From Clostridia bacterium (GTDB taxonomy: Bacteria; Bacillota; Clostridia; Christensenellales; Borkfalkiaceae): DNA of 64,000 nucleotides. A model generated the notes under the pieces. It saw only the letters and a program-made list of their open reading frames with translations. It was not told where the DNA came from and did not search any database. The position numbers and the translations under genes were made by a program. Numbering within the stretch: position 1 is the first letter of the stretch; every line of letters begins with the position of its first letter. The stretch lies in assembly GCA_017468085.1 (NCBI GenBank), contig JAFUJR010000034.1, forward strand, positions 124,001 through 188,000, given 5' to 3'. This document shows, piece by piece, positions 1 through 64,000 of the stretch.

Positions 1-896
1 AAGGTGGCTTGACGTCCCAACTTGGTTCTTATACCGTATTCGTACCCGCTCGTGAAATTCGTTCGGGCTACGTAAAAGAACTCGATAAGTACGTAGGCAA
101 GAAGCTTCGCCTTAAACTTCTCGAAATCAAAACGGAAAGAAGAAAGGAAATCATTGCTTCTCAACGCGTTATTATTGAAGCGGAAAAAGCTGCTAAGGAA
201 GCTGCAAGAGCTGCTAAGGAAGCAGAATTCTTCGCGTCCATCCACGTTGACGACGTGGTGGAAGGTAAAGTTGAAAGAATTACCTCTTTCGGCGCATTCG
301 TTTCCGTAAACGGTTTCGACTGCCTTGCGCACATCTCCGATCTTTCTTGGACGGGGGTAAAATCCGTTAATGACGTTTTGGAAATCGGCAAGAAATATCA
401 ATTCAAAGTATTGAAGATCGATGAGGCTTCTAAAAAAGTTTCTATCGGTTACAAGCAGCTTCAAGCACAGCCTTGGGAACTTGCGGCTGAAAAGTATGCT
501 GAAGGCGACGTTATCCATGGGAAGGTTGTACGTATCGTACCTTTCGGCGCATTCGTAGAAGTTGAAAAGGGCATCGACGGTTTGGTTCATGTTTCTCAAA
601 TTTCGCATGAATTCCTTGAAAATCCTACCACGGCGCTTGCTATCGGTCAGGAAATCGACGCTAAAATTTTGAAACTTGACTGCGCAGAAAAGAAAATGAC
701 GTTGTCGATCAAGGCGCTTGAACCGAAACCCGAAAACCTTGAAAGAAAACCTCGCGCTCCCAAAACTGAGGACGGCGAAGTAAAAGAAAAGGTTAAAAAA
801 CCCAGAGCTCCTAAAGCTGAAGACGAAGTTACCGAATGGAACGAAAGCGGTCTTGGCGGCGTATCTATTGCAGATTTGTTGAATAAGAACTCCTGA
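1..896 (+). CDS. rpsA: S1-domain RNA-binding protein (ribosomal protein S1-like), 5' end cut off
   Basis: The reading frame is open from the window edge, so the N-terminus is missing. About 297 residues are visible. They begin inside an S1/OB fold (GGLTSQLG...FVPAREI), followed by an Ala/Glu/Lys-rich helical linker at about residues 58-75. Two complete S1 domains follow, with the hallmark GxVxxxxxFGAFV strands at about residues 80-150 (SFGAFVSV) and 165-235 (PFGAFVEV, then GLVHVSQIS). The C-terminal tail is charged and carries two KPRAPK repeats. S1-type proteins bind mRNA and assist translation initiation. In many Clostridia the rpsA homologue is fused behind IspH, and whether that holds here cannot be seen. 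A strong terminator follows, so this is the last gene of its transcript. Confidence 0.82.
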   Translation, partial: GGLTSQLGSYTVFVPAREIRSGYVKELDKYVGKKLRLKLLEIKTERRKEIIASQRVIIEAEKAAKEAARAAKEAEFFASIHVDDVVEGKVERITSFGAFVSVNGFDCLAHISDLSWTGVKSVNDVLEIGKKYQFKVLKIDEASKKVSIGYKQLQAQPWELAAEKYAEGDVIHGKVVRIVPFGAFVEVEKGIDGLVHVSQISHEFLENPTTALAIGQEIDAKILKLDCAEKKMTLSIKALEPKPENLERKPRAPKTEDGEVKEKVKKPRAPKAEDEVTEWNESGLGGVSIADLLNKNS

Positions 897-926
897 TTGT
901 TTTAACGATATCCTTTAAATAAAATT

Positions 927-961
927 AAAGTCTGTTTTCTCGATTGAAAGCAGACTTTTTT
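927..961 (+). terminator. Rho-independent terminator after the S1 gene
   Basis: A stem AAAGTCTG/CAGACTTT is extended inward by a TTTTC/GAAAG pairing (one G-U) and is followed directly by a T-run. It lies 30 bp after the S1 stop codon. Confidence 0.88.
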
Positions 962-974
962 GTTTATATATAAT
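944..974 (+). promoter_or_regulatory. Possible htpG promoter overlapping the preceding terminator
   Basis: TTGAAA (944-949) and TATAAT (969-974) are separated by 19 bp, which is wider than ideal. The -35 falls in the 3' arm of the terminator. The -10 is perfect and lies 31 bp before the htpG start. Confidence 0.35.
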
Positions 975-1004
975 TATGCAATAAAAAGTCAAGGAGTAAA
1001 TATT

Positions 1005-2831
1005 ATGGCGAAACAAGGCAAAATTAAAATTTCCAGCAAAAATATGATGCCCATCATTAAAAAATGGTTGTATTCCGATAAAGACATTTTCCTTCGTGAA
1101 ATCATCGCAAACGGTATCGACGCAATCACCAAACATAAAAAATTGGCGGATATGGGCGAAACCGAGAAAATGAACGGAGAATATCGGATAAACGTTTACG
1201 TTGACGAGCAAGCAAAAACGTTGACCGTGGAAGATAACGGTATCGGCATGACCGCAGATGAGGTTGAAAAATACATTACAAATATTGCATTTTCGGGCGC
1301 GTCTGATTTCTTAAAAAAATATGAAAATGCGTCGGGCGATGGAATTATCGGCCATTTCGGATTGGGTTTTTATTCCGCGTATATGGTTTCGGAGAACGTA
1401 GAAATCTATACTAAAAGCTATAGGGACGAGCCTGCAATAAGATGGATTTCGGACGGTGAATCTACCTATGAAATAGAGGAAACGGAAAAAACGGAGCGCG
1501 GCACGAAAATCGTTCTTCATATAGCAGATGGTGAAGAGGAATTTTTAAAAGAATACCGCGTTCGCGAATTGTTGCGCAAATATTGCTCGTTTATGCCGTA
1601 TAACATCTATTTAAATCCGAAATTTGATGAAAATGATAAACCGATAAATAGCGCGCCATTGTATTTAAAAGATCCCAAGGATTGTACGGAAGAAGAATAT
1701 AAGAATTTCTACCGCGATACCTTTATGGATTTCAACGAGCCTCTTTTTTGGATTCATTTAAATATGGATTATCCTTTCCGTTTAAAAGGTATTTTGTATT
1801 TTCCGCAGGTCAAGAAACAACAGGTTCAGCTCGAGAAAGGGCAAGTGAAGCTCTATTGCAATCAAGTGTTTATCGCGGACAATATTAAAGAAGTCATTCC
1901 CGAGTTCTTAATGCTCTTAAACGGGGTAATCGATTGCCCGGACATTCCGTTAAACGTATCGAGAAGTTTCTTACAAAACGATTCGCAAGTGCAAAAAATT
2001 TCTAAGCACATCACCAAAAAAGTAGCAGATAAGCTCACCGCGTTATTTAATAATGACCGTGAACACTATGAAAAATGTTGGAAGGATATTTCCACGTTTA
2101 TCAAATTCGGTTGCTTAAAAGATGAAGAATTTTATAAAAAAGTAGAAAAAATCCTTATTTTTAAGTCAATAAACGGCGATTATCAGTGCTTGGACGCATT
2201 GTTGGGTGAAGAGGTTAGCGACGATGAGGCGAAAAACGGCGTACAGCCTAAAGCGGTTTACTACGTAACCGACGAAATACAGCAAGCGCAATATATTGCG
2301 ATGTTTAAAGACTCGGGGGTGGACGCTGTCGTATGCGATACGTTGATAGACGGACACTTTGTCAGCTACGTAGAATATAAAAATTCTAAGAAACTTCGTT
2401 TTGTACGCATAGACGCGGATATCGACGGCGCTTTGAAGTCTAACTTGGATATTGCCGAGGAGGAAAAAGGACCGCTTATTGAGGCGGTAAAGAAATCTCT
2501 TGTTAATAAAACAATTAACGTTAAGGTGGAACGCTTTAAGAACGGTAAAATCCCCGCTATTGTCAACACGGACGAATTTACGAGAAGAATGTCGGAGATG
2601 AACGAGCTTTACGGCATTGGTGATGGCAATTCTGCGTTAAACGAGACGCTTGTTTTAAATTTGACAAATCCCGTTGTGGCTTCTATCTTGAAACAAAACG
2701 AGGAAAAACAGGGGATTATCGTCAACCAAATCTATTATTTGGCTATGCTTTCCTATAAACAGCTTTCATCTGAGGAATTATCCGATTTTGTAGATAAAAG
2801 CGCAGCAATGCTCTTTGATTACAGCAAGTAA
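1005..2831 (+). CDS. htpG: Molecular chaperone HtpG (Hsp90 family)
   Basis: This 608-residue cytosolic ATP-dependent chaperone has the GHKL ATPase motifs in its N-domain: LREIIANGIDA (motif I), DNGIGM, and GHFGLGFYS, which covers the ATP lid. The middle and C-terminal domains follow at the usual length. The ATG at 1005 is preceded by AAGGAG at 991-996. An in-frame TTG at 960 lies inside the terminator/promoter region and is rejected as the start. The gene is monocistronic, with terminators on both sides. HtpG helps refold or stabilise client proteins under stress. No heat-shock operator (CIRCE) is visible upstream. Confidence 0.95.
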   Translation: MAKQGKIKISSKNMMPIIKKWLYSDKDIFLREIIANGIDAITKHKKLADMGETEKMNGEYRINVYVDEQAKTLTVEDNGIGMTADEVEKYITNIAFSGASDFLKKYENASGDGIIGHFGLGFYSAYMVSENVEIYTKSYRDEPAIRWISDGESTYEIEETEKTERGTKIVLHIADGEEEFLKEYRVRELLRKYCSFMPYNIYLNPKFDENDKPINSAPLYLKDPKDCTEEEYKNFYRDTFMDFNEPLFWIHLNMDYPFRLKGILYFPQVKKQQVQLEKGQVKLYCNQVFIADNIKEVIPEFLMLLNGVIDCPDIPLNVSRSFLQNDSQVQKISKHITKKVADKLTALFNNDREHYEKCWKDISTFIKFGCLKDEEFYKKVEKILIFKSINGDYQCLDALLGEEVSDDEAKNGVQPKAVYYVTDEIQQAQYIAMFKDSGVDAVVCDTLIDGHFVSYVEYKNSKKLRFVRIDADIDGALKSNLDIAEEEKGPLIEAVKKSLVNKTINVKVERFKNGKIPAIVNTDEFTRRMSEMNELYGIGDGNSALNETLVLNLTNPVVASILKQNEEKQGIIVNQIYYLAMLSYKQLSSEELSDFVDKSAAMLFDYSK

Positions 2832-2850
2832 AAAACTCGTTTCATAATGA

Positions 2851-2882
2851 AAAATACCTTTCCAAGAGAAGGGTATTTTTTT
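2851..2882 (+). terminator. Rho-independent terminator after htpG
   Basis: An 11-bp stem (AAAATACCTTT/AAGGGTATTTT, one G-U) with loop CCAAGAG is followed by a T-run. Confidence 0.9.
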
Positions 2883-2886
2883 ATGT

Positions 2887-2914
2887 TCTAATTTAGCTAT
2901 CACGGGCATATAGT
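2887..2914 (+). promoter_or_regulatory. Putative sigma-E (mother-cell) promoter for the spoIIIA operon
   Basis: CATATAGT at 2907-2914 matches the sigma-E -10 consensus (CATACAnT) at all but one position. TCTAATT at 2887-2893 is a 5/7 match to the -35 (KMATATT), with 13-bp spacing. Known biology places spoIIIA under sigma-E. The predicted start of transcription falls at about 2920-2922, essentially on the spoIIIAA ATG, so the mRNA may be leaderless. Confidence 0.45.
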
Positions 2915-2921
2915 ATAACAA

Positions 2922-3776
2922 ATGCTTGATTTTCTTCCACAAAATATTAAAGACGGCTTAAATTGCTTAAATTTGATGGACGTTTACGAGCTTCGCTTGC
3001 GCGTAAATGCACCTATTCGAGTGAATTACAAGGGTGAATATCAATATTTAGGTTTGTTTGGAGTGGTTGGTCAAGCTAAAAATGCGTTAAAATGTACGTC
3101 GCAGGATATCGAGGAATGTGTCTATCGGGCAGGGAAATATTCCGTGTATTCAGTTGAGGAGCAAATAAAACAAGGCTATATTACTGCGGAATGCGGAGAA
3201 CGGATTGGTTTAGCGGGGGAATTTGTCTTTGAGAATGGGAAACCGTTGGCGTTACGCAATTATACTTCGTTATGTATCAGGGTTCCGCACGATGTGAAGG
3301 GTTGTGGATTGCAGATTTACAATAAATGTATGTGTGGCAAAGTACAAAACCTATTACTCATGTCGCCACCTGGCTTGGGAAAAACAACGATTTTGCGGGA
3401 TTTAGGGCGTATTATTAGTGAAAAAACCTTAAAAAACGTATTAATATGTGATGAACGTGGGGAAATTTCATCAGGAGAAATAGGTTCTACTTGTGATGTA
3501 ATGCGATTTGCGGACAAGTCGACGGCGTTTGAGATGGGGGTGCGGGCAATGCGCCCGGAGGTAATTATTACGGACGAGCTATCCGTCAAGGATTGTTTTG
3601 CGATTGCAAGGGTTATCGACGCGGGAATAAACGTACTTGCATCTGCGCATTTTGCGTCCATGCAAACTATCGCTAAAGAATTTAAAGGCATTTTTGATAG
3701 ATACGTCTTACTATCCAATCAAATAATAGGAAAAGTGGTGGGGATATACAATAAGTTGGGCGAGGAAATAGGGTGA
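2922..3776 (+). CDS. spoIIIAA: Stage III sporulation protein AA, ATPase of the feeding tube/channel
   Basis: This 284-residue secretion-ATPase-like P-loop protein energises the SpoIIIA-SpoIIQ channel between mother cell and forespore. The Walker A motif PPGLGKTT is at about residue 148 and the Walker B motif LICDE at about residue 175. These are followed by the MRPEVIITDEL stretch typical of VirB11-like ATPases. The start is unusual: the frame has a stop (TAA) at 2916-2918, so ATG 2922 is the most upstream possible start. It aligns with the family N-terminus, yet there is no Shine-Dalgarno. It heads eight consecutive genes in the canonical AA-AH order. Confidence 0.94.
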   Translation: MLDFLPQNIKDGLNCLNLMDVYELRLRVNAPIRVNYKGEYQYLGLFGVVGQAKNALKCTSQDIEECVYRAGKYSVYSVEEQIKQGYITAECGERIGLAGEFVFENGKPLALRNYTSLCIRVPHDVKGCGLQIYNKCMCGKVQNLLLMSPPGLGKTTILRDLGRIISEKTLKNVLICDERGEISSGEIGSTCDVMRFADKSTAFEMGVRAMRPEVIITDELSVKDCFAIARVIDAGINVLASAHFASMQTIAKEFKGIFDRYVLLSNQIIGKVVGIYNKLGEEIG

Positions 3777-3777
3777 T

Positions 3778-4275
3778 ATGCTGTTAAAATTTATATTTGG
3801 AATAGGAATAGTTGCCTTTACAAGTTTTTGCGGTTATCTTTTGGCTAAAAAATATCGTAAGCGCAAACTTTTTTTGCAACAATTTAAGGAGTTTAACGAA
3901 CGTTTTTTGTCTGAGGTAACGTATTTTCGCCGCCCAATCAAGGCGTTTGTGTCCTCATATGCTTATAAGGGAGAATTCGATAGTTTTTTAAAGATTTTTT
4001 TCGAGCAATTGGAAATAGGACAAGCACAAGTCCGTTCTTTTGATTTTAAGTCCGAGTTTCCTTTTTTGCGCGAAGAGGAAAGATTGACGGTTGAAAATTA
4101 TTTTCTTATGCTTGGAAAAGGGGACAGTAGCTCGCAGAAAGGGTATTTCGCATCGATAAAAGAACGTCTTACCGCACAGTGTTCTGCAGCGGAAATTGAT
4201 TGTAAAAAGTATGGTGATTTATACATAAAACTTGGATTTTTATGCGGTTTATTGATATTGATTTTAATGATATGA
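3778..4275 (+). CDS. spoIIIAB: Stage III sporulation protein AB
   Basis: This 165-residue protein begins 1 nt after the spoIIIAA stop. It has an N-terminal hydrophobic segment (residues 3-21), a helical body with a GKGDSSSQ loop, and a C-terminal hydrophobic helix (LGFLCGLLILILMI). This is the type II secretion GspF-like, two-anchor layout of SpoIIIAB. It is a membrane component of the engulfment-stage channel and is translationally coupled to the genes on either side. Confidence 0.9.
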   Translation: MLLKFIFGIGIVAFTSFCGYLLAKKYRKRKLFLQQFKEFNERFLSEVTYFRRPIKAFVSSYAYKGEFDSFLKIFFEQLEIGQAQVRSFDFKSEFPFLREEERLTVENYFLMLGKGDSSSQKGYFASIKERLTAQCSAAEIDCKKYGDLYIKLGFLCGLLILILMI

Positions 4276-4287
4276 CGGAGGCTTTCG

Positions 4288-4485
4288 TTGGATATTAGCA
4301 TACTGTTCAAAATTGCGGCGATAGGAATCATTATCACCGTGATTTGTCAAATTTTGAAAAAATCGGATCGGGACGATATTGCAACGCTTGTTAGTATCAT
4401 AGGGCTGGTAATCGTCCTTGCCGTCGTTGTGAGTATGGTTGGGGATCTGTTTGCTCAAATCAAGGAAATTTTTGGTTTGTCATAG
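4288..4485 (+). CDS. spoIIIAC: Stage III sporulation protein AC
   Basis: This 65-residue protein has two hydrophobic helices linked by KKSDRDD, the classic SpoIIIAC/AD family pattern. The start is a TTG at 4288 set by the ACGGAGG Shine-Dalgarno at 4275-4281, which overlaps the spoIIIAB stop. The size matches the family (about 68 residues). It is a membrane subunit of the SpoIIIA complex. Confidence 0.92.
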   Translation: MDISILFKIAAIGIIITVICQILKKSDRDDIATLVSIIGLVIVLAVVVSMVGDLFAQIKEIFGLS

Positions 4486-4500
4486 CGTGGATGAGGAAAT

Positions 4501-4896
4501 ATGGAAGAAATATTTAAGATTTTGGGCATAGCGATTGTTACGGCGGTTTCGGCTATTTTATTAAAGAGTTCAAAGCCCGAATTGTCTTTTGCTGTAACGG
4601 TTACAGGCGTTATTATCATTCTGCTATTCGTCGTGGATTGTATGAAGGACGTGTTGACGGTTTTTCAAGTAATCACTGCGGCAACGGGTATAGAAAGTGG
4701 GCTAATAAAGTTGTTGTTAAAAATAATTGGCGTTGGCTACGTAACGGAGTTTGGCGCAGGTATTTTAACGGATTTTGGTAGTGTGGCAATTGCAGATAAG
4801 GTGGTTTTAGGCGGAAAGCTGACCATCGTTGTGCTTTCTTTACCGATATTACAAAGCCTACTGCAGTTAATAGGAAAATTTTTGGAATTGGTATGA
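4501..4896 (+). CDS. spoIIIAD: Stage III sporulation protein AD
   Basis: This 131-residue integral membrane protein has about four hydrophobic segments and is homologous to SpoIIIAC over its first half (ILKSSKPELSFAVTVTG corresponds to LKKSDRDDIATLVSIIG). It includes the family stretch GVGYVTEFGAGILTDFG. Its final codons overlap the start of spoIIIAE by 4 nt (ATGA), which indicates translational coupling. Confidence 0.93.
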   Translation: MEEIFKILGIAIVTAVSAILLKSSKPELSFAVTVTGVIIILLFVVDCMKDVLTVFQVITAATGIESGLIKLLLKIIGVGYVTEFGAGILTDFGSVAIADKVVLGGKLTIVVLSLPILQSLLQLIGKFLELV

Positions 4897-6116
4897 AAAA
4901 ATTTTGTTTAAAACACAAAAAGGGAATATGGATAATCGCTGTTAGCATTATAAGTTTATGCATACTTTTTTCTTTGCTTGTGCATACCAATAAACAAGCT
5001 TTTGCAGAGGAAAATGAGTGGACAAGTTCTCAAACAACGGCAATGGAGGAGATGCAAAACAGTATACTTGAACAGCTTGACGAGTTGGATTTGTCTGCAT
5101 TGCAAGCATACGTTGATAGTTTGGAAGGCTTTATGGACGAAGGTTTAGAAAAACGTCTGCTTTCCTACATCAAAGGGGAGGGATTCGATTATCAAAACTT
5201 CGGACAAGCCTTATTAAAAATTTTTTTCTCGGACGTACAAGCCATTTTGCCTGCTTTTACATGTATTGCCGCCATTTCTCTACTTTCAGGACTCATTTCT
5301 ACTTTAAAAAGTGAAACAAACGCAAAAACGACGTCAGAAATGATACACTTAATTACTTACGTAGGCGCGTTGATACCTGTTTTGGCAATCGTTACGGAAT
5401 GTTTTGCCTCCTCTATGCGTTGCGTTTCGGCAATGCACAAACAAATGACTATTATTTTTCCGCTAATGCTGACCTTACTAACGGCGAGTGGGGGCACGGT
5501 TTCTGCGGCGATTTGCCGACCCGCCGTCGGTTTTTTTGCCACGACCATCGTTTCCCTTATACAAACGGTGATATTTCCGATAACCATACTTATCGTTGCT
5601 TTTTCCATTGTGGGAAATCTGACAAAAGAATTGAAAATCAGTAAGTTTACAGCCTTTTTTAAGAGTATAAACAAATGGATTATTGGGGTTTGCGCATCGG
5701 TATTCGGGATATTTTTCACGGTGCAGGGAATTACTTCCGCAACTTACGACGGAGTGGCGCGGCGTGCTGCCAAATATGCAATCGGTAACGGCGTTCCCAT
5801 CGTGGGCGGCTTTTTGTCGGGTGGGTTTGATTTAGCGATTGCAGGAAGCGTCCTCATCAAAAATGCGCTTGGAAGTATGGGGATTGCTCTACTTTTGTTC
5901 GTATTGTTCGAGCCAATGATACTTTTAATTGCCGTAAATTTGCTGCTGCGGTTAGTAGCGGCAATCACGCAACCATTTGGGGATAGCCGAATTTCTGATT
6001 TTTTGGGTGAAACGGCGGAAAATTTACAATATTGCATGGCAGGGTTATTATTGACGGCATTTTTGTATTTTTTGACGTTGGTGATGATGATATGTTGTAC
6101 GGAGGCGATATTATGA
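4893..6116 (+). CDS. spoIIIAE: Stage III sporulation protein AE
   Basis: This 407-residue protein has an N-terminal signal/anchor (residues 11-33), a short extracytoplasmic helical region (EMQNSILEQLDELDL) and then about seven or eight membrane segments. The conserved SpoIIIAE motifs SATYDGVARRAAKYAIG and VPIVGGFLSGGFDL are present. It is a polytopic core of the SpoIIIA channel complex. It overlaps its neighbours on both sides by 4 nt, and its length matches the family. Confidence 0.94.
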   Translation: MKKFCLKHKKGIWIIAVSIISLCILFSLLVHTNKQAFAEENEWTSSQTTAMEEMQNSILEQLDELDLSALQAYVDSLEGFMDEGLEKRLLSYIKGEGFDYQNFGQALLKIFFSDVQAILPAFTCIAAISLLSGLISTLKSETNAKTTSEMIHLITYVGALIPVLAIVTECFASSMRCVSAMHKQMTIIFPLMLTLLTASGGTVSAAICRPAVGFFATTIVSLIQTVIFPITILIVAFSIVGNLTKELKISKFTAFFKSINKWIIGVCASVFGIFFTVQGITSATYDGVARRAAKYAIGNGVPIVGGFLSGGFDLAIAGSVLIKNALGSMGIALLLFVLFEPMILLIAVNLLLRLVAAITQPFGDSRISDFLGETAENLQYCMAGLLLTAFLYFLTLVMMICCTEAIL

Positions 6117-6607
6117 GCGCGTACGTGTTGAGTGTTATCGGTATTATTTTAATAAGCGCAGTTTTAACGGCAATCTTGCCGTCGGGAAAAACGAATAACG
6201 TCGTAAAAGGGGTTACGCGTTTGGCGTGTGTGCTCGCAATCGTAATGCCTGTGCTCATTTTCTTTCAATCGGGAGAATGGAAGATAGAAGAAACTTTTTT
6301 TCAGGAAGATTTTTCTCAAACTGTCATACAAACGGACGAGACGTTCATACAGTATTACAGTGAAATGCGTGTGCGAGGAGCAGAAATAAAGCTGGAAGAA
6401 GAACTGTTAAAAGAATTCTCGGTAAAAGCAGAAGTAACGTTTTTTTGGGAGACGGAAAAAAGCGAATACGCATCTTATTATGTGGATGAAAAAATAAAAA
6501 TCACCCGTATTCACGTGGTAAACGAAAAAAAGCAGACGGAGGAGGTGGAGAGGGAGATGTGGGTATATCTAACGGAAAATTATTGTAGCGAGGTGTTGAT
6601 TGAGTAG
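6113..6607 (+). CDS. spoIIIAF: Stage III sporulation protein AF
   Basis: This 164-residue protein has two N-terminal membrane helices (residues 4-20 and 33-50) separated by PSGKTNNVVKGVTRL, which is diagnostic of SpoIIIAF. A charged soluble domain follows. The start ATG at 6113 has the Shine-Dalgarno ACGGAGG at 6099-6105 and overlaps the spoIIIAE stop as ATGA. A longer upstream frame from 6032 is not supported. Confidence 0.9.
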   Translation: MSAYVLSVIGIILISAVLTAILPSGKTNNVVKGVTRLACVLAIVMPVLIFFQSGEWKIEETFFQEDFSQTVIQTDETFIQYYSEMRVRGAEIKLEEELLKEFSVKAEVTFFWETEKSEYASYYVDEKIKITRIHVVNEKKQTEEVEREMWVYLTENYCSEVLIE

Positions 6608-6995
6608 TTTATTTAAAAGACAGTCCGGAGAAAAAAAGAAATCGGTGTTTTCTTCGTGGAAAGGTAAAATAAAGGATATTATTTTGCTTGCCGTATTGGC
6701 ATTTGCACTTTTGTTTGCCGCTTGGAAAATATTCCACGGCAACGAATCGAAAGAGGAAACGATAAACGTTCTCGCTACGGAAAACGAGCAAAAAGTTGCC
6801 CGAGTGCTTGAAGAAATCGAAGGGGTTGGCGAGGCTGAGGTTATCGTTTACGAGGACGAAAACGGGGTGAAAAGCGTCGTGGTTGTCTGTGAAGGCGCGC
6901 ATAATATCAGCGTCATCATGGATGTTCGGGAAGCCGTTGCCGCCGCGCTCGGCACACAGGAAAGCGCGGTAAAAATTTATCAAAAAAAGAATTGA
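6600..6995 (+). CDS. spoIIIAG: Stage III sporulation protein AG
   Basis: This 131-residue protein has one membrane helix (residues 27-44), then a ring-building motif domain with EEIEGVGEAEVIVYEDENG, the SpoIIIAG signature. In known systems it forms the large ring in the intermembrane space. It is clearly shorter than the roughly 229 residues of the B. subtilis protein. The start is a TTG overlapping the spoIIIAF end by 8 nt, with AGGTG just upstream. Confidence 0.88.
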   Translation: MSSLFKRQSGEKKKSVFSSWKGKIKDIILLAVLAFALLFAAWKIFHGNESKEETINVLATENEQKVARVLEEIEGVGEAEVIVYEDENGVKSVVVVCEGAHNISVIMDVREAVAAALGTQESAVKIYQKKN

Positions 6996-7005
6996 GGAGA
7001 AAAAT

Positions 7006-7494
7006 ATGTCCAACAAGAAAAAAATTATCATTATGTCATCTTTAGTGCTTTTGCTTGCCGTAACGGCGATCTTTAATTTCGTTTTTGCGACGAAGGTTAC
7101 GCCTACGGCGGCAGAAAACGGGGTTACTACGGCAAATTATTTTACGACCTATCGTGCGGAACGTACGACAACTCGAAACGAAGAACTCGTACAATTGGAT
7201 AGTGTGATCGCTCTTTACGACGAGGGGGATGAAAAGTACGAAGCGGCAACGACGATGAAGATGGAAATCGTATCTGCAATGGAGAAGGAGCTTGTGCTTG
7301 AAAATATGGTAAAATCTCTCGGGTTTTCCGACGCTGTGGTTTCCGTTTCGATGGACTCCGACAATGTAAACGTGTTTATTAATTCTTCAGAATTAAATTA
7401 TGATACGGCGCTCTCTATCTACAATATGTTGAAAAATGAAACGGGGATTGTGGCGGGGAATATCATAATTATGCCCGTTTATGCGGAAAGCTGA
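7006..7494 (+). CDS. spoIIIAH: Stage III sporulation protein AH
   Basis: This 162-residue bitopic protein has an N-terminal transmembrane helix (residues 9-27). A linker containing the helix YFTTYRAERTTTRNEELVQL follows, and then a YscJ/FliF-like ring-building motif domain (VKSLGFSDAVVSV). In known systems SpoIIIAH on the mother-cell side binds SpoIIQ of the forespore. It is shorter than B. subtilis AH (218) in the linker. It is the last gene of the operon, and no clear terminator follows it. Confidence 0.92.
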   Translation: MSNKKKIIIMSSLVLLLAVTAIFNFVFATKVTPTAAENGVTTANYFTTYRAERTTTRNEELVQLDSVIALYDEGDEKYEAATTMKMEIVSAMEKELVLENMVKSLGFSDAVVSVSMDSDNVNVFINSSELNYDTALSIYNMLKNETGIVAGNIIIMPVYAES

Positions 7495-7544
7495 AAAAAA
7501 AGAGAATAAATATTCGTAAAATAGTAGAAATATTCAAAAAAATA

Positions 7545-7553
7545 TGCTATAAT
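7545..7553 (+). promoter_or_regulatory. Extended -10 promoter before the Asp23-family gene
   Basis: TGCTATAAT at 7545-7553 is a perfect extended -10 located 33 bp before the start codon. The -35 position (TAGAAA) is weak, which the TGn extension could compensate for. Confidence 0.55.
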
Positions 7554-7585
7554 GTTGCCGAGGCAATATAAGGAGATTTTTTTGT

Positions 7586-7975
7586 ATGTCTAATATTCGA
7601 TTAACTTCAAATGAAAAAGAAGACGGAAAGGTTGTTTACGGCACGGATATTATCCAAAATATCGTTGAACTTGCAGTGGCTGAAGTCGAGGGTGCGCTTT
7701 CTGTGGAAGAGAAAAAGAGCGGCGTCGTTTTACGCATCGAAAAAGAGGGCGTATATGCGGAGGTTTCTGTTGTTGTCAAGTACGGTTATAACGTGCCTGA
7801 TTTGGCGTACCGCATTCAACAATCCGTAAAGCAAAGCGTTGAAAATATGACTCATTACAGAGTCGTAGAAGTTGACGTGCATATTGCAGACGTTGTATTC
7901 TGTGAGCCTGCTCCCGTTGAAAAAGAGGAGGAGCGCACAGGGGAAACGGCACAAGAAAACCCTGACGAGGAATAA
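7586..7975 (+). CDS. Asp23/Gls24 family envelope stress protein
   Basis: This 129-residue protein covers one Asp23/Gls24 domain: GKVVYGTDIIQNIVELAVAE near the start, then VEGAL and the YGYNVPDLAYRIQQSVK stretch typical of the family. An acidic tail rich in Glu follows. In Firmicutes these proteins are cytosolic or membrane-associated and linked to envelope homeostasis. The usual clostridial position directly upstream of nusB is kept. The Shine-Dalgarno is AAGGAG. The gene has its own promoter and terminator. Confidence 0.88.
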   Translation: MSNIRLTSNEKEDGKVVYGTDIIQNIVELAVAEVEGALSVEEKKSGVVLRIEKEGVYAEVSVVVKYGYNVPDLAYRIQQSVKQSVENMTHYRVVEVDVHIADVVFCEPAPVEKEEERTGETAQENPDEE

Positions 7976-7985
7976 TTTGACGGAT

Positions 7986-8015
7986 ACCCTTCGCGTTTTA
8001 TGCGCGAGGGTTTTC
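7986..8015 (+). terminator. Rho-independent terminator after the Asp23-family gene
   Basis: ACCCT-T-CGCG pairs with CGCG-A-GGGT (one bulge), followed by TTTTCGTCTT. Confidence 0.75.
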
Positions 8016-8051
8016 GTCTTATATAGAAACCAATGATAGACGGAGAGTACT

Positions 8052-8450
8052 ATGAGAAACGCGGCGAGAGAAGCGGCGCTGAATATTATTTTTGCGCAAC
8101 AATTTAATAGCGACTGTATGGATTCCTTACAGAAAAAGATTTTCAAACAATTTGGATTGATGGAAAACGAGGCGGATTTGATGTTCGCCTTAGATTTAGT
8201 TGCAACAGTAAACGAGCATCGTAGCGAGCTAATTAAAGGGATTGAAGAAGCTTGCCATCACTACCGTGAAAACCGAATCAATCCAACGGATAAGAGTATT
8301 TTGTTGATTGCGATGGCGGAAATTAAATATTTTGACGATATTCCGCCCGTAGTATCCGTTTCGGAAGCGGCGGGTTTGGCTCGTAAATATTCAACGGAAA
8401 CAAGCGCGGACTTTGTAAACGGCGTGCTTGCAGGCGTTATCAATAAGTAA
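8052..8450 (+). CDS. nusB: Transcription antitermination factor NusB
   Basis: This 132-residue all-helical NusB begins MRNAAREAALNIIFAQQ and contains the conserved TDKSILLIAMAEI and SEAAGLARKYSTETSADFVNGVL stretches. It binds NusE/boxA RNA in ribosomal RNA antitermination. The length matches the family. It starts a long co-directional block (nusB-folD-ispA-dxs-tlyA-nadK-argR-recN) with gaps of a few bases. Confidence 0.95.
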   Translation: MRNAAREAALNIIFAQQFNSDCMDSLQKKIFKQFGLMENEADLMFALDLVATVNEHRSELIKGIEEACHHYRENRINPTDKSILLIAMAEIKYFDDIPPVVSVSEAAGLARKYSTETSADFVNGVLAGVINK

Positions 8451-8459
8451 GGCGAAAAA

Positions 8460-9290
8460 ATGAAACTAATTGACGGAAAGGCTTGCGCGGCGGCTATGCG
8501 CGCGGAGCTGAAAGAAAAAATTGATAAATTGGACAGAAAGCCGGGCCTTGCCGTCGTAATCGTCGGTGAGGACGCGGCTTCTAAAATATACGTCCGCAAT
8601 AAAATCAAGGCTTGTAACGAGTTGGGGATTCGTTCTTATTCTTACGAATTGCCTGCGGATTGCACGCAAAGTGCGCTTGAAGAGTTGTTGGACGCGCTTG
8701 CTGCGGACAAGCAGATCGACGGTATTTTGTTGCAGCTGCCCTTGCCTAAGGGAATGGACGCAGAATCGGCGATTTCCCATATTCCCGTTGATAAGGACGT
8801 GGACGGTTTTTCTACGTATAATTTGGGGCGTTTACTTCAACGTAAAGAAAAGATCGTGGCGTGTACGCCTTTTGGGATTATGAAGATGTTTGAGCGGGAG
8901 GGGATTTCACTTTCGGGTAAGCACGCGGTTGTGATTGGTCGAAGTGAAACTGTTGGCAAGCCGATGGCAATGCTTTTGCTTAATGCAAACGCCACCGTTA
9001 CCATTTGCCACAGTAAAACGCAGAATCTTGCAAACATATGCAAAACGGCAGATATTTTGGTCGCAGCAGTCGGTAAAGCCAAATTCATAACCGCGGATAT
9101 GGTAAAAGAGGGCGCTGTTGTAATCGACGTCGGTATGAATCGCGACGAAAACGGTAAACTTTGCGGCGACGTGGATTTTGAAAACGTCAAAGAGCATACC
9201 TCTTATATTACGCCCGTTCCCGGCGGCGTTGGACCTATGACGATTACGATGTTGATGTACAATACTTACGTAGCGGCTTGTAAGGAGTAA
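8460..9290 (+). CDS. folD: Bifunctional methylene-THF dehydrogenase/cyclohydrolase FolD
   Basis: This 276-residue enzyme has the FolD signatures KIYVRNK (catalytic Lys/Tyr region), DGILLQLPLP and the C-terminal PVPGGVGPMT. The Rossmann motif GRSETVGKP is present at about residue 160. It interconverts 5,10-methylene-THF, methenyl-THF and 10-formyl-THF with NADP+. It starts 9 nt after nusB. In the usual Firmicutes order xseA and xseB follow folD, but here ispA follows directly. Confidence 0.96.
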   Translation: MKLIDGKACAAAMRAELKEKIDKLDRKPGLAVVIVGEDAASKIYVRNKIKACNELGIRSYSYELPADCTQSALEELLDALAADKQIDGILLQLPLPKGMDAESAISHIPVDKDVDGFSTYNLGRLLQRKEKIVACTPFGIMKMFEREGISLSGKHAVVIGRSETVGKPMAMLLLNANATVTICHSKTQNLANICKTADILVAAVGKAKFITADMVKEGAVVIDVGMNRDENGKLCGDVDFENVKEHTSYITPVPGGVGPMTITMLMYNTYVAACKE

Positions 9291-9295
9291 GAATT

Positions 9296-10174
9296 GTGAA
9301 CGATTTTAATCTTGCTTATGAACAATATCAATCGGAATTTGAGGCGTATGCAACGGAATACGCATTAAAAATTCAAACCAAGCCCGACGTTCTTGGGGAT
9401 AGTATGCGTTATAGCTTGTTGAACGGCGGAAAGCGCGTGCGCCCTGTGCTCGCTTTGGCTTGCGCGGACGTGCTTGGCGTACCTCATCAAGAAATTCTTC
9501 CTTACGCGCTTGCATTGGAAATGATTCATACCTATTCCTTAATTCACGATGATTTGCCTGCGATGGATAACGACGATTTCCGTCGCGGAAAACCCTCTAA
9601 CCATAAGCGCTTTGGCGAGGCAAACGCGATTTTGGCAGGCGACGGATTATTAAACGAAGCGTATGCAATCTGTTTTAATCAATGCGCAAAAGGGGAAAAC
9701 TACGCGCTTGCAGCAAAATATTTGAACGAATGCGCGGGCGTTTACGGTATGATTGCGGGGCAATCTGCCGATTTGTATTATTCCTTGGAAAACGACGGGA
9801 CGGAAGAGGAACTTTGGTACGTGCAAGAGCATAAAACGGGCAAACTTTTGCTTGCGCCCGTTGCAATTGCGAGTATTTTGGCGAATAACAAGGATTTTTT
9901 CGCCTTGGAAAGTTTCGGACGTATGTTAGGTCGCTTGTTCCAAATGACGGACGATATTTTAGACGTAACGGGCGATTCTGCTTTGCTCGGTAAAACGATT
10001 GGCAAGGATGAGAAAGAAAATAAACTCACGTGCGTTAAGGTTTACGGGCTGGACGGCGCAAAAGTTCGCGCGGATATGTGCGCGCACGATTGCTTTGCTA
10101 TTTTAGAGGGCGTCAGTGGGGATACTGCATTTTTAAAAGGGCTTGTTGAGTACGTTTTAAGAAGAAGCAATTAA
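9296..10174 (+). CDS. ispA: Polyprenyl (farnesyl/geranylgeranyl) diphosphate synthase
   Basis: This 292-residue trans-prenyltransferase has the first Asp-rich motif DDLPAMDND and the second motif DDILD, plus GGKRVRP near the N-terminus. The start is GTG at 9296, supported by AAGGAG at 9282-9287. It condenses IPP with allylic diphosphates to give the precursor for undecaprenyl phosphate and quinones. It is followed by dxs, so two isoprenoid genes are adjacent. Confidence 0.93.
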   Translation: MNDFNLAYEQYQSEFEAYATEYALKIQTKPDVLGDSMRYSLLNGGKRVRPVLALACADVLGVPHQEILPYALALEMIHTYSLIHDDLPAMDNDDFRRGKPSNHKRFGEANAILAGDGLLNEAYAICFNQCAKGENYALAAKYLNECAGVYGMIAGQSADLYYSLENDGTEEELWYVQEHKTGKLLLAPVAIASILANNKDFFALESFGRMLGRLFQMTDDILDVTGDSALLGKTIGKDEKENKLTCVKVYGLDGAKVRADMCAHDCFAILEGVSGDTAFLKGLVEYVLRRSN

Positions 10175-10200
10175 CTTGTTTACAAACAAAAGGGGAAATT

Positions 10201-11937
10201 ATGCTGGAAAAGTTCGCACCCGAAAATATTAAAAGCTATACCAAAAGTCAATTAAACGTGTTATGCGACGAATTACGCGTAACCATTTACGACACCGTTA
10301 TGCGTTGCGGCGGACATCTCGCGTCCAATCTTGGTTCAGTAGAGTCTACCGTTGCGCTTTTTTACGTGTTTGATTTTCCGAACGATAAGATTATTTTCGA
10401 CGTAGGACATCAATGCTACCCGTACAAATTGCTGTCGGGGCGGTATTCGCGGTTTGATACGTTGCGTCAAGCAGGCGGCATTTCAGGGTTTCCGAAGCGC
10501 ACGGAAAGTGAATACGACGCATATGATACGGGGCACGCGGGAACTTCCGTTTCCGCGGCGATTGGTTTGGCAAAAGCAAGGGATTTGAAAGGGGAACGTA
10601 GAAACGTTATTGCCTACATTGGCGACGGTTCGTTCAATAACGGCCTTGTTTATGAGGCTTTAAACAGTTTAAAAATCTTAAATACAAAAATATTAATTAT
10701 ACTTAACGATAACGGCATGTCCATTTCGCCGACGGTGGGTGGTATGTATGACATAATAAACCAAATCAAGGAAAGCGGCGCCTCGGAGAGTATTCGTCTT
10801 TTGGAAAGTTTTGGCTTGACTTATCTTGGTGTGAAAAACGGAAACGACTTAGAAGAAATGCTTTCGGCAATGCAAGAAGCAAAGGATTTGTTGCAAAACG
10901 GTTCGGTACTTTTGCATATTGCAACTAAAAAGGGGAAAGGATACGAATTTAGTGAGGATCACCCCACGGGAACGCACGGTGTTCCGCCTGTTGGTTCGCC
11001 GAAAGATAAAGAATATTCCGAAGTTTTAGGGGAAACCTTATGCGCTTTGGCAGAGAAAAACAAGTCGATTACGGTGGTTTCTGCCGCAATGAAGGAGGCT
11101 TTGGGACTTTCCGATTTCTTCCGTGATTACCCCGAACGCGCTTTCGACGTGGGTATTTGTGAAGAAAATGCTTCCGTTTTATGTGCGGCGATGGGGGCGG
11201 GCGGATTAAAACCGTATTACGCCATATATTCAACCTTTTTGCAACGCGCATTCGATGAGATTATACACGACGTATGTGCGCAGGATATGCCCGTTACCTT
11301 CTGTATTGACAGAGCGGGTATTTCGGGGGCGGACGGGGAAACGCATCAAGGTGTTTTCGACTTGTCTTATCTTTCTTTAATCCCCAATTTGACGATTGCC
11401 GTGCCCAAAGACACGGAGGAATTGCGAGCGATGCTTGAGTTTAGCGCTACGTATTCTCATCCCTTGGCAATTCGCTATCCTCGCGCAGGCCGCGTGGTAT
11501 TCGGCGGGGAGAATAAGCCGATTCAAGTAGGCGAATGGGAATATTTGCATAAATCTACGTCGAAAAACGGGAAAAAAGTGGCAGTGGTGGCTACGGGCGA
11601 GCGTTGCTTGATTATCGCAATGAAGATCTTGAAAAATATGCAGGAACAAGGCTTCGATTTTGACGTCGTTAACGCACGCTTTGTTAAGCCGTTGGATAGG
11701 CAATTTGTTCAAAATACGGACGCAACGCACGTTCTCACACTTGAAGATAACGTAGCAAACGGCGGTTTTGGGCAGGCTGTTTCGATGGCGTTTATGCAAG
11801 CCAATAAGGGCTGTGCGGTGAAAAACTACGCGTATCGCGACGAGTTTATCCCGCAGGGCAACGTTGCGGCATTGCAAGGCGAATACGGCGTAAACTGCAA
11901 AGAGATCGAAGAATACGTCAAGAGTATACTCGTATGA
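10201..11937 (+). CDS. dxs: 1-deoxy-D-xylulose-5-phosphate synthase
   Basis: This 578-residue TPP-dependent transketolase-like enzyme makes DXP from pyruvate and glyceraldehyde-3-phosphate, the first step of the MEP pathway. Seen features are HLASNLGSVE (substrate His region), DVGHQCYPYK, the TPP/Mg motif GDGSFNNG, and the transketolase C-domain (EENASVLCAAMGAGG, DRAGISGADGETHQG). It is about 40 residues shorter than the E. coli enzyme, with shortened loops rather than truncation. It overlaps tlyA by 4 nt. Confidence 0.95.
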   Translation: MLEKFAPENIKSYTKSQLNVLCDELRVTIYDTVMRCGGHLASNLGSVESTVALFYVFDFPNDKIIFDVGHQCYPYKLLSGRYSRFDTLRQAGGISGFPKRTESEYDAYDTGHAGTSVSAAIGLAKARDLKGERRNVIAYIGDGSFNNGLVYEALNSLKILNTKILIILNDNGMSISPTVGGMYDIINQIKESGASESIRLLESFGLTYLGVKNGNDLEEMLSAMQEAKDLLQNGSVLLHIATKKGKGYEFSEDHPTGTHGVPPVGSPKDKEYSEVLGETLCALAEKNKSITVVSAAMKEALGLSDFFRDYPERAFDVGICEENASVLCAAMGAGGLKPYYAIYSTFLQRAFDEIIHDVCAQDMPVTFCIDRAGISGADGETHQGVFDLSYLSLIPNLTIAVPKDTEELRAMLEFSATYSHPLAIRYPRAGRVVFGGENKPIQVGEWEYLHKSTSKNGKKVAVVATGERCLIIAMKILKNMQEQGFDFDVVNARFVKPLDRQFVQNTDATHVLTLEDNVANGGFGQAVSMAFMQANKGCAVKNYAYRDEFIPQGNVAALQGEYGVNCKEIEEYVKSILV

Positions 11938-12725
11938 GGGCAGACAAGTTTTTTGCGGAAAAATTCGGTTCGCGTACAAAAGCTGCGGAAGCGATAGAAA
12001 AAGGGCGAATTCTCGTCAACGGAAAGCCTATTAAGGCGAAAACGGAGATTCTTGAAACGGACGTAATTACCTTTATTGAGGCAAAGGAGCTGTTCGTATC
12101 CAACGGCGGGTATAAATTAAGCCGCGCAATTTCCGCGTTTTCCGTGAACTGCAAAGATAAAATTTTTGTGGATATAGGCGCAAGTACGGGAGGTTTTACC
12201 GATTGTTTGCTCCAAAACGGCGCGTATAAGGTATATACGGTGGACGTTGGCGAAAGTCTTTTGCATGAAAGTCTTTTAAGCAATGAAAAAATCGTACGGA
12301 TGGAGAATACAAACGCCAGATACTTAAAAAAAGAGGATTTTCCCGACGAAATCGACGGGGTTGTGGCGGACGTAAGTTTTATTTCTCTTCGATTGATATT
12401 TCCCGTTATACAAGAAATTCTTTCGCAAAACGGCGAGGCGTTCGTACTTGTTAAGCCACAATTTGAATGTGAAAAAAAGCATATCGGTAAAAGCGGTATC
12501 GTTTCCCCGTTCGCGCATGGCGAGATTTTTAAAAAGGTGTTGCGTTATTTAGCCGAGAACTGTTTGTATGCGCACGGCGTGGTAAACGCGCCCATTCGAA
12601 AAGGAAAAAATATCGAATATATTTTGCGTATATCTAAGGCGCAAAAAGGCGCAATATTGGACGAAAAAATTATTGAACAAGTTAAATCCTTGGTTAAAAG
12701 CAATTCATTGGGGGAATTACAATAA
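11934..12725 (+). CDS. tlyA: TlyA family rRNA (cytidine-2'-O)-methyltransferase / hemolysin-like protein
   Basis: This 263-residue protein has an N-terminal S4 RNA-binding domain (residues 1-60: ADKFFAEKFGSRTKAAEAIEKG) and an FtsJ-like SAM methyltransferase domain (DIGASTGGFTDCLLQNGA at about residue 80, ending VLVKPQFE). The TlyA family 2'-O-methylates rRNA cytidines. ATG at 11934 overlaps the dxs stop. Confidence 0.93.
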   Translation: MRADKFFAEKFGSRTKAAEAIEKGRILVNGKPIKAKTEILETDVITFIEAKELFVSNGGYKLSRAISAFSVNCKDKIFVDIGASTGGFTDCLLQNGAYKVYTVDVGESLLHESLLSNEKIVRMENTNARYLKKEDFPDEIDGVVADVSFISLRLIFPVIQEILSQNGEAFVLVKPQFECEKKHIGKSGIVSPFAHGEIFKKVLRYLAENCLYAHGVVNAPIRKGKNIEYILRISKAQKGAILDEKIIEQVKSLVKSNSLGELQ

Positions 12726-12741
12726 TTACGAGGGCAAAAAT

Positions 12742-13548
12742 ATGAAAGTTGGCATTCTCGGAAATAAAAACAAAATAAAATCCGTACAAGCCATTGAAGA
12801 AATGGAACTTTTTGTACAGTCATGCGGCTATGAAACCGTCCGTTTTAACGCCTATAACGAAGTGGATGGCGTGGACGTCGTGCTCGTGCTAGGCGGAGAC
12901 GGCGCGATTTTGCATTCCGCGGTTTATGCGGCGCGTAAAAATATCAAAGTAATCGGCATCAATTACGGAACGCTTGGTTTTCTTGCGGAATACGAAAAAA
13001 GTGAGCGTGAGCGCGTAAAAGAGCTTCTTTCCGCATTAGAAGCCGGGATTTGTCGCATCGTCAAGCGGAGCATGCTCCAATTGGATATTGGCGAAAAAAC
13101 CTATTATGCGTTAAACGAGATCGCGATTCAACGCGATTACGGTCTGCTGTCTATGAATTCAAAGCAGATTTTAAAGTTGGATATTCAAGCAAAGGAGGGG
13201 CGGGATGAAATTGCGGGCGACGGTGTACTGATATGTACGCCGACGGGTTCGACGGCGTATTCTCTTTCGGCGGGCGGCGCAATTTTGACGCCCGAAGTAC
13301 CCGTTTTTATGATGACGCCGATTTGTGCGTTTTCTATGCGCGCGCGCCCTATCGTCTTTGCGGATACCGACGTTTTTACCGTCCAAATCCAATCGGGGAA
13401 GGCAATTATCCAAGCGGACGGCGGCGTAGTTGCCGCTTTGCCCGAGGGGATAGAAATTCGTATTCAAAAAGCGCCTTTTACCGCTGATTTTCCCATTCAA
13501 GACAATTCGGATTTCTTCGCGAGAGTAAGAAACAAGTTAAATAATTAA
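12742..13548 (+). CDS. nadK: NAD kinase
   Basis: This 268-residue enzyme phosphorylates NAD to NADP with ATP or polyphosphate. The GGDG catalytic motif lies in VLVLGGDGAILHS. The ALNEIAIQR motif and the C-terminal GDGVLICTPTGSTAYSLSAGG motif are both intact. The start is ATG 12742 behind GAGGG. A longer frame would extend into the tlyA 3' end. It lies between tlyA and argR in the standard Firmicutes order. Confidence 0.95.
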   Translation: MKVGILGNKNKIKSVQAIEEMELFVQSCGYETVRFNAYNEVDGVDVVLVLGGDGAILHSAVYAARKNIKVIGINYGTLGFLAEYEKSERERVKELLSALEAGICRIVKRSMLQLDIGEKTYYALNEIAIQRDYGLLSMNSKQILKLDIQAKEGRDEIAGDGVLICTPTGSTAYSLSAGGAILTPEVPVFMMTPICAFSMRARPIVFADTDVFTVQIQSGKAIIQADGGVVAALPEGIEIRIQKAPFTADFPIQDNSDFFARVRNKLNN

Positions 13549-13575
13549 GCATTTTCTTAAAATAGGGGAATACAT

Positions 13576-14028
13576 ATGTTAAAATCTGCTCGACACGCAA
13601 AAATATTAGAAATTATCAAAGAGAAAGAGGTTGAAACGCAAGAAGAGCTTTGTGCGGAGCTTAATGCCTTAAATTACGTAGTTACCCAAGCGACGATTTC
13701 GCGGGATATCCGTGATTTACGTCTTTTAAAGGTAGCGGGTAGCGAAAAGAAATACCGTTACGCCTATATAAACGAAAACGATAGTGAAATTTCTTCAAAA
13801 ATGAAAGGGTTATTCCGCGAATGCGTTCTTTCCGTAGTGGCGGCGCAAAATATTGTTGTAGTAAAGACTTTGTCGGGCAACGGCGCAAATGCAGGTATCG
13901 TTATCGATAAGTTGAAGTACGAGGAAATCATCGGTTCAGTTGCCGGTGATGACACTGTATTGGTGGTTTGTGTGGATAATCATTCCGCGAATCTTGTCGT
14001 GGAAAGAGTTACCGAATTCCTGAAATAA
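13576..14028 (+). CDS. argR: Arginine repressor ArgR/AhrC
   Basis: This 150-residue protein has an N-terminal winged helix (residues 1-70: KIIEIIKEKEVETQEEL-like start, VTQATISRDIRDLRLLKV recognition helix). A C-terminal oligomerisation/arginine-binding domain follows (TLSGNGANAGIVIDKL, GDDTVLVVC). It binds ARG boxes when arginine is bound. Its place between nadK and recN is the conserved one, so this is likely the main ArgR. Confidence 0.95.
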   Translation: MLKSARHAKILEIIKEKEVETQEELCAELNALNYVVTQATISRDIRDLRLLKVAGSEKKYRYAYINENDSEISSKMKGLFRECVLSVVAAQNIVVVKTLSGNGANAGIVIDKLKYEEIIGSVAGDDTVLVVCVDNHSANLVVERVTEFLK

Positions 14029-14047
14029 ACGTTGGTAGGCAAGCAGT

Positions 14048-15748
14048 ATGTTGTCAAGATTAACGATAAAAAACATAGCCTTAATAGAAAGCGCCGACGT
14101 GGAATTTGGGCGCGGTTTAAACGTGCTTTCGGGCGAAACGGGCGCGGGTAAATCGGTTATTTTAGATTCCGTCAATTTTGTTTTGGGCGCAAAAGCAGAC
14201 CGTTCCATGATACGCCATGGAGAGTCGGAGTGCTTAGTTAGGGCGGAGTTTTTTGTTTCGGAAAATTGTAAAGCGGTGCAGGCTTTGCGTGATTTGGATA
14301 TTGAAACGGATGGTGAAATTATCATTTCCCGCAAGTTTTCCGAAAACGGAAAAAACGTAATTAAAATAAATGGGAATACCGTTACGGCTGCTATGCTGCG
14401 CTCTGTTACCGATTCTCTTGTGGACGTGCACGGGCAAAGCGAGCATTTCTATTTATTAAAGGAAAGCAATCAGTTAAAGCTGCTGGATTCCGTGATCGGC
14501 GCGAAGATTCGCGAGAAAAAAGAAATTTTAAATGCGCATTTGAGAGAAAAGCATGCCGTTAAAGAACAAATTTCTTTGCTTGGCGGCGATGAAATGGAGC
14601 GTAGCCGTCGGTTGGATTTATTGCGTTTTCAAATTGACGAAATTCAATCGGTAGATTTGCAGGACGGCGAGGAGGAAGAGCTTCTTTTAAAGCGTGAAAA
14701 AATCAATAATTTAGAAAAAATCATTTCCGCTATACGCGAAGCTGTCGGTGCGATTGACGGCGAAAATGGCGCAATTGACGGTTTGCGCTATGCTAATCGC
14801 GCGATGAATGCAATTTCTAATTTAGACGAGGAATACGCCAAACTTCAAGAAAGCGTCGAGGGTTTGGCAATTGAAGCGCGGGACGTTGTAGAACGCCTTA
14901 CGGATATAGGTGAATCGCTTTATTTTGACGAAAACGAAGCGGCGGAAACCGAAGCTCGTTTGGATGCGATTAAGGCGTTAAAGCGCAAATATGGCGCAAC
15001 AAAGCACGATATAGACGAATATTTGCAAAAAATCAGCGAAGAATATGATTTGCTGTCCGATTGCGAGGGAAAGTACGCAATTTTAACGGAAAAACTTGCG
15101 AAATTGGACGGGGAAATTTTATTTGTTTGTAAAATGATTACCAAGCTCCGCCAAGAGGAAGGGGAAGCCTTTTGCGGTAGGGTTGTGGAAGAGTTGAAGA
15201 CGTTAAATATCCCCAGCGCTCAGTTTGAAATTGCGTTCAAACCTTATGATGAAAGCGACGTAGATAAAGCAAATAACAACGGTTTGGACGAGGTTTGCTT
15301 TATGTTCTCTGCAAATGCAGGCGAACCTTTGAAAGCACTCGGGAAAATTATCAGCGGCGGAGAAATGAGCCGATTTATGCTTGCTATCAAAACACAGCTT
15401 TCCGACGTGAATGAGATTTCTACTTATATTTTTGACGAAATTGACGCAGGTATTAGTGGAAAAACGGCAAAAGTGGTGGGAGAGAAGCTGGCTCGCATTG
15501 CTAAACACACGCAGATTCTTGCGGTATCACATTTGGCGCAAATCGCCGTGATGAGCGACAATGAATATTTAATCGAAAAACAAGAATTGAACGGAAAAAC
15601 GCTTACGCAGGTACGTGCTTTGGACGAAGAAGGTAAACGCGGTGAGATCGTACGCTTATTGGGCGGAGCAAAAGAGGATGAGTACGCATATATGCACGCT
15701 ATCGAATTATTAAAACAAGCTGATGAATATAAAAATTCCATAAATTGA
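14048..15748 (+). CDS. recN: DNA repair protein RecN
   Basis: This 566-residue SMC-like ATPase acts in double-strand break repair. The Walker A motif GETGAGKSVI is at about residue 30. The coiled-coil arms span about residues 150-390. The C-terminal ABC signature is KIISGGEMSRFMLAIK, and the Walker B motif is YIFDEIDAGISG, followed by the AVSHLAQIA switch. It is the last gene of the nusB...recN block. spoIVB follows after an 83-bp gap with a candidate sporulation promoter. Confidence 0.96.
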   Translation: MLSRLTIKNIALIESADVEFGRGLNVLSGETGAGKSVILDSVNFVLGAKADRSMIRHGESECLVRAEFFVSENCKAVQALRDLDIETDGEIIISRKFSENGKNVIKINGNTVTAAMLRSVTDSLVDVHGQSEHFYLLKESNQLKLLDSVIGAKIREKKEILNAHLREKHAVKEQISLLGGDEMERSRRLDLLRFQIDEIQSVDLQDGEEEELLLKREKINNLEKIISAIREAVGAIDGENGAIDGLRYANRAMNAISNLDEEYAKLQESVEGLAIEARDVVERLTDIGESLYFDENEAAETEARLDAIKALKRKYGATKHDIDEYLQKISEEYDLLSDCEGKYAILTEKLAKLDGEILFVCKMITKLRQEEGEAFCGRVVEELKTLNIPSAQFEIAFKPYDESDVDKANNNGLDEVCFMFSANAGEPLKALGKIISGGEMSRFMLAIKTQLSDVNEISTYIFDEIDAGISGKTAKVVGEKLARIAKHTQILAVSHLAQIAVMSDNEYLIEKQELNGKTLTQVRALDEEGKRGEIVRLLGGAKEDEYAYMHAIELLKQADEYKNSIN

Positions 15749-15781
15749 GCAAAATTAAATAAATTGGAAGTGTAAAATTCA

Positions 15782-15811
15782 GAATAAATATTGCCTGACT
15801 TACGCAAATTA
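15782..15811 (+). promoter_or_regulatory. Possible sigma-G/sigma-F promoter for spoIVB
   Basis: GAATA (15782-15786) fits the forespore -35 (GHATR). An 18-bp spacer leads to CAAATTA (15805-15811), a 5/7 match to CATWMTA. spoIVB is forespore-transcribed in known species. The -10 match is imperfect. Confidence 0.35.
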
Positions 15812-15831
15812 TCTCTTAAACGGAGGAAATT

Positions 15832-16839
15832 ATGCGCAAGTCGGGTATTTTTATTTTAGGGACGATGCTGTCCTTCGGATTCTTATTTGCAAGTTCCGAT
15901 AATATAACCGCGAAAGCAAACGAAATAACCGTCTGTATCGGCGGGCAAGCGGCTGGATTTACATTAAAAACAGGAGAAGTGCAGGTGATTGGAATCTGCG
16001 AAGTTTTTTCGGAAAACGGTACGGAATCCCCGGCGATGAACGCGGGTTTACGCGCGGGGGATCAAATTGTTAAAATCGACGGTCTAAAAATTGGAAGCGT
16101 AGAAGAACTCAACGAAATTATCGAAAAAAGCAAGAATAAACCTTTAAATATAGAAATAAAAAGAAACGGGGAAACATTCACTCGAAAAGTAAATCCCGTC
16201 AAGGATAAAATTACGGAAAAGCGTAAAATCGGTGTTTTGGTACGCGATTGTGTGTCGGGGATAGGGACAATTACCTATATAGACAAGAAAAACGGACGTT
16301 TTGGGGCGTTGGGACATTCTGTAAGCAATGAAAACAAGGAAGAAATGCAAATTAAAAACGGTGCTGTGTATGAATGTTCCATCGTAGGTATTAATAAAGG
16401 GGTCCGTGGCAGAGCAGGTGAACTTCGCGGCATGTTTTTAAATGATAAATACCTTGGAAATGCAGAAAAACTGTGTAATTGCGGAATTTTTGGGGAAATA
16501 TCGGGGGATTTTAAGATTGCAAACGCGAAAAATGCCGTGGCAAGCTCGGAAGGCGTAAAACCGGGAAAAGCGTACATTTATTCTACAATAAATGGGGTTT
16601 GTCCTAAAAAATACGACGTAGAAATTGTCAAAGTGGACAAATTCAATCGAGAAAACAAGAATTACGTTATTAAAATTACGGACGAAGAGCTGATATTCGA
16701 AACGGGCGGAATCGTGCAAGGAATGAGCGGTAGCCCGATTATTCAAGAGGATAAGCTTGTCGGTGCAATTACACACGTCTTTTTAAACGATCCTACGAGA
16801 GGATATGGGATAAACATTGAAACAATGATGCAAGAATAA
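15832..16839 (+). CDS. spoIVB: SpoIVB serine peptidase (S55), forespore-to-mother-cell signal
   Basis: This 335-residue secreted peptidase triggers SpoIVFA cleavage and pro-sigma-K processing. It has an N-terminal signal/anchor (residues 5-22), a PDZ domain at about residues 45-110 (SPAMNAGLRAGDQIVKIDG), and the S55 domain with catalytic His in FGALGHSVS and catalytic Ser in GMSGSPII at about residue 300. It lies after recN as in Bacilli and Clostridia. However, spo0A, the usual next gene, is not here but lies about 43 kb away in the window. The Shine-Dalgarno is CGGAGG. Confidence 0.95.
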   Translation: MRKSGIFILGTMLSFGFLFASSDNITAKANEITVCIGGQAAGFTLKTGEVQVIGICEVFSENGTESPAMNAGLRAGDQIVKIDGLKIGSVEELNEIIEKSKNKPLNIEIKRNGETFTRKVNPVKDKITEKRKIGVLVRDCVSGIGTITYIDKKNGRFGALGHSVSNENKEEMQIKNGAVYECSIVGINKGVRGRAGELRGMFLNDKYLGNAEKLCNCGIFGEISGDFKIANAKNAVASSEGVKPGKAYIYSTINGVCPKKYDVEIVKVDKFNRENKNYVIKITDEELIFETGGIVQGMSGSPIIQEDKLVGAITHVFLNDPTRGYGINIETMMQE

Positions 16840-16843
16840 AAAA

Positions 16844-16901
16844 ACTATGTCATGCATAATAATTATGCGTGGCATAGTCTAACTAAAATGTCTGACATAG
16901 T
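16844..16901 (+). repeat. Long inverted repeat with an alternative third pairing arm
   Basis: Positions 16844-16860 pair with 16862-16878 over 17 positions (two G-U). The 5' nonamer ACTATGTCA (16844-16852) is also perfectly complementary to TGACATAGT at 16893-16901, which abuts the GAGGTG ribosome-binding site of the next gene. No T-run follows, so this is not an obvious terminator. The two pairings are mutually exclusive. Confidence 0.6.
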
Positions 16902-16912
16902 GAGGTGTTAAA

Positions 16913-18124
16913 ATGAAAAAAGAAAGCGGTATAATCCTCTTAATGGCGGGGAGCTTATTATTTGGCGGTATTGCATTAAATAAAACTGTAAAACATACAA
17001 GTTTAGAGGCGTATGCAGCAGTAAAAGCTGTTGAGGACGTGCCTCATACGGATTTGGGAATCCGAGCAAAATCGGCATATTTAATGGATTTTTCTACGAA
17101 AACCGTTATTTATTCGGTAAATGAAGAAAAGCATCTTCCCATTGCGAGTATGTGCAAAATTATGACCTTGATTTTGGCTTTTGAGGCGATTGATAACGGT
17201 AATTTAAGTTTTGATGAGGAAATTACCGTAAGCGAACGAGCGGCGTCTATGGGCGGTTCGCAAGTGTTTTTGGAGGCGAACGGGCGATATTCCGTTAGCG
17301 AACTCATAAAGAGCATAGTTGTATGTTCTGCAAACGATAGTTGTGTTGCTATTGCGGAACGAGTTGCCGGGGGCGAGGATATTTTCGTTGAGAAAATGAA
17401 TGAAAAGGCCAAAGAGCTTGGCGCGAATGATACCTTATTCGCAAATTGCACAGGTTTACCCAAAGATCCGCAGTATTCTTGCGCAAAAGACGTTGCGATT
17501 ATGCTGAAAGAGCTTTTGAGCCACAAAGCGTATTTTGAATACGGCAAGGTTTGGATGGATAAATTTCAACATTCCAAGGGGAGGTACACCGAAATTGCAA
17601 ATACCAACAAACTCGTGCGTTTTTACGAGGGCTGCGACGGTGGAAAAACGGGCTTCACCAACGAAGCGGGCTTCTGCTTAGCCGCCACGGCAAAACGCAA
17701 GGATATGCGTATTATTTCCGTTGTAATTGGCGAGGAAAGCAGTAAAAACCGTTTTGACGATGTGCGCACGATGTTCGATTACGCTTTTGCAAACTATACA
17801 GCAACGCCCCTTTTCAACGAAGGTGAAATTTTGGATACAAACGCGAAAGTTGAAAAAGGGAAAAACAGGGAGGTTGCCGTATATCCCGAAAAAACGGTGT
17901 ACGCTTTTACAAGACGGGGCGAAAAAGCGAATATATCCGTCGAAATGCAGATCGGAAAAGCAAAAGCGCCCGTTCAAAAAGGGGAAAAAGTCGGCGAACT
18001 TCTCGTCTTTAAAGACGGGGTAGAGATAGACCGTGTAGCACTCTTAACCGCTGAAACTGTAAAAGAAGCAAACTTTTTCGATTGCCTACGCGAAGTAGCT
18101 CATGCATGGAATGCGCGTAGCTGA
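16913..18124 (+). CDS. D-alanyl-D-alanine carboxypeptidase, PBP5/DacF type
   Basis: This 403-residue serine D,D-carboxypeptidase (peptidase S11) trims the terminal D-Ala from peptidoglycan stem peptides. It has a signal peptide (residues 8-24) and the active-site motifs S79-MC-K82 (SxxK), S139-A-N141 (SxN) and KTG in GGKTGFTNEAG. A C-terminal PBP5 beta domain and a terminal amphipathic stretch follow. The neighbour spoIVB suggests a sporulation-time role (DacF-like), which is inference. A second paralogue lies at 22105. Confidence 0.9.
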   Translation: MKKESGIILLMAGSLLFGGIALNKTVKHTSLEAYAAVKAVEDVPHTDLGIRAKSAYLMDFSTKTVIYSVNEEKHLPIASMCKIMTLILAFEAIDNGNLSFDEEITVSERAASMGGSQVFLEANGRYSVSELIKSIVVCSANDSCVAIAERVAGGEDIFVEKMNEKAKELGANDTLFANCTGLPKDPQYSCAKDVAIMLKELLSHKAYFEYGKVWMDKFQHSKGRYTEIANTNKLVRFYEGCDGGKTGFTNEAGFCLAATAKRKDMRIISVVIGEESSKNRFDDVRTMFDYAFANYTATPLFNEGEILDTNAKVEKGKNREVAVYPEKTVYAFTRRGEKANISVEMQIGKAKAPVQKGEKVGELLVFKDGVEIDRVALLTAETVKEANFFDCLREVAHAWNARS

Positions 18125-18143
18125 CCTAAAATTAAAACAACCT

Positions 18144-18190
18144 CAAATCCGTTTTTATAAAGAAAACTTTATAAAGATGGATTTTTTTTA
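18144..18190 (+). terminator. Strong Rho-independent terminator
   Basis: The stem is 18 bp (18144-18161 with 18166-18183), with two G-U pairs and loop AAAA, and runs into eight or more T. Confidence 0.92.
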
Positions 18191-18211
18191 TGAAATAGCG
18201 CGCCTCAGCCG

Positions 18212-18240
18212 TTGCATTTTTTCATAAAATCTGTTAAAAT
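18212..18240 (+). promoter_or_regulatory. Sigma-A promoter of lysA
   Basis: TTGCAT (18212-18217), a 17-bp spacer, and TAAAAT (18235-18240). Confidence 0.7.
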
Positions 18241-18268
18241 AACCGTATACGATTTTATAGGTAGCACA

Positions 18269-19597
18269 ATGAACGAAAGAGAAAGCTTAAAAATCAATAC
18301 GCAAGGACATTTAGAAATTGGGGGCGCGGACTGCGTAGCGCTTGCCCAAGCGTTTGGGACGCCGCTTTACGTCTTTGATGAAATTTATATCCGAAAAATG
18401 ATGGGAGTTTTTCGTAATACCCTGCAAAATAGGTATGCGGGCAAGGGCAAGGTTTTGTATGCGTCAAAAGCCTTTTCTTGCAAGGCGATATACAAGATTG
18501 CAGCGCAAGAAAATATCGGTATCGACGTTGTGTCAGGCGGTGAGCTTTATACGGCGTTGCAGGCGGATTTCCCCACTGAAAATATTTGTATGCACGGCAA
18601 TAATAAGCAAGATTACGAAATCGGCGAAGCGCTTGACGCGGGCGTTGGATTGATTGTTGCCGACGCGTATTCCGAAATCGATAAAATTGACGCGGAAGCG
18701 AAAAAGCGAGGAGTTTGTCAAAATGTTTTATTGCGTATAAATCCCGGTATTGAAGCGCATACGCACGCTTACGTGCAGACCGCCACGACAGACAGTAAAT
18801 TCGGCTTTTCTATCCAAAACGGAGAAGCGGAGCGGGTAACCGTGTACGCATTGAGCAAGAAAAACGTTCGTTTGCTTGGTTACCATTGTCATATCGGTTC
18901 ACAGATATTCGAAAAGCAATCTTTTGTGCTTGCCGCAGAAAAATGTATGGATTTTGCGGCAGAAATGCGTGAAAAACACTCGTTTACGATGACTACTTTA
19001 AATCTTGGCGGGGGGTTTGGAGTTTGGTATACGGATGAAGATAAAAAGCTGACGTCCGAAGAATATGCGGAGTATATTGAAGCGCTTATCGGCGCAGTGG
19101 AAGAAAAAGCGAAAACGTACGGCATGGAATTGCCTTATCTTTTACTTGAACCGGGGCGTTCGATCATTGCCGAGGCGGGGATAACGCTTTATACAGTCGG
19201 CGCAATCAAGGATATTCCCAACGTGAAAAAGTACGTGGCGGTAGACGGCGGTATGTTTGAAAATCCCCGCTATGCCTTATATCAATCTAAATATACGCCC
19301 ATCTTAGCAAACAGAGCCAATGAAAAACCCATGGAAACCGTTTCCATTGCAGGAAAGTGCTGTGAAAGCGGAGATATTATCGCCGTGGACGTTTCTCTTC
19401 CTAAGGCGCAGGCGGGGGATATTCTCGCCGTGTTTTCGACAGGCGCGTATAACTATTCTATGGCAATGAATTATAATCGCAACAAAATCCCGCCTTGCGT
19501 ACTCGTTAAAGACGGGAATGCGGAATATATCGTTCGTCCCCAAACCTACGAGGATTTAGTACGCAACGACGTCATTCCAGAAAGATTGCAAAAATGA
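18269..19597 (+). CDS. lysA: Diaminopimelate decarboxylase
   Basis: This 442-residue PLP enzyme of the alanine-racemase fold decarboxylates meso-DAP to L-lysine. The PLP lysine is in YASKAFSCK at about residue 66. HIGSQI, the phosphate-binding LNLGGGFGVWY and EPGRSIIAEAG are present, and the C-terminal KCCESGDI and GAYNYSMAMNYN motifs supply substrate contacts. The frame extends upstream to 18212, but that TTG lies in the promoter -35, so ATG 18269 is chosen. The gene appears to be monocistronic. Confidence 0.95.
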   Translation: MNERESLKINTQGHLEIGGADCVALAQAFGTPLYVFDEIYIRKMMGVFRNTLQNRYAGKGKVLYASKAFSCKAIYKIAAQENIGIDVVSGGELYTALQADFPTENICMHGNNKQDYEIGEALDAGVGLIVADAYSEIDKIDAEAKKRGVCQNVLLRINPGIEAHTHAYVQTATTDSKFGFSIQNGEAERVTVYALSKKNVRLLGYHCHIGSQIFEKQSFVLAAEKCMDFAAEMREKHSFTMTTLNLGGGFGVWYTDEDKKLTSEEYAEYIEALIGAVEEKAKTYGMELPYLLLEPGRSIIAEAGITLYTVGAIKDIPNVKKYVAVDGGMFENPRYALYQSKYTPILANRANEKPMETVSIAGKCCESGDIIAVDVSLPKAQAGDILAVFSTGAYNYSMAMNYNRNKIPPCVLVKDGNAEYIVRPQTYEDLVRNDVIPERLQK

Positions 19598-19628
19598 CAA
19601 AATAACCGAAGAAAAGAGAAGTTTCTGC

Positions 19629-19657
19629 TTGTTTGTGCAACGAAAATTTGTTATAGT
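19629..19657 (+). promoter_or_regulatory. Sigma-A promoter of scpA
   Basis: TTGTTT (19629-19634), a 17-bp spacer, and TATAGT (19652-19657) preceded by TGn. Confidence 0.65.
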
Positions 19658-19698
19658 TGTCGGTGGGAACAAGATTAAGCGCAAAATAAAGGAGCTTT

Positions 19699-20538
19699 AT
19701 GGATAAAGAAAGAACAAAACTTACGCTCGCCTCCGTTCGTAACTTTGAAACGGAAGTGGATTATACCACAGTGCTTGACAATTTTGAAGGGCCGTTGGAT
19801 TTATTGCTTCATTTGATAAAACAGGAAGAAATTGAGATTAAGGATGTTTTCGTTTCGCATGTAACCGACCAATTCCTTGCGTATATGAAAGGATTGCCCT
19901 ATCTCGATTTAGAAAAAGCAAGCGAATACTTGAATATTGCGGCAACGATTATCGAAATTAAAGCACGCCGCTTAGTTCCGCCCGTTGAAGATTTCGACGA
20001 TTATTACGGGAACGACGACGAGGATCCGGAAAGCTCGTTGATCACCGCTCTTGAAGAGTATAACCAAAAGGTCAAATTTATGATCAAGGAAGAGGAAGTA
20101 AAACTCAAAGAGCGTGAAACAATCGGTTACTTTTTCAAATCTCCGGACAAAGAATTTGCGGGATTTAAAGTACAATACAAGGATTTGGATTTAGACGGAC
20201 TTGTAAGCGCGCTTGAAAAGATGCTTATCCGTGTAGAAAGTCAAAAACGCGCCGCGCCTGCGCCCCGTGAAATTCCAAAGGACATATATACCGTCCGTGA
20301 TAAAATCAAACATATTCGCGAGAAGGTAGCGAGAAAGGAATCTATGCAATTCGAGGAATTATTTGATGAGGATACGAGCGTTCCAGAAATCGTAACGACT
20401 TTCCAAGCGCTTTTAGAGCTGTTAAAGCATCAATTTGTTTTGGTTGAGCAAGAGGACTTGTTCTCTACGATCACCATCAAGAAAAATGTTAATAGAAGTG
20501 AGGATGAAGAAATTGGAGAAATTGACGAATATAATTGA
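19699..20538 (+). CDS. scpA: Segregation and condensation protein A
   Basis: This 279-residue kleisin bridges the SMC heads. The conserved start FEGPLDLLLHLIKQEEIEI and DQFLAYM...LDLEKASEYLNIAATIIEIKARRL are present. An acidic linker (FDDYYGNDDEDPES) and a C-terminal winged helix follow. It acts with ScpB and SMC in chromosome condensation. Its 3' end overlaps scpB by about 35 nt. The Shine-Dalgarno is AAAGGAG. Confidence 0.95.
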   Translation: MDKERTKLTLASVRNFETEVDYTTVLDNFEGPLDLLLHLIKQEEIEIKDVFVSHVTDQFLAYMKGLPYLDLEKASEYLNIAATIIEIKARRLVPPVEDFDDYYGNDDEDPESSLITALEEYNQKVKFMIKEEEVKLKERETIGYFFKSPDKEFAGFKVQYKDLDLDGLVSALEKMLIRVESQKRAAPAPREIPKDIYTVRDKIKHIREKVARKESMQFEELFDEDTSVPEIVTTFQALLELLKHQFVLVEQEDLFSTITIKKNVNRSEDEEIGEIDEYN

Positions 20539-21166
20539 GGCGATTTTATTTGCGGCAGGGGACGCTGTGCCCATCGACCTTATCAGAGAAAAATTGGAAA
20601 TTACCAAACGCGAAGTGGACACCGCCATCCGCGATCTCGAAAAGAAATACACGGGCGCGTGCGGTATCCGTTTATTGCATATTAACCACAAACTGCAATT
20701 TGCAACCAACCCCGATTATAAAGAACCCGTTGCGGCGACGATTATGCCTTTGCGTGAAAAGGAATTTACCAAAACGATTTTGGAATGCGCGGCAATTATT
20801 GCGTATAAGCAGCCGATCACGCGTAGCGAAATCGAGGCGATTCGCCAAACGAACAGCGATTATGCCATCAGCACGTTGTTAACTTTGGAAATGATAGAGC
20901 CTTGCGGCAGAAAAGATTCCCCGGGTAGACCTATGCTTTACGCAACGACGGACAATTTCTTAAGACGCTTCAAGTTGAAATCTCTCGCGGAGCTGCCCGA
21001 TTACGACGAGCTATTGAAGAAGATTGCCGACCTTGGCACCATTGAGGAAATCAGCAGCAATTACCTCTACGAAAAAGACGTCTACAACCCCGAAACCGAC
21101 GAGGAGTACGCTTCTGCCGATACGTCGGAGTGTATCCCCGAAGAATCTATGAACGACGAGGAATAA
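20504..21166 (+). CDS. scpB: Segregation and condensation protein B
   Basis: This is a tandem winged-helix protein of about 220 residues that dimerises and binds the ScpA linker. The family stretches IIEAILFAAGDAVP, AIIAYKQPITRSEIEAIR and GRPMLYATTDNFL are present. The start is uncertain. ATG 20504 directly abuts the Shine-Dalgarno-like AGTGAGG (20497-20503), whereas TTG 20513 has ideal 9-nt spacing from it. The gene therefore begins inside scpA, overlapping by 26-35 nt. The C-terminal tail is acidic. Confidence 0.93.
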   Translation: MKKLEKLTNIIEAILFAAGDAVPIDLIREKLEITKREVDTAIRDLEKKYTGACGIRLLHINHKLQFATNPDYKEPVAATIMPLREKEFTKTILECAAIIAYKQPITRSEIEAIRQTNSDYAISTLLTLEMIEPCGRKDSPGRPMLYATTDNFLRRFKLKSLAELPDYDELLKKIADLGTIEEISSNYLYEKDVYNPETDEEYASADTSECIPEESMNDEE

Positions 21167-21190
21167 TCGCTTAGAATACATAAAATACAA

Positions 21191-21232
21191 ACGACTTGCG
21201 CATATTGCGGATATGGGCAGGTCGTTTTTTTT
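21191..21232 (+). terminator. Strong terminator hairpin overlapping the 5' end of the DUF2953 gene
   Basis: The 15-position stem (21191-21205 with 21211-21225) has one mismatch and one G-U, with loop TGCGG and eight T. The 3' arm contains the first available ATG (21213) of the next gene, so termination and the start of that gene share the same bases. Confidence 0.82.
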
Positions 21233-21770
21233 GTGGTTTAACGTATTGAATGCCGTGATGACGGTTGTGCAGATTTTTCTGCCGATTCCCTTAAAGACCA
21301 ACGTGCACTACGACATGAATCGCAGAAAATTTTGCTTTTCCGTCTATCTATTTGGATTTTTGCGGATTGTCGGAGGATATATTGCCACATATACGGGCGG
21401 ACTTGCATTGCACGTCACCAAAAAGAAGGCAATTTTATTGCCGTATTCGCAGATTAACAGCGAACGTAAACGGTTTTCCTTCATGCGCACCTTTCGATTA
21501 AAATCCCTAACAATAACCACGGAGACGGGCGCGGAGTATTTGCTTCCGATTGCGCTTGCGCATACTGGCGTGCGTGCCTACTTTTTTATTAAAGGGGGCA
21601 AAAAAGAGAACATCGAGCAAAATTTATGGCTTACGGACGGGGACGTTTTGCGGATATCCTCAACGATAGTCGTGCATTTTACGATTTTTATGCTCATCAA
21701 GCAGTTTATCAAATTTTTAAAGGAGAAATGGAAAATATGGCAGAAAAACACCAAAAAATCAACGGCTTAA
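21213..21770 (+). CDS. DUF2953 domain-containing protein
   Basis: This protein has up to 185 residues and unknown function. An N-terminal hydrophobic segment (WFNVLNAVMTVVQIFLPI) is followed by a beta-rich region with the DUF2953-type stretch KTNVHYDMNRRKFCFSVYLFG. A second hydrophobic helix lies near the C-terminus (ISSTIVVHFTIFMLI) and is followed by a Lys-rich end. It stands between scpB and ytfJ, the position of DUF2953 genes in spore-forming Clostridia. The ATG at 21213 is inside a terminator stem. A later start (ATG 21258, or TTG 21231/21246) would also keep the domain. It overlaps ytfJ. Confidence 0.7.
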   Translation: MGRSFFLWFNVLNAVMTVVQIFLPIPLKTNVHYDMNRRKFCFSVYLFGFLRIVGGYIATYTGGLALHVTKKKAILLPYSQINSERKRFSFMRTFRLKSLTITTETGAEYLLPIALAHTGVRAYFFIKGGKKENIEQNLWLTDGDVLRISSTIVVHFTIFMLIKQFIKFLKEKWKIWQKNTKKSTA

Positions 21771-22108
21771 TTGATTCTTCTATGGAAAAGTTGGAGAATA
21801 TAGCTGACGTAAACACCATTATAGGCAAGCCCATCATCACCGCAAGCGGTTTTCAAATTATACCGTTTTCTAAGGTAACACTCGGCAACCTTTCGGGCGG
21901 TGGGGAATATGGAGACGTGAAAGTTGTAAAAGAAGCGGACGCCTTTCCGTTTGCGGGCGGTAGCGGCGCTGTGATTAGTATGAAACCCATGGGATTTTTG
22001 GTGGATGACGGAAAAAGCTGTCGTGTTATGCGCGTTACGGACGAGCCGCTTGACAATTTAATTGAACGCGCAGGGGAAATTTTCCGCGACGTCATGGCAA
22101 AGGAATGA
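21737..22108 (+). CDS. ytfJ: YtfJ family sporulation protein
   Basis: This 123-residue protein has the GerW/YtfJ core: SSMEKLENIADVNTIIGKPI, IPFSKVTLG, then a Gly-rich GGGEYG and PFAGGSGAVISMKPMGFLV. YtfJ-family proteins are spore proteins affecting germination (GerW). ATG 21737 lies 11 nt after AGGAG, and ATG 21728 (two codons earlier plus one) is an alternative with only 2-nt spacing. It overlaps DUF2953 upstream and the next D,D-carboxypeptidase by 4 nt. Confidence 0.9.
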   Translation: MAEKHQKINGLIDSSMEKLENIADVNTIIGKPIITASGFQIIPFSKVTLGNLSGGGEYGDVKVVKEADAFPFAGGSGAVISMKPMGFLVDDGKSCRVMRVTDEPLDNLIERAGEIFRDVMAKE

Positions 22109-23145
22109 AGCGTAAACTTTTAAAAACATCATTATTTGGGGTGCTTTTTGTTCTTACAGTAAGTATTCCACGTCCTATTAAAAACATTTGCGGCGTTGCA
22201 GATGAAAAAATACCCTACTCGCAAGCCGAATGCGTTATGGAATTAAACAGTCGTCGCATTTTATACGAACATAGAGGGGAGATTCGCCTACCTATGGCAA
22301 GCACAACGAAAATTGCAACGGCAATTACCGTGTTGGAAACGTGTAATAATGCCATAGACAGAAAGATTGCTATTCCACGCGAAGCAGTTGGCGTAGAGGG
22401 TTCGTCAGTCTATTTAGCTGAGGGAGACGTTTATACGACAGAGGAATTGCTTTATGGACTAATGTTGCGTTCAGGAAATGACTGCGCGACGGCGCTTGCT
22501 CTGAATAGTTGCGGAAATATGCCTGCATTTTGCGCCAAAATGAACGAAACGGCAAGAAAAGCAGGGGCAGTTGCAACAAATTTTCGCAATCCGCACGGTT
22601 TACCATGTGAAAATCATTATACAACGGCGAGGGATTTGAGTTTAATTGCCTGTTACGCTCTCAAAAATCCAATTTTTCGGCAAATTGTTTCTACGCAATA
22701 TTATATGCCGCGCCATTGGAAAAATAAGAATAAAATGCTTGCAAGCTATGAGGGCGCAATAGGGGTGAAAACGGGCTTTACGAAGGAGGCTGGTCGGTGC
22801 TTGGTTACGGCAGCAGAGCGCGAAAACATGACGCTTGTTTGTTCTGTTTTAAATTCGCCGATGATGTATGAACGTACCGCTAAGCTCTTAGACGACGCAT
22901 TTTCCGCGTATTCTTATACAAAATTGCTATCAAAAGAGGAAGTATTTACGATTAGCAACGGAAAACGTACCCTAAAAGCGTGCGCGCGTGGGGATTTCTA
23001 TTATCCGCTCATGCAAGACGAAGAACAAGGCGTGGAAATATGCATTTCGCCTATAAACGATAGTACGGATAGGGAAATTGTCGGTCAAATTCAAATATAC
23101 CTTGCAAAACGGTTGCTTTTTTCTGCGAATTTATATAAACTATAA
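22105..23145 (+). CDS. D-alanyl-D-alanine carboxypeptidase, DacB-like
   Basis: This 346-residue S11 peptidase has a signal peptide (residues 8-22) and catalytic S66-TT-K69, S123-G-N125 and KTG in GVKTGFTKEAGR. The start overlaps ytfJ as ATGA. In B. subtilis the equivalent locus (scpAB-dacB-spmA-spmB-rluB) carries the spore-cortex carboxypeptidase DacB, so a cortex role is likely by position. Here spmA and spmB are absent and rluB follows after 33 bp. Confidence 0.88.
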   Translation: MKRKLLKTSLFGVLFVLTVSIPRPIKNICGVADEKIPYSQAECVMELNSRRILYEHRGEIRLPMASTTKIATAITVLETCNNAIDRKIAIPREAVGVEGSSVYLAEGDVYTTEELLYGLMLRSGNDCATALALNSCGNMPAFCAKMNETARKAGAVATNFRNPHGLPCENHYTTARDLSLIACYALKNPIFRQIVSTQYYMPRHWKNKNKMLASYEGAIGVKTGFTKEAGRCLVTAAERENMTLVCSVLNSPMMYERTAKLLDDAFSAYSYTKLLSKEEVFTISNGKRTLKACARGDFYYPLMQDEEQGVEICISPINDSTDREIVGQIQIYLAKRLLFSANLYKL

Positions 23146-23178
23146 AGGAATATAAACGAACGGAGAAAGCAGAAAATT

Positions 23179-23883
23179 ATGCGTATAAACAAGTTCTTGG
23201 CGGAAAAAGGTATCGCAAGCCGTCGTCATGCGGACGAAATGATTTCCGCGGGCAGAGTAAAGATAAACGGACAGATCGCTACGCTTGGGGCAAGCGTGGA
23301 AGAGGGTGATGAGGTCATGGTGGACGACGTAATCGTTTCCATGGAAGAAACCAAGCTCGAATATTATATTATGAACAAACCTAAGGGGGTCGTTTGTACC
23401 GTTTCCGACGATAGAGGCAGAAAAACGGTCATGGATTTATTGCCTGAGAGCGTTGGCAGAGTTTTCCCCGTTGGTCGTTTGGATTACGCTACCGAGGGCT
23501 TATTGATTATGACAAACGACGGCGATTTGGCGTTTCGTTTAACTCATCCCACGGCGGAAATTCCCAAGACGTATATGGCGAGAATAGAGGGCACTCTCAC
23601 CGAAAAAGACCTCAATCCCATTCGTTCGGGCGTGGAACTGGACGGCGTATTGACGAAAAAGTGCAAGGCGCACATCGTTGAAACGAATAAGGCGTACACG
23701 AAAGTTCACGTTACGATTACGGAGGGCAGAAACCGTCAGGTTCGCCGTATGTTCGAGGCAATCGGTAGAAACGTAGAATTTTTAAAGCGCGTCAGCATTG
23801 GACAACTTAAATTGAAAGGACTTGACCGCGGTGAGATTCGCGAATTAACCGAAATGGAAATCGCCTATTTGAAAGGACTGTAA
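23179..23883 (+). CDS. rluB: 23S rRNA pseudouridine synthase RluB-type
   Basis: This 234-residue protein has an N-terminal S4 domain (RINKFLAEKGIASRRHADEMI) and an RsuA/RluB catalytic domain with catalytic Asp in GRLDYATEGLLI. NRQVRRMFEAIG closes the site. It probably isomerises a uridine in 23S rRNA helix 89/90. It is the last gene of this + strand block and converges with lexA across a shared terminator. Confidence 0.93.
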   Translation: MRINKFLAEKGIASRRHADEMISAGRVKINGQIATLGASVEEGDEVMVDDVIVSMEETKLEYYIMNKPKGVVCTVSDDRGRKTVMDLLPESVGRVFPVGRLDYATEGLLIMTNDGDLAFRLTHPTAEIPKTYMARIEGTLTEKDLNPIRSGVELDGVLTKKCKAHIVETNKAYTKVHVTITEGRNRQVRRMFEAIGRNVEFLKRVSIGQLKLKGLDRGEIRELTEMEIAYLKGL

Positions 23884-23888
23884 AAATA

Positions 23889-23920
23889 ATCCCCGAAGTT
23901 TGCGCTTCGGGGATTTCTTT
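23889..23920. terminator. Bidirectional terminator between rluB and lexA
   Basis: ATCCCCGAAG and CTTCGGGGAT form a perfect 10-bp stem with loop TTTGCG. It has TTTCTTT on the + side and TATTTTTA on the minus side. Confidence 0.88.
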
Positions 23921-23934
23921 GTGTATTCTTCAAA

Positions 23935-24531
23935 TTAAGAGCGGTAATTGCGCATTAAGCCGACGACTTTACCGAGAATGGAAACTTCTCCGTCGTTAAA
24001 AATCATATCGGACAACGCCTCGTTTTCGGGGTGTAAAATGATTTGTCCATGCTTGCGATAAAAACGCTTTACGGTTGCAGAATCTTCCACCATAGCAACA
24101 ACGATTTCACCGTTTTCGGCAGTATTTTGTCGGCGAACGATAATTTTATCGCCGTTCATAATGCCTGCGTCGATCATCGACGTTCCTTCAACGCGAAGCA
24201 TAAACAATTCCTCGCCTTTAAATTCACCGACGGGAAAAGTGTAGTAATCCTCGTAATTTTCATAGGCAAAAATCGGTTGACCTGCGGTAACAGTACCGAT
24301 AAGAGGAATGCTTACGCCTGAGCTTTTGCTGAACGTAACCGAACGTTTTTTATTCGTGGCTTTGGTCAAATAACCCTTGTCTTGCAATTTTGCCAAATAG
24401 CTGTGTACGGTTGCCGTGGATTTTATGCCACATTCCTTGGCGATTTCGCGTACGGAGGGGGTGTAACCGTTCTCTTCCGTAAACTTGCGGATATAATCCA
24501 TCACTTTCGTCAACTTTTCTTCTGTAACCAT
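23935..24531 (-). CDS. lexA: SOS repressor LexA
   Basis: This 198-residue protein has an N-terminal winged helix-turn-helix (residues 1-65, SVREIAKECGIKSTATVHSYL). It has the autocleavage site A83-G84 in VTAGQP and the catalytic dyad S118 (VEGTSM) and K155 (ATVKRF), all intact. It represses SOS genes until RecA-ssDNA stimulates self-cleavage. Its own promoter carries an SOS box, so it should be autoregulated. Confidence 0.96.
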   Translation of the reverse strand: MVTEEKLTKVMDYIRKFTEENGYTPSVREIAKECGIKSTATVHSYLAKLQDKGYLTKATNKKRSVTFSKSSGVSIPLIGTVTAGQPIFAYENYEDYYTFPVGEFKGEELFMLRVEGTSMIDAGIMNGDKIIVRRQNTAENGEIVVAMVEDSATVKRFYRKHGQIILHPENEALSDMIFNDGEVSILGKVVGLMRNYRS

Positions 24532-24561
24532 AAACGCCTCGCTTTTTTAGATTGCAACCCC

Positions 24562-24590
24562 ATTATAGCATACTTTTTCATAAAAAGCAA
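24562..24590 (-). promoter_or_regulatory. lexA promoter
   Basis: Read on the minus strand: TTGCTT (24590-24585), a 17-bp spacer, TATAAT (24567-24562). Confidence 0.8.
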
Positions 24591-24601
24591 ACAAATGTTT
24601 A
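24588..24601. promoter_or_regulatory. LexA binding site (Gram-positive SOS box)
   Basis: CAAACAAATGTTTA matches CGAACRNRYGTTYC at 12 of 14 positions and keeps the AAC...GTT core. It overlaps the lexA -35 and lies about 20 bp upstream of the -35 of the divergent small gene. Confidence 0.75.
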
Positions 24602-24621
24602 AAATATTTTTAATTAAATGC

Positions 24622-24649
24622 TTGATTTTTTTATTTTTTTTGCTATAAT
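24622..24649 (+). promoter_or_regulatory. Promoter of the 8-Cys mini-protein gene
   Basis: TTGATT (24622-24627), a 16-bp spacer, and TATAAT (24644-24649). Confidence 0.7.
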
Positions 24650-24676
24650 AGTAAAAAAGAGGAAAAGGAGAGAGGT

Positions 24677-24865
24677 ATGGAGAGAAGAATTGGCGGAGAG
24701 TGCGTTCTGTACGATAGAATTTGTACGGGATGTTTAGAGTGCGATATGTGCGACCTCGATCCCAACAAGGTTTGCGATAATTGCGGTAAGTGCATCGAGA
24801 TGAACGACGTAGCTTCCATTAAAATCGATAAAATTTATATGAACCCGGATGAATATAAGGAATAA
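24677..24865 (+). CDS. Small Cys-rich protein (8 Cys, metal- or Fe-S-binding), function unknown
   Basis: This 62-residue protein has Cys at 9, 16, 19, 22, 25, 33, 36 and 39, that is CxxCxxCxxC followed by CxxCxxC. This spacing resembles ferredoxin-like 4Fe-4S or zinc-ribbon sites. The rest is acidic and shows no membrane segment. The start ATG has AAAGGAGAG upstream, a clear sigma-A promoter and its own terminator, so it is a genuine gene. It is divergent from lexA and shares the intergenic SOS box, so DNA-damage control is possible (inference). I do not recognise the family. Confidence 0.8.
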   Translation: MERRIGGECVLYDRICTGCLECDMCDLDPNKVCDNCGKCIEMNDVASIKIDKIYMNPDEYKE

Positions 24866-24870
24866 CGAGA

Positions 24871-24892
24871 ACAGGCGGAAACGCCTGTTTTT
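24871..24892 (+). terminator. Rho-independent terminator
   Basis: ACAGGCG-GAAA-CGCCTGT is followed by TTTTG. It has a stable GNRA-like tetraloop. Confidence 0.88.
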
Positions 24893-24911
24893 GCAAATAT
24901 AGGTACGTAAA

Positions 24912-25457
24912 ATGAACGTGAACGTAGATATATCGAAAACAATTTTAAAAACGGATAGATTGATATTAAGGCCTTGGACTTTAAACGATTTAGACGATTT
25001 TTACGAATACGCCAAAGTAGACGGCGTAGGGCAAATGGCAGGATGGCTGCCACATACAGACAAAGAACAGTCGTTGTCTATATTAAAAAGATTTATCGAG
25101 CAGAAAAAGACGTTTGCGCTCGAATTCAACGGTAAGGCCATCGGTTCTTTAGGAATTGAAGCATATAACGAGGCGGAGCTTCCCGAATTTCAAGAAAAGA
25201 AAGGGCGGGAGCTCGGTTTCGTGCTGTCGAAAGCATATTGGGGACAAGGCTTGATGCCCGAAGCTGTCCTTGCCGTAATAAAATACTGTTTTGACGAATT
25301 AAAATTGGATTTTTTGGCGTGCGGACATTTTACGGACAATTCGCAATCCCTGCGCGTACAAGAAAAGTGCGGTTTTAAGCATTACAAACTTATCAAATAC
25401 GAAACGCGTTACGGTATCGTAAAAGATTGCTGGCTTTCAATATTGGAAAATAACTGA
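24912..25457 (+). CDS. GNAT family N-acetyltransferase (RimJ/RimL-like)
   Basis: This 181-residue single GNAT domain starts with TDRLILRPWTLNDLDDFYEYA. It has the acetyl-CoA pyrophosphate loop region KAYWGQGLMPEAV and the C-terminal NSQSLRVQEKCGFKH motif. The closest type is the Ala/Ser N-acetyltransferase family of ribosomal proteins, but the substrate cannot be inferred. It starts 20 bp after the preceding terminator, and the nucleoside-phosphorylase-like gene follows 17 bp downstream. Confidence 0.88.
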   Translation: MNVNVDISKTILKTDRLILRPWTLNDLDDFYEYAKVDGVGQMAGWLPHTDKEQSLSILKRFIEQKKTFALEFNGKAIGSLGIEAYNEAELPEFQEKKGRELGFVLSKAYWGQGLMPEAVLAVIKYCFDELKLDFLACGHFTDNSQSLRVQEKCGFKHYKLIKYETRYGIVKDCWLSILENN

Positions 25458-25474
25458 GGGATGGAGTAAACGAG

Positions 25475-26242
25475 ATGTTGCAAAAACGGGACTATCCTAT
25501 ACTTGAATTTGATTGTGATAGCGAGGCAATTATTCACCCCGAGTATTTACAAAAAAAGTATGGTGTTTTGCCTTATGATACGTTGGTGATTACTTTTTTT
25601 AAAGAAGTGATCGATCAGTTGCTTAATGAAAACAAAATAGAGCACTGCCTAACAGTACATGGCGAAAATGATTTGGATGTGTATGTTTTTAAGGATGCTA
25701 ACGTCTATTTATTACACGGATGCGTCGGTTGCCCGGCTTGCTGTGGATTTTTGGAAGATTTAATTGGACTTGGCATAAAGAAAGTTATGTTTTGCGGTGG
25801 CGGTGGCGTGCTGGATTCCAATATGCAAGTAGGTGAACTTTTAGTGGTCGAGGGTTCGATTCGCGACGAAGGTTTTTCTTACCACTACGTAGAACCTTCA
25901 AGAATTATTTATTCGGAAAAAGAAACGCGTGATAAGATTTGCGGCTACTTAAACGAGAAGAATTTGCCTTATATCGAGGGGTTAACTTGGACCACGGACG
26001 CTATTTATCGTGAAACGAGAGATAAAATTATCGCCAGAAAAGCAGAAGGGGCGAAAATTGTAGAGATGGAACAGTCCGGCTGTATTGCGGTTGCTCAATT
26101 TAGGAAGATAAAATATGGGGCAATTATTTATGCAGGCGACGACGTTTCCCAAAACGTTTGGGCAGATCGTGGATGGCACACTCGAAAAAGCATACGATAT
26201 AATTTAGTGGAAATATGTAAAGATTTAGTAAAAAGTCTTTAA
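25475..26242 (+). CDS. Nucleoside phosphorylase family protein (uridine phosphorylase-like)
   Basis: This 255-residue protein has a PNP/UDP phosphorylase fold. LLHGCVGCPACCGFLEDLIGLGIKKVMFCGGGGVLD is the nucleoside/phosphate-binding region, followed by the VVEGSIRDEGFSYHYV strand and EMEQSGCIAVA (the ribose-contacting ExE region). The Cys-rich loop CVGCPACC replaces the usual G-x-P-x-A sequence and is unusual. It likely cleaves a nucleoside with phosphate, and the base is unknown. It is probably co-transcribed with the GNAT. Confidence 0.82.
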   Translation: MLQKRDYPILEFDCDSEAIIHPEYLQKKYGVLPYDTLVITFFKEVIDQLLNENKIEHCLTVHGENDLDVYVFKDANVYLLHGCVGCPACCGFLEDLIGLGIKKVMFCGGGGVLDSNMQVGELLVVEGSIRDEGFSYHYVEPSRIIYSEKETRDKICGYLNEKNLPYIEGLTWTTDAIYRETRDKIIARKAEGAKIVEMEQSGCIAVAQFRKIKYGAIIYAGDDVSQNVWADRGWHTRKSIRYNLVEICKDLVKSL

Positions 26243-26247
26243 AAAAC

Positions 26248-26280
26248 AGGCGTTTGCAATCAGCAAACGCCTAACTTTAT
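26248..26280. terminator. Bidirectional terminator
   Basis: AGGCGTTTGC and GCAAACGCCT form a perfect 10-bp stem with loop AATCA. There is a T-rich tail on + and TTTTTT on minus, serving the convergent genes on both sides. Confidence 0.85.
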
Positions 26281-26505
26281 TTAAACAACTATTTTAAATT
26301 TTTGCGAGCCGTCTTCTTCCACTTCCAAAAGAACAAACGAGCCGTAAAGTTTTTTATATTTTTTTAGTGTACGAATCATATCGCGTACAACTTTTTTCGT
26401 AAGTTTTTCTTTGTCTAACGGCAAAAATTGCGTAAAGAAAGATAATGCTGATAAAGGAAGATTGATTTTTCGTTCCTTATTCTTTGAAATAAAAATGATT
26501 TTCAT
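26281..26505 (-). CDS. Small protein co-translated with the XRE regulator, function unknown
   Basis: This 74-residue basic protein has a start that overlaps the stop of the upstream XRE gene by 4 nt (ATGA). Its N-terminal KERKINLPLSAL resembles KDTVNLNLPVALIEML in the C-terminal domain of the XRE protein, so both may share a small beta/alpha module. It ends in a Glu-rich strand pair (LLEVEEDGSQKFKIVV). No catalytic motif is visible. It probably partners with or modulates the regulator (inference). Confidence 0.68.
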   Translation of the reverse strand: MKIIFISKNKERKINLPLSALSFFTQFLPLDKEKLTKKVVRDMIRTLKKYKKLYGSFVLLEVEEDGSQKFKIVV

Positions 26506-26990
26506 TCTATATAAATTTCCACGTGTTCGCCGTCTTCGGAGTCAACTTCCAATATTTTGCCGAATACGCCAAGAGAGACCAACTCTAACATTTTATTAAA
26601 ATCAATAGAAGAAAAAATATTCTTTTTACCATTGAAAGATAAGGAATCAGATAGGGTGCCGCATTTTAAAAGCATTTCTATAAGCGCGACGGGCAAATTA
26701 AGATTTACCGTATCTTTTCCGTCTAAAACGCGAATTTTCAAAACCTTTCCCGTTTCCTTTTCATTTTCTGAAAGCGTTGTGGCGGGTTCGGCGCCATCAT
26801 CCAAAAGTTTATCTACACTAACGCCAAAAACACGGGCGAGCGGTTTCAATAACGTAATGTCTGGGCAAGAAATGTCGTTTTCCCATTTTGAAACTGCTTG
26901 AGGGGAAACACCGCAGATTTCCGAAAGCTGTTCTTGTGTAATGCCTTTTTCTTTTCGGTAATAGGCAATATTTTGACCGATTGTTTTCAT
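26502..26990 (-). CDS. XRE family transcriptional regulator with C-terminal effector-like domain
   Basis: This 162-residue protein has a Cro/CI-type helix-turn-helix at residues 1-60 (KGITQEQLSEICGVSPQAVSKWENDI). A linker rich in Glu and a C-terminal domain with an NLNLPVALIEMLLKCG repeat-like unit follow. The start ATG 26990 has GGAGGTACTT upstream. A TTG four codons earlier would absorb the Shine-Dalgarno and is rejected. Direct-repeat operators overlap its promoter, which suggests autoregulation. Confidence 0.88.
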   Translation of the reverse strand: MKTIGQNIAYYRKEKGITQEQLSEICGVSPQAVSKWENDISCPDITLLKPLARVFGVSVDKLLDDGAEPATTLSENEKETGKVLKIRVLDGKDTVNLNLPVALIEMLLKCGTLSDSLSFNGKKNIFSSIDFNKMLELVSLGVFGKILEVDSEDGEHVEIYIE

Positions 26991-27016
26991 AAGTACCTCC
27001 AAAGTTTGATGAGTAC

Positions 27017-27046
27017 ATTATAACGAAAGTTGCCTTAAAAAACCAA
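27017..27046 (-). promoter_or_regulatory. Promoter of the XRE gene
   Basis: Minus-strand TTGGTT (27046-27041), an 18-bp spacer, TATAAT (27022-27017). The -35 lies next to the repeat operators. Confidence 0.6.
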
Positions 27047-27047
27047 T

Positions 27048-27085
27048 AACCAACGGTTGTTTTTACTAAACCATTGGTTGTTTTT
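27048..27085. repeat. Two 17-bp direct repeats, candidate XRE operators
   Basis: 27048-27064 and 27069-27085 are identical at 15 of 17 positions (AACCAnnGGTTGTTTTT), with 21 bp from start to start (two helical turns). Each copy is itself a dyad (AACC...GGTT). They lie just upstream of the XRE promoter and 3 bp from the hflX stop. Confidence 0.6.
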
Positions 27086-27088
27086 TCT

Positions 27089-28342
27089 TTAATTCGAGCT
27101 TTTGAATACGATAAATTCCGTAAACATTTCAGCGTAGCGTGCAGGCAAGATTGCATCGATTTTCACGCCGTCGTCGGTAAATTGAATATTCCGTTCCGTG
27201 ATATAAGATTTAATAGCTTGATAGGCGTTCATTTGTACATACGGCACGAAAAGGGCGCAAAAGAGGAATTCTTCACGGAATTTTTGTAAAATTGCCCGTT
27301 TTAGTTTCTCAATGCCGAGATTTTCCTTTGCGGAAATGGCGATGCTTCCGTAAGGCAAAATCGAATGGTCGGCTATCTCTTCACTCTTGTTCATAACAAG
27401 CAGATAGGGGGAGCCAAAATTCATTTCCTCGAGAGTTGCAAGCGTAGTTTTCATTTGCATATCGAATTCGCCCGTCGCGTCACAGACGATCAACGCCAAA
27501 TCACAATGCAGAGCGCTTTCTAAAGTGGATTTAAAAGCCTCAATTAAGTTGTGGGGCAAATCTTGCAAAAAACCTACCGTATCGACAAGCAAAAACTCCA
27601 CGCCGTCAATTTCAAACTTTCTCGCCGTCGGGTCAAGAGTGGCAAATAGCTCGTTTTTTACGTAGACGTCGGAGTTTGTCAAGAGGTTCATCAAGGTGGA
27701 TTTTCCCGTGTTGGTATAACCCACCAAGGCTATTGTTTTCACGTTATCGCGTTTTCTGCGCGCCGTTTGCAAAGAACGTCGCTTTTCCGTTTCTTTTAAG
27801 CGACTTTCAAGATATTGAATCCGCTTTCGGATATATCTTCTGTCCGTTTCCAGCTTTGTTTCGCCGGGGCCACGCGTACCGACGCCTCCACCGAGACGAG
27901 AGAGGGCTTCGCCTTTGCCTTTCAGCCTTGGGTAGATATAGTTTAATTGCGCGAGCTCGACTTGTAATTTACCCTCGCTACTTTGCGCGTTTTTCGCGAA
28001 AATATCCAAAATGAGCGTGGTGCGGTCAATGACCTTTTTATCGCCGAGCGCAGCGGAGATATTCAGCGTTTGGGAAGGGGAGAGCTCGCCGTTGAAAAGG
28101 ACGGTGATTTCGTCCAAGCCGTCCAGTCGTTCGTTGAGTTCCTGCAACTTACCTTCGCCGATGAAAGTAGCGGCGTTGATTTCGCGGATATTTTGATAAA
28201 TCGTACCCGCGTACACCGCGCCTGCGCTTTCAATTAAATCCACAGCCTCGTCGTGTAAAATGCGGTATTTTTGCGCATTTTCATGGTGAATTGGCTGAAT
28301 TATATATATTTTTTCGAGGATTTCGCTAATATTTTCGTACAT
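27089..28342 (-). CDS. hflX: GTPase HflX (ribosome rescue/splitting)
   Basis: This 417-residue protein has an N-terminal HflX domain, a glycine-rich linker (RLGGGVGTRGPGE), and the G domain with G1 GYTNTGKST, G3 DTVGFLQDLP and G4 NKSEE (NKxD variant). It is a ribosome-binding GTPase. It starts 3 nt after the recombinase stop with no clear Shine-Dalgarno, so it is probably translationally coupled. Confidence 0.94.
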   Translation of the reverse strand: MYENISEILEKIYIIQPIHHENAQKYRILHDEAVDLIESAGAVYAGTIYQNIREINAATFIGEGKLQELNERLDGLDEITVLFNGELSPSQTLNISAALGDKKVIDRTTLILDIFAKNAQSSEGKLQVELAQLNYIYPRLKGKGEALSRLGGGVGTRGPGETKLETDRRYIRKRIQYLESRLKETEKRRSLQTARRKRDNVKTIALVGYTNTGKSTLMNLLTNSDVYVKNELFATLDPTARKFEIDGVEFLLVDTVGFLQDLPHNLIEAFKSTLESALHCDLALIVCDATGEFDMQMKTTLATLEEMNFGSPYLLVMNKSEEIADHSILPYGSIAISAKENLGIEKLKRAILQKFREEFLFCALFVPYVQMNAYQAIKSYITERNIQFTDDGVKIDAILPARYAEMFTEFIVFKSSN

Positions 28343-28345
28343 AAA

Positions 28346-29413
28346 TTAATCTTTATTTTCGCCGTTTTCTTCATCGTTGCGCAATTTTACCACGTTGGCA
28401 ACGCGTTTGCGGTTTTCTTCCGTGATAGCGGCGTAATGTTTTTTGGTCGTGTTGACGTCTCGGTGGCCGAGCACGTCCGCTACGATATAAATATCGCCCG
28501 TAGAATTATAAAGGCGGGTACCGTAAGTACTGCGCAATTTATGCGGGGTAATCTTTTTGAGCGGCGTTACAAGACGGCTGTATTTCTTTACTAAAATTTC
28601 TACGGTACGCACGTTGATGCGCTTATATTGCATGGAAAGGAAAAATGCATTTTCGCCTTCGGGGACTTTCGGGTCGTTTGCTTTTTCCGCAATATATTCT
28701 TTTAAGGCGTATTTTACTTCGTCGGAGAAGTATAAAATAGCTTGATTACCGCCTTTTCTTGTAACAAGGAAGGAATTTTCGTTAAAATCAAAGCTATCGT
28801 TATCCAAACCGACAAGCTCGCTTATACGTATGCCTGTACCTAAAAAGAGGGTAATGATGGCTGTATCGCGGATTTTCGTTTTGTTATGATAACCGGTAGC
28901 GTGCTTAGATAAACCGTTTCCAGATTCCGTAACGTGAATAAGGTCGGAAACCTCGTCTGCCTCTAAACGAATAATTTCCTTGTCGTGCAGTTTTGGGGTG
29001 GCGACCTTAGCGGAATTATCCACCTCAATCATGCCTTTATTAAAGAAATACTTGAACATCGCGCGAACAGCAGATAATTTTCGCGCTTTTGCGCGTTCGT
29101 TGCAGGAAAGATATTTATCACGGAAACGATAGTGGGATAAATAACTCAAAAAAAGCTCGATATCGTGGTGATTGACCGTTTCCAGTTGTTCAAGGGTCAA
29201 ATCAACCACGTCATAATTGCGGAATTTGCGTTTGCAGAGAAAATCAAAGAAGATACGCAAGTCGTAAGCATACTTCAAACGCGTTTGACTGCTTGTGCGT
29301 GATTCTACGCCAAGGAAGTAATCGGAACAGAAAGGGGGGAGCTCGTCCAAAAGCTCGGAAATTTTCTCAAAATCCGTGAAATTTCGTTTTGAATAATAAT
29401 TATCTTTTTTCAT
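28346..29413 (-). CDS. Tyrosine recombinase, XerC/XerD-like
   Basis: This 355-residue phage-integrase-family protein has an N-terminal SAM-like core-binding domain (residues 20-140) and a catalytic domain. The tetrad is Arg in GTGIRISEL, Lys in TRKGGNQ, HxxR in HKLRSTYG, His in LGHRDVNTT, and nucleophile Tyr in KKHYAA. It is longer than typical XerC/D (about 300) through an N-terminal extension and insertions. The position next to hflX/lexA looks chromosomal rather than phage. It may be the housekeeping dif recombinase or a lineage-specific relative. Confidence 0.88.
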   Translation of the reverse strand: MKKDNYYSKRNFTDFEKISELLDELPPFCSDYFLGVESRTSSQTRLKYAYDLRIFFDFLCKRKFRNYDVVDLTLEQLETVNHHDIELFLSYLSHYRFRDKYLSCNERAKARKLSAVRAMFKYFFNKGMIEVDNSAKVATPKLHDKEIIRLEADEVSDLIHVTESGNGLSKHATGYHNKTKIRDTAIITLFLGTGIRISELVGLDNDSFDFNENSFLVTRKGGNQAILYFSDEVKYALKEYIAEKANDPKVPEGENAFFLSMQYKRINVRTVEILVKKYSRLVTPLKKITPHKLRSTYGTRLYNSTGDIYIVADVLGHRDVNTTKKHYAAITEENRKRVANVVKLRNDEENGENKD

Positions 29414-29420
29414 ACTTAAA

Positions 29421-29449
29421 ATATTACCTTATAAAAAGGAAAAAGTCAA
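29421..29449 (-). promoter_or_regulatory. Promoter of the recombinase-hflX operon
   Basis: Minus-strand TTGACT, a 17-bp spacer, then TAATAT (29426-29421). Transcription should start at about 29413-29415, essentially on the ATG, with no Shine-Dalgarno at normal distance. Confidence 0.65.
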
Positions 29450-29526
29450 CCGTTTCATGAGATTTTCCGAAAAGTTGACTAAGGATTAGGGAAAAAATTA
29501 ATTTCGTGAAAATGGGGTTGAAAAAG

Positions 29527-29558
29527 TTGTCCACAAAATCGCGCCTTCGTGTGGAAAA
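29527..29558. promoter_or_regulatory. Pair of DnaA-box-like sequences in inverted orientation
   Basis: TTGTCCACA on + (one change from TTATCCACA) and TTTTCCACA on minus (fits TTWTNCACA), separated by 14 bp. Two boxes are too few to call an origin. Confidence 0.35.
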
Positions 29559-29662
29559 CTTATTAACAACCCAGAAAGCCTTGAAAATCAAGGGATTGCG
29601 CGTTTTACCACCCAAAGTTTTGCGGTAGGGCAGGGATAAATTTAGAGGGAAATACACGCATA

Positions 29663-29694
29663 ACTATTCGTAAAATGCAGCTTTTACGAATAGT
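29663..29694. repeat. Perfect 13-bp inverted repeat with 6-bp centre
   Basis: ACTATTCGTAAAA, centre TGCAGC, then TTTTACGAATAGT. No T-run follows on either strand. Arms around a 6-bp centre are the geometry of tyrosine-recombinase core sites, and a recombinase gene starts 250 bp away. The sequence does not match the known Firmicutes dif consensus. Confidence 0.55.
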
Positions 29695-29756
29695 AAGGGG
29701 TATAAAATGTGAATAAAGTGGAGAGCTTTTCTTTTTTCATATTTCGATGAATTATT

Positions 29757-31652
29757 TTACTGTATTTTTGCAAATATTTTATAAGAATACGGTTTTACTA
29801 AAATTTCTTTTTCTAAAACGTCATTCGTTAAACAATCGTTGAATTTTTCTTGAATATTTATCGTATAATTTTTGCTTGAATTATTTACGTAAATATATAC
29901 GCATTTATTTTTCAAATTTCGTTTAAAATAAATCAAGCCGTTTTCTACGTGAATTTCTTCAAAATTGCCCGTCGAAAAAACTTCGCGGTAATTTTTACGT
30001 ATTTTTCCCAATTTTTGATAAAACTCAATCAAATCAGTATTCAAATTTTCCCAATCAAAGCACTGTCGGCAGAACGGATCGATATGTCCTTCCATTCCGT
30101 TTTCATCACCGTAATATATACAAGGTATGCCGGGCATAGTAAATTGCAAAACTGCTGCCAATTTCAGCTTTTCGATGGCTTTTTGCTTGTCTTTTTCGCT
30201 CAAATACGCGCTTTTTTGCGCCATCTCGTCCTTATTATTACAATAAATACCGCCTAAAACAGTCAAAACACGCGCAGTGTCGTGCGTTCCGAGTATATTC
30301 ATTAGGCAGTCAAGCGTTTGTTTGGGATAATGGTTGCTCAAAACGCGTATGCAATGCAGCAATTCGCAAGCGTTTTCCGTTTGAATATAACGAATTATCG
30401 CGTCTTTTAAGGGATAATTCATTACACTGTCCAACTCATACCCCTGCAAATATTCACGGCGTTTAGAATACGCAATTTTATTGGACGCGTCTTCCCACAC
30501 CTCGCCAATAATTATGGCGTTGGGATTTTCTTCTTTTACAGATTTCCTCAAGCCTTTTAAGAAGAAGTCGGGCAATTCGTCGGCGACGTCAAGTCGGTAA
30601 CCGCCGATTCCGTAGCGCAACCATTTTTTCAATACGCCGTCTTCACCGAAAATAAACTCTTGATAATCCTTGGATTCTTCGTTGATTTCAGGTAAGATAT
30701 CAATTCCCCACCAACTGCTGTATTTATAGGGAAACTCTTGGAAAGTGTACCACGAATAATACGGCGAATCCTTGGATTGAAACGCGCCGAGGTTCGGATA
30801 ATGCCCATATTTATTAAAATAGACGCTATCATCACCCGTATGATTGAAAACGCCGTCTAAAATCATGTGAATTCCTTGATTTTTCGCGCTTTTTACGAGT
30901 TCGTCGAATTGCTGTTCATCGCCCAAAAACGGGTCGATTTTCATATAATTCGAGGTATCGTAACGATGATTAGAGGCTGCCTCAAAAATCGGATTTAAAT
31001 ACAATACCGTAACGCCGAGTTCCTTTAAATACGGTAATTTTTCTTGAATACCTGCAAGGTTTCCGCCGAAAAAGTCGTTGTTTAAAACTTTTCCTTGTTC
31101 ATTCGGCTTATAACTTGGCAAACCACCCCAATCCGTGCGGCGTACTCTACCTGTTATGTCTGGCATACCTCCTACTTTGTAAAAACGGTCAGGGAAAATT
31201 TGATACATAACGCCGCCCTTAAACCAATCGGGCGTTTGATAATCTTGCGAGGTTACGGTTAAGAGGAAATCGTTTGGCTTTTCCGTGAGTTCCCCCATTT
31301 CCATTTTTCCGCAAGAAAGATAGCCGACGTTCTCGATATAAAAAGAATAGAAAAATAAGCCCGTCCTCTTGATTTTTAAAGAAATATTCCAACCGAATTC
31401 CGTTTGCTGCATAGGAAAAAGCTCAGGGACTTCTCCGTCGCAGAAAAGCCTTAAAAACGCGTTTGCGTTCGGTTTTATACATTCCGTAATATTTGGTGTT
31501 TTTGCGTAAAACGAGCTATTTCCTGCGTAAAAATCAATGTTATTGTGTGTATTGTTAATATGAAAGATATTTAGTTGTATTAAATCCCCTTCCTTTACGC
31601 CGCCAATAATATTTTTACACGCCGTGTCTAAAGGATTAAAATAAAATGACAT
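29757..31652 (-). CDS. Glycoside hydrolase family 13 (neopullulanase/maltogenic amylase type)
   Basis: This 631-residue protein has an N-terminal beta-sandwich (residues 1-150) and a GH13 barrel: VFNHTGDD, GYRLDVADELP (nucleophile Asp), IIGEVWED (acid/base Glu), and LGTHDTAR (transition-state Asp). A C-terminal beta domain follows. It hydrolyses alpha-1,4 (and possibly 1,6) bonds of maltodextrins or glycogen. No signal peptide is seen, so it is intracellular, fitting glycogen breakdown together with glgP upstream. ATG 31652 has AAAAGGAT before it. Confidence 0.9.
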   Translation of the reverse strand: MSFYFNPLDTACKNIIGGVKEGDLIQLNIFHINNTHNNIDFYAGNSSFYAKTPNITECIKPNANAFLRLFCDGEVPELFPMQQTEFGWNISLKIKRTGLFFYSFYIENVGYLSCGKMEMGELTEKPNDFLLTVTSQDYQTPDWFKGGVMYQIFPDRFYKVGGMPDITGRVRRTDWGGLPSYKPNEQGKVLNNDFFGGNLAGIQEKLPYLKELGVTVLYLNPIFEAASNHRYDTSNYMKIDPFLGDEQQFDELVKSAKNQGIHMILDGVFNHTGDDSVYFNKYGHYPNLGAFQSKDSPYYSWYTFQEFPYKYSSWWGIDILPEINEESKDYQEFIFGEDGVLKKWLRYGIGGYRLDVADELPDFFLKGLRKSVKEENPNAIIIGEVWEDASNKIAYSKRREYLQGYELDSVMNYPLKDAIIRYIQTENACELLHCIRVLSNHYPKQTLDCLMNILGTHDTARVLTVLGGIYCNNKDEMAQKSAYLSEKDKQKAIEKLKLAAVLQFTMPGIPCIYYGDENGMEGHIDPFCRQCFDWENLNTDLIEFYQKLGKIRKNYREVFSTGNFEEIHVENGLIYFKRNLKNKCVYIYVNNSSKNYTINIQEKFNDCLTNDVLEKEILVKPYSYKIFAKIQ

Positions 31653-31676
31653 AAGCAAAATCCTTTTAAATTCGAC

Positions 31677-31705
31677 AAAAAGCCGTAATCTAATTACAGC
31701 TTTTT
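31677..31705 (-). terminator. Terminator between glgP and the GH13 gene
   Basis: On the minus strand, AAAAAGCTGTAAT/ATTACGGCTTTTT with one G-U and a 3-nt loop ends in TTTTTG. It may lower expression of the last gene relative to glgP. Confidence 0.7.
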
Positions 31706-31750
31706 GCGGTTTTATCTTAATTTGTGTAAAATTTAAAAATTTATAATCCG

Positions 31751-34183
31751 TTAATCGTTTAAGGACTTCAAATCCCAAATGTTGTTTGCGTAATCGCGAA
31801 TGCTTCTATCCGCCGAGAAGAAACCAGCCGCCGCAATGTTACGCAAGGATTTTTGATTCCAAGCGCGCTTATTGTTTGCGTAAAGGTTAGACATTTCGTT
31901 CTGCGTTGCAAGATAGGATTGGAAATCCGCCATACACATATACGGATCGGCGATTGGCGAGCCCGTCAACAAATAATTTGCAATATCCGCAAAAGATTCG
32001 CCGTTGAAACCGACGATAAGCGCTTCGATGACCTTTCTCATCATCGAGTCGTTGTTATAATATACGCTTGCGGAATAACCGTTGTGCCAAATTTCCGAAA
32101 CTTCGTCTGCGGTCAAACCAAAGATATAAATATTGTCCGCGCCGACGTGCTCGCACATTTCTACGTTCGCACCGTCAAGCGTACCGATTGTCAGTGCGCC
32201 GTTGATCATAAATTTCATGTTCCCCGTACCGCTCGCTTCTTTGCCTGCTAAGGAAATTTGCTCGGAAATTTCGGAAGCGGGCATTAAATATTCGGACATT
32301 GTAACGTTGTAATCTTCCATATATACGACGCTGAGTTTTTCTGCGATTTTCGGGTTTTTACGGATATCTTCGGCAAGGAAACAAATGAGTTTAATGATTT
32401 TCTTCGCCATATAGTATCCTGCCGCCGCTTTTGCCGCAAAAATATACGTTTTCGGCTGAATGGGTGCGTCGGGATTTTCCTTTAAAGTCAAATAATCTGC
32501 AATGATATGCAGAACGTTCAAAAGCTGGCGTTTATATTCGTGTAAGCGCTTTGCCTGCACGTCGAAAATCGTATTGGGGTTGATAATAACGCCCTGCTTC
32601 TTTTGTGCAAATTCCGCAAATTGTTTTTTCTTTAACGCCTTAATTTCTTCCAAACGTTTCAAAACGCTGTCGTCGTTTTCAAATTGTTTAAATGCAGTAA
32701 GTCTTGCCGCATCTTTTGCGTAACCCTCGCCAATACAATCGTTGAGCAAAGCGCAAAGCTCGGGATTGGATTGATTCAGCCAACGTCTATGCGCAATACC
32801 GTTGGTTACGTTCGTAAACTTTTCAGGCGTAAAATCATAGAAATCTTTGAAAATACTGTCCTTAATAATATCGCTGTGCAACGCCGAAACGCCGTTTACG
32901 TGGTGCGAACCGTGTACGGACAAGTTTGCCATTTTCACGATATTGTAAGAAATAATCGACATACGGGATATCTTATCCCAATCACCGGGGAATTTCGCCC
33001 ACAAATCTTCGCAGAAACGACGGTTGATTTCCTTTAAAATGGAATAGATACGAGGCAAACGACGCGCAATCAAATCCTCGGGCCAGGTTTCCAATGCTTC
33101 TGCGAGTACCGTATGGTTGGTGTATGCGCAAACGGAGGTCGTAATGCCCCACGCCTCGTCCCAACTCATGCCGTTTTCATCAATGAGCAAACGCATAAGT
33201 TCGGGAATTGCCAATGCGGGGTGTGTATCGTTCAGGTGAATAGCCGCCATTTTAGGCAATAATTTTAGCGATCCGTATCTTCTCTTATGGTCGGCTAAAA
33301 TATTCTGTAAAGACGCGGATACAAGGAAATATTGTTGTTTTAAACGCAAGGATTTCCCTTCCACGTGGTTGTCGGCGGGGTAAAGCACCTTGGATATGAG
33401 TTCGGCTTCGTTGTCGTCTTTCATAACCGACGCGTAATCGCCTTGCGAGAATAATTTCATGTCGAAGTTTTGCACGCTCCTCGCTTTCCAAAGACGGAGT
33501 ACGGAAACGGCTTGGCTTTCGTAGCCTGAAACCATCATATCGTATGCAACCGCTTGAATTTCTTTAGGATCGCGGTATATGGTTTCCAACCCGTTCTCCG
33601 TCCACTTTTCTTCAATCCAACCGTCAAATTTTACGGTGAAGATTTTGTCGCTTCTCTGCGTGAGCCAAACCTCGCCGCCAGGAAGCCAAACGTCGGGTAA
33701 TTCCGTCTGCCAACCGTCCACGATTTTCTGCTTAAATAAGCCGTAATCGTAACGAATGGAAAAGCCCATTGCAGGATAGTCCTGTGTTGCCAAGCCGTCG
33801 AGGAAACAAGCAGCAAGTCTGCCCAAACCGCCGTTGCCAAGCCCTGCGTCGGGTTCAAGCTCGTATAATTCCTCAAGCGTAGTGTCGTATTCCTTCAATG
33901 CCTCGGCAAACATATCGTAAACGCCAAGATTGAACACGCTGTTTTTCAACGAGCGCCCCATTAAAAATTCCATGCACAAATAGTAGACCCTCTTTGCTTT
34001 TGCCGCTTTGGTTTTTAAGTGGAAATTATGCCGTTTTTCCAGCATAATATCGCGAACGCTCATCACCACCGCTTTGTAGAGCTGGTCTTTCTTCGCCTCA
34101 GCAGGTGCAACACCGAAATAACGGGAAAGCTTACCTTTGATAAGTTCCTTTGCCGCTGTTGCGTTCATTGTTTCATGTTTCAT
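31751..34183 (-). CDS. glgP: Glycogen/maltodextrin phosphorylase
   Basis: This 810-residue GT35 enzyme has the PLP-binding region EASGTGNMKFMINGALTIGTLDG with the cofactor Lys. LGNGGLGRLAACFLDG lies near the N-terminus, and HLNDTHPALAIPELMRLL and YKRQLLNVL are present. It releases glucose-1-phosphate from alpha-1,4-glucan. The length matches the family. It is preceded by AGGAGAG and is the fifth gene of the glg operon. Confidence 0.96.
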   Translation of the reverse strand: MKHETMNATAAKELIKGKLSRYFGVAPAEAKKDQLYKAVVMSVRDIMLEKRHNFHLKTKAAKAKRVYYLCMEFLMGRSLKNSVFNLGVYDMFAEALKEYDTTLEELYELEPDAGLGNGGLGRLAACFLDGLATQDYPAMGFSIRYDYGLFKQKIVDGWQTELPDVWLPGGEVWLTQRSDKIFTVKFDGWIEEKWTENGLETIYRDPKEIQAVAYDMMVSGYESQAVSVLRLWKARSVQNFDMKLFSQGDYASVMKDDNEAELISKVLYPADNHVEGKSLRLKQQYFLVSASLQNILADHKRRYGSLKLLPKMAAIHLNDTHPALAIPELMRLLIDENGMSWDEAWGITTSVCAYTNHTVLAEALETWPEDLIARRLPRIYSILKEINRRFCEDLWAKFPGDWDKISRMSIISYNIVKMANLSVHGSHHVNGVSALHSDIIKDSIFKDFYDFTPEKFTNVTNGIAHRRWLNQSNPELCALLNDCIGEGYAKDAARLTAFKQFENDDSVLKRLEEIKALKKKQFAEFAQKKQGVIINPNTIFDVQAKRLHEYKRQLLNVLHIIADYLTLKENPDAPIQPKTYIFAAKAAAGYYMAKKIIKLICFLAEDIRKNPKIAEKLSVVYMEDYNVTMSEYLMPASEISEQISLAGKEASGTGNMKFMINGALTIGTLDGANVEMCEHVGADNIYIFGLTADEVSEIWHNGYSASVYYNNDSMMRKVIEALIVGFNGESFADIANYLLTGSPIADPYMCMADFQSYLATQNEMSNLYANNKRAWNQKSLRNIAAAGFFSADRSIRDYANNIWDLKSLND

Positions 34184-34218
34184 ATATCTCTCTCCTAAAA
34201 TATTTTTCTTGCGTTATT

Positions 34219-35757
34219 TTATTGTCCGACGGAAAAGGTGTCCTCGTACAATCTCTTATATTCTTCCGCAGAGCGCAACCACGAGAAATCCGTCGTTGCC
34301 GCTTTCTGCATTAAGGCTTGCCAAACTTCACGGTTTTTATACGTTTCCAACGCTTCATGAACGACGTACAATAAATCGTAAGGATTGCGGGATTTGAAGG
34401 TAAATCCGTTTCCGCCCGTGTCGAAAGGCTTAATACTATCGTGCAAACCGCCCGTTTCACGAACGACGGGAACGGTTGCGTATCTCGACGCAATCATTTG
34501 CGATAAACCGCAAGGCTCGCTGATGGACGGCATTAAGAAAATGTCTGCGCCCGAATAAATCTTTTTGGACAAATCGCCGTTGAACGCAATATTTGCGGAC
34601 ACTTTCCCCTCGTATTTTACGCCAAGCTCGCGGAAATAATTTTCATACGCCGCGTCCCCTGTTCCAAGCAGAACGAATTGTACGTCCTCGTGTAACATAT
34701 CCTCCGCAATCGCTTTTACCAAATCCAAACCTTTATGAGCAACAAGGCGGGAAATCATAGCGATAACGGGTACGTCTTTTACGGGCAAGGAAAGCATTTT
34801 TTGCAATTCCGTCTTACAAATCGCCTTCCCCTCAAAATTATCCGCAGTATAATTTGCAAACAGAGCCTTGTCTGTTGCACAATTATACATGTCTACGTCA
34901 ATACCGTTTAAAATGCCCGTCAGTTTAAATTCGTTTTTACGAATAATATCCTGTAAGCCGTGCGCATATTCCTCGGTCATAATCTCTTTTGCATACGTTG
35001 GGCTAACGGTTGAGAAGCGTTCGCAACATTCAATCGCCCCTTTCATTAAATTAAGACAGCCGTTATATTCAAGCAAATATCCCTCATCGTTGGAAATACC
35101 GAATAAGTCCTCCAAAATGTCCAAAGAATATTTGCCCTGATATTCAATGTTATGGATAGTGAACAAGGCGCGAATAAATTGATATTCGGGGCGTTTGCAA
35201 TAAATGGTTTTTAAGTAAATCGCCGCTAACGCCGTTTGCCAATCGTGGCAATGTAAAACGTCGGGATAGAAATTGATAAACGGCAGGATTTCCATTACGC
35301 TACGCGAGAAAAAAGCAAAGCGTTCCCCGTCGTCATAATAGCCGTAACACCCCTTGCGTTTGAAATAATATTCGTTGTCAATAAAATAGAAAGTTACGCC
35401 GTCTTGCTCACAAGTGAAGATACCGCAATATTGATTACGCCATGAAAGCGGCACAAAAATATTGCCGAGGAAAGACATCTTTCTGCGGAATTCGGGTTTA
35501 ATATCCGAATATAAGGGCAAAACGACGCGAATATCGTATTTTGGATCTTTCGCCAAAGTTTGCGGCAGAGATCCGATAACGTCAGCCAAGCCGCCCGTTG
35601 CAATGAACGGTCTCGCCTCAGACGCCGCAAATAAAATTTTGCGCTTAGGCGCGATAACGGGATCGGTGCTTTCGCACTTTTTGGGTAGTACCGCTTTCGT
35701 CTCTACAATTTCTACGCTCTTTTTTGTTCTTTTCGTTGTTTTGCCCGTTGTTTCCAC
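34219..35757 (-). CDS. glgA: Glycogen synthase (ADP-glucose)
   Basis: This 512-residue GT5 protein has the ADP-glucose-binding region near the N-terminus (FAASEARPFIATGGLADVIGSLP) and the C-terminal GT-B motif with SISEPCGLSQMIASRYATVPVVRETGGL. It transfers glucose from ADP-glucose to the growing glucan. The start is GTG 35757 with AGGAGG at the right distance, and an upstream ATG frame is rejected. About 35 Lys/Thr/Glu-rich residues (TTGKTTKRTKKS) precede the catalytic fold, an extension of unknown purpose. Confidence 0.95.
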   Translation of the reverse strand: METTGKTTKRTKKSVEIVETKAVLPKKCESTDPVIAPKRKILFAASEARPFIATGGLADVIGSLPQTLAKDPKYDIRVVLPLYSDIKPEFRRKMSFLGNIFVPLSWRNQYCGIFTCEQDGVTFYFIDNEYYFKRKGCYGYYDDGERFAFFSRSVMEILPFINFYPDVLHCHDWQTALAAIYLKTIYCKRPEYQFIRALFTIHNIEYQGKYSLDILEDLFGISNDEGYLLEYNGCLNLMKGAIECCERFSTVSPTYAKEIMTEEYAHGLQDIIRKNEFKLTGILNGIDVDMYNCATDKALFANYTADNFEGKAICKTELQKMLSLPVKDVPVIAMISRLVAHKGLDLVKAIAEDMLHEDVQFVLLGTGDAAYENYFRELGVKYEGKVSANIAFNGDLSKKIYSGADIFLMPSISEPCGLSQMIASRYATVPVVRETGGLHDSIKPFDTGGNGFTFKSRNPYDLLYVVHEALETYKNREVWQALMQKAATTDFSWLRSAEEYKRLYEDTFSVGQ

Positions 35758-35793
35758 AATAATCCTCCTAAAATAGTTTAACGGAATTAAGCA

Positions 35794-35827
35794 ACGCACG
35801 GCCCCATCACACGATAAGACCGTACGT
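35794..35827 (-). other. Intercistronic RNA hairpin between glgD and glgA
   Basis: The arms 35818-35827 and 35794-35803 form a 10-bp stem on the minus strand (two G-U), with a 14-nt loop and no T-run. It is more likely a processing or stability element than a terminator. Confidence 0.4.
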
Positions 35828-35839
35828 CTATTTTTATGC

Positions 35840-36955
35840 TTAAAGTCTTGTGCCTTTTTGAATGAAGTAAGGCAATTCGTTGCAACCGCTCAACGTCTTC
35901 ATATCGCTGATCACAACGTTTTTGTCGGTAATTACGCAGTTAAGGGAAGTGTTTTCACCGATAAAGTTATCTTGCATAACAATCGAATTGCGGATCACCG
36001 CCCCTTTGCTCACCTTAACGCCACGGAAGAGAATGGAATTTTCCACCACACCCTCGATTACACAACCGTCGGAAATCAAGGAATTCTTAACGACGGCATT
36101 AGCCCCGTATTTGGAAGGCGCGCTATCGCGTACTTTGGTGTAAATATTGCGTTCGCCAAAAAGCTCGTCGCGTACGTCTTTGTCCAAAAGTTCCATATTG
36201 TGTTTGAAATATGCCGCCATCGAATCAATACCTGCGTAATAGCCCTCAAAGCGGTAACGGTAAATTTTAAGGCTGTTGAGTTGTTTTACAAGAATATCGC
36301 TTTCAAAACTGTTAAAACCGTGCGTTACGGAATCCTCAACGATATTCAAAAGGAACTGACGGTCAATAACCATCATATTTATAAAAATATCCGCTTTTGT
36401 GCCGGCGGGAACGTGCGGCGTAAGTTTTAATTCGTTGATACGTCCGTCTTCGTTTGCCTCCGCCAACATAAAGCCTGCGCGGTTGCCGACCTTCCCATGG
36501 TGGGTAACGAGGGTGATATCCGCATTCTTTTCCTCATGATAATCAATCATAGCGGAAATATCCATCTTTGCAACCCCGTCGCAATCCGCCAAAACCACGT
36601 ATTTTTCCTTTCTGCGGCTAAGGAAGCCAGCCAAAGAGCCGAGCGCCTCCAAACGCGTGGTATACAATTTGTCGTTCTTTTCGGAGAAAGGAGGCAAAAG
36701 AATGATACCGCCGTCCTTTCTTGCCAAATCCCAATCCTTACCGCTACCGATATGGTCGATTAAGGAACGATAGTTGTTGTTCGCCATAAGCCCTACGGTT
36801 GTAATGCCCGAATTTACCATATTCGAGAGCATAAAGTCGATAATACGATATCTTCCTCCGAACGGAATGGAAGCCATCGTTCTTCTGCGAACGAGTTCAG
36901 GCACGTTTTCTTCGTGCATATTTGAAAAAATAATACCGATTGCAGATGCTGCCAT
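35840..36955 (-). CDS. glgD: GlgD, ADP-glucose pyrophosphorylase regulatory-type subunit
   Basis: This 371-residue nucleotidyltransferase has a left-handed beta-helix C-domain. Near the N-terminus RRRTMASIPFGGRYRIIDFMLSN aligns with GlgC, but the GGxGxRL nucleotide loop is replaced (IGIIFSNMHEENVPEL), the hallmark of GlgD. In Firmicutes GlgD pairs with GlgC and raises its activity. Start ATG 36955 (nine bases after AAGGAGG) is preferred over ATG 36961, which sits too close. It starts 15 bp after glgC. Confidence 0.93.
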   Translation of the reverse strand: MAASAIGIIFSNMHEENVPELVRRRTMASIPFGGRYRIIDFMLSNMVNSGITTVGLMANNNYRSLIDHIGSGKDWDLARKDGGIILLPPFSEKNDKLYTTRLEALGSLAGFLSRRKEKYVVLADCDGVAKMDISAMIDYHEEKNADITLVTHHGKVGNRAGFMLAEANEDGRINELKLTPHVPAGTKADIFINMMVIDRQFLLNIVEDSVTHGFNSFESDILVKQLNSLKIYRYRFEGYYAGIDSMAAYFKHNMELLDKDVRDELFGERNIYTKVRDSAPSKYGANAVVKNSLISDGCVIEGVVENSILFRGVKVSKGAVIRNSIVMQDNFIGENTSLNCVITDKNVVISDMKTLSGCNELPYFIQKGTRL

Positions 36956-36969
36956 AATCATTCCCCTCC

Positions 36970-38163
36970 TTATGCTTCAATATTTTTTTCGTGCTTTTGG
37001 CCTTCCGTTACCGAAGCGCCGTCTGCAACGGTGATGCCTCTGCCGAGTACCACGATTTCGGCGGAAGGATCTTTTTCCACGCCGACGGTTGCGTTGCAAC
37101 CAACGGTAACGTTTTCGTCAATAACCGAATAGCTCACCTTTGCGCCCGCTTTAATAATACTGTTTGCGAATACGACGGCGTCTTTGACGATTGCGCCTTC
37201 TTCAACGATGATGTTACTGCCGAGTACGGAATTTTCCACCGTGCCGTAAATTTCGCAACCGAGCGCTACCATGGAGTTTTTCACAACGCCGTTTTCGCCG
37301 ATGTGTTCGGGGGGAGCGAGCGGGTTTCTGGAATGGATTTTCCACGCCTTATCGCTTACGTCAAATTCAGGCGATTCGCCGAGCAAGTCCATATTTGCCT
37401 GCCATAACGAGGCAACCGTACCAACGTCTTTCCAATAGCCGTTAAATTCGTATGCAAACATCTTTTCGCCAGCATTCAGCATTGCGGGCAGAACGTCTTT
37501 ACCAAAGTCTTTGGAGGAGTTGGGATTTGCCTCGTCTGCTTCCAAATAGCTGAACAATTTTTCGGCATTGAAGATATAAATACCCATAGACGCAAGGGTA
37601 CTCTTGGGTACTTTGGGCTTTTCTTCAAATTGATAAATGGAATTATCGGGGTTGGTATTTAAAATACCAAAACGGGATGCCTCGCTTAAAGGCACGTTGA
37701 GCGCCGCAATCGTACAATCCGCGCCCGTTGTTTTATGTGCCTTCAACATTGCCGCATAATCCATTTTATAGATATGGTCGCCGCCTAATACGAGTATGTA
37801 TTCGGGGTTATACATCTTCATAAAATGCATATTTTGATAAATTGCGTTCGCCGTACCCTCATACCAAGACGAGCGGGTTTTTGCTTGATAAGGCGACAAA
37901 ATATGTATGCCGCCGTACGTTCTGTCAAGATCCCACGGCTGTCCGTTGCCGATATATTCGTTAAGAATCAACGGCTGGTACTGCGTAAGAACGCCGACGG
38001 TGTCGATGCCCGAGTTGATGCAGTTGGATAACGGGAAATCGATGATACGATATTTTGCCCCGAAAGCAACGGCAGGTTTAGCAATGTTCGTGGTTAAGGC
38101 GAAAAGTCTGCTACCCTGTCCGCCTGCCAAAAGCATTGCTACGCATTCTTTCTTTCTTTGCAT
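36970..38163 (-). CDS. glgC: Glucose-1-phosphate adenylyltransferase
   Basis: This 397-residue enzyme makes ADP-glucose from ATP and glucose-1-phosphate. The catalytic loop [14 protein letters not shown] is intact. [30 protein letters not shown] and FEEKPKVP are present, with hexapeptide beta-helix repeats at the C-terminus ([13 protein letters not shown]). It lies second in the glg operon behind AAAGGGGG. Confidence 0.96.
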
Positions 38164-38182
38164 GGAAATATCCCCCTTTGGA

Positions 38183-40075
38183 TTAATGAGTTTTTATCAA
38201 ATAAACGCAAGTCAACTTAGGTAAATCGAAGGTAATCGAATTTTCCTTTCCATGGCTAAACGTTTTGCTTGTATGGAACACGTGTTTGCGAATTGCGCCC
38301 GAACCACCGAAGCGGACGGCGTCGCTGTTAAAAATAACTTTATAACTACCCTTGGGTAAACCAAGTTTATAGTCTTTATAATCGCTACCTGAGAAATTGA
38401 TTATAACGACAACGGTATTTCCCGCCCTATCCTTTCGTTGATAAGCCAAGAAATTTCTGTCCGCGTCGTCCGCGGCGAGCCATTCAAATCCGTCCCAGGA
38501 ATCCTCTATTTCATAAAAGGCGGGCGTATTTTTGTAAAGGAAATTAATCTCCTTAACCATCGCGCTAAGTTTTTTGTGTAACGGATATTGCGTGAGGAAA
38601 AACTCAATTCCTTCCTTATAATTCCATTCTTTAAATTGTCCAATTTCCGAACCCATGAAATTCAATTTTTTGCCGGGATGCGACATCATATAACTCAAAA
38701 AAGCGCGCACGCCGGCAAATTTTTCGTAATAATCCCCGGGCATTTTCCCGATCAGCGACGCCTTACCATGCACGACTTCGTCGTGAGAAATAGGCAGGAC
38801 GTAGTTTTCGGAGAACGCATACATCATGGAGAATGTGAGTTTGTTGTGTTCGTATTGACGGTGGACGGGATTTGCCGAAATATAACGTAAAACGTCGTTC
38901 ATCCAACCCATATTCCATTTAAAATTGAAACCGACCCCGCCCATAGAGGTAGGTTTGGTAATCATCGGCCAAGCGGTAGATTCTTCCGCAATCATCAAAG
39001 CGTTGGGGAAACGCTCGAAAACGGCTTCGTTTAAACGGCGTAAAAATGCCAGCGCTTCTAAGTTTTTATTTTCGCCGTAAATATTGGGCACCCATTCCCC
39101 CGGCTCTTTATCGTAATCAAGGTAGAGCATAGACGCAACGGCATCTACGCGTAAACCGTCGAGATGGAATTTTTCCAAAAGAAAAATTGCGCTGGAAATC
39201 AAGAAAGAAACCACTTCGTTTCTGCCGTAATCAAAACGGCGCGTTCCCCAGCCTTTGTTTTCCATACGATCCCATTGCGAAGACTCGTAAAGCGGTTCGC
39301 CGTCAAATTCATATAAGCCAAAGGAGTCTTTGGGGAAATGCGCAGGAACCCAATCCAAAATAACGCCAATCCCCGCCTTATGAAAACAATCGACAAGATA
39401 CATAAAATCGTGTGGCGTACCCAAACGTGAGGTTATTGCGAAATAGCCCGTTACCTGATACCCCCAAGAACCGTCGAACGGATGCTCCGTTAAAGGCATA
39501 AATTCGACGTGCGTATACCCCATTTTGGACACGTAGGAAACCAATTCGCTCGCCAATTCGCGATAGGTATAATATCTGCCGTCGGAATGCTGCTTCCAAG
39601 AAAGTAAATTTACTTCGTAAATATTCATTGGGGAAGCATATATATTCGTATGGTCGCGCTTGTCCAAATATGCCTTATCCGACCACGAAAAATCGTTAAA
39701 ATTGTAAAGTTTAGACGCGTTGCCGACCACTGCATCGGGCGTTTCGGTATGGAAGGCGTACGGATCTGCTTTAAATAACGTGCGCCCGTCGTATGTTTTA
39801 ATGCAATATTTATAAACGTCAAATTGCTTTAACGACGGAATAAACAATTCGAACGTTTCCTCGTCGATCATACGTTTCATCACGTGCGTTTCAGTATTCC
39901 ATTGATTAAATTCGCCAATAACGGAAACGCTTTTCGCGTGCGGTGCCCAAACGCGAAAAACATACCCGTGTTTCCTTCCTTGTTTTGTTGGATGAGCCCC
40001 CATCAATTCATAGGAGTTAAAATTTTCACCGTGATGAAATAAATACAACGGGAAATCAGTTTGCATGTTTGTCAT
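38183..40075 (-). CDS. glgB: 1,4-alpha-glucan branching enzyme
   Basis: This 630-residue GH13 enzyme has an N-terminal CBM48 ([20 protein letters not shown]), the barrel motifs [25 protein letters not shown] (nucleophile Asp), IAEESTAW (Glu) and [10 protein letters not shown], and a C-terminal beta domain. It introduces alpha-1,6 branches. The start is ATG 40075 behind GGAGGGG. The longer frame from 40111 has no Shine-Dalgarno. It is the first gene of the glycogen operon. Confidence 0.95.
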
Positions 40076-40129
40076 TATCCCCTCCGAAAAATGCACATAG
40101 AAACGGCGCATTTTTACTCATTACAATAT

Positions 40130-40158
40130 AGTATACCACGATTTTTTAGATTTTTCAA
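40130..40158 (-). promoter_or_regulatory. Promoter of the glycogen operon
   Basis: Minus-strand TTGAAA (40158-40153), a 17-bp spacer, TATACT (40135-40130). The leader to glgB is about 47 nt. Confidence 0.75.
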
Positions 40159-40321
40159 TAGTATTTATAAAAAAATTTTGACAAATTATACATTTTTTAA
40201 CTTTGTTAAAAGGCATATTGGAACCCACATATAACATAAAAATTGTTACGACAGACATAGGTATTATACCTCGCGTAGCATAATAACTATGACACGCATA
40301 GGACTTTGCGATAAAGCAAAA
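40159..40321. other. Non-coding stretch with palindromic motifs upstream of glgB
   Basis: No gene is seen. It contains AGGTATTATACCT (40258-40270, palindrome) and a hairpin CTATG-ACACG-CATAG at about 40287-40301. The 24 bp at 40278-40301 match 19 of 24 positions of a segment upstream of the D,D-carboxypeptidase gene (16854-16877). Confidence 0.45.
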
Positions 40322-40365
40322 CACGACGTTTTTTCCTATTTTTTTTACCCAGGGAGAACGTCGTG
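40322..40365 (-). terminator. Probable terminator after coaE
   Basis: CACGACGTT/AACGTCGTG forms a 9-bp stem on the minus strand, extendable by TCC/GGA. It has a large A-rich loop and ends in TTTTGCTTT. Confidence 0.55.
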
Positions 40366-40384
40366 CAATTTAGCAGTTTATTTT

Positions 40385-40405
40385 GTTTCACATATATTGT
40401 TTCAC
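40385..40405 (+). repeat. Tandem heptamer GTTTCAC-N7-GTTTCAC at the 3' end of coaE
   Basis: Two GTTTCAC copies are 14 bp apart (40385-40391 and 40399-40405), overlapping the coaE stop codon. The same arrangement in inverted orientation is found upstream of coaE at 41068-41088. Confidence 0.6.
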
Positions 40406-41019
40406 GTTAATAGGTTTAAACGGTTAACGATACTAATTAATTTTTTCTCTAACTCCGTTAGAGTGCCACTATTATCGATTACAATAAATTTTTCATTTTC
40501 AAAAAATTTTAAATCCTTGATTTTTGAATAATCAAATTGCGATTGCATCCGACTTACAATTTCCTCTTCCGACATACCGTCGCGTATTTTAACGCTTTCC
40601 ATTCTTTGCGTTATATCGCGTTGAATGACGATTACAAAATCGAAAAGATTTTCATATTGTCCTTCAAATAACAACGGAACTTCTGCAAATACAAGTTTTG
40701 TCGGCGCATTTTTCATGGCGCTTAAAAGTTCGTCCATAATCATAGGATGCGCAATATTATTTAAATCCTTTCTACGTTTTGTATCTGCGAATACAATTTT
40801 CGCAAGTATTTTTTTATCGATTTGATTATCAATAACGCATTCGGGAATACGCTTTTTTACTTGCGTAATATATTTCGAGGATAAAATAATGTCCTTATAA
40901 ATTTCGTCGCAGGAAAAAACGGCAAATCCAAGCTCCTTTATAAATTTCGCAGCTTGGGATTTTCCACTCCCTATTCCACCCGTTATGGCAATTTTAATTT
41001 TTTTAAGTCCGTTTTTCAT
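40402..41019 (-). CDS. coaE: Dephospho-CoA kinase
   Basis: This 205-residue P-loop kinase catalyses the last step of CoA synthesis. Walker A is TGGIGSGKSQAAK at about residue 11, followed by the DEIYKD lid/base region, DTKRRKDLNNIAHPMI and EVPLLFEGQ. The long upstream open frame (to 41226) overlaps polA and has no matching N-terminus. ATG 41019 has AAGGCGAG upstream. It is downstream of polA, a common Firmicutes order. Confidence 0.93.
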   Translation of the reverse strand: MKNGLKKIKIAITGGIGSGKSQAAKFIKELGFAVFSCDEIYKDIILSSKYITQVKKRIPECVIDNQIDKKILAKIVFADTKRRKDLNNIAHPMIMDELLSAMKNAPTKLVFAEVPLLFEGQYENLFDFVIVIQRDITQRMESVKIRDGMSEEEIVSRMQSQFDYSKIKDLKFFENEKFIVIDNSGTLTELEKKLISIVNRLNLLT

Positions 41020-41034
41020 ACGCAAAGCTCGCCT

Positions 41035-41089
41035 TGTTTCACAGAAACTGTTTTGCAGTTTTACATTGTGAAACGATAATCGTGAAACA
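41035..41089. repeat. Three GTTTCAC/GTGAAAC copies between polA and coaE
   Basis: GTTTCAC at 41036-41042 and GTGAAAC at 41068-41074 and 41082-41088. The last two are 14 bp apart, matching the downstream pair in mirror orientation, and occupy most of the 76-bp gap. Confidence 0.6.
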
Positions 41090-41095
41090 CTCTTT

Positions 41096-43696
41096 TTATT
41101 TTGTTTCGTACCAAGTACGCCCCACACCGCTTTCCGCAATAAGAGGTACATGCAACTCAACAGCGTTTTCCATTTCTTCCTGCAAGATTTTTGCCGCGAT
41201 ATCCGCCTCTTCTTCGGGGGCGTCAATAATCAATTCGTCGTGAACCTGCAAAATAAGTTTTGCCTTTAACCCCTCTTTTTTCAATCGGTTATAAACGTTT
41301 ATCATAGCGACTTTGATAATATCCGCGCTTGAGCCTTGCAAGGGCATATTCATTGCGGCGCGCTCGCCGAAAGAGCGCACGTTGTAATTGGAAGAGCGCA
41401 ATTCGTTGATCACCCTTCTTCGACCAAACAAGGTTTCCACGTAACCGTCGCGCGTCGCATTTTCGACGTTTTCGTTCATATATTTTTTCACGTCGGAGTA
41501 GCTTTCAAAGTATTTATCAATATAATCTTTCGCTTTTTTCGGCGTGATATTTAAGTCATTGCTAAGTCCAAACGCGCTGATGCCGTAAATAATGCCGAAG
41601 TTAACCGCCTTAGCCTCGCGGCGCATCTGAGACGTAACTTCTTCAAGCGGCACTTCGAAAACCTGCGAAGCGGTGATTGCGTGAATATCTTTTCCTTCAC
41701 AATAGGCTTGAATCAACTCTTTACACTGCGAAAAATGCGCCAATAAGCGTAGCTCGATCTGCGAGTAGTCAGCGTCCACTAAGACGTTCCCCTTGCTTGC
41801 AGTAAACAGCTTGCGAAGCTCGCGTCCTTCAGGGGTACGAATAGGAATATTTTGCAAATTGGGATTTGCGCTCGAAAGACGCCCCGTTTGCGTGTAGCTT
41901 TGATTGTACGTCGTATGCACGCGTCCGTTGACGATCAGCGGCTTAAACCCCTCGATATACGTCGAGTTGATTTTCTGTATCTTGCGGTAACGCAAAATAT
42001 GGCGCACGATTTCCGAGTTTTCAGCGTATTTTTCCAATTCTTCCGCCGTCGTTTTGTAGCTCTTACTCTCTTTAGTTTTCTTTGTGCCAGCGCCGATTTT
42101 CAGCTTTTCAAACAAGATTTTTCCAAGCTGTTGTGTGGAATTTACGTTAAACTTTTCCCCCGCTAAGTTGTAAATCTTTTCAAGCGTTTCTTGGATTTCT
42201 TGATTGTAACGAACGGAAAACTCAGCCAAGGTATTCGTATCTACTGCAACGCCTTGCGTTTCCATGTCGAAAAGTACACGCACGAGCGGCAATTCGATTT
42301 CACGGTAAAGTTTTTCTTCCGCTTTTCGCAATTCACGACTATAATTGTTGTACAAATAATATAGACCGTAAGCCTTATTCTTTTCAGGGATTGAATAATA
42401 TTGTAAACAGAACGTCAGTTCGTCCGTGTTGCCAAGTCCGTCGGCAAGACATTTTAAAATAGAAACGTCCTCGTATTCCGCAGTATGTTCTATGCCGTAA
42501 ATACGCAGTTTATGCATGACGTCTTTAGCGTTATAGGAAACGACTCTCTTATCTCCTCCAAATATATATTGAAGTATGGGTGTAAGCTGATAATCAAAGA
42601 AGCCAACGTCCAATAGACCCATTGCAACTGGAAATACGTATTCCGTCGTATTTCGTGCGCCGTCGCTTGTTTCAGGGAAATAGACGCGCAACTCTTTTTC
42701 GTCAAAATACGCCGCAATTACGGGTGATTTTATAGCTTTTATAAGCGCGATCCCCTCTTGAACGGTGCCAGGCAATATCTCGCTAACTTCAAGCGCTTTT
42801 AATTGGAGGTTATTCGATTCCTCCGCCTCGTCTCTCCCGTCGCTTTCGGTAAAGATATCCTTGCTTAAAAGGCTCTTAAACTCCAATTCCGCAAATTTTT
42901 CTTTAACCAAAGCGGAGAACGGCATTCTCAACACGCACTCTGCAAGCTCTATATCGTAAGGCGCGTGCACGTCAATAGTGGCAAGTTGTTTGGAAAAATA
43001 AGCGCTTTCTTTGCCGTCGGTAAGCTTTTTATTTAATGCGCCTGTAATTTCGTCCAAATGTGCGTAAATCCCGTCCACATCCGTATACTTTTCCAATAAA
43101 TTGAGCGCAGATTTCTCGCCAACGCCTGCCACGCCGGGGATATTGTCCGATTTGTCGCCCATAAGCGCCTTAAGATCGATAATTTGCGAGGGTGTTAAAC
43201 CGATTTCGTCTTGAAAATTTGCGCCCGTAAGCTCTAAAATATCGCTTACCCCTTTGCGGGTAAAGCAGACGGAGGTGCTGTCGTCCACGAGTTGATATGC
43301 GTCCCTATCCCCCGTGTAAATATACGTTTGCAACGCAAACTTTTTGCTCATCGTACCGATTAAGTCATCAGCTTCGTGTCCTGCAAGCTCGCAAATGCGA
43401 ATATTCATTAGCTGTAAAACCTCTTTAATAATCGGCATTTGCTTTCTTAAATCGTCGGGCATAGGCTTTCTGCCTGCCTTATAGTCCGCGTATATTTTGT
43501 GGCGGAACGTCGGTGCGTGTAAATCGAAAGCAACCGCAACGTGCGTCGGTTTTTTATCCGAAATGATTTTTAAAAGCAATTTGACAAAACCGAATACGCC
43601 GTTAGTGGGCAATCCGTCTTTAGTCGTAAAAACGGGCGTTGCGTAGAACGCTCTGTTCATTAAACTGTTGCCGTCGATTAAAACGAGTTTTTCCAT
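41096..43696 (-). CDS. polA: DNA polymerase I
   Basis: This 866-residue protein has an N-terminal 5' nuclease (LIDGNSLMNRAFYA, AGHEADDLIGT, TGDRDAYQLV, ALMGDKSDNIPGV), a middle 3'-5' exonuclease-like domain, and a polymerase domain with motif A DYSQIELRLLAH, motif B RREAKAVNFGIIYG and motif C QVHDELII. The exonuclease DxE motif is not recognisable (VIAAYFDE at the expected place), so proofreading is probably absent, as in Bacillus PolA. The start is ATG 43696 after AAGGAG, and an earlier frame start at 43714 is rejected. Confidence 0.96.
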   Translation of the reverse strand: MEKLVLIDGNSLMNRAFYATPVFTTKDGLPTNGVFGFVKLLLKIISDKKPTHVAVAFDLHAPTFRHKIYADYKAGRKPMPDDLRKQMPIIKEVLQLMNIRICELAGHEADDLIGTMSKKFALQTYIYTGDRDAYQLVDDSTSVCFTRKGVSDILELTGANFQDEIGLTPSQIIDLKALMGDKSDNIPGVAGVGEKSALNLLEKYTDVDGIYAHLDEITGALNKKLTDGKESAYFSKQLATIDVHAPYDIELAECVLRMPFSALVKEKFAELEFKSLLSKDIFTESDGRDEAEESNNLQLKALEVSEILPGTVQEGIALIKAIKSPVIAAYFDEKELRVYFPETSDGARNTTEYVFPVAMGLLDVGFFDYQLTPILQYIFGGDKRVVSYNAKDVMHKLRIYGIEHTAEYEDVSILKCLADGLGNTDELTFCLQYYSIPEKNKAYGLYYLYNNYSRELRKAEEKLYREIELPLVRVLFDMETQGVAVDTNTLAEFSVRYNQEIQETLEKIYNLAGEKFNVNSTQQLGKILFEKLKIGAGTKKTKESKSYKTTAEELEKYAENSEIVRHILRYRKIQKINSTYIEGFKPLIVNGRVHTTYNQSYTQTGRLSSANPNLQNIPIRTPEGRELRKLFTASKGNVLVDADYSQIELRLLAHFSQCKELIQAYCEGKDIHAITASQVFEVPLEEVTSQMRREAKAVNFGIIYGISAFGLSNDLNITPKKAKDYIDKYFESYSDVKKYMNENVENATRDGYVETLFGRRRVINELRSSNYNVRSFGERAAMNMPLQGSSADIIKVAMINVYNRLKKEGLKAKLILQVHDELIIDAPEEEADIAAKILQEEMENAVELHVPLIAESGVGRTWYETK

Positions 43697-43727
43697 TCTA
43701 AAAACTCCTTGCAATTTTATATTCTTA

Positions 43728-43755
43728 TTTTACCACAAAATAAAAGAAATCGCAA
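43728..43755 (-). promoter_or_regulatory. polA promoter
   Basis: Minus-strand TTGCGA (43755-43750), a 16-bp spacer, TAAAAT (43733-43728). Confidence 0.55.
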
Positions 43756-43828
43756 CAGTTTCCCAAATTTTTCTTAAAATATCTTTAGTTACTTCTCGTA
43801 TAAACAATAAAATATATTATAGAAAATA

Positions 43829-43857
43829 TTGATTTTTCCATAAGACTGTGATATAAT
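43829..43857 (+). promoter_or_regulatory. Promoter of the small membrane protein gene
   Basis: TTGATT (43829-43834), a 17-bp spacer, TATAAT (43852-43857). Confidence 0.75.
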
Positions 43858-43896
43858 AAAATTGTTAGAATTATAAACAAGTGCAGAGATTAAAAA

Positions 43897-44415
43897 ATGG
43901 GAAATGATTTAAGTATAGAAGATATAAAAAATAGCGTGGAATACCAATGGCGGCAGCATCATGTTAAGACGCTCTTAATCGTTTGGTTGATACTTGCGGC
44001 AGCCACTCTGTTCATACCGTTTACGATGATTGCTACCAATGGTGATTATGAATTGGAATTTTTAGGATTCGGTATGCTAATTTGGGTATGCTGCATAGCT
44101 AGTTACGGATTACTGTTCGGCGGATTCATTTTATACTATTACTTAAAAAACAGATATTTATTAAAAAATTATAAGAATTTTACATGTTATGAAGTTATAT
44201 TAGATAATCTTTCTACGTCGTATGCCTATAAGGGCTCAATTTATTATACCGTAAAGATTGTTGACGGAGAAACAACGAAAACGGTGGATACGAATCCGTA
44301 TTTTTCTAATTTATGGCTTTCAAAATTTACGCCGAGTGATTATAACAATAAAAAAGTGATCGGGCTTTATGATGGCAACGCAGAAAAATTTTACATAATT
44401 AAAAAAGTCGATTGA
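43897..44415 (+). CDS. Small membrane protein of unknown function (DUF3592-like layout)
   Basis: This 172-residue protein has two transmembrane helices (about residues 25-44 and 58-84). A C-terminal soluble beta-rich domain follows (YAYKGSIYYTVKIVDGETTKTVDTNPYFS, then VIGLYDGNAEKFYIIKK). The pattern of two helices plus a small beta domain resembles DUF3592 proteins, but I cannot assign a function. It has a good promoter and a strong terminator, is monocistronic, and stands alone between polA and the tRNA. The ribosome-binding site is weak (AGAG). Confidence 0.75.
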   Translation: MGNDLSIEDIKNSVEYQWRQHHVKTLLIVWLILAAATLFIPFTMIATNGDYELEFLGFGMLIWVCCIASYGLLFGGFILYYYLKNRYLLKNYKNFTCYEVILDNLSTSYAYKGSIYYTVKIVDGETTKTVDTNPYFSNLWLSKFTPSDYNNKKVIGLYDGNAEKFYIIKKVD

Positions 44416-44480
44416 ATTCAAATCAATGCCTTTCTTAACGCGAAAATCTACCTTCAAGTTTCATCGGAATATGATAATCA

Positions 44481-44517
44481 AAAAATCCTCAACCCATAAT
44501 TGGGTTGAGGATTTTTT
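44481..44517. terminator. Bidirectional terminator between the membrane protein and tRNA-Leu
   Basis: A perfect 16-bp stem AAAAATCCTCAACCCA/TGGGTTGAGGATTTTT with loop TAAT serves both the + gene and the minus tRNA. Confidence 0.93.
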
Positions 44518-44603
44518 TGGTGCCGAAGGTGGGACTTGAACCCACACGTTGTCTCCAACAATGGATTTTGAGTCCATCGCGTCTGCCATTCCACCACTTC
44601 GGC
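44518..44603 (-). tRNA. tRNA-Leu (anticodon CAA)
   Basis: On the minus strand the acceptor GCCGAAG pairs with CTTCGGC, discriminator A, and CCA is encoded. The D-arm region is TGGAATGGCAGACGCGA. The anticodon stem-loop ATGGA-CTCAAAA-TCCAT gives anticodon CAA (UUG codons). A long class II variable arm (TGTTGGAGACAACG) and the T-loop GGTTCAAGTCC confirm Leu. Confidence 0.96.
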
Positions 44604-44619
44604 TTCCAACAGCTTAATT

Positions 44620-44648
44620 ATTATAAGCTATATTAAAAAAAAATGCAA
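44620..44648 (-). promoter_or_regulatory. tRNA-Leu promoter
   Basis: Minus-strand TTGCAT (44648-44643), a 17-bp spacer, TATAAT (44625-44620). Confidence 0.85.
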
Positions 44649-44724
44649 GTATTTTATAGCGGTTTTTTAATATTTTTTTAGAATTTTTTACGGATTTATA
44701 TTTTTAAAACGCAACCCGACATTT

Positions 44725-44764
44725 AAGCGCCTACATACCGATGAAAATACGTAAGCGCTTTTTT
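44725..44764 (+). terminator. Terminator-like hairpin with no upstream + strand gene
   Basis: AAGCGC-C-TAC pairs with GTA-A-GCGCTT, followed by TTTTTT on the + strand only. The + strand carries no credible gene here, so it may be a leftover of rearrangement. Confidence 0.4.
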
Positions 44765-44778
44765 GAAATATAATAAAT

Positions 44779-44848
44779 TTAACGCCAAGACCAAACCCAA
44801 GTTGGATCGGAGATGGGCGTTACCGATCAGGCGAATCTTACGTTTCAT
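44779..44848 (-). pseudogene. Frameshifted N-terminal remnant of a GH38 alpha-mannosidase
   Basis: From ATG 44848 the minus strand reads MKRKIRLIGNAHL. After skipping one extra C at 44809 it continues DPTWVWSWR and then stops at TAA (44781-44779). Bacterial GH38 alpha-mannosidases begin with K-I-x-LIGNAHLDPVWLWRW, where HxD binds the catalytic zinc, so the match spans the frameshift. Only about 22 codons survive. A sigma-A promoter is still present upstream. Alternatively it is a short leader peptide, but the cross-frame match argues for decay. It lies next to a tRNA gene, a common site of insertion and deletion. Confidence 0.62.
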
Positions 44849-44877
44849 ATATAACTCGCTTTTACGCCTAAACAATT

Positions 44878-44905
44878 ATTATATTGATAATATACGTTCT
44901 ATCAA
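44878..44905 (-). promoter_or_regulatory. Retained promoter upstream of the mannosidase remnant
   Basis: Minus-strand TTGATA (44905-44900), a 16-bp spacer, TATAAT (44883-44878), placed 30 bp before the remnant ATG. Confidence 0.6.
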
Positions 44906-44953
44906 CTTTCAGCTTAAACATAGCTGTTTCCACTTGATATCTTTTAAGAATTT

Positions 44954-46411
44954 CTATATCTTTCTTCTTTTTTCTTTTTTATTGATCCGCAAAATTGCGT
45001 CTTTGCCGACCTGTGCGGCAATTGGCAGACCGCCCGGCGCTTGTAACCATTGCGAGGCAAGAATAACCCGCGGTTTACCTTTCACTAAGTTGTCGAGCTT
45101 TTTAGGAATAGTTTTAGATGGCAGTAAAAACGCCATATAAGAGCCGATTTCCGCATTTGTGTAACGGTGATAGGTGGCGGGCGTCCAAACGTCAATTAAG
45201 CGTAGTTTTCCGTCTAATTGCGGAAATTTCCGCTCGATTGCATTTTGTATAAGCGACGCAAACTCTCTTTTTTTGGCGCGGTATTTTACCGTATTTTTCC
45301 GCAATTCAATAAATTCCCGACAAGTTTTTTCATCGCAAAAAGTCAAAGATTGAATAATCGTTTCCCCTTTTGGCGCGAATCTTTTTTCATGTGAAAATTC
45401 ACGGATAATCAAATTTTCCGTCTTCAAAATTTCTTGCTCGTTTTTGGGCAGCTTAAAAATAAAATCAGAACGAAAAGGCAGATTATCCGTCTTGCACGCA
45501 AACGCGCATTGTATACTGGAAAAACGTGGCATTTTAGGGTTTTTATAATGCTTTTCCATCGCCGCAGGCATTGCCAACCCAAGCAATTTTTCAAAAGCAA
45601 CGTTGGGTTCGGTTGCAATAACAACGTAATCGGCGGTAAGCATCGTTCCGTCCGAAAATTCCACGATTTGAGCGCCCGTTTCCCCCTCGCTGATTTCCGT
45701 CGCTTCCTTCCCCAACATAAGCGTGCCGCCAAGATTTAAAAAGCGCGTAGTCATACGCTTTGCCATAGCAAGTGAGCTACCGACGGGGATTCCCCCGTTT
45801 CCGCCGCAAAAGGTGGCGAACACGATTAGCAAGGCAAGCGCGGCAAAATCCTTACCGAGCATAGACGTGATAAAGCCTTGAATATACGGACTCTTAAAAC
45901 GCATGGCGAGTTCGCCCGTGCTCATTTTAAAATACCGATAAAGGCGAGGCACGGCTTGTAATCCGCTCAAAAAGGTATTTCTTTTTTGGTCGTTACCCGA
46001 TAGCTTTTTAAAGGTCTGCACCGCTTTTATTGCCTTGATAAAACTTTTTATTTCCTTTTCGTCTTCGGGTGAAATGGATAAAAGTTCTTCTTCCATTTTT
46101 TCAAGTTCAAAATGCAGGGAAAGCCGAATCCCTTCATCCTCATAGGTATATAACGTGCTTGGTTGATGTACGTCAACGTTGCCGAGCGCCCCCAATTCCG
46201 TCCACATTTGATATAATGCCGTTTTGGGGTTTGTGCCAGTTAGCCAATGTATACAATTGTCGATATGGTATTCCCCTCTTTGCCAACCTGTCAAATTACC
46301 GCCTGCAACGGCTTGCCGTTCGCAAACGGTTGCGTGATGTCCGCTTAATTGCGCGTAAATACCCGCCGATAAACCTGCTACGCCCCCGCCAATAATTAAA
46401 ATTTCTGCCAT
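44954..46411 (-). CDS. FAD-dependent oxidoreductase (phytoene desaturase/CrtI-like superfamily)
   Basis: This 485-residue protein starts with the dinucleotide-binding motif ILIIGGGVAGLSAGIYAQLSG and the FAD ribose Glu in CERQ, then AGGNLTGWQRGEYHID. A second FAD-contact region is near the C-terminus (APGGLPIAAQVGKDAIL). The overall layout is the amine-oxidase/CrtI/RetSat family, and the substrate is unknown. Start ATG 46411 has AAGGAGAG upstream. It lies downstream of the GH2 terminator, so it is probably transcribed separately, and no other carotenoid gene is near. Confidence 0.85.
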   Translation of the reverse strand: MAEILIIGGGVAGLSAGIYAQLSGHHATVCERQAVAGGNLTGWQRGEYHIDNCIHWLTGTNPKTALYQMWTELGALGNVDVHQPSTLYTYEDEGIRLSLHFELEKMEEELLSISPEDEKEIKSFIKAIKAVQTFKKLSGNDQKRNTFLSGLQAVPRLYRYFKMSTGELAMRFKSPYIQGFITSMLGKDFAALALLIVFATFCGGNGGIPVGSSLAMAKRMTTRFLNLGGTLMLGKEATEISEGETGAQIVEFSDGTMLTADYVVIATEPNVAFEKLLGLAMPAAMEKHYKNPKMPRFSSIQCAFACKTDNLPFRSDFIFKLPKNEQEILKTENLIIREFSHEKRFAPKGETIIQSLTFCDEKTCREFIELRKNTVKYRAKKREFASLIQNAIERKFPQLDGKLRLIDVWTPATYHRYTNAEIGSYMAFLLPSKTIPKKLDNLVKGKPRVILASQWLQAPGGLPIAAQVGKDAILRINKKEKRRKI

Positions 46412-46488
46412 AATTCTCTCCTTGTACGGGATAATTCTTCCCAAATTAGAGATTTTTAGACGTCAAATTTTTAATTTATAAAAGAAAA

Positions 46489-46517
46489 AGCAGGCACTCA
46501 ACGCGTACCTGCCTGCT
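46489..46517 (-). terminator. Terminator after the GH2 gene
   Basis: On the minus strand AGCAGGCA/TGCCTGCT forms an 8-bp stem with a 13-nt loop and TTTTTCTTTT. Confidence 0.8.
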
Positions 46518-46519
46518 AC

Positions 46520-48250
46520 TTAATGAATTTTTTCGGCTTCTTTCCTGATTTCAGCATTTATAGCCGCCATTTCTTCCACGGACACTTTTACAATTGCCCT
46601 ATCATAGGTAATTAAGCCGTTGATTTCCTCTTCGACGTCGGAAACCTGCGTATAGATACATCCGCAAAGCCCGCGTTTGATTAAGGGTTTCAGCTTGGAT
46701 AAATACAGCTTTTTCAACGCCGCCGTTAACTGCTCTTGCGATTTGAATTTCTTATAGCCAAATTCTTTATCTTCATCGTAGACGTGTCCGTCGCATTTCA
46801 TAGAATAACCGCCGAATTCGCTTAAAACGACGGGTCTTTTGTCTTTAGGAACACGTAAAGGCGTATAGTAGGTGTGCAGACTTAAAAGTTCGGTCTTGTC
46901 CACGCCTTGATCGTGCCAACCGCTGACGGAATCGATAATGCGCGTAGGGTCTTTTTGCCGAACGTATTCCGTCCATTTTGCAGAATCAAACTGTCCCCAT
47001 CCTTCGTTGAAAGGCACCCATAAGCCTATACAAGTACAATTATACAATTGCGCAAGCGTTTCATCTACGCCTTGCGCGTACTCCGCGCGCCCTCTTTCGT
47101 CCTCTCTTGCGAAATATTTATAATCGTCATCACGACGCTTAAAACCGAGAAACGGAAATGCAGCAACGTGCGTGAATTTATAATTCCCTCCCCCGTTGAC
47201 AAAATCTTGCCATACGATAAGCCCCAATTTATCACAATAGTAATACCAACGCATCGGTTCGATTTTAATATGTTTACGTACGGTATTAAAGCCCATATTT
47301 TTAAGGAGAGTTAGCTCATCTTCCGCTGCTTTATCGCACGGATAAGTAAGCATACCGTCCGACCAATATCCTTGGTCAAGCACACCGTTGAAGAAATATG
47401 GCTTACTATTTAACGTCAACCGCCGTTTCCCTTCGCTGTCCGTCATTTTTCCAAACGAACGCACACCGAAGTAGGAAGAAACCTCGTCCCCTGCCCCGTT
47501 TTTTAAAACAAAATCGTACAACTTCGGGTTTTCGGGCGACCAGAGTGTGAACTCGTAAGAAAGCACAACCCTTCTTTTAAAGACTTTACGGATAATTTCT
47601 TTTCCCTCGTCGAAAACGGTGATTTCCGTTTCAAAGTCGTTATCCAACAAAATTTCCACCGTTTTATTAAATGCGTTGGGGGTAATAAAAAACTTTCCAA
47701 TTTTTTGTTTGGGCATGCTTTCAATCCAAACGGATTGCCAAATTCCGCTTTGCGGCGTATACCAAATGCCGCCGCGTTCGTCGCTTTGTTTTCCGCGCGC
47801 GCCGCTGTTTCTCGTACCTTCGTCGCGGCAAACAAGCAAAATTTCGTTTTCACCAAGTCTTGCGACCTCGCTAATATCCACCGAAAACGCTGTAAAACCG
47901 CCGCAGTGCTCGCCGACGCGCACGCCGTTGCAATACACCTCGCATTCGCTATCAACCGCGTCAAAATGCAAAAGCGTAACGCCGCGGAGCAAGTTTTCGG
48001 TTAAGGTAAATCTTCGGGTATAATAAAGCGTTTCTTGGGGATTAAGAACAAAACCCTCGGCAATGCCGCTGTTCAGTGTTTCGGGCGAAAACGGAACGAG
48101 TATTTTACCCTCGTATTCCTTATTTTTTCCGTCCGTCTTATAAAAATCCCATTCCCCGTTTAAGCACAGCCAGTCCTTTCTTTGTGCTTGTGGACGGGGA
48201 TGCTCGTTGTGTGGAATAATTCCAATTTTATAGTTGGTTTTTAATCGCAT
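46520..48250 (-). CDS. Glycoside hydrolase family 2 (beta-galactosidase/beta-glucuronidase-like)
   Basis: This 576-residue protein has the GH2 layout: a jelly-roll sugar-binding domain (LNGEWDFYK, GIWQSVWIE), an immunoglobulin-like domain, and a TIM barrel with acid/base Glu in PFNEGWGQF and nucleophile Glu in VLSEFGGYS. No signal peptide is seen, so it should act on sugars brought in by the adjacent MFS carrier. The exact specificity is not clear. ATG 48250 (AAAGGAGG upstream) lies inside the MFS 3' end (10-nt overlap), indicating coupling. Confidence 0.92.
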   Translation of the reverse strand: MRLKTNYKIGIIPHNEHPRPQAQRKDWLCLNGEWDFYKTDGKNKEYEGKILVPFSPETLNSGIAEGFVLNPQETLYYTRRFTLTENLLRGVTLLHFDAVDSECEVYCNGVRVGEHCGGFTAFSVDISEVARLGENEILLVCRDEGTRNSGARGKQSDERGGIWYTPQSGIWQSVWIESMPKQKIGKFFITPNAFNKTVEILLDNDFETEITVFDEGKEIIRKVFKRRVVLSYEFTLWSPENPKLYDFVLKNGAGDEVSSYFGVRSFGKMTDSEGKRRLTLNSKPYFFNGVLDQGYWSDGMLTYPCDKAAEDELTLLKNMGFNTVRKHIKIEPMRWYYYCDKLGLIVWQDFVNGGGNYKFTHVAAFPFLGFKRRDDDYKYFAREDERGRAEYAQGVDETLAQLYNCTCIGLWVPFNEGWGQFDSAKWTEYVRQKDPTRIIDSVSGWHDQGVDKTELLSLHTYYTPLRVPKDKRPVVLSEFGGYSMKCDGHVYDEDKEFGYKKFKSQEQLTAALKKLYLSKLKPLIKRGLCGCIYTQVSDVEEEINGLITYDRAIVKVSVEEMAAINAEIRKEAEKIH

Positions 48251-49602
48251 CTGTCCTCCTTTAAAGTCGCAAAAGCTGGTTTTGCTTTTTTCGTTATGTG
48301 AATCAGTAAAGGAATAAGCGCAAAGAGCAAGCATGCAACAAGCGCTGCAACAAGGAAAATTTCGGGCGCGGGAATGTACGAAGTCGTCATGACGTCCGCG
48401 CTGTCCAGATCGGGAAGCGGAATATTCGCCGCCTTATTGATTGCGTTCCCAATTAATGGACCTATCAACATAGGCAACAAAACGCTGAAAATCATGCGAA
48501 TGCCCTGCAATTTTCCTGCGTCGTTTTTGGGGGTATAGTCACGCACCAACGCACCGCAAAGCGCAGAAATGAGAATATACCCCGTAATCATAACAAATCC
48601 GGCAATACCGAACACGATGATTGTTGCAATTTTATTTTCAAATCTGCCAAAATACATACCGAGCAATCCTACGGCAAACACTGCGGCGGCAATATATAAA
48701 ATTTTTGCTTTGTTCCATTTGTCCGTAACGCTGCCTAAGAAAATATTTAAAACACCGCCAAGAATAATTGCCGCACCGAACACAAGACTGTATTCAACCA
48801 CGTTAAAATTCAAATACGTGGTCATATAAATGATGAGGTAGGGCATAAAGATTTGACACGCAATGCCATAGAGCCCGATGATCAATAAAACAACATAAAA
48901 AGGCAAATTATTTTTAATAACGCTCGGCTTAAAACCATAAAAAATATCTTTCAAGTCCCCCTGCTTTTCCAAGCGAGGACTGTCTTTGATAAAGAAAACA
49001 CCAAACACACCGCACGCGCTGATGACGATACCCAAGACAAGGAATAAAATCTTGTAGGTGAGAAGTTCGACCAAAATCCCAAACCCGCCCGCAACGATAA
49101 GCAGCGCAGCCAAAGGCAATACGGATAAAACACTTTCCACTTTTCCGCGATAGCTTTCGTGCGTGTTGTCCGTTACCCAAGCATTAAAAGCCGCGTCGTT
49201 TGCGGTAGAACCAAACACGGTCATTATACAATCGCCTACGATAACGATAATTAAAGTAATGGTAATTGCGCGCGTTTCCGAGACGCCGAATAAAGACTGT
49301 GTATTTTTTGTGCCGATAAAACCGAATAATGAAACGGTAATCCCCCAAATCAAGTATCCGAAGGACATAAAACGCCGCCTATTGCCTACCTTATCCGACA
49401 CAACGCCCGCGACAAGCGTCGTCAACGTGGCGACGATACCCGAAAGCTGCACCATAAGCGTTACGGCGTCCAAATTTGGGGCAATCGTTTCAAATACGAA
49501 TAAATTAAAATACATATTCTCAACCGACCAGGCGATTTGCCCGATCAAGCCGAATACAATTAAAATCAGCCAATTTCGTTTTTCAAATTTAAGATTTGTC
49601 AT
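48241..49602 (-). CDS. MFS transporter (probable sugar/glycoside uptake)
   Basis: This 453-residue protein has about 12 hydrophobic segments in two six-helix halves. The MFS loop motif VVSDKVGNRRRF lies between helices 2 and 3, with LGSVTDKWNKAKILY in the second half. It is translationally coupled to the GH2 enzyme, so oligosaccharide or glucuronide-type substrates are likely (inference). Start ATG 49602 follows GAGGAA and a clear promoter. Confidence 0.9.
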   Translation of the reverse strand: MTNLKFEKRNWLILIVFGLIGQIAWSVENMYFNLFVFETIAPNLDAVTLMVQLSGIVATLTTLVAGVVSDKVGNRRRFMSFGYLIWGITVSLFGFIGTKNTQSLFGVSETRAITITLIIVIVGDCIMTVFGSTANDAAFNAWVTDNTHESYRGKVESVLSVLPLAALLIVAGGFGILVELLTYKILFLVLGIVISACGVFGVFFIKDSPRLEKQGDLKDIFYGFKPSVIKNNLPFYVVLLIIGLYGIACQIFMPYLIIYMTTYLNFNVVEYSLVFGAAIILGGVLNIFLGSVTDKWNKAKILYIAAAVFAVGLLGMYFGRFENKIATIIVFGIAGFVMITGYILISALCGALVRDYTPKNDAGKLQGIRMIFSVLLPMLIGPLIGNAINKAANIPLPDLDSADVMTTSYIPAPEIFLVAALVACLLFALIPLLIHITKKAKPAFATLKEDRCD

Positions 49603-49629
49603 AAGCCGTTCCTCATTTGTTATACCATA

Positions 49630-49658
49630 ACTATACCACATTTTTCGTCTTCTTGCAA
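49630..49658 (-). promoter_or_regulatory. Promoter of the MFS-GH2 operon
   Basis: Minus-strand TTGCAA (49658-49653), a 17-bp spacer, TATAGT (49635-49630). Confidence 0.7.
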
Positions 49659-49667
49659 GTGTTTAAT

Positions 49668-49696
49668 AAAAAAAACGCTCCCGCAAAACGGGAGCG
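49668..49696 (-). terminator. Terminator after the sugar-kinase-like gene
   Basis: On the minus strand CGCTCCCG/CGGGAGCG with a 5-nt loop is followed by eight T. Confidence 0.93.
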
Positions 49697-49709
49697 CATA
49701 ACTATATAG

Positions 49710-50780
<1,071 letters not shown>

Positions 50781-50800
50781 TTAAATATTATTGTAATATT

Positions 50801-50828
50801 ATTATAACGGTTCTTGACGGAATTTCAA
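50801..50828 (-). promoter_or_regulatory. Promoter of the NahK-like gene
   Basis: Minus-strand TTGAAA (50828-50823), a 16-bp spacer, TATAAT (50806-50801). Confidence 0.7.
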
Positions 50829-50905
50829 TAGAAATTATTTCCCCTTTTTTTGAAATTCTTTCAAATTTTTTCTTCCTGAAATAATCGTATAAGCGCTTCA
50901 AAATA

Positions 50906-50934
50906 TTTACAAATAAAAAAATATGTGTTATACT
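50906..50934 (+). promoter_or_regulatory. Promoter of the AraC-family gene, start-codon proximal
   Basis: TTTACA (50906-50911), a 17-bp spacer, TATACT (50929-50934) with TGn before it. Predicted transcription start is about 50941, exactly at an in-frame ATG. Confidence 0.7.
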
Positions 50935-50940
50935 GTATAT

Positions 50941-51831
50941 ATGCAAACAAGACCTAAACCCACAAAATTTTATATGCACAAAATTTCCAATCTCTTAAAC
51001 GTGCAAAAAATCGTTACCATTCACTATCAATCTTTGGAAAAAAACTATGTTTTCCCCGAAGAAAAGCACGATTTTTGGGAAATAAATTACGCGGATAAGG
51101 AAAACGTATTCGTCGGGCTCGGCAACAAAAAGGTCGAGCTAAAGCAGGGGGAAATTCTCTTTATCAAGCCCAATCAGCCCCATTACGTCGAAAGCGGCGA
51201 CAAAGAACCAAACCTCTTTATCATTTCTTTTACGACAAAATCCGAATCGATGAACTTTTTTCGCGGTAAAAAATACTTCGTACCCGAAAATTACCGCTAC
51301 CTTCTTCAAAACATTATGTCGGAAGCAGCGCAAACCTTTGAACTACCTGAATTTGATCCTCATTTGACGGAATTAAAGTTAAAAGAAAATCCTAATCTCG
51401 GTGGTGAGCAAGTACTTAAAAACGCGTTGGAGACCTTATTGATTTATATGCTTCGTATCGCGCAACAAAAAGCGACTGCTTCGCAAGGATTTTTCGTTTC
51501 AAAAATAGCGGATTCGTCCGAGCTTGAAGACGAGATTTATAAATTTTTGGTTTCTAAGGTTTACGGTCAGTTCCAACTGCTTGATTTGACAGAAGCGCTA
51601 CACTACGGCACGACCCATCTATGCACTTTTTTTAAGGCAAAAACGGGCAACAGCATTTATCAAACGTATATGAAACTTAAAATAGACGAAGCTAAAAAAC
51701 TGATCCGCAAAAATTACCGTTTTGCAGATATTAGCGAATTGCTCTGTTTTGATTCCATTTCCAGCTTTACTTCCGTTTTTAAAAAATACGTTGGCATGAC
51801 GCCCGGCGAATACCGAAACAGTATAAAATAA
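50941..51831 (+). CDS. AraC family transcriptional regulator
   Basis: This 296-residue protein has an N-terminal cupin-like sensing domain (HDFWEINYADKENVFV, LKQGEILFIKPNQPHYVE). The C-terminal double helix-turn-helix (about 195-296) carries YMKLKIDEAKKLIRKN and the family end FDSISSFTSVFKKYVGMTPGEYR. It is divergent from the NahK-like/MFS/GH2 genes and is the obvious candidate regulator for them. The ATG at 50923 lies in the promoter -10, so ATG 50941 is the more likely start. The transcript would then be leaderless. Confidence 0.9.
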   Translation: MQTRPKPTKFYMHKISNLLNVQKIVTIHYQSLEKNYVFPEEKHDFWEINYADKENVFVGLGNKKVELKQGEILFIKPNQPHYVESGDKEPNLFIISFTTKSESMNFFRGKKYFVPENYRYLLQNIMSEAAQTFELPEFDPHLTELKLKENPNLGGEQVLKNALETLLIYMLRIAQQKATASQGFFVSKIADSSELEDEIYKFLVSKVYGQFQLLDLTEALHYGTTHLCTFFKAKTGNSIYQTYMKLKIDEAKKLIRKNYRFADISELLCFDSISSFTSVFKKYVGMTPGEYRNSIK

Positions 51832-51865
51832 AAAAGAACGAACTCCTCAAAGTTCGTTCTTTTTT
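51831..51865. terminator. Bidirectional terminator between AraC and the ABC exporter
   Basis: A perfect 14-bp stem AAAAAGAACGAACT/AGTTCGTTCTTTTT with loop CCTCAA. The last codons of the ABC gene form one arm. Confidence 0.92.
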
Positions 51866-53541
51866 ATTTGCAGTTTTCCGTCCGATAAAGCCAATATTTT
51901 GTCTGCAATGGCAAGCGCAGCCGGTCTGTGCGTAACAATCAAGCAAGTTTTTCCCGTCAAACTTTTGAGGTTTTGTAAAAGTTGCTCTTCGGTTGCGGCG
52001 TCCAACGCCGAGGTCGCTTCATCGAAAAGCAAGATAGGCCTGTTCGATACGAGTGCCCTTGCAATCGCCAAGCGTTGCATTTGTCCTTCCGACAATCCAC
52101 CGCCACGCTCGGAAAGTACCGTTTGTAAGCCTTCGGGAAGTTCGTAAACAAATTCTGCGCAAGCGGTGCGAAGCGCCAAGTCGATTTTTTCTTTTAAAGC
52201 GTCCTCCTTCTTTTCCGTTGAAAAGAAGGTCAAATTTTCGTAAATCGTACCTGAAAACAAAAAGTTCCCCTGCGGTACGTAAGCAAAAAGTTCTCTATCT
52301 TTAATCGACAAAGGCAGAAGCGCTCCCGACGTATCTTTTAGATTAATTTCCCCCGAGGTAGGGTTGAAAATACTCAGTAGTAATTTAAATAACGTACTTT
52401 TACCCGAACCCGACGAACCCAAAAGGCAAACGATTTCCCCTTTGCAAATCTCCGCATTTACGTCCGAAAGGACGGCTTCACGCCCATAGGTGAAAGAGAT
52501 ATCGTTCAATTCAATGCTCGACAAATCCTCATAATTAAGCGCGGTTTTGCGCTCGGAATTCAAATCCTCGTCAGGTAAGGCTTCAAGCTCAGCCAAGCGT
52601 TCTCCGCTCGCTTGTCTTGAATAATAAGCGGGAATAACGGACGAGAAACCCGTCAACGGCTGTTGGAATTGCATCAATAACAACACAATGGACAATATAG
52701 AGCCAAAATCTTTATTGCCACCGTAAAGCACGCTAATACCGCACCAAATCACGGCAAAAATTAAACCCGCGTTGCTTAAAAGGGCAAAAATGCCGTTCAT
52801 ACCCGAACGAACGTTATTACGTTTCATACGAGCGCCGTAATATTTTTGCGCAAAATCCGAGCATTTTATCTCGCTCTTATTTTCCGCACCATACGCCTTG
52901 ATTGTCATCAACGAACCAACACTCTCTTGCATAAACGAACGTTGCTCGCCGTCCGCCGTAAGAACTTCTTTTTGTCTTTTTTTAATTTGACGTCGAAATA
53001 GTGCCGCCACGCCTGCAAACACTGCGCCGCAAACGATGTAAATGCCCGTGAATAGCGGCTCAATCGTCAAAAGCGCAGCAATTGAACCTACGCATTGTAC
53101 GCCCATACCCACCAAGGCAGGTAAAAGCCCAACCGTATCGGCGGAAACCTCGTGAATATCCGTTGTAAGACGGTTTACAAGTTCTCCGCTGTGATAAGAT
53201 GCGATATGCGAATAATTAGAACGTAAAATCTTGCCGAAGGTACGCGTACGAAGATTAGAAGTAAATCTTGCGCGCAGTTTTTCCGCATAGAAGGTATCAA
53301 ACGTTTTTAAAAGTATTTTAAGCAATATCAAACCAAGTAACACGGCGGAAAAAATCCAAAGCTGTTTTTCCTTGCCAGCGTCCGCGCTGTTGATGACGTA
53401 ACTGACCAAATATGCAAAGGCTAAAGAAACCAAGGTAGCCAACACCGTCAACGCAGTTAAAAGGATAATAGAGGCGCAATAAGGTCGCGTCTCTTTCTGT
53501 AACCAAATTTTCCCTTTGCTGACTTGCTTGTTTGCTTTCAT
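51847..53541 (-). CDS. ABC transporter, fused membrane and ATPase domains (exporter type)
   Basis: This 564-residue half-transporter has six transmembrane helices (about residues 25-290) and an NBD with Walker A LLGSSGSGKST, Q-loop YVPQGN, signature LSEGQMQRLAIARAL, Walker B ILLFDEATSALD and the H-loop VTHRP. No C39 peptidase domain is attached. It is the last gene of the operon carrying a secreted peptide, HprK-like, PqqD and S26 genes, and so is the likely exporter of that cassette. Start ATG 53541 (AGGAA upstream) follows the S26 gene by 13 bp. Confidence 0.9.
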   Translation of the reverse strand: MKANKQVSKGKIWLQKETRPYCASIILLTALTVLATLVSLAFAYLVSYVINSADAGKEKQLWIFSAVLLGLILLKILLKTFDTFYAEKLRARFTSNLRTRTFGKILRSNYSHIASYHSGELVNRLTTDIHEVSADTVGLLPALVGMGVQCVGSIAALLTIEPLFTGIYIVCGAVFAGVAALFRRQIKKRQKEVLTADGEQRSFMQESVGSLMTIKAYGAENKSEIKCSDFAQKYYGARMKRNNVRSGMNGIFALLSNAGLIFAVIWCGISVLYGGNKDFGSILSIVLLLMQFQQPLTGFSSVIPAYYSRQASGERLAELEALPDEDLNSERKTALNYEDLSSIELNDISFTYGREAVLSDVNAEICKGEIVCLLGSSGSGKSTLFKLLLSIFNPTSGEINLKDTSGALLPLSIKDRELFAYVPQGNFLFSGTIYENLTFFSTEKKEDALKEKIDLALRTACAEFVYELPEGLQTVLSERGGGLSEGQMQRLAIARALVSNRPILLFDEATSALDAATEEQLLQNLKSLTGKTCLIVTHRPAALAIADKILALSDGKLQIKKNEL

Positions 53542-53554
53542 GGTTATATTCCTG

Positions 53555-54019
53555 TCATTTTTTGTAGCCAAATACGCGTAAAATCTTCTTCGCTAAACTT
53601 CTGCATCTTGACTTTGTTACGACGAAGAAACGGCGAATCTTATAAGTTTTTAAGCGGTTTTTAATATAGCGGTGATATTTTTTATCACTCTCGCAAATTA
53701 CGTGCTTATCCTTACGGAAAAACTCCGTTAAAATGCCGATCACAGCTTCTTCCGGCACGATTTCGTCGGAATAACAGTTATCGCCGCGAATAATATAGCC
53801 CGAATCGGTTACTTGAAGCACGCGGTGCAATATATATTGCTCTCCCCGCTTATATAGAGCGACGTCCCACGGTTTTAACCTTTCCGTTTTTTTATTTACG
53901 ACAATGGTATCGCGGCGGTTTTTAAGCATGGGCAACATACTCACCCCTGCCGTCGGTCCAACATATTGCCCCTTCGACAATAAAACGTCCTCTATTTTTT
54001 GAATTTCCACTTCGCTCAT
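53555..54019 (-). CDS. S24/S26 family peptidase (signal-peptidase-like)
   Basis: This 154-residue protein has the catalytic Ser in GVSMLPML (S27) and a box with ALYKRGEQYILHRV in which His (H65) takes the place of the general-base Lys, as in SipW/archaeal-type signal peptidases. RGDNCYSDEIV is the conserved box E-like region. No transmembrane helix is evident, unlike true signal peptidases, and the C-terminal third is very basic. In this operon it may process the secreted peptide (inference). It starts 1 nt after pqqD. Confidence 0.82.
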   Translation of the reverse strand: MSEVEIQKIEDVLLSKGQYVGPTAGVSMLPMLKNRRDTIVVNKKTERLKPWDVALYKRGEQYILHRVLQVTDSGYIIRGDNCYSDEIVPEEAVIGILTEFFRKDKHVICESDKKYHRYIKNRLKTYKIRRFFVVTKSRCRSLAKKILRVFGYKK

Positions 54020-54020
54020 A

Positions 54021-54284
54021 TTATTCGATAAATGCGTTTTTCTTTAAAATTTCCGCGAATTTTTCTGCGTCCAAGCGAGCGCGCTCTTCCTCGACGTCAT
54101 ATTCGGCACAGAGTGCGGCAACCGCCTCGTCTACCGTATGTTCCGTCGTAAAAAAGTTCCATAAGAAAGCGCCCGTTTCGTTTAAATTGATCATGCCATG
54201 AAAGGTTTTGCTCAGTTCGCCTACGGGAACAACAACGTGTGCGTCGCCTACCTTTCTAATGACGAAGCCCTTTTTGATTTTCAT
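54021..54284 (-). CDS. PqqD family protein (RiPP recognition element)
   Basis: This 87-residue single winged-helix PqqD domain has the stretch INLNETGAFLWNFFTTEHTVDEAVAALCAEYDV, the family signature. PqqD/RRE domains bind leader peptides of ribosomal peptides and present them to modifying enzymes. It lies between the HprK-like protein and the S26 peptidase with gaps of 3 nt and 1 nt, so expression is tightly linked. The peptide it binds could be the 48-residue product encoded at 55023-55169. Confidence 0.87.
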   Translation of the reverse strand: MKIKKGFVIRKVGDAHVVVPVGELSKTFHGMINLNETGAFLWNFFTTEHTVDEAVAALCAEYDVEEERARLDAEKFAEILKKNAFIE

Positions 54285-54287
54285 AAT

Positions 54288-55019
54288 TTAATCCTCACTT
54301 TTCATCGTCGGGCCGTAAGTTTCGCCCGTAAGTTGTTCAAAGGAAAGTTTCACCGCTTCCTCGGAAATATCGCATTTTAATAAATATGCAGGAACGTTTG
54401 CCACAAGTTTATCCAATAAATCTAAGGTTGCAACGACGTTTTCTTCGTCCTGCGGCAAAAGAACTTGCGTAAACACTCTTGAAGACGTTTCGCTGAGGGA
54501 CATTTTTGAAATTTCGTTGACTTTTGCTTGCTCCAAAAAGCATAAACCGCAAAGTTCAGCTCTCCCGTTATAACCCCAATTTTCTTTCCCTTGCCAAGGC
54601 GTGCCGTGCGCATATAATTTTCCGTCAATATACTCCAAAATGGGTTTATCGCCGTTGAGCACGCAGGTATTTTCTACGTAACGCAACCAAAGTTTGGTGT
54701 GGGTGGACTTACCAGTTCCGCTCCGCCCTAAAAAGGCATATGCCTTTCCATTCCGTTCCAAAATAGAGGCGTGGAGCAAAAAACGGTTCTTGGCGGGAAT
54801 TTGTCTGCAAATGCTTCGGTACAGACAAATATTTTCGATATATCCGTCCGAAAAACCTGCGGACGCCTCCCTTTCTTCTTGCATTTCCGCTTCGGTAACG
54901 ATTGCCGTTAAATCTGCAGGGAGGTCTTGATTTTTCGACAAATACGCTTGACAAAATTTAGTTGTATATGCGTGTTGGTTGGCAATTTCAACACGTAAGC
55001 CTGCAATTTCGTATATCAT
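54288..55019 (-). CDS. HPr kinase/phosphorylase-like (PEPCK-fold) protein
   Basis: This 243-residue protein has a P-loop GRSGTGKST at residues 98-106 preceded by FLLHASILERNGKAYAFLG, the HprK C-domain pattern. VLNGDKPIL replaces the catalytic DD pair region of true HprK. The N-terminal HprK domain is absent. Such HprK-like proteins occur in lasso-peptide and other RiPP clusters, where some phosphorylate the precursor. It starts 3 nt after the 48-residue peptide gene and precedes pqqD by 3 nt. The substrate is not known. Confidence 0.82.
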   Translation of the reverse strand: MIYEIAGLRVEIANQHAYTTKFCQAYLSKNQDLPADLTAIVTEAEMQEEREASAGFSDGYIENICLYRSICRQIPAKNRFLLHASILERNGKAYAFLGRSGTGKSTHTKLWLRYVENTCVLNGDKPILEYIDGKLYAHGTPWQGKENWGYNGRAELCGLCFLEQAKVNEISKMSLSETSSRVFTQVLLPQDEENVVATLDLLDKLVANVPAYLLKCDISEEAVKLSFEQLTGETYGPTMKSED

Positions 55020-55022
55020 AAA

Positions 55023-55169
55023 TTAGTGATTATTCGTCCAATTTTCATCCCATTCCGCCCCAACGTCTTCACCGGGCGTATCGTTTTGCTTATTGTCGTT
55101 ACAGCCAACGGCAAAAACGGAAAAAGCAAAGGTGAATATTAGTGTTAAAACAATTAAAAATCTTTTCAT
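55023..55169 (-). CDS. Small secreted/lipoprotein-like peptide (48 residues), candidate precursor
   Basis: ATG 55169 opens a frame of 48 codons. It has a typical signal sequence (MKRF then a hydrophobic core LIVLTLIFTFAFSVFA), a lipobox-like AVGC with Cys23, and a short acidic mature part (CNDNKQNDTPGEDVGAEW, ending WTNNH). It starts 8 nt after the purB stop and ends 3 nt before the HprK-like start, so it is inside the operon. The Shine-Dalgarno is weak (GAAG within the purB stop), consistent with coupling. It may be a small lipoprotein, or the substrate of the adjacent HprK-like/PqqD/S26/ABC set. Confidence 0.72.
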   Translation of the reverse strand: MKRFLIVLTLIFTFAFSVFAVGCNDNKQNDTPGEDVGAEWDENWTNNH

Positions 55170-55177
55170 TTTTTTCT

Positions 55178-56611
55178 TCAAATCCGAACGTCGCCGCGTT
55201 CGCCCAACAAATCTGTGTGCTTGGTTAAAATCGGTTCGATTTCAGTTTTAATGAATTCAACGGTCTGCTGAGGGGCTCTGCCCACAAATTTTTTAGGGTC
55301 GAGAATATCGTCTAATTTCGACCAAATCGGCGCGAACAGCTCGTCCTGCCTAATAAGGTCGAGGAGATTGTTTTCGCCCCCTTCCACTTTGACGTTTTTG
55401 CCTGCTTCCATGGAAAGCACGCGAATACGTTCGTGCAATTCCTGACGGTTGCCGCCAGCTTTTACACAGTCCATCATAATGTTTTCCGTTGCCATAAACG
55501 GCAATTCGGCGCGGATATGTTTCGCAATAACCTTTTCGTACACGACGAGATTATCCGCAACGTCCATATAGACGTTTAAAATGGCGTCTACTGTTAAAAA
55601 TGCCTGCGCGTTGACGATACGACGGTTTGCAGAATCGTCCAAAGTACGCTCAAACCACTGCGTGGACGAGGTGATTGCGCTGTTCATCGGCAAGGAAATC
55701 AAATATCTTGCCAGGCCGCCAATACGCTCGCTGCGCATGGGATTGCGTTTATATGCCATTGCAGACGAACCGATTTGGCTTTTGCCGAACGGCTCTTCCA
55801 CCTCTTTCATATTTTGCAAGATGCGAATATCGTTAGAGAATTTATAAGCGCTTTGCGCAATCTGCGAAAGTACGCAGAGAATATTATAATCGAGCTTGCG
55901 GGGATAGGTTTGACCGGTTACGCCGTAAACTTTTTCAAAGCCAAGTTTTGCAACGACGCGCTTTTCGAGCTCCTTTACCTTTTCCTCATCGCCACCGAAT
56001 AATTCTAAAAAACTTGCTTGCGTGCCCGTCGTGCCCTTTACGCCGCGTAATTTCAAGGTGGATTTTGCGTGGACGAGGTTTTCGTAATCCATTGCCAAAT
56101 CTTGCAACCAAAGGGTAGCGCGCTTGCCAACCGTAGTGAGTTGGGCGGGCTGTAGATGCGTAAACCCAAGCGTGGGTACGTCTTTGTATTTCAAGGCGAA
56201 CGCTTTCAACTTATCGATAACGTTGACGAGCTTTTTCAATACGATATCCAACGCGTCGCTAAGCATGATTGCTTCCGCGTTGCAGTCGACGAAACAGCTT
56301 GTCGCGCCAAGATGGATAATAGGCATCGCCGTTTTTGCGTAATGACCGTAAGCCTTTACGTGCGCCATAACGTCGTGGCGCACCTCTTTTTCAAATTTTG
56401 CGGCAAGCTCGTAATCGATATCTTCCGCATATTTTTTTAATTCGTCAACCTGCTCTTGCGTAACGTTTAAGCCAAGCTCCATTTGCGATTCCGCAAGCGC
56501 AACCCAGAGTTTTCTCCAAAGTTTAAAACGCTTTTCATCGGAAAACGCACGTTGCATTTCCTTGCTGGCATAACGCGTGGTCAACGGATTATGATAGACG
56601 CTGTAATCCAT
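55178..56611 (-). CDS. purB: Adenylosuccinate lyase
   Basis: This 477-residue fumarase/aspartase-superfamily enzyme has the signature SSAMAYKRNPMRSERI with the catalytic Ser loop. HLGATSCFVDCNAEA, GFTHLQPAQLTTVGKR and VKGTTGTQASFLELF are present. It cleaves SAICAR and adenylosuccinate in purine synthesis, releasing fumarate. Its start is 15 nt downstream of the cyclophilin gene, and it is followed by the peptide cassette without a terminator. Confidence 0.96.
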   Translation of the reverse strand: MDYSVYHNPLTTRYASKEMQRAFSDEKRFKLWRKLWVALAESQMELGLNVTQEQVDELKKYAEDIDYELAAKFEKEVRHDVMAHVKAYGHYAKTAMPIIHLGATSCFVDCNAEAIMLSDALDIVLKKLVNVIDKLKAFALKYKDVPTLGFTHLQPAQLTTVGKRATLWLQDLAMDYENLVHAKSTLKLRGVKGTTGTQASFLELFGGDEEKVKELEKRVVAKLGFEKVYGVTGQTYPRKLDYNILCVLSQIAQSAYKFSNDIRILQNMKEVEEPFGKSQIGSSAMAYKRNPMRSERIGGLARYLISLPMNSAITSSTQWFERTLDDSANRRIVNAQAFLTVDAILNVYMDVADNLVVYEKVIAKHIRAELPFMATENIMMDCVKAGGNRQELHERIRVLSMEAGKNVKVEGGENNLLDLIRQDELFAPIWSKLDDILDPKKFVGRAPQQTVEFIKTEIEPILTKHTDLLGERGDVRI

Positions 56612-56626
56612 TATTTTTCCTGCCTT

Positions 56627-57148
56627 TTACACTTTTTTAGGTTCGGGATATTCTACGCCGAAGGTTTGCGCCGTTACTTTTACCATCTTCTGCGTTTCGT
56701 AAGGCTTATCAAACCAATCCGTTTTGATTTCTGCGATTTGGTCGACGGTATCCATACCCTCGATAACTTTACCAAACGCCGCATATTGCCCGTCGAGGTG
56801 TTCCGCATCGTCGTGCATCACGAAAAATTGCGAGCCTGCGGAGTCAAAGTCTTGCGCTCTCGCCATAGAAAGTACGCCGCGTACGTGCGCAACGTCGTTT
56901 TGCTTAAATCCGTTTACGGCAAATTCGCCGGGGATATGATAGCCGGGGCCGCCCGTGCCTCTGCCGTCGGGATCGCCGCCTTGAATCATAAAGCCGGCGA
57001 TAACGCGGTGAAAAATCAAACCGTTATAAAATCCTTTATTGACGAGCGAAAGGAAATTATTTACCGTATTGGGGGCTTTTTCGGGATAAAGCTCCACCTT
57101 GAATTTTGCTCCGTTTTCCATTTCAAAAGTAACGATGGGATTGCTCAT
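56627..57148 (-). CDS. Peptidyl-prolyl cis-trans isomerase, cyclophilin type
   Basis: This 173-residue cytosolic cyclophilin has GLIFHRVIAGFMIQGGDP with the catalytic Arg, then RGVLSMARAQDFDSAGSQFFV and GKVIEGMDTVDQIA. It assists protein folding. It starts 3 nt after the dCMP deaminase stop. No signal peptide is seen. Confidence 0.95.
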   Translation of the reverse strand: MSNPIVTFEMENGAKFKVELYPEKAPNTVNNFLSLVNKGFYNGLIFHRVIAGFMIQGGDPDGRGTGGPGYHIPGEFAVNGFKQNDVAHVRGVLSMARAQDFDSAGSQFFVMHDDAEHLDGQYAAFGKVIEGMDTVDQIAEIKTDWFDKPYETQKMVKVTAQTFGVEYPEPKKV

Positions 57149-57151
57149 ATT

Positions 57152-57619
57152 TCATACTTCCTCTAATTCTTCATATTTTTCGACAGTAACGCCTGCCTCT
57201 CTAAAAAGCTGCAACGAGAATTCGTCGGGATAGCCGTGCTTATAAACGACCCTCCGAATACCCGCATTGATAATGATTTTGGCGCATATCACGCATGGCT
57301 GGTGCGTACAATATAAAGTTGAACCGTTGGTGTTGATGCCCGAACGCGCAGCCTGAATTACTGCGTTTTGCTCTGCATGGACGGCAAAGCAAAGCTCGTG
57401 TTTCGTTCCGCTTTCAATATTTAATTTACGGCGAAGACATTCCCCTTTTTCCTCACAGCTTTGAATGCCTGCGGGCGCGCCGTTGTAGCCCGTCGCCATA
57501 ACGCGTTTATCTTTTACGATGATTGCGCCGACGTGGCGATTGACTTGATAACAACTTGACCACGTAGCCACCATCTCCGTAAGCTCCATGAAACGTTTAT
57601 CCCATTTATTCATAGGCAT
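57152..57619 (-). CDS. Deoxycytidylate (dCMP) deaminase
   Basis: This 155-residue zinc enzyme has the HAEQNAVIQAA motif (zinc His, catalytic Glu) and PCVICAKIIINAG (two zinc Cys). GYNGAPAGIQSCEEKGEC is the substrate loop typical of dCMP deaminase/ComEB. It converts dCMP to dUMP for dTMP synthesis. It is the first gene of an eight-gene operon, with AAGGAG 8 nt upstream of ATG 57619. Confidence 0.92.
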   Translation of the reverse strand: MPMNKWDKRFMELTEMVATWSSCYQVNRHVGAIIVKDKRVMATGYNGAPAGIQSCEEKGECLRRKLNIESGTKHELCFAVHAEQNAVIQAARSGINTNGSTLYCTHQPCVICAKIIINAGIRRVVYKHGYPDEFSLQLFREAGVTVEKYEELEEV

Positions 57620-57655
57620 ACCGATTTCTCCTTTTGCGCTTAATATGTCATAATA

Positions 57656-57684
57656 ATTATATCATCTTTTTTTGGGGAAATCAA
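57656..57684 (-). promoter_or_regulatory. Promoter of the dCMP deaminase-purB-peptide cassette operon
   Basis: Minus-strand TTGATT (57684-57679), a 17-bp spacer, TATAAT (57661-57656). No further promoter of similar quality and no terminator is seen down to the ABC gene end. Confidence 0.75.
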
Positions 57685-57777
57685 TTCATTTGCAAACATT
57701 TTTCCGCCGTTAGCGTTAAATCGACCATTTTTTATCAAAAATATTAGAAAATTTTTCCTAAAACAATGTTTTTTTGT

Positions 57778-57805
57778 TTGAGAGTTGGGAAAAAACGGTT
57801 ATAAT
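57778..57805 (+). promoter_or_regulatory. groESL promoter
   Basis: TTGAGA (57778-57783), a 16-bp spacer, TATAAT (57800-57805). No CIRCE inverted repeat (TTAGCACTC-N9-GAGTGCTAA) or CtsR box is seen near it. Confidence 0.7.
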
Positions 57806-57825
57806 ATAGACGTATAAAAAAACAA

Positions 57826-57843
57826 ACCGCCCTCTTAGGCGGT
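57826..57843 (+). other. 5'-UTR hairpin just upstream of the groES ribosome-binding site
   Basis: ACCGCC-CTCTTA-GGCGGT forms a 6-bp GC-rich stem ending 7 bp before GGAGG. It may influence mRNA stability or translation. Confidence 0.5.
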
Positions 57844-57859
57844 AACTTGGAGGAATATT

Positions 57860-58147
57860 ATGAATATCAAACCTTTATTCGACAAAGTTGTCGTAGAAAG
57901 CGTAACGGTAGAAGAAAAGACGAAGAGCGGTTTTTATCTCCCTACCTCGGCGCAGGAAAAACCTCAAACCTGCTTAGTCGTTGCGGTTGGTCCCGGCGGC
58001 ATTATTGATGGCAAAGAAGTCGTTATGCAAGTCAAGGTTGGCGACAAGGTACTTTGCTCGAATTATGCAGGCTCAAATTTTAAAGTTGACGGTAAAGAAT
58101 TTACCATTTTGAAACAAAGCGATATTCTCGCAGTTGTTGAAGACTAA
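57860..58147 (+). CDS. groES: Co-chaperonin GroES
   Basis: This 95-residue GroES has the N-terminal IKPLFDKVVVESVTVEEKT, the mobile loop region KSGFYLPTSAQEKPQ and C-terminal ILKQSDILAVVED. It forms the heptameric lid of GroEL. Upstream is GGAGG. groEL follows after 25 bp. Confidence 0.96.
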   Translation: MNIKPLFDKVVVESVTVEEKTKSGFYLPTSAQEKPQTCLVVAVGPGGIIDGKEVVMQVKVGDKVLCSNYAGSNFKVDGKEFTILKQSDILAVVED

Positions 58148-58169
58148 AAAGGATTGTAAGGAGAATTGA

Positions 58170-59801
<1,632 letters not shown>

Positions 59802-59818
59802 TTTAATCATTGATAACG

Positions 59819-59850
59819 AAAACACCTCGCAGAAAAAGCGAGGTGTTTTT
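59819..59850. terminator. Bidirectional terminator between groEL and spo0A
   Basis: A 12-bp stem AAAACACCTCGC/GCGAGGTGTTTT with a 7-nt loop and T-runs on both strands. Confidence 0.92.
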
Positions 59851-59859
59851 ACGTGAAAA

Positions 59860-60621
59860 TCATACAAGATTTTCCAAAATGAGTTTGTCTGCCACAAGCG
59901 CGATAAATTCACTGTTCGTCGGTTTTTCTGCGCCCAAATAAATACGTGCGCCAAATATGGCGTTAACAGCCTCTATCCTGCCCCTATTCCACGCTACTTC
60001 AATCGCGTGTCGAATTGCCCTTTCCACTTTGCTTGCCGTCGTATCGAATTTTTTGGCAATCGACGGATAAAGTTCTTTGGTTACGCTGTTGATAATATAA
60101 GGATTTTCAATCGTCATTTTAATCCCTTCTCGCAGATAATTATAGCCCTTAATATGCGGTGGGATGCCGATAGAAATAAAGATTTCACTAATCTTTTCCT
60201 CGATGCTCATAGGTCTGCGTTTGGGCATAGAAATTTCCTTTTCTTCTTCCTTAGAATTATCCATAAGCTCGACAATACGTTCCATAGCCGTTTGTATACT
60301 GAACGGCTTTACCAAATAATACAATGCGCCTGCGTTGATTGCCGCTTCGATAAAACTATCAGCTGCCATACCCGTTGCAACAATTTTCGTATTCGGTAAT
60401 TCTCTTTTGACGGCGCGCATGACGCTACAACCGTCCGTTCCCTTTAAAAACATACTCACGATTACCAAATCGGGCTTTATTGCAAGTATCTGTTTGATAC
60501 CCTCGTCTCCATCGTCGCCCGAATATTTAAGAATAAAATTCCCCTTCTCGGCAAACGCTTCTTTGAGCTGTGTAACCACCGCGCTGTTTGCCTCTAATAA
60601 AACTACTGTATTTTCCTGCAT
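59860..60621 (-). CDS. spo0A: Stage 0 sporulation protein A homologue with a degenerate receiver
   Basis: This 253-residue protein is the master regulator type. The C-terminal effector domain (about 145-253) is strongly conserved (HIKGYNYLREGI, LYPSIAKKF, TTASKVERAIRHAIEVAW, KPTNSEFIALVADKL). The receiver (1-120) keeps Thr in VATG and Lys in LVKPF. However, the phospho-acceptor position 56 is Ser (DLVIVSMFLKGTDG, where LVLDIIMP is usual), and the acidic pair is E10-A11 rather than D10-D11. Classical Asp phosphorylation therefore looks impossible. Start ATG 60621 follows GAAGGGA, and an upstream TTG frame start at 60636 is rejected. It is not next to spoIVB as in other spore-formers. Confidence 0.93.
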   Translation of the reverse strand: MQENTVVLLEANSAVVTQLKEAFAEKGNFILKYSGDDGDEGIKQILAIKPDLVIVSMFLKGTDGCSVMRAVKRELPNTKIVATGMAADSFIEAAINAGALYYLVKPFSIQTAMERIVELMDNSKEEEKEISMPKRRPMSIEEKISEIFISIGIPPHIKGYNYLREGIKMTIENPYIINSVTKELYPSIAKKFDTTASKVERAIRHAIEVAWNRGRIEAVNAIFGARIYLGAEKPTNSEFIALVADKLILENLV

Positions 60622-60668
60622 AATAAGTCCCTTCAATTTTTTTTGTCGTTACGCGTTTGACTGTACTC

Positions 60669-60697
60669 ATTATACTACATATTTTTTCGAGAGTCAA
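60669..60697 (-). promoter_or_regulatory. spo0A promoter
   Basis: Minus-strand TTGACT (60697-60692), a 17-bp spacer, TATAAT (60674-60669), a near-consensus sigma-A promoter. Confidence 0.85.
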
Positions 60698-60757
60698 GAT
60701 TATTTTACAATATTCAAAAATATTTTTCAAAATTATCTTGAATATTGTACAAAAATA

Positions 60758-60774
60758 TGTCGAAGTTTGTCGAA
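60758..60774 (+). promoter_or_regulatory. Tandem 0A boxes upstream of spo0A
   Basis: Two perfect TGTCGAA heptamers (60758-60764 and 60768-60774) are separated by 3 bp, so they are in the same helical phase. They lie about 95-112 bp upstream of the predicted spo0A transcription start, which suggests autoregulation. Confidence 0.7.
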
Positions 60775-60786
60775 AATGGAAATAAT

Positions 60787-60820
60787 AAAAGACAACGCCA
60801 TGATTTTTGCGTTGCCTTTT
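60787..60820 (-). terminator. Terminator after the ABC-F gene
   Basis: On the minus strand AAAAGGCAACGC/GCGTTGTCTTTT (one G-U) is followed by ATTATTT. The stem is good but the T-tract is short. Confidence 0.75.
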
Positions 60821-60836
60821 GTCTGTTTTTGTTGAG

Positions 60837-62414
60837 TTAAGCGTGCGTTTCGTCGATGTATTCGTCGTAAGTAACCTGACGGTCATAGCACTTCGTTTCG
60901 TTGATTTCAATGATGCGGTTTGCAACCGTATTCATCAATTCTTGGTCGTGCGAGGTCAAAAGCATACAGCCTTTGTAGTTACTCAACCCGTTATTTAACG
61001 CCGTAATCGACTCCAAGTCGAGATGATTGGTAGGTTCGTCAAAAACAAGGAAATTACTGCCCTCAAGCATCATTTTAGCGAGCATACAGCGAACTTTTTC
61101 GCCACCCGAAAGAACGTGCGCCTTTTTAAGCGCTTCTTCGCCTGAGAACAGCATTCTGCCCAACCAGCCGCGCAGATATTCTTCGTAGTGGTCGTTAGAA
61201 AATTGAGAAAGCCATTCGACCAAGTTCAAATCGCAGTCTTGGAAATATTCGTTGTTGTTTTGGGGGAAGTAAGACGTGGAAATCGTCTTGCCCCACTTTA
61301 CCGTACCCGCATCGGGCTGTTCTTTGCCCATCAAAATATCGTAAAGCATCGTAAGCGTCGTGCTCTTGTCGGAAACGATACCAATTTTTTCGCCGCGCTG
61401 TACCGTAAAGGATACGTTTTTGAAATACCCATCTTTGGTCAAATCCTCAACGATGAGAATATCGTTGCCGATTTCCTTCTCAAATTTGAAATCAATGTAA
61501 GGATATTTTCTAAGAGAGGGCTTGAAATCGTTGATAGTGAGCTTTTCCAATTCCTTTTTACGAGAGGTTGCTTGACGGGATTTGGATGCGTTTGCCGCAA
61601 AGCGCGCAATAAAGTCTTGCAATTCCTTAGCGCGTTGCTCCGCTTTTTTATTCTGCTCCTTTTGCTGACGGGCAAGAAGCTGGCTCGTTTGATACCAAAA
61701 ATCGTAGTTACCTACGTACATATTGATTTTACCAAAGTCAACGTCGCAGATATTCGTACAAACCTTGTTGAGGAAATGGCGGTTGTGAGATACGATGATG
61801 ATGGTGTTTTCAAAATCCATCAAATAATTTTCCAACCAACGCACCGTTTTGATGTCAAGGTTGTTGGTAGGCTCGTCCAAAAGCAATACGTCGGGATCAC
61901 CAAAAAGCGCCTGTGCCAACAAAACGCGGACTTTTTGCTTTGCGTCCAAATCACTCATCAAACAATAATGTAAATCTTCCTGAATATCCAATGCATTCAA
62001 AAGCTGAGCGGCTTGGAATTCTGCGTCGTAGCCGTTCATTTCAGCAAATTCGCTTTCCAATTCCGCCGCACGCACGCCGTCTTCTTCCGAAAAATCGGGT
62101 TTCATATACAGCGCGTCCTTTTCGTCCATGATTTCCACAAGACGTTTATATCCAAGCATAACCGTACGCAAAACCGTTTCGTTATCGTACATATTTTGGT
62201 TTTGTTGCAAAACGGACATACGCTCGTTTTTATCCATAGACACAAAGCCTTTCTGTGGTTCAATTTCGCCCGAAAGCACTTTGAGGAAAGTGGATTTGCC
62301 TGCGCCGTTTGCACCGATAATGCCGTAGCAATTCCCCTTCGTGAATTTTAAATTAACGTCCTCAAACAATTTTTTACTGCCGTATTGCAGAGAAACACCG
62401 GTAACCTGTAACAT
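60837..62414 (-). CDS. ABC-F family ATPase (translation factor type)
   Basis: This 525-residue protein has two ABC domains without membrane segments. The first has Walker A IIGANGAGKST. The second has a degenerate Walker A (GIVSDKSTTLTML) with intact signature LSGGEKVRCMLAKMML and Walker B FLVFDEPTNHLDLES. A charged P-site-tRNA-interaction-motif linker (ARQQKEQNKKAEQRAKELQ) lies between them. ABC-F proteins act on ribosomes, and some confer antibiotic resistance. This one looks like the housekeeping YbiT/YkpA type. Start ATG 62414 follows GAGGTG. Confidence 0.9.
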   Translation of the reverse strand: MLQVTGVSLQYGSKKLFEDVNLKFTKGNCYGIIGANGAGKSTFLKVLSGEIEPQKGFVSMDKNERMSVLQQNQNMYDNETVLRTVMLGYKRLVEIMDEKDALYMKPDFSEEDGVRAAELESEFAEMNGYDAEFQAAQLLNALDIQEDLHYCLMSDLDAKQKVRVLLAQALFGDPDVLLLDEPTNNLDIKTVRWLENYLMDFENTIIIVSHNRHFLNKVCTNICDVDFGKINMYVGNYDFWYQTSQLLARQQKEQNKKAEQRAKELQDFIARFAANASKSRQATSRKKELEKLTINDFKPSLRKYPYIDFKFEKEIGNDILIVEDLTKDGYFKNVSFTVQRGEKIGIVSDKSTTLTMLYDILMGKEQPDAGTVKWGKTISTSYFPQNNNEYFQDCDLNLVEWLSQFSNDHYEEYLRGWLGRMLFSGEEALKKAHVLSGGEKVRCMLAKMMLEGSNFLVFDEPTNHLDLESITALNNGLSNYKGCMLLTSHDQELMNTVANRIIEINETKCYDRQVTYDEYIDETHA

Positions 62415-62444
62415 GAAACACCTCAAAAATATATTTACGAAAGA

Positions 62445-62473
62445 ATTATACCATATAAATTCTTTTTAATCAA
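62445..62473 (-). promoter_or_regulatory. Promoter of the ABC-F gene
   Basis: Minus-strand TTGATT (62473-62468), a 17-bp spacer, TATAAT (62450-62445). Confidence 0.8.
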
Positions 62474-62515
62474 ACGTTTCTATTGGAAAATACGCAATTA
62501 TTTTAACGTGCAAAA

Positions 62516-62547
62516 AGAAAGACCTTTGGCTTTCCAAAAGTCTTTCT
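62516..62547 (-). terminator. Terminator after acpP
   Basis: On the minus strand AGAAAGACTTTTGG/CCAAAGGTCTTTCT (one G-U, 4-nt loop) is followed by TTTTTG. Confidence 0.9.
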
Positions 62548-62555
62548 GTTTTTCT

Positions 62556-62783
62556 TTATTTAACGAGCTTTTCGAGAACTGCGGCAACGTCGCCAACCGT
62601 TTTAAGACCTTCCACTTCTTCATCGGGAATAACGATACCGTGTTCGTCTTCCAACTGCGTAAGAAGCTCGATAAGGTCCAAAGAGTCCGCGCCGAGGTCT
62701 TTTACGATTTCAGCGTCGGGAGTAATTTTTTCGATGGGAAGGTTTAATGCCTCTGAAAGCATTTCCTGCACTTTTTCTAACAT
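62556..62783 (-). CDS. acpP: Acyl carrier protein
   Basis: This 75-residue acidic helical protein has the phosphopantetheine Ser in LGADSLDLIELL. Its length matches AcpP. It carries acyl chains in fatty-acid synthesis. ATG 62783 has GGAGG upstream, and a frame start at 62819 precedes the Shine-Dalgarno and is rejected. It is monocistronic here and separate from other fab genes. Confidence 0.95.
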   Translation of the reverse strand: MLEKVQEMLSEALNLPIEKITPDAEIVKDLGADSLDLIELLTQLEDEHGIVIPDEEVEGLKTVGDVAAVLEKLVK

Positions 62784-62826
62784 AAGTATTCCTCCAAATT
62801 GAGAATTTATCATTTTCAATAAATAT

Positions 62827-62855
62827 AGTTTAACGGATTAAAGACGAAATGTCAA
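62827..62855 (-). promoter_or_regulatory. acpP promoter
   Basis: Minus-strand TTGACA (62855-62850), a 17-bp spacer, TAAACT (62832-62827). No FapR-like operator is obvious. Confidence 0.85.
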
Positions 62856-62866
62856 GCATTTTTTAA

Positions 62867-64000
62867 TTATTTCTTCTTTTTCATCGTCAAACCGATTCTG
62901 TTCTTCTTTACGTCAACGTCCTTGACCCATGCCTGCACGATTTGACCGACCTTTAAAACCTCGGACGGATGGCGAATATAGCGTTCGGTAATTTCGGAAA
63001 TATGCACCAAGCCGTCTTGGTGTACGCCGATATCGATAAACGCGCCGAAATCGACCACGTTGCGGACTGTACCCGTCAATTCCATGCCCACCTTTAAGTC
63101 TTCGATACCCATAATATCTTTACGAAGCATAGGCGCAGGCAAAGCGTCTCGAATATCTCTGCCCGGTTTCATAAGCTCGGTTACGATATCGTTTAACGTC
63201 GCGCTGTCAAGCTCGGTTTCTCTCGCCGCGCGTTCTTCTCCATACGCCTTGATTTTGCGGCGTAAATCGTCGATTCTGCGCGCTTTAACGTCCTCTTTGG
63301 TATAAGAGAACAACGAGAGCAATTTTTCCGCTTTTGCGTAAGATTCAGGGTGCACCGCGGTGTTATCCAAAATATTTTCACCGCCGTCGATACGTAAGAA
63401 GCCCGCGCATTGCGTATACGCTTTTTCGCCGAGCTTAGGCACTTTAAGGAGTTGCTTACGCGACTTAAATCTGCCGTGCTCCTCTCTGTACGCAACGATA
63501 TTTTTTGCAACGGACGCGTTCAAGCCCGCCACGAATTTTAAAAGCGAAACGCTTGCCGTATTCAAATCTACGCCGACGCTGTTTACACAATCCTCCAAAA
63601 CGCCCGAAAGCGCGCCGTCGAGGCGTTTTTCGTTCATATCGTGTTGATATTGACCGACGCCGATAGATTTCGGGTCAATTTTAATAAGCTCCGCAAGCGG
63701 ATCTTGCAAACGTCTTGCGATGGACACAGCACTACGTGCCGTTACGTCGTAATCGGGGAATTCTTCCGCACCGAGCGCGCTTGCCGAATACACGGACGCG
63801 CCTGCCTCGTTTACGATAACGTAACCGACCTCTCTGCCCGTTTCCTGCTTGATTTCCTTGAGGAGTTCGGCAATGAAAATTTCACTTTCCTTACTCGCCG
63901 TACCGTTACCGCAAGAAATAACCTCGACTTTATGTTTAGCAATCAGCTGTTTTAAAATAAATTTCGCCTCAACCGTCTTATTTTGAGGGGGTGTGGGAAA
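62867..64000 (-). CDS. tex: Tex family RNA-binding protein, 5' part beyond the window
   Basis: The frame runs unbroken to the window edge, so the N-terminal half is missing. About 378 residues are visible. They contain the end of the YqgF/RuvC-like domain (VEVISCGNGTASKESE, VNEAGASVYSAS), a helix-hairpin-helix region (LNASVAKNIVAYREEHG...LLKVPKLGEKAYTQCAGFLRI), and a C-terminal S1 domain (GTVRNVVDFGAFIDIGVHQDGLVHISE) ending in KKKK. Tex is a conserved transcription/RNA-associated factor. A GTG at 63793 is internal, not the start. Confidence 0.93.
   Translation of the reverse strand, partial: FPTPPQNKTVEAKFILKQLIAKHKVEVISCGNGTASKESEIFIAELLKEIKQETGREVGYVIVNEAGASVYSASALGAEEFPDYDVTARSAVSIARRLQDPLAELIKIDPKSIGVGQYQHDMNEKRLDGALSGVLEDCVNSVGVDLNTASVSLLKFVAGLNASVAKNIVAYREEHGRFKSRKQLLKVPKLGEKAYTQCAGFLRIDGGENILDNTAVHPESYAKAEKLLSLFSYTKEDVKARRIDDLRRKIKAYGEERAARETELDSATLNDIVTELMKPGRDIRDALPAPMLRKDIMGIEDLKVGMELTGTVRNVVDFGAFIDIGVHQDGLVHISEITERYIRHPSEVLKVGQIVQAWVKDVDVKKNRIGLTMKKKK

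What the first reader, a model, noticed from the sequence alone, without database searches (positions are those of the whole stretch)
59860..60621. Spo0A whose receiver lacks the phospho-acceptor aspartate
Codon 56 is AGT (Ser) exactly where B. subtilis Spo0A has Asp56, and D11 of the acidic pocket is Ala. The switch Thr and Lys and the whole DNA-binding domain are conserved. Spo0A activation by Asp phosphorylation is otherwise universal among studied spore-formers. Here the receiver may be constitutively active, controlled by ligand or dimer partners, or phosphorylated on Ser. Alternatively, a second canonical Spo0A exists elsewhere.
Basis: partly seen in the sequence, partly recalled or inferred. 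Interest (0 to 1): 0.8.

Follow-up and report, generated by a model that had tools for sequence, protein, structure and literature searches.

The report
Spore master switch without phosphorylation site
In a large group of uncultured gut bacteria that still carry core spore-making genes, the master switch Spo0A has mostly lost the amino acid by which it is normally turned on, yet it is kept by strong selection and its likely target sites are still in place, so these bacteria probably start the programme some other way.

Summary
The only Spo0A_C gene found in this 82%-complete genome (minus strand, 59860-60621, 253 aa) has Ser at 56, Glu at 10 and Ala at 11.

It is not an oddity of one assembly. 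In the 80 best relatives, position 56 is S 50, G 24, E 3, N 2, D 1, and Asp11 is absent. Across the family, 13 of 18 genera have no Asp56 among the rows read. In other families of the order 62 of 70 rows keep Asp56; 7 have Glu.

The gene is not decaying: receiver median dN/dS is 0.08. SpoIVA, SpoIIAB and SigF-like genes are present. Spo0A boxes sit at a fixed place upstream of spoIIA and, as in-phase tandem boxes, upstream of spo0A itself.

Best reading: a pseudo-receiver Spo0A that works without Asp phosphorylation, probably switched by its own abundance; ligand or partner control is not excluded. Ser phosphorylation is unlikely, because most close relatives have Gly there. A sister family keeps Spo0A and SpoIVA with no HisKA kinase found.

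Open: whether these bacteria make spores (alpha/beta SASP found in 0 of 121 genomes) and how the switch is set. Nothing was tested at the bench.

The parts
59860..60621 (-). spo0A coding sequence, 253 aa, ATG start at 60621, stop 59860-59862
   Evidence: TIGR02875 220 bits (cut-off 200); Response_reg 46.6 bits; Spo0A_C 138 bits
60262..60612 (-). receiver domain, residues about 4-120 (pseudo-receiver)
   Evidence: Response_reg 7-116; dN/dS median 0.079 in 46 close pairs of D-less relatives
60589..60594 (-). codons 10-11: Glu-Ala in place of the metal-binding Asp-Asp pair
   Evidence: position 11 is Asp in 0 of the 80 best relatives; no family row read has the Asp-Asp pair
60454..60456 (-). codon 56, AGT (Ser) in place of the phospho-acceptor Asp
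   Evidence: S 50, G 24, E 3, N 2, D 1 of 80 relatives
60370..60375 (-). codons 83-84, Thr-Gly; the switch Ser/Thr column is Gly84
60307..60309 (-). codon 105, conserved Lys
   Evidence: K in 79 of 80, R in 1
59881..60192 (-). Spo0A_C DNA-binding domain, residues 144-247
   Evidence: dN/dS median 0.025
60669..60697 (-). sigma-A-like promoter of spo0A: TTGACT, 17 bp, TATAAT
   Evidence: 11 of 12 consensus matches; TATAAT in the last 150 bp of 93 of 94 family upstream regions
60757..60774 (-). two 0A boxes in tandem, 10 bp apart: TTCGACAA (60767-60774, exact) and TTCGACAT (60757-60764)
   Evidence: In the window as a whole the octamer is not over-represented (5 found, 4.55 expected)
60699..60756 (-). 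AT-rich array (TTGTACAA, TTTTACAA-type) between the 0A boxes and the -35 element; nature unknown
   Evidence: enriched in family spo0A upstream regions
58173..59801 (+). groEL, convergent neighbour (context only)
60837..62426 (-). ATPase gene with two ABC domains (ABC-F type, recalled) upstream of spo0A on the same strand (context only)

Best explanation
This is the orthologue of Spo0A turned into a pseudo-receiver regulator. It has no Asp to phosphorylate at position 56 and probably binds no catalytic metal. Shown by sequence: loss of Asp56, of the Asp pair and, in column 84, of the switch Ser/Thr; selection on the receiver; a conserved DNA-binding domain; Spo0A boxes upstream of spoIIA and spo0A. 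Inferred: the protein still binds tandem 0A boxes and still activates the early sporulation operon spoIIA. Inferred: activation no longer passes through a kinase; the receiver dimerises without phosphate, and the switch is set mainly by how much Spo0A the cell makes, through an autoregulated sigma-A-type spo0A promoter with helically phased boxes. A further input, a small ligand or partner on the receiver or another protein on the AT-rich array, is likely but unidentified.
For: Loss of Asp56: 79 of 80 best relatives; 13 of 18 family genera have no Asp56 among rows read, and no family row read has the Asp-Asp pair. Other families of the order keep Asp56 in 62 of 70 rows. At least 12 changes between D and not-D on the tree.
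Function kept: receiver dN/dS median 0.079, DNA-binding domain 0.025, in 46 of 58 close pairs that had usable dS; 2 pairs are from the window's own group (0.05 and 0.07). Spo0A_C in 114 of 121 family genomes.
Targets: an 0A box in one orientation within 60-120 bp upstream of spoIIAA, exact in 10 of 39 loci and within one mismatch in 22 of 39 (permuted octamers: exact mean 0.02, max 1; one mismatch mean 0.6, max 16); 19 of the 25 boxes lie 88-98 bp from the start; exact at 93 bp in the window's own genome.
Autoregulation: exact box 95-190 bp upstream of spo0A in 39 of 94 (permuted octamers mean 0.16, max 20), with a second box at exactly 10 bp in 26 (<=2 mismatches; 12 at 20 bp, 0-4 at the other spacings from 8 to 23); periodicity of about 10.5 bp.
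Programme: SpoIVA in 39 of 41 family genomes, SpoIIAB over cut-off in 101 of 121.
Kinase independence nearby: in family f25, 10 of 10 genomes have Spo0A and SpoIVA, and 6 of 6 scanned have no HisKA match.
Precedent for abundance control: VmsT, said to be perhaps constitutively active with regulated production (PMC12632262, passage).
Against: No spore has been seen. Alpha/beta SASP was found in 0 of 121 family genomes, so the programme may not end in an ordinary spore. The box evidence is sequence only, and 17 of 39 spoIIA regions show no box within one mismatch. Eight of the 39 are from Asp56-keeping genera. 0A boxes upstream of spo0A also occur in Asp56 sisters (exact in 12 of 30), so autoregulation is ancestral and does not itself show abundance control. 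The AT-rich array occurs in D-less and D-keeping family members alike (1.55 and 1.67 per gene, the latter from 6 genes), so it is not tied to the loss of Asp56. The own genome still has 3 HisKA kinases. One close relative (L025) has Asp at 56. No structure could be predicted.
Confidence: 0.5

Rival explanations
1. Ligand- or partner-controlled pseudo-receiver: the receiver lost phosphorylation but gained an allosteric ligand or a protein partner that sets dimerisation, as in other atypical response regulators.
For: The receiver keeps strong constraint, and some sites are more conserved than in Asp56 sisters, for example L9, N12, D37, P50, L59, Y101, R115. Pseudo-receivers that bind end products (JadR1, RedZ) or heterodimerise (WhiI/BldM) are described in PMC12632262 (passages).
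Against: No candidate ligand or partner was found. The recurring neighbours look like housekeeping genes. The sites listed were picked after the fact, and the D-less rows are more closely related to each other than the sister rows, which alone lowers variability.
Confidence: 0.25
2. Relic: Spo0A is on the way out in a lineage that no longer sporulates, and its receiver is drifting.
For: SASP found in 0 of 121; position 56 varies among S, G, N, E; no Spo0A_C match in 7 of 121 family genomes; Christensenella species are called non-spore-forming in PMC11536998 (passages).
Against: dN/dS about 0.08, retention in 114 of 121 genomes, SpoIVA and SpoIIAB kept, and placed 0A boxes.
Confidence: 0.07
3. 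The sporulation programme has been put to another use (for example engulfment without a resistant spore), and Spo0A runs it constitutively or by the cell cycle.
For: Early genes and SpoIVA kept while SASP was not found. Epulopiscium is a precedent for re-use, but its Spo0A keeps the phospho-acceptor residues and its genome keeps SASP genes (PMC3416734, passages).
Against: SpoIVA is listed as a spore cortex and coat protein (same passages). SASP absence rests on one short model and was not tested in sister families. Compatible with the best explanation rather than opposed to it.
Confidence: 0.12
4. A canonical Spo0A sits in the missing part of the genome or on another replicon, and this is a paralogue.
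For: The assembly is 82% complete. Three family genomes have a second Asp-bearing receiver with a weak Spo0A_C match (L117, L122, L123), and 14 of 28 extra family matches were not read.
Against: Of 11 same-genus genomes at 93% completeness or more, nine have one Spo0A_C hit, one has two (both with Gly56) and one has none; in 7 of those nine the copy was read and lacks Asp56. This copy carries the well-conserved DNA-binding domain.
Confidence: 0.04
5. Phosphorylation on Ser56 by a Ser/Thr kinase.
For: Ser at 56 in 50 of 80 relatives.
Against: Gly in 24 of 80 and in 22 of the 33 closest relatives; Asn, Glu elsewhere.
Confidence: 0.02

Closest known systems
Spo0A (TIGR02875; Bacillus subtilis, Clostridioides difficile)
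   Same: Domain order, DNA-binding domain, 0A boxes upstream of spo0A itself and of spoIIA (the box consensus and spo0A autoregulation read in PMC3485338, passages).
   Different: No acceptor Asp, no metal-binding Asp pair, no switch Ser/Thr in column 84; different neighbours (ABC-F-type ATPase and groEL).
Pseudo-receiver / aspartate-less receiver response regulators (PMC4395418 and PMC12632262; passages read)
   Same: Receiver without active-site residues; the first acid (Glu) and the Lys tend to stay.
   Different: PMC4395418 says the Thr/Ser and Tyr coupling residues generally remain; here the Ser/Thr column is Gly. In the passages I read no Spo0A of this kind is named. Here it is the apparent sole Spo0A in most genera of a family with core sporulation genes.
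BldM and WhiI of Streptomyces (WhiI/BldM heterodimer, PMC12632262, passage)
   Same: Atypical response regulators in a developmental programme; the heterodimer acts only when both are expressed.
   Different: Another output domain, another phylum and another kind of spore (recalled).
Spo0A of Epulopiscium (PMC3416734, passages)
   Same: Spo0A kept although entry into the programme seems hard-wired.
   Different: It keeps the phospho-acceptor residues according to that paper.

Membership tests
Spo0A (by descent) | Scores over the equivalog model and Spo0A_C cut-off | tested here: met
Spo0A (phospho-activated regulator) | Acceptor Asp56 | tested here: not met
   Ser56
Spo0A (phospho-activated regulator) | Acidic pair D10/D11 | tested here: not met
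   Glu10, Ala11
Spo0A (phospho-activated regulator) | Switch Ser/Thr | tested here: inconclusive
   Column 84 is Gly; Thr83 adjacent to a one-residue indel
Spo0A (phospho-activated regulator) | Conserved Lys | tested here: met
   Lys105
Spo0A (phospho-activated regulator) | Binding to 0A boxes | not testable with these tools
   Boxes are in place by sequence; no binding assay
Spo0A (phospho-activated regulator) | recN-spoIVB-spo0A gene order (recalled) | tested here: not met
   Neighbours in the window are an ABC-F-type ATPase and groEL; of the 33 closest loci 28 hold the ATPase, 20 groEL and 18 both, some contigs ending early. Sister families were not examined
[quoted passage not shown]
   definition read in PMC12632262
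Pseudo-receiver response regulators | Acts without Asp phosphorylation | not testable with these tools
   needs protein work

The most novel reading that the evidence does not exclude
Most of a family of predicted spore-formers starts its programme without any phosphoryl transfer to Spo0A. The pocket was dismantled stepwise (metal-binding Asp pair first, then the acceptor, then a drifting residue; inferred from living forms), the decision moved to the abundance and cooperative self-activation of a pseudo-receiver Spo0A, and in the same order Asp56 was also replaced by Glu in several other families, including a small-genome family in which no HisKA kinase was found.
Probability: 0.4. Interest if true: 0.88.

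Novelty: new variant of a known kind. Interest (0 to 1): 0.74.

Why it matters
Activation of Spo0A is treated as the entry gate of endospore formation; [quoted passage not shown] A lineage that keeps core sporulation genes and placed Spo0A boxes but not the acceptor would show that the phosphoryl gate can be removed, and offers a natural series at positions 10, 11 and 56 (from DD/D in sisters to QD/D, ES/D, QD/E, EN/E, ES/G and ES/S in the family) for watching a two-component regulator turn into something else. It also warns against using presence of spo0A as a marker of ordinary sporulation in gut genomes, as PMC11536998 does as its first criterion (passage).

Tried and rejected
Spo0E phosphatase as a test of lost phosphorylation: found in 1 of 161 order genomes, so its absence here says nothing.

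HisKA kinase counts against residue 56: 41 Asp genomes (median 6) against 7 others (median 2; values 0,0,1,2,3,4,8), p = 0.04, or 0.054 per megabase, with no correction for kinship. The numbers were entered by hand; genomes without both values were left out. I do not lean on it: one Glu56 genome has 8 kinases.

SigF model TIGR02885: no family genome passes its cut-off (0 of 41), although 40 of 41 have a best match of about 245 bits or more, so I say only SigF/SigG-like.

The AT-rich array as operator of an unknown factor: exact 12-mer sites are few (3 in the own genome, one of them at spo0A). In one genome (G080) the only two lie upstream of spo0A and spoIIA, but the spoIIA one overlaps a -10-like TACAAT. 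Degenerate 0A boxes, curved DNA or another factor remain possible.

First 0A-box scan upstream of spoIIA (30 loci given, 26 located; 5 exact against 0.4 expected) and the first genus scan were replaced by the ATG-anchored one (39 loci, of which 26 and 13 of the genus). In one search one more genus locus (L245) shows an exact box that the ATG choice misses.

Rows dropped before counts: one non-Spo0A regulator (L092_1_1_0); L115-L123, L125 and L126 as paralogues (L121 is in fact the only Spo0A_C match of its genome, G094, and shows no receiver motifs); one short row (L196). Near-identical rows were removed before the tree (188 to 136). Genome-contig loci and genome-search loci overlap in part, so the family tally of 126 rows holds duplicates; L023 and L027 come from one assembly. 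One search confirmed 177 relatives and returned the best 80 only.

Print search: searches gave no paper that I recognised, from listings, abstract starts or the passages read, as describing an Asp56-less Spo0A. Open-licence PMC only; most subscription papers are not held.

Full report
What is there. The finding's coordinates are right, but the gene is on the minus strand. The 253-aa product passes the Spo0A equivalog model (220 bits, cut-off 200) and has a receiver and a full Spo0A_C domain. Codons 10, 11, 56, 84 and 105 read Glu, Ala, Ser, Gly and Lys. Only one Spo0A_C match exists in the genome, which is 82% complete and 5.4% contaminated.

Not an error and not one species. A search of named genomes confirmed 177 relatives and returned the best 80; I read those 80. 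Position 56 is S 50, G 24, E 3, N 2, D 1; position 11 is never Asp; position 10 is E 76, D 4; Lys105 is kept in 79. Many record titles name gut samples; some name Candidatus Gallimonas and Scatosoma. That this is the GTDB family Borkfalkiaceae in Christensenellales is my recollection; NCBI places these two genera only in Clostridia incertae sedis and lists Candidatus Borkfalkia under Christensenellaceae.

Where it was lost. Within the family, rows read from all 18 genera show no Asp56 in 13 genera; genera g2, g15, g17 and g18 have Asp56 in the one or two rows read and g7 in 4 of 5. In all, 11 of 126 family rows have Asp56 (duplicates included), and all 11 have a changed acidic pair. In other families of the order, 62 of 70 rows have Asp56, 7 have Glu and 1 could not be read; none has Ser, Gly or Asn. 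On a 136-row tree built without columns 10, 11 and 56, at least 12 changes between Asp and not-Asp are needed (quick search, 47 of 133 inner branches weakly supported). The order thus shows graded dismantling of the pocket, with Glu substitutions in several families and free drift in the family of the window.

Is it alive? Yes by selection: of 58 close pairs of these genes, 46 had usable dS and give median dN/dS 0.079 for the receiver and 0.025 for the DNA-binding domain. The pairs share species, nearly all carry Ser56 and most are from one part of the family; the window against its nearest relative gives 0.05. The gene is kept in 114 of 121 family genomes.

Is the programme there? SpoIVA is found in 39 of 41 family genomes (36 over cut-off) and in the own genome (593 bits). 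SpoIIAB is over cut-off in 101 of 121. SigF/SigG-like genes are in 40 of 41, below the SigF cut-off; in the own genome one lies directly after spoIIAB. Against this, alpha/beta SASP was found in 0 of 121, with B. subtilis positive as control. Whether ordinary spores are made is open.

Does it still have targets? Upstream of spoIIAA an 0A box (TTCGACAA) in one orientation is exact in 10 of 39 loci and within one mismatch in 22 of 39; 19 of the 25 boxes lie 88-98 bp before the start; permuted octamers give exact mean 0.02, max 1, and one-mismatch mean 0.6, max 16. Seventeen loci show none; 8 of the 39 are from Asp56-keeping genera. In the window's genome the box is exact at 93 bp. For the genus, 5 of 13 are exact and 9 of 13 within one mismatch. 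The core TGTCGAA is the published Spo0A box (PMC3485338, passages).

The spo0A promoter. Exact boxes lie 95-190 bp upstream in 39 of 94 family genes (permuted octamers mean 0.16, max 20), with a second box at exactly 10 bp in 26. The region has a periodicity of about 10.5 bp, stronger and longer than in sisters. Exact boxes are also found in 12 of 30 sister upstream regions. Between boxes and the -35 element lies an AT-rich array of TTGTACAA/TTTTACAA type: 1.55 per D-less family gene against 0.07 expected, 1.67 in 6 Asp56 family genes, 0.37 in sisters (0.05 expected), 0.34 upstream of spoIIA (0.09 expected). In the window: boxes 60757-60774, array 60699-60756, promoter TTGACT-17-TATAAT at 60697-60669. 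The array may be degenerate 0A boxes, curved DNA or sites of another factor.

Kinases. The own genome has 3 HisKA matches. In family f25, 6 of 6 genomes scanned have none. HATPase_c, which should also catch other histidine kinases, gives 3 to 6 matches in each of 10 f25 genomes, of GyrB/ParE/MutL-like size (about 640-720 aa) or SpoIIAB size (about 155 aa), apart from a 116-aa frame in G232 and a 214-aa frame at a contig end in G166; one match each in G166 and G198 was not listed. All 10 have Spo0A and SpoIVA. Residue 56 there is Glu in two genomes read and Asp in one. One f9 genome (G128, Glu56) also has no HisKA match.

Interpretation. The shown part is a pseudo-receiver Spo0A under selection with its boxes in place. 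Inferred is that it acts without phosphorylation and is set by its abundance through its own promoter. Autoregulation is ancestral, so it is a plausible fallback, not proof. Pseudo-receivers that bind ligands, act by heterodimers or may be set by production are described in PMC12632262 (passages), so ligand or partner control is the main rival. Changing Asp to Glu alone is reported as often not sufficient, Spo0A among the examples (PMC4395418, passage), so the Glu56 lineages need more than that change.

Filing. By descent it is Spo0A. As a phospho-activated Spo0A it fails tested features; as a pseudo-receiver it passes the definition read in PMC12632262.

The recount changed wording, not odds: Asp11 is absent in the 80 best relatives but present in some other family genera (g2, g3, g5, g6, g17), where position 10 is changed.

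Noticed in passing
L258 1-9201 (G065:C13:139500-148700); L022 3623-7982: Mobile elements appear to integrate at the 3' end of spo0A: a 237-bp direct copy (89%) of the gene end flanks an element with a tyrosine recombinase (Phage_integrase 110 bits) next to intact spo0A in L258; a 77-bp copy (97%) flanks about 4.2 kb in L022 with a short ORF that resembles that recombinase's start by eye (no Pfam match).
   Followed up: partly
family f1, 121 genomes: No alpha/beta SASP match in any of 121 genomes although SpoIVA (39 of 41) and SpoIIAB (101 of 121 over cut-off) are kept.
   Followed up: partly
family f25, e.g. G144, G184, G221: Genomes of about 0.8-1.2 Mb with Spo0A and full-length SpoIVA; the six scanned for HisKA have none.
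   Followed up: partly
L125, L259, L260 and similar hits: Stand-alone Spo0A DNA-binding-domain proteins of about 120-135 aa without a receiver in several genera; two near-identical copies in one genome (G066).
   Followed up: no
L025 (SVHT01000001.1): One close relative has Asp at position 56 inside the altered pocket (Glu10, Ser11); a reversion or a retained residue.
   Followed up: no
window 60699-60756: AT-rich array upstream of the spo0A -35 element, conserved in the family, nature unknown.
   Followed up: partly
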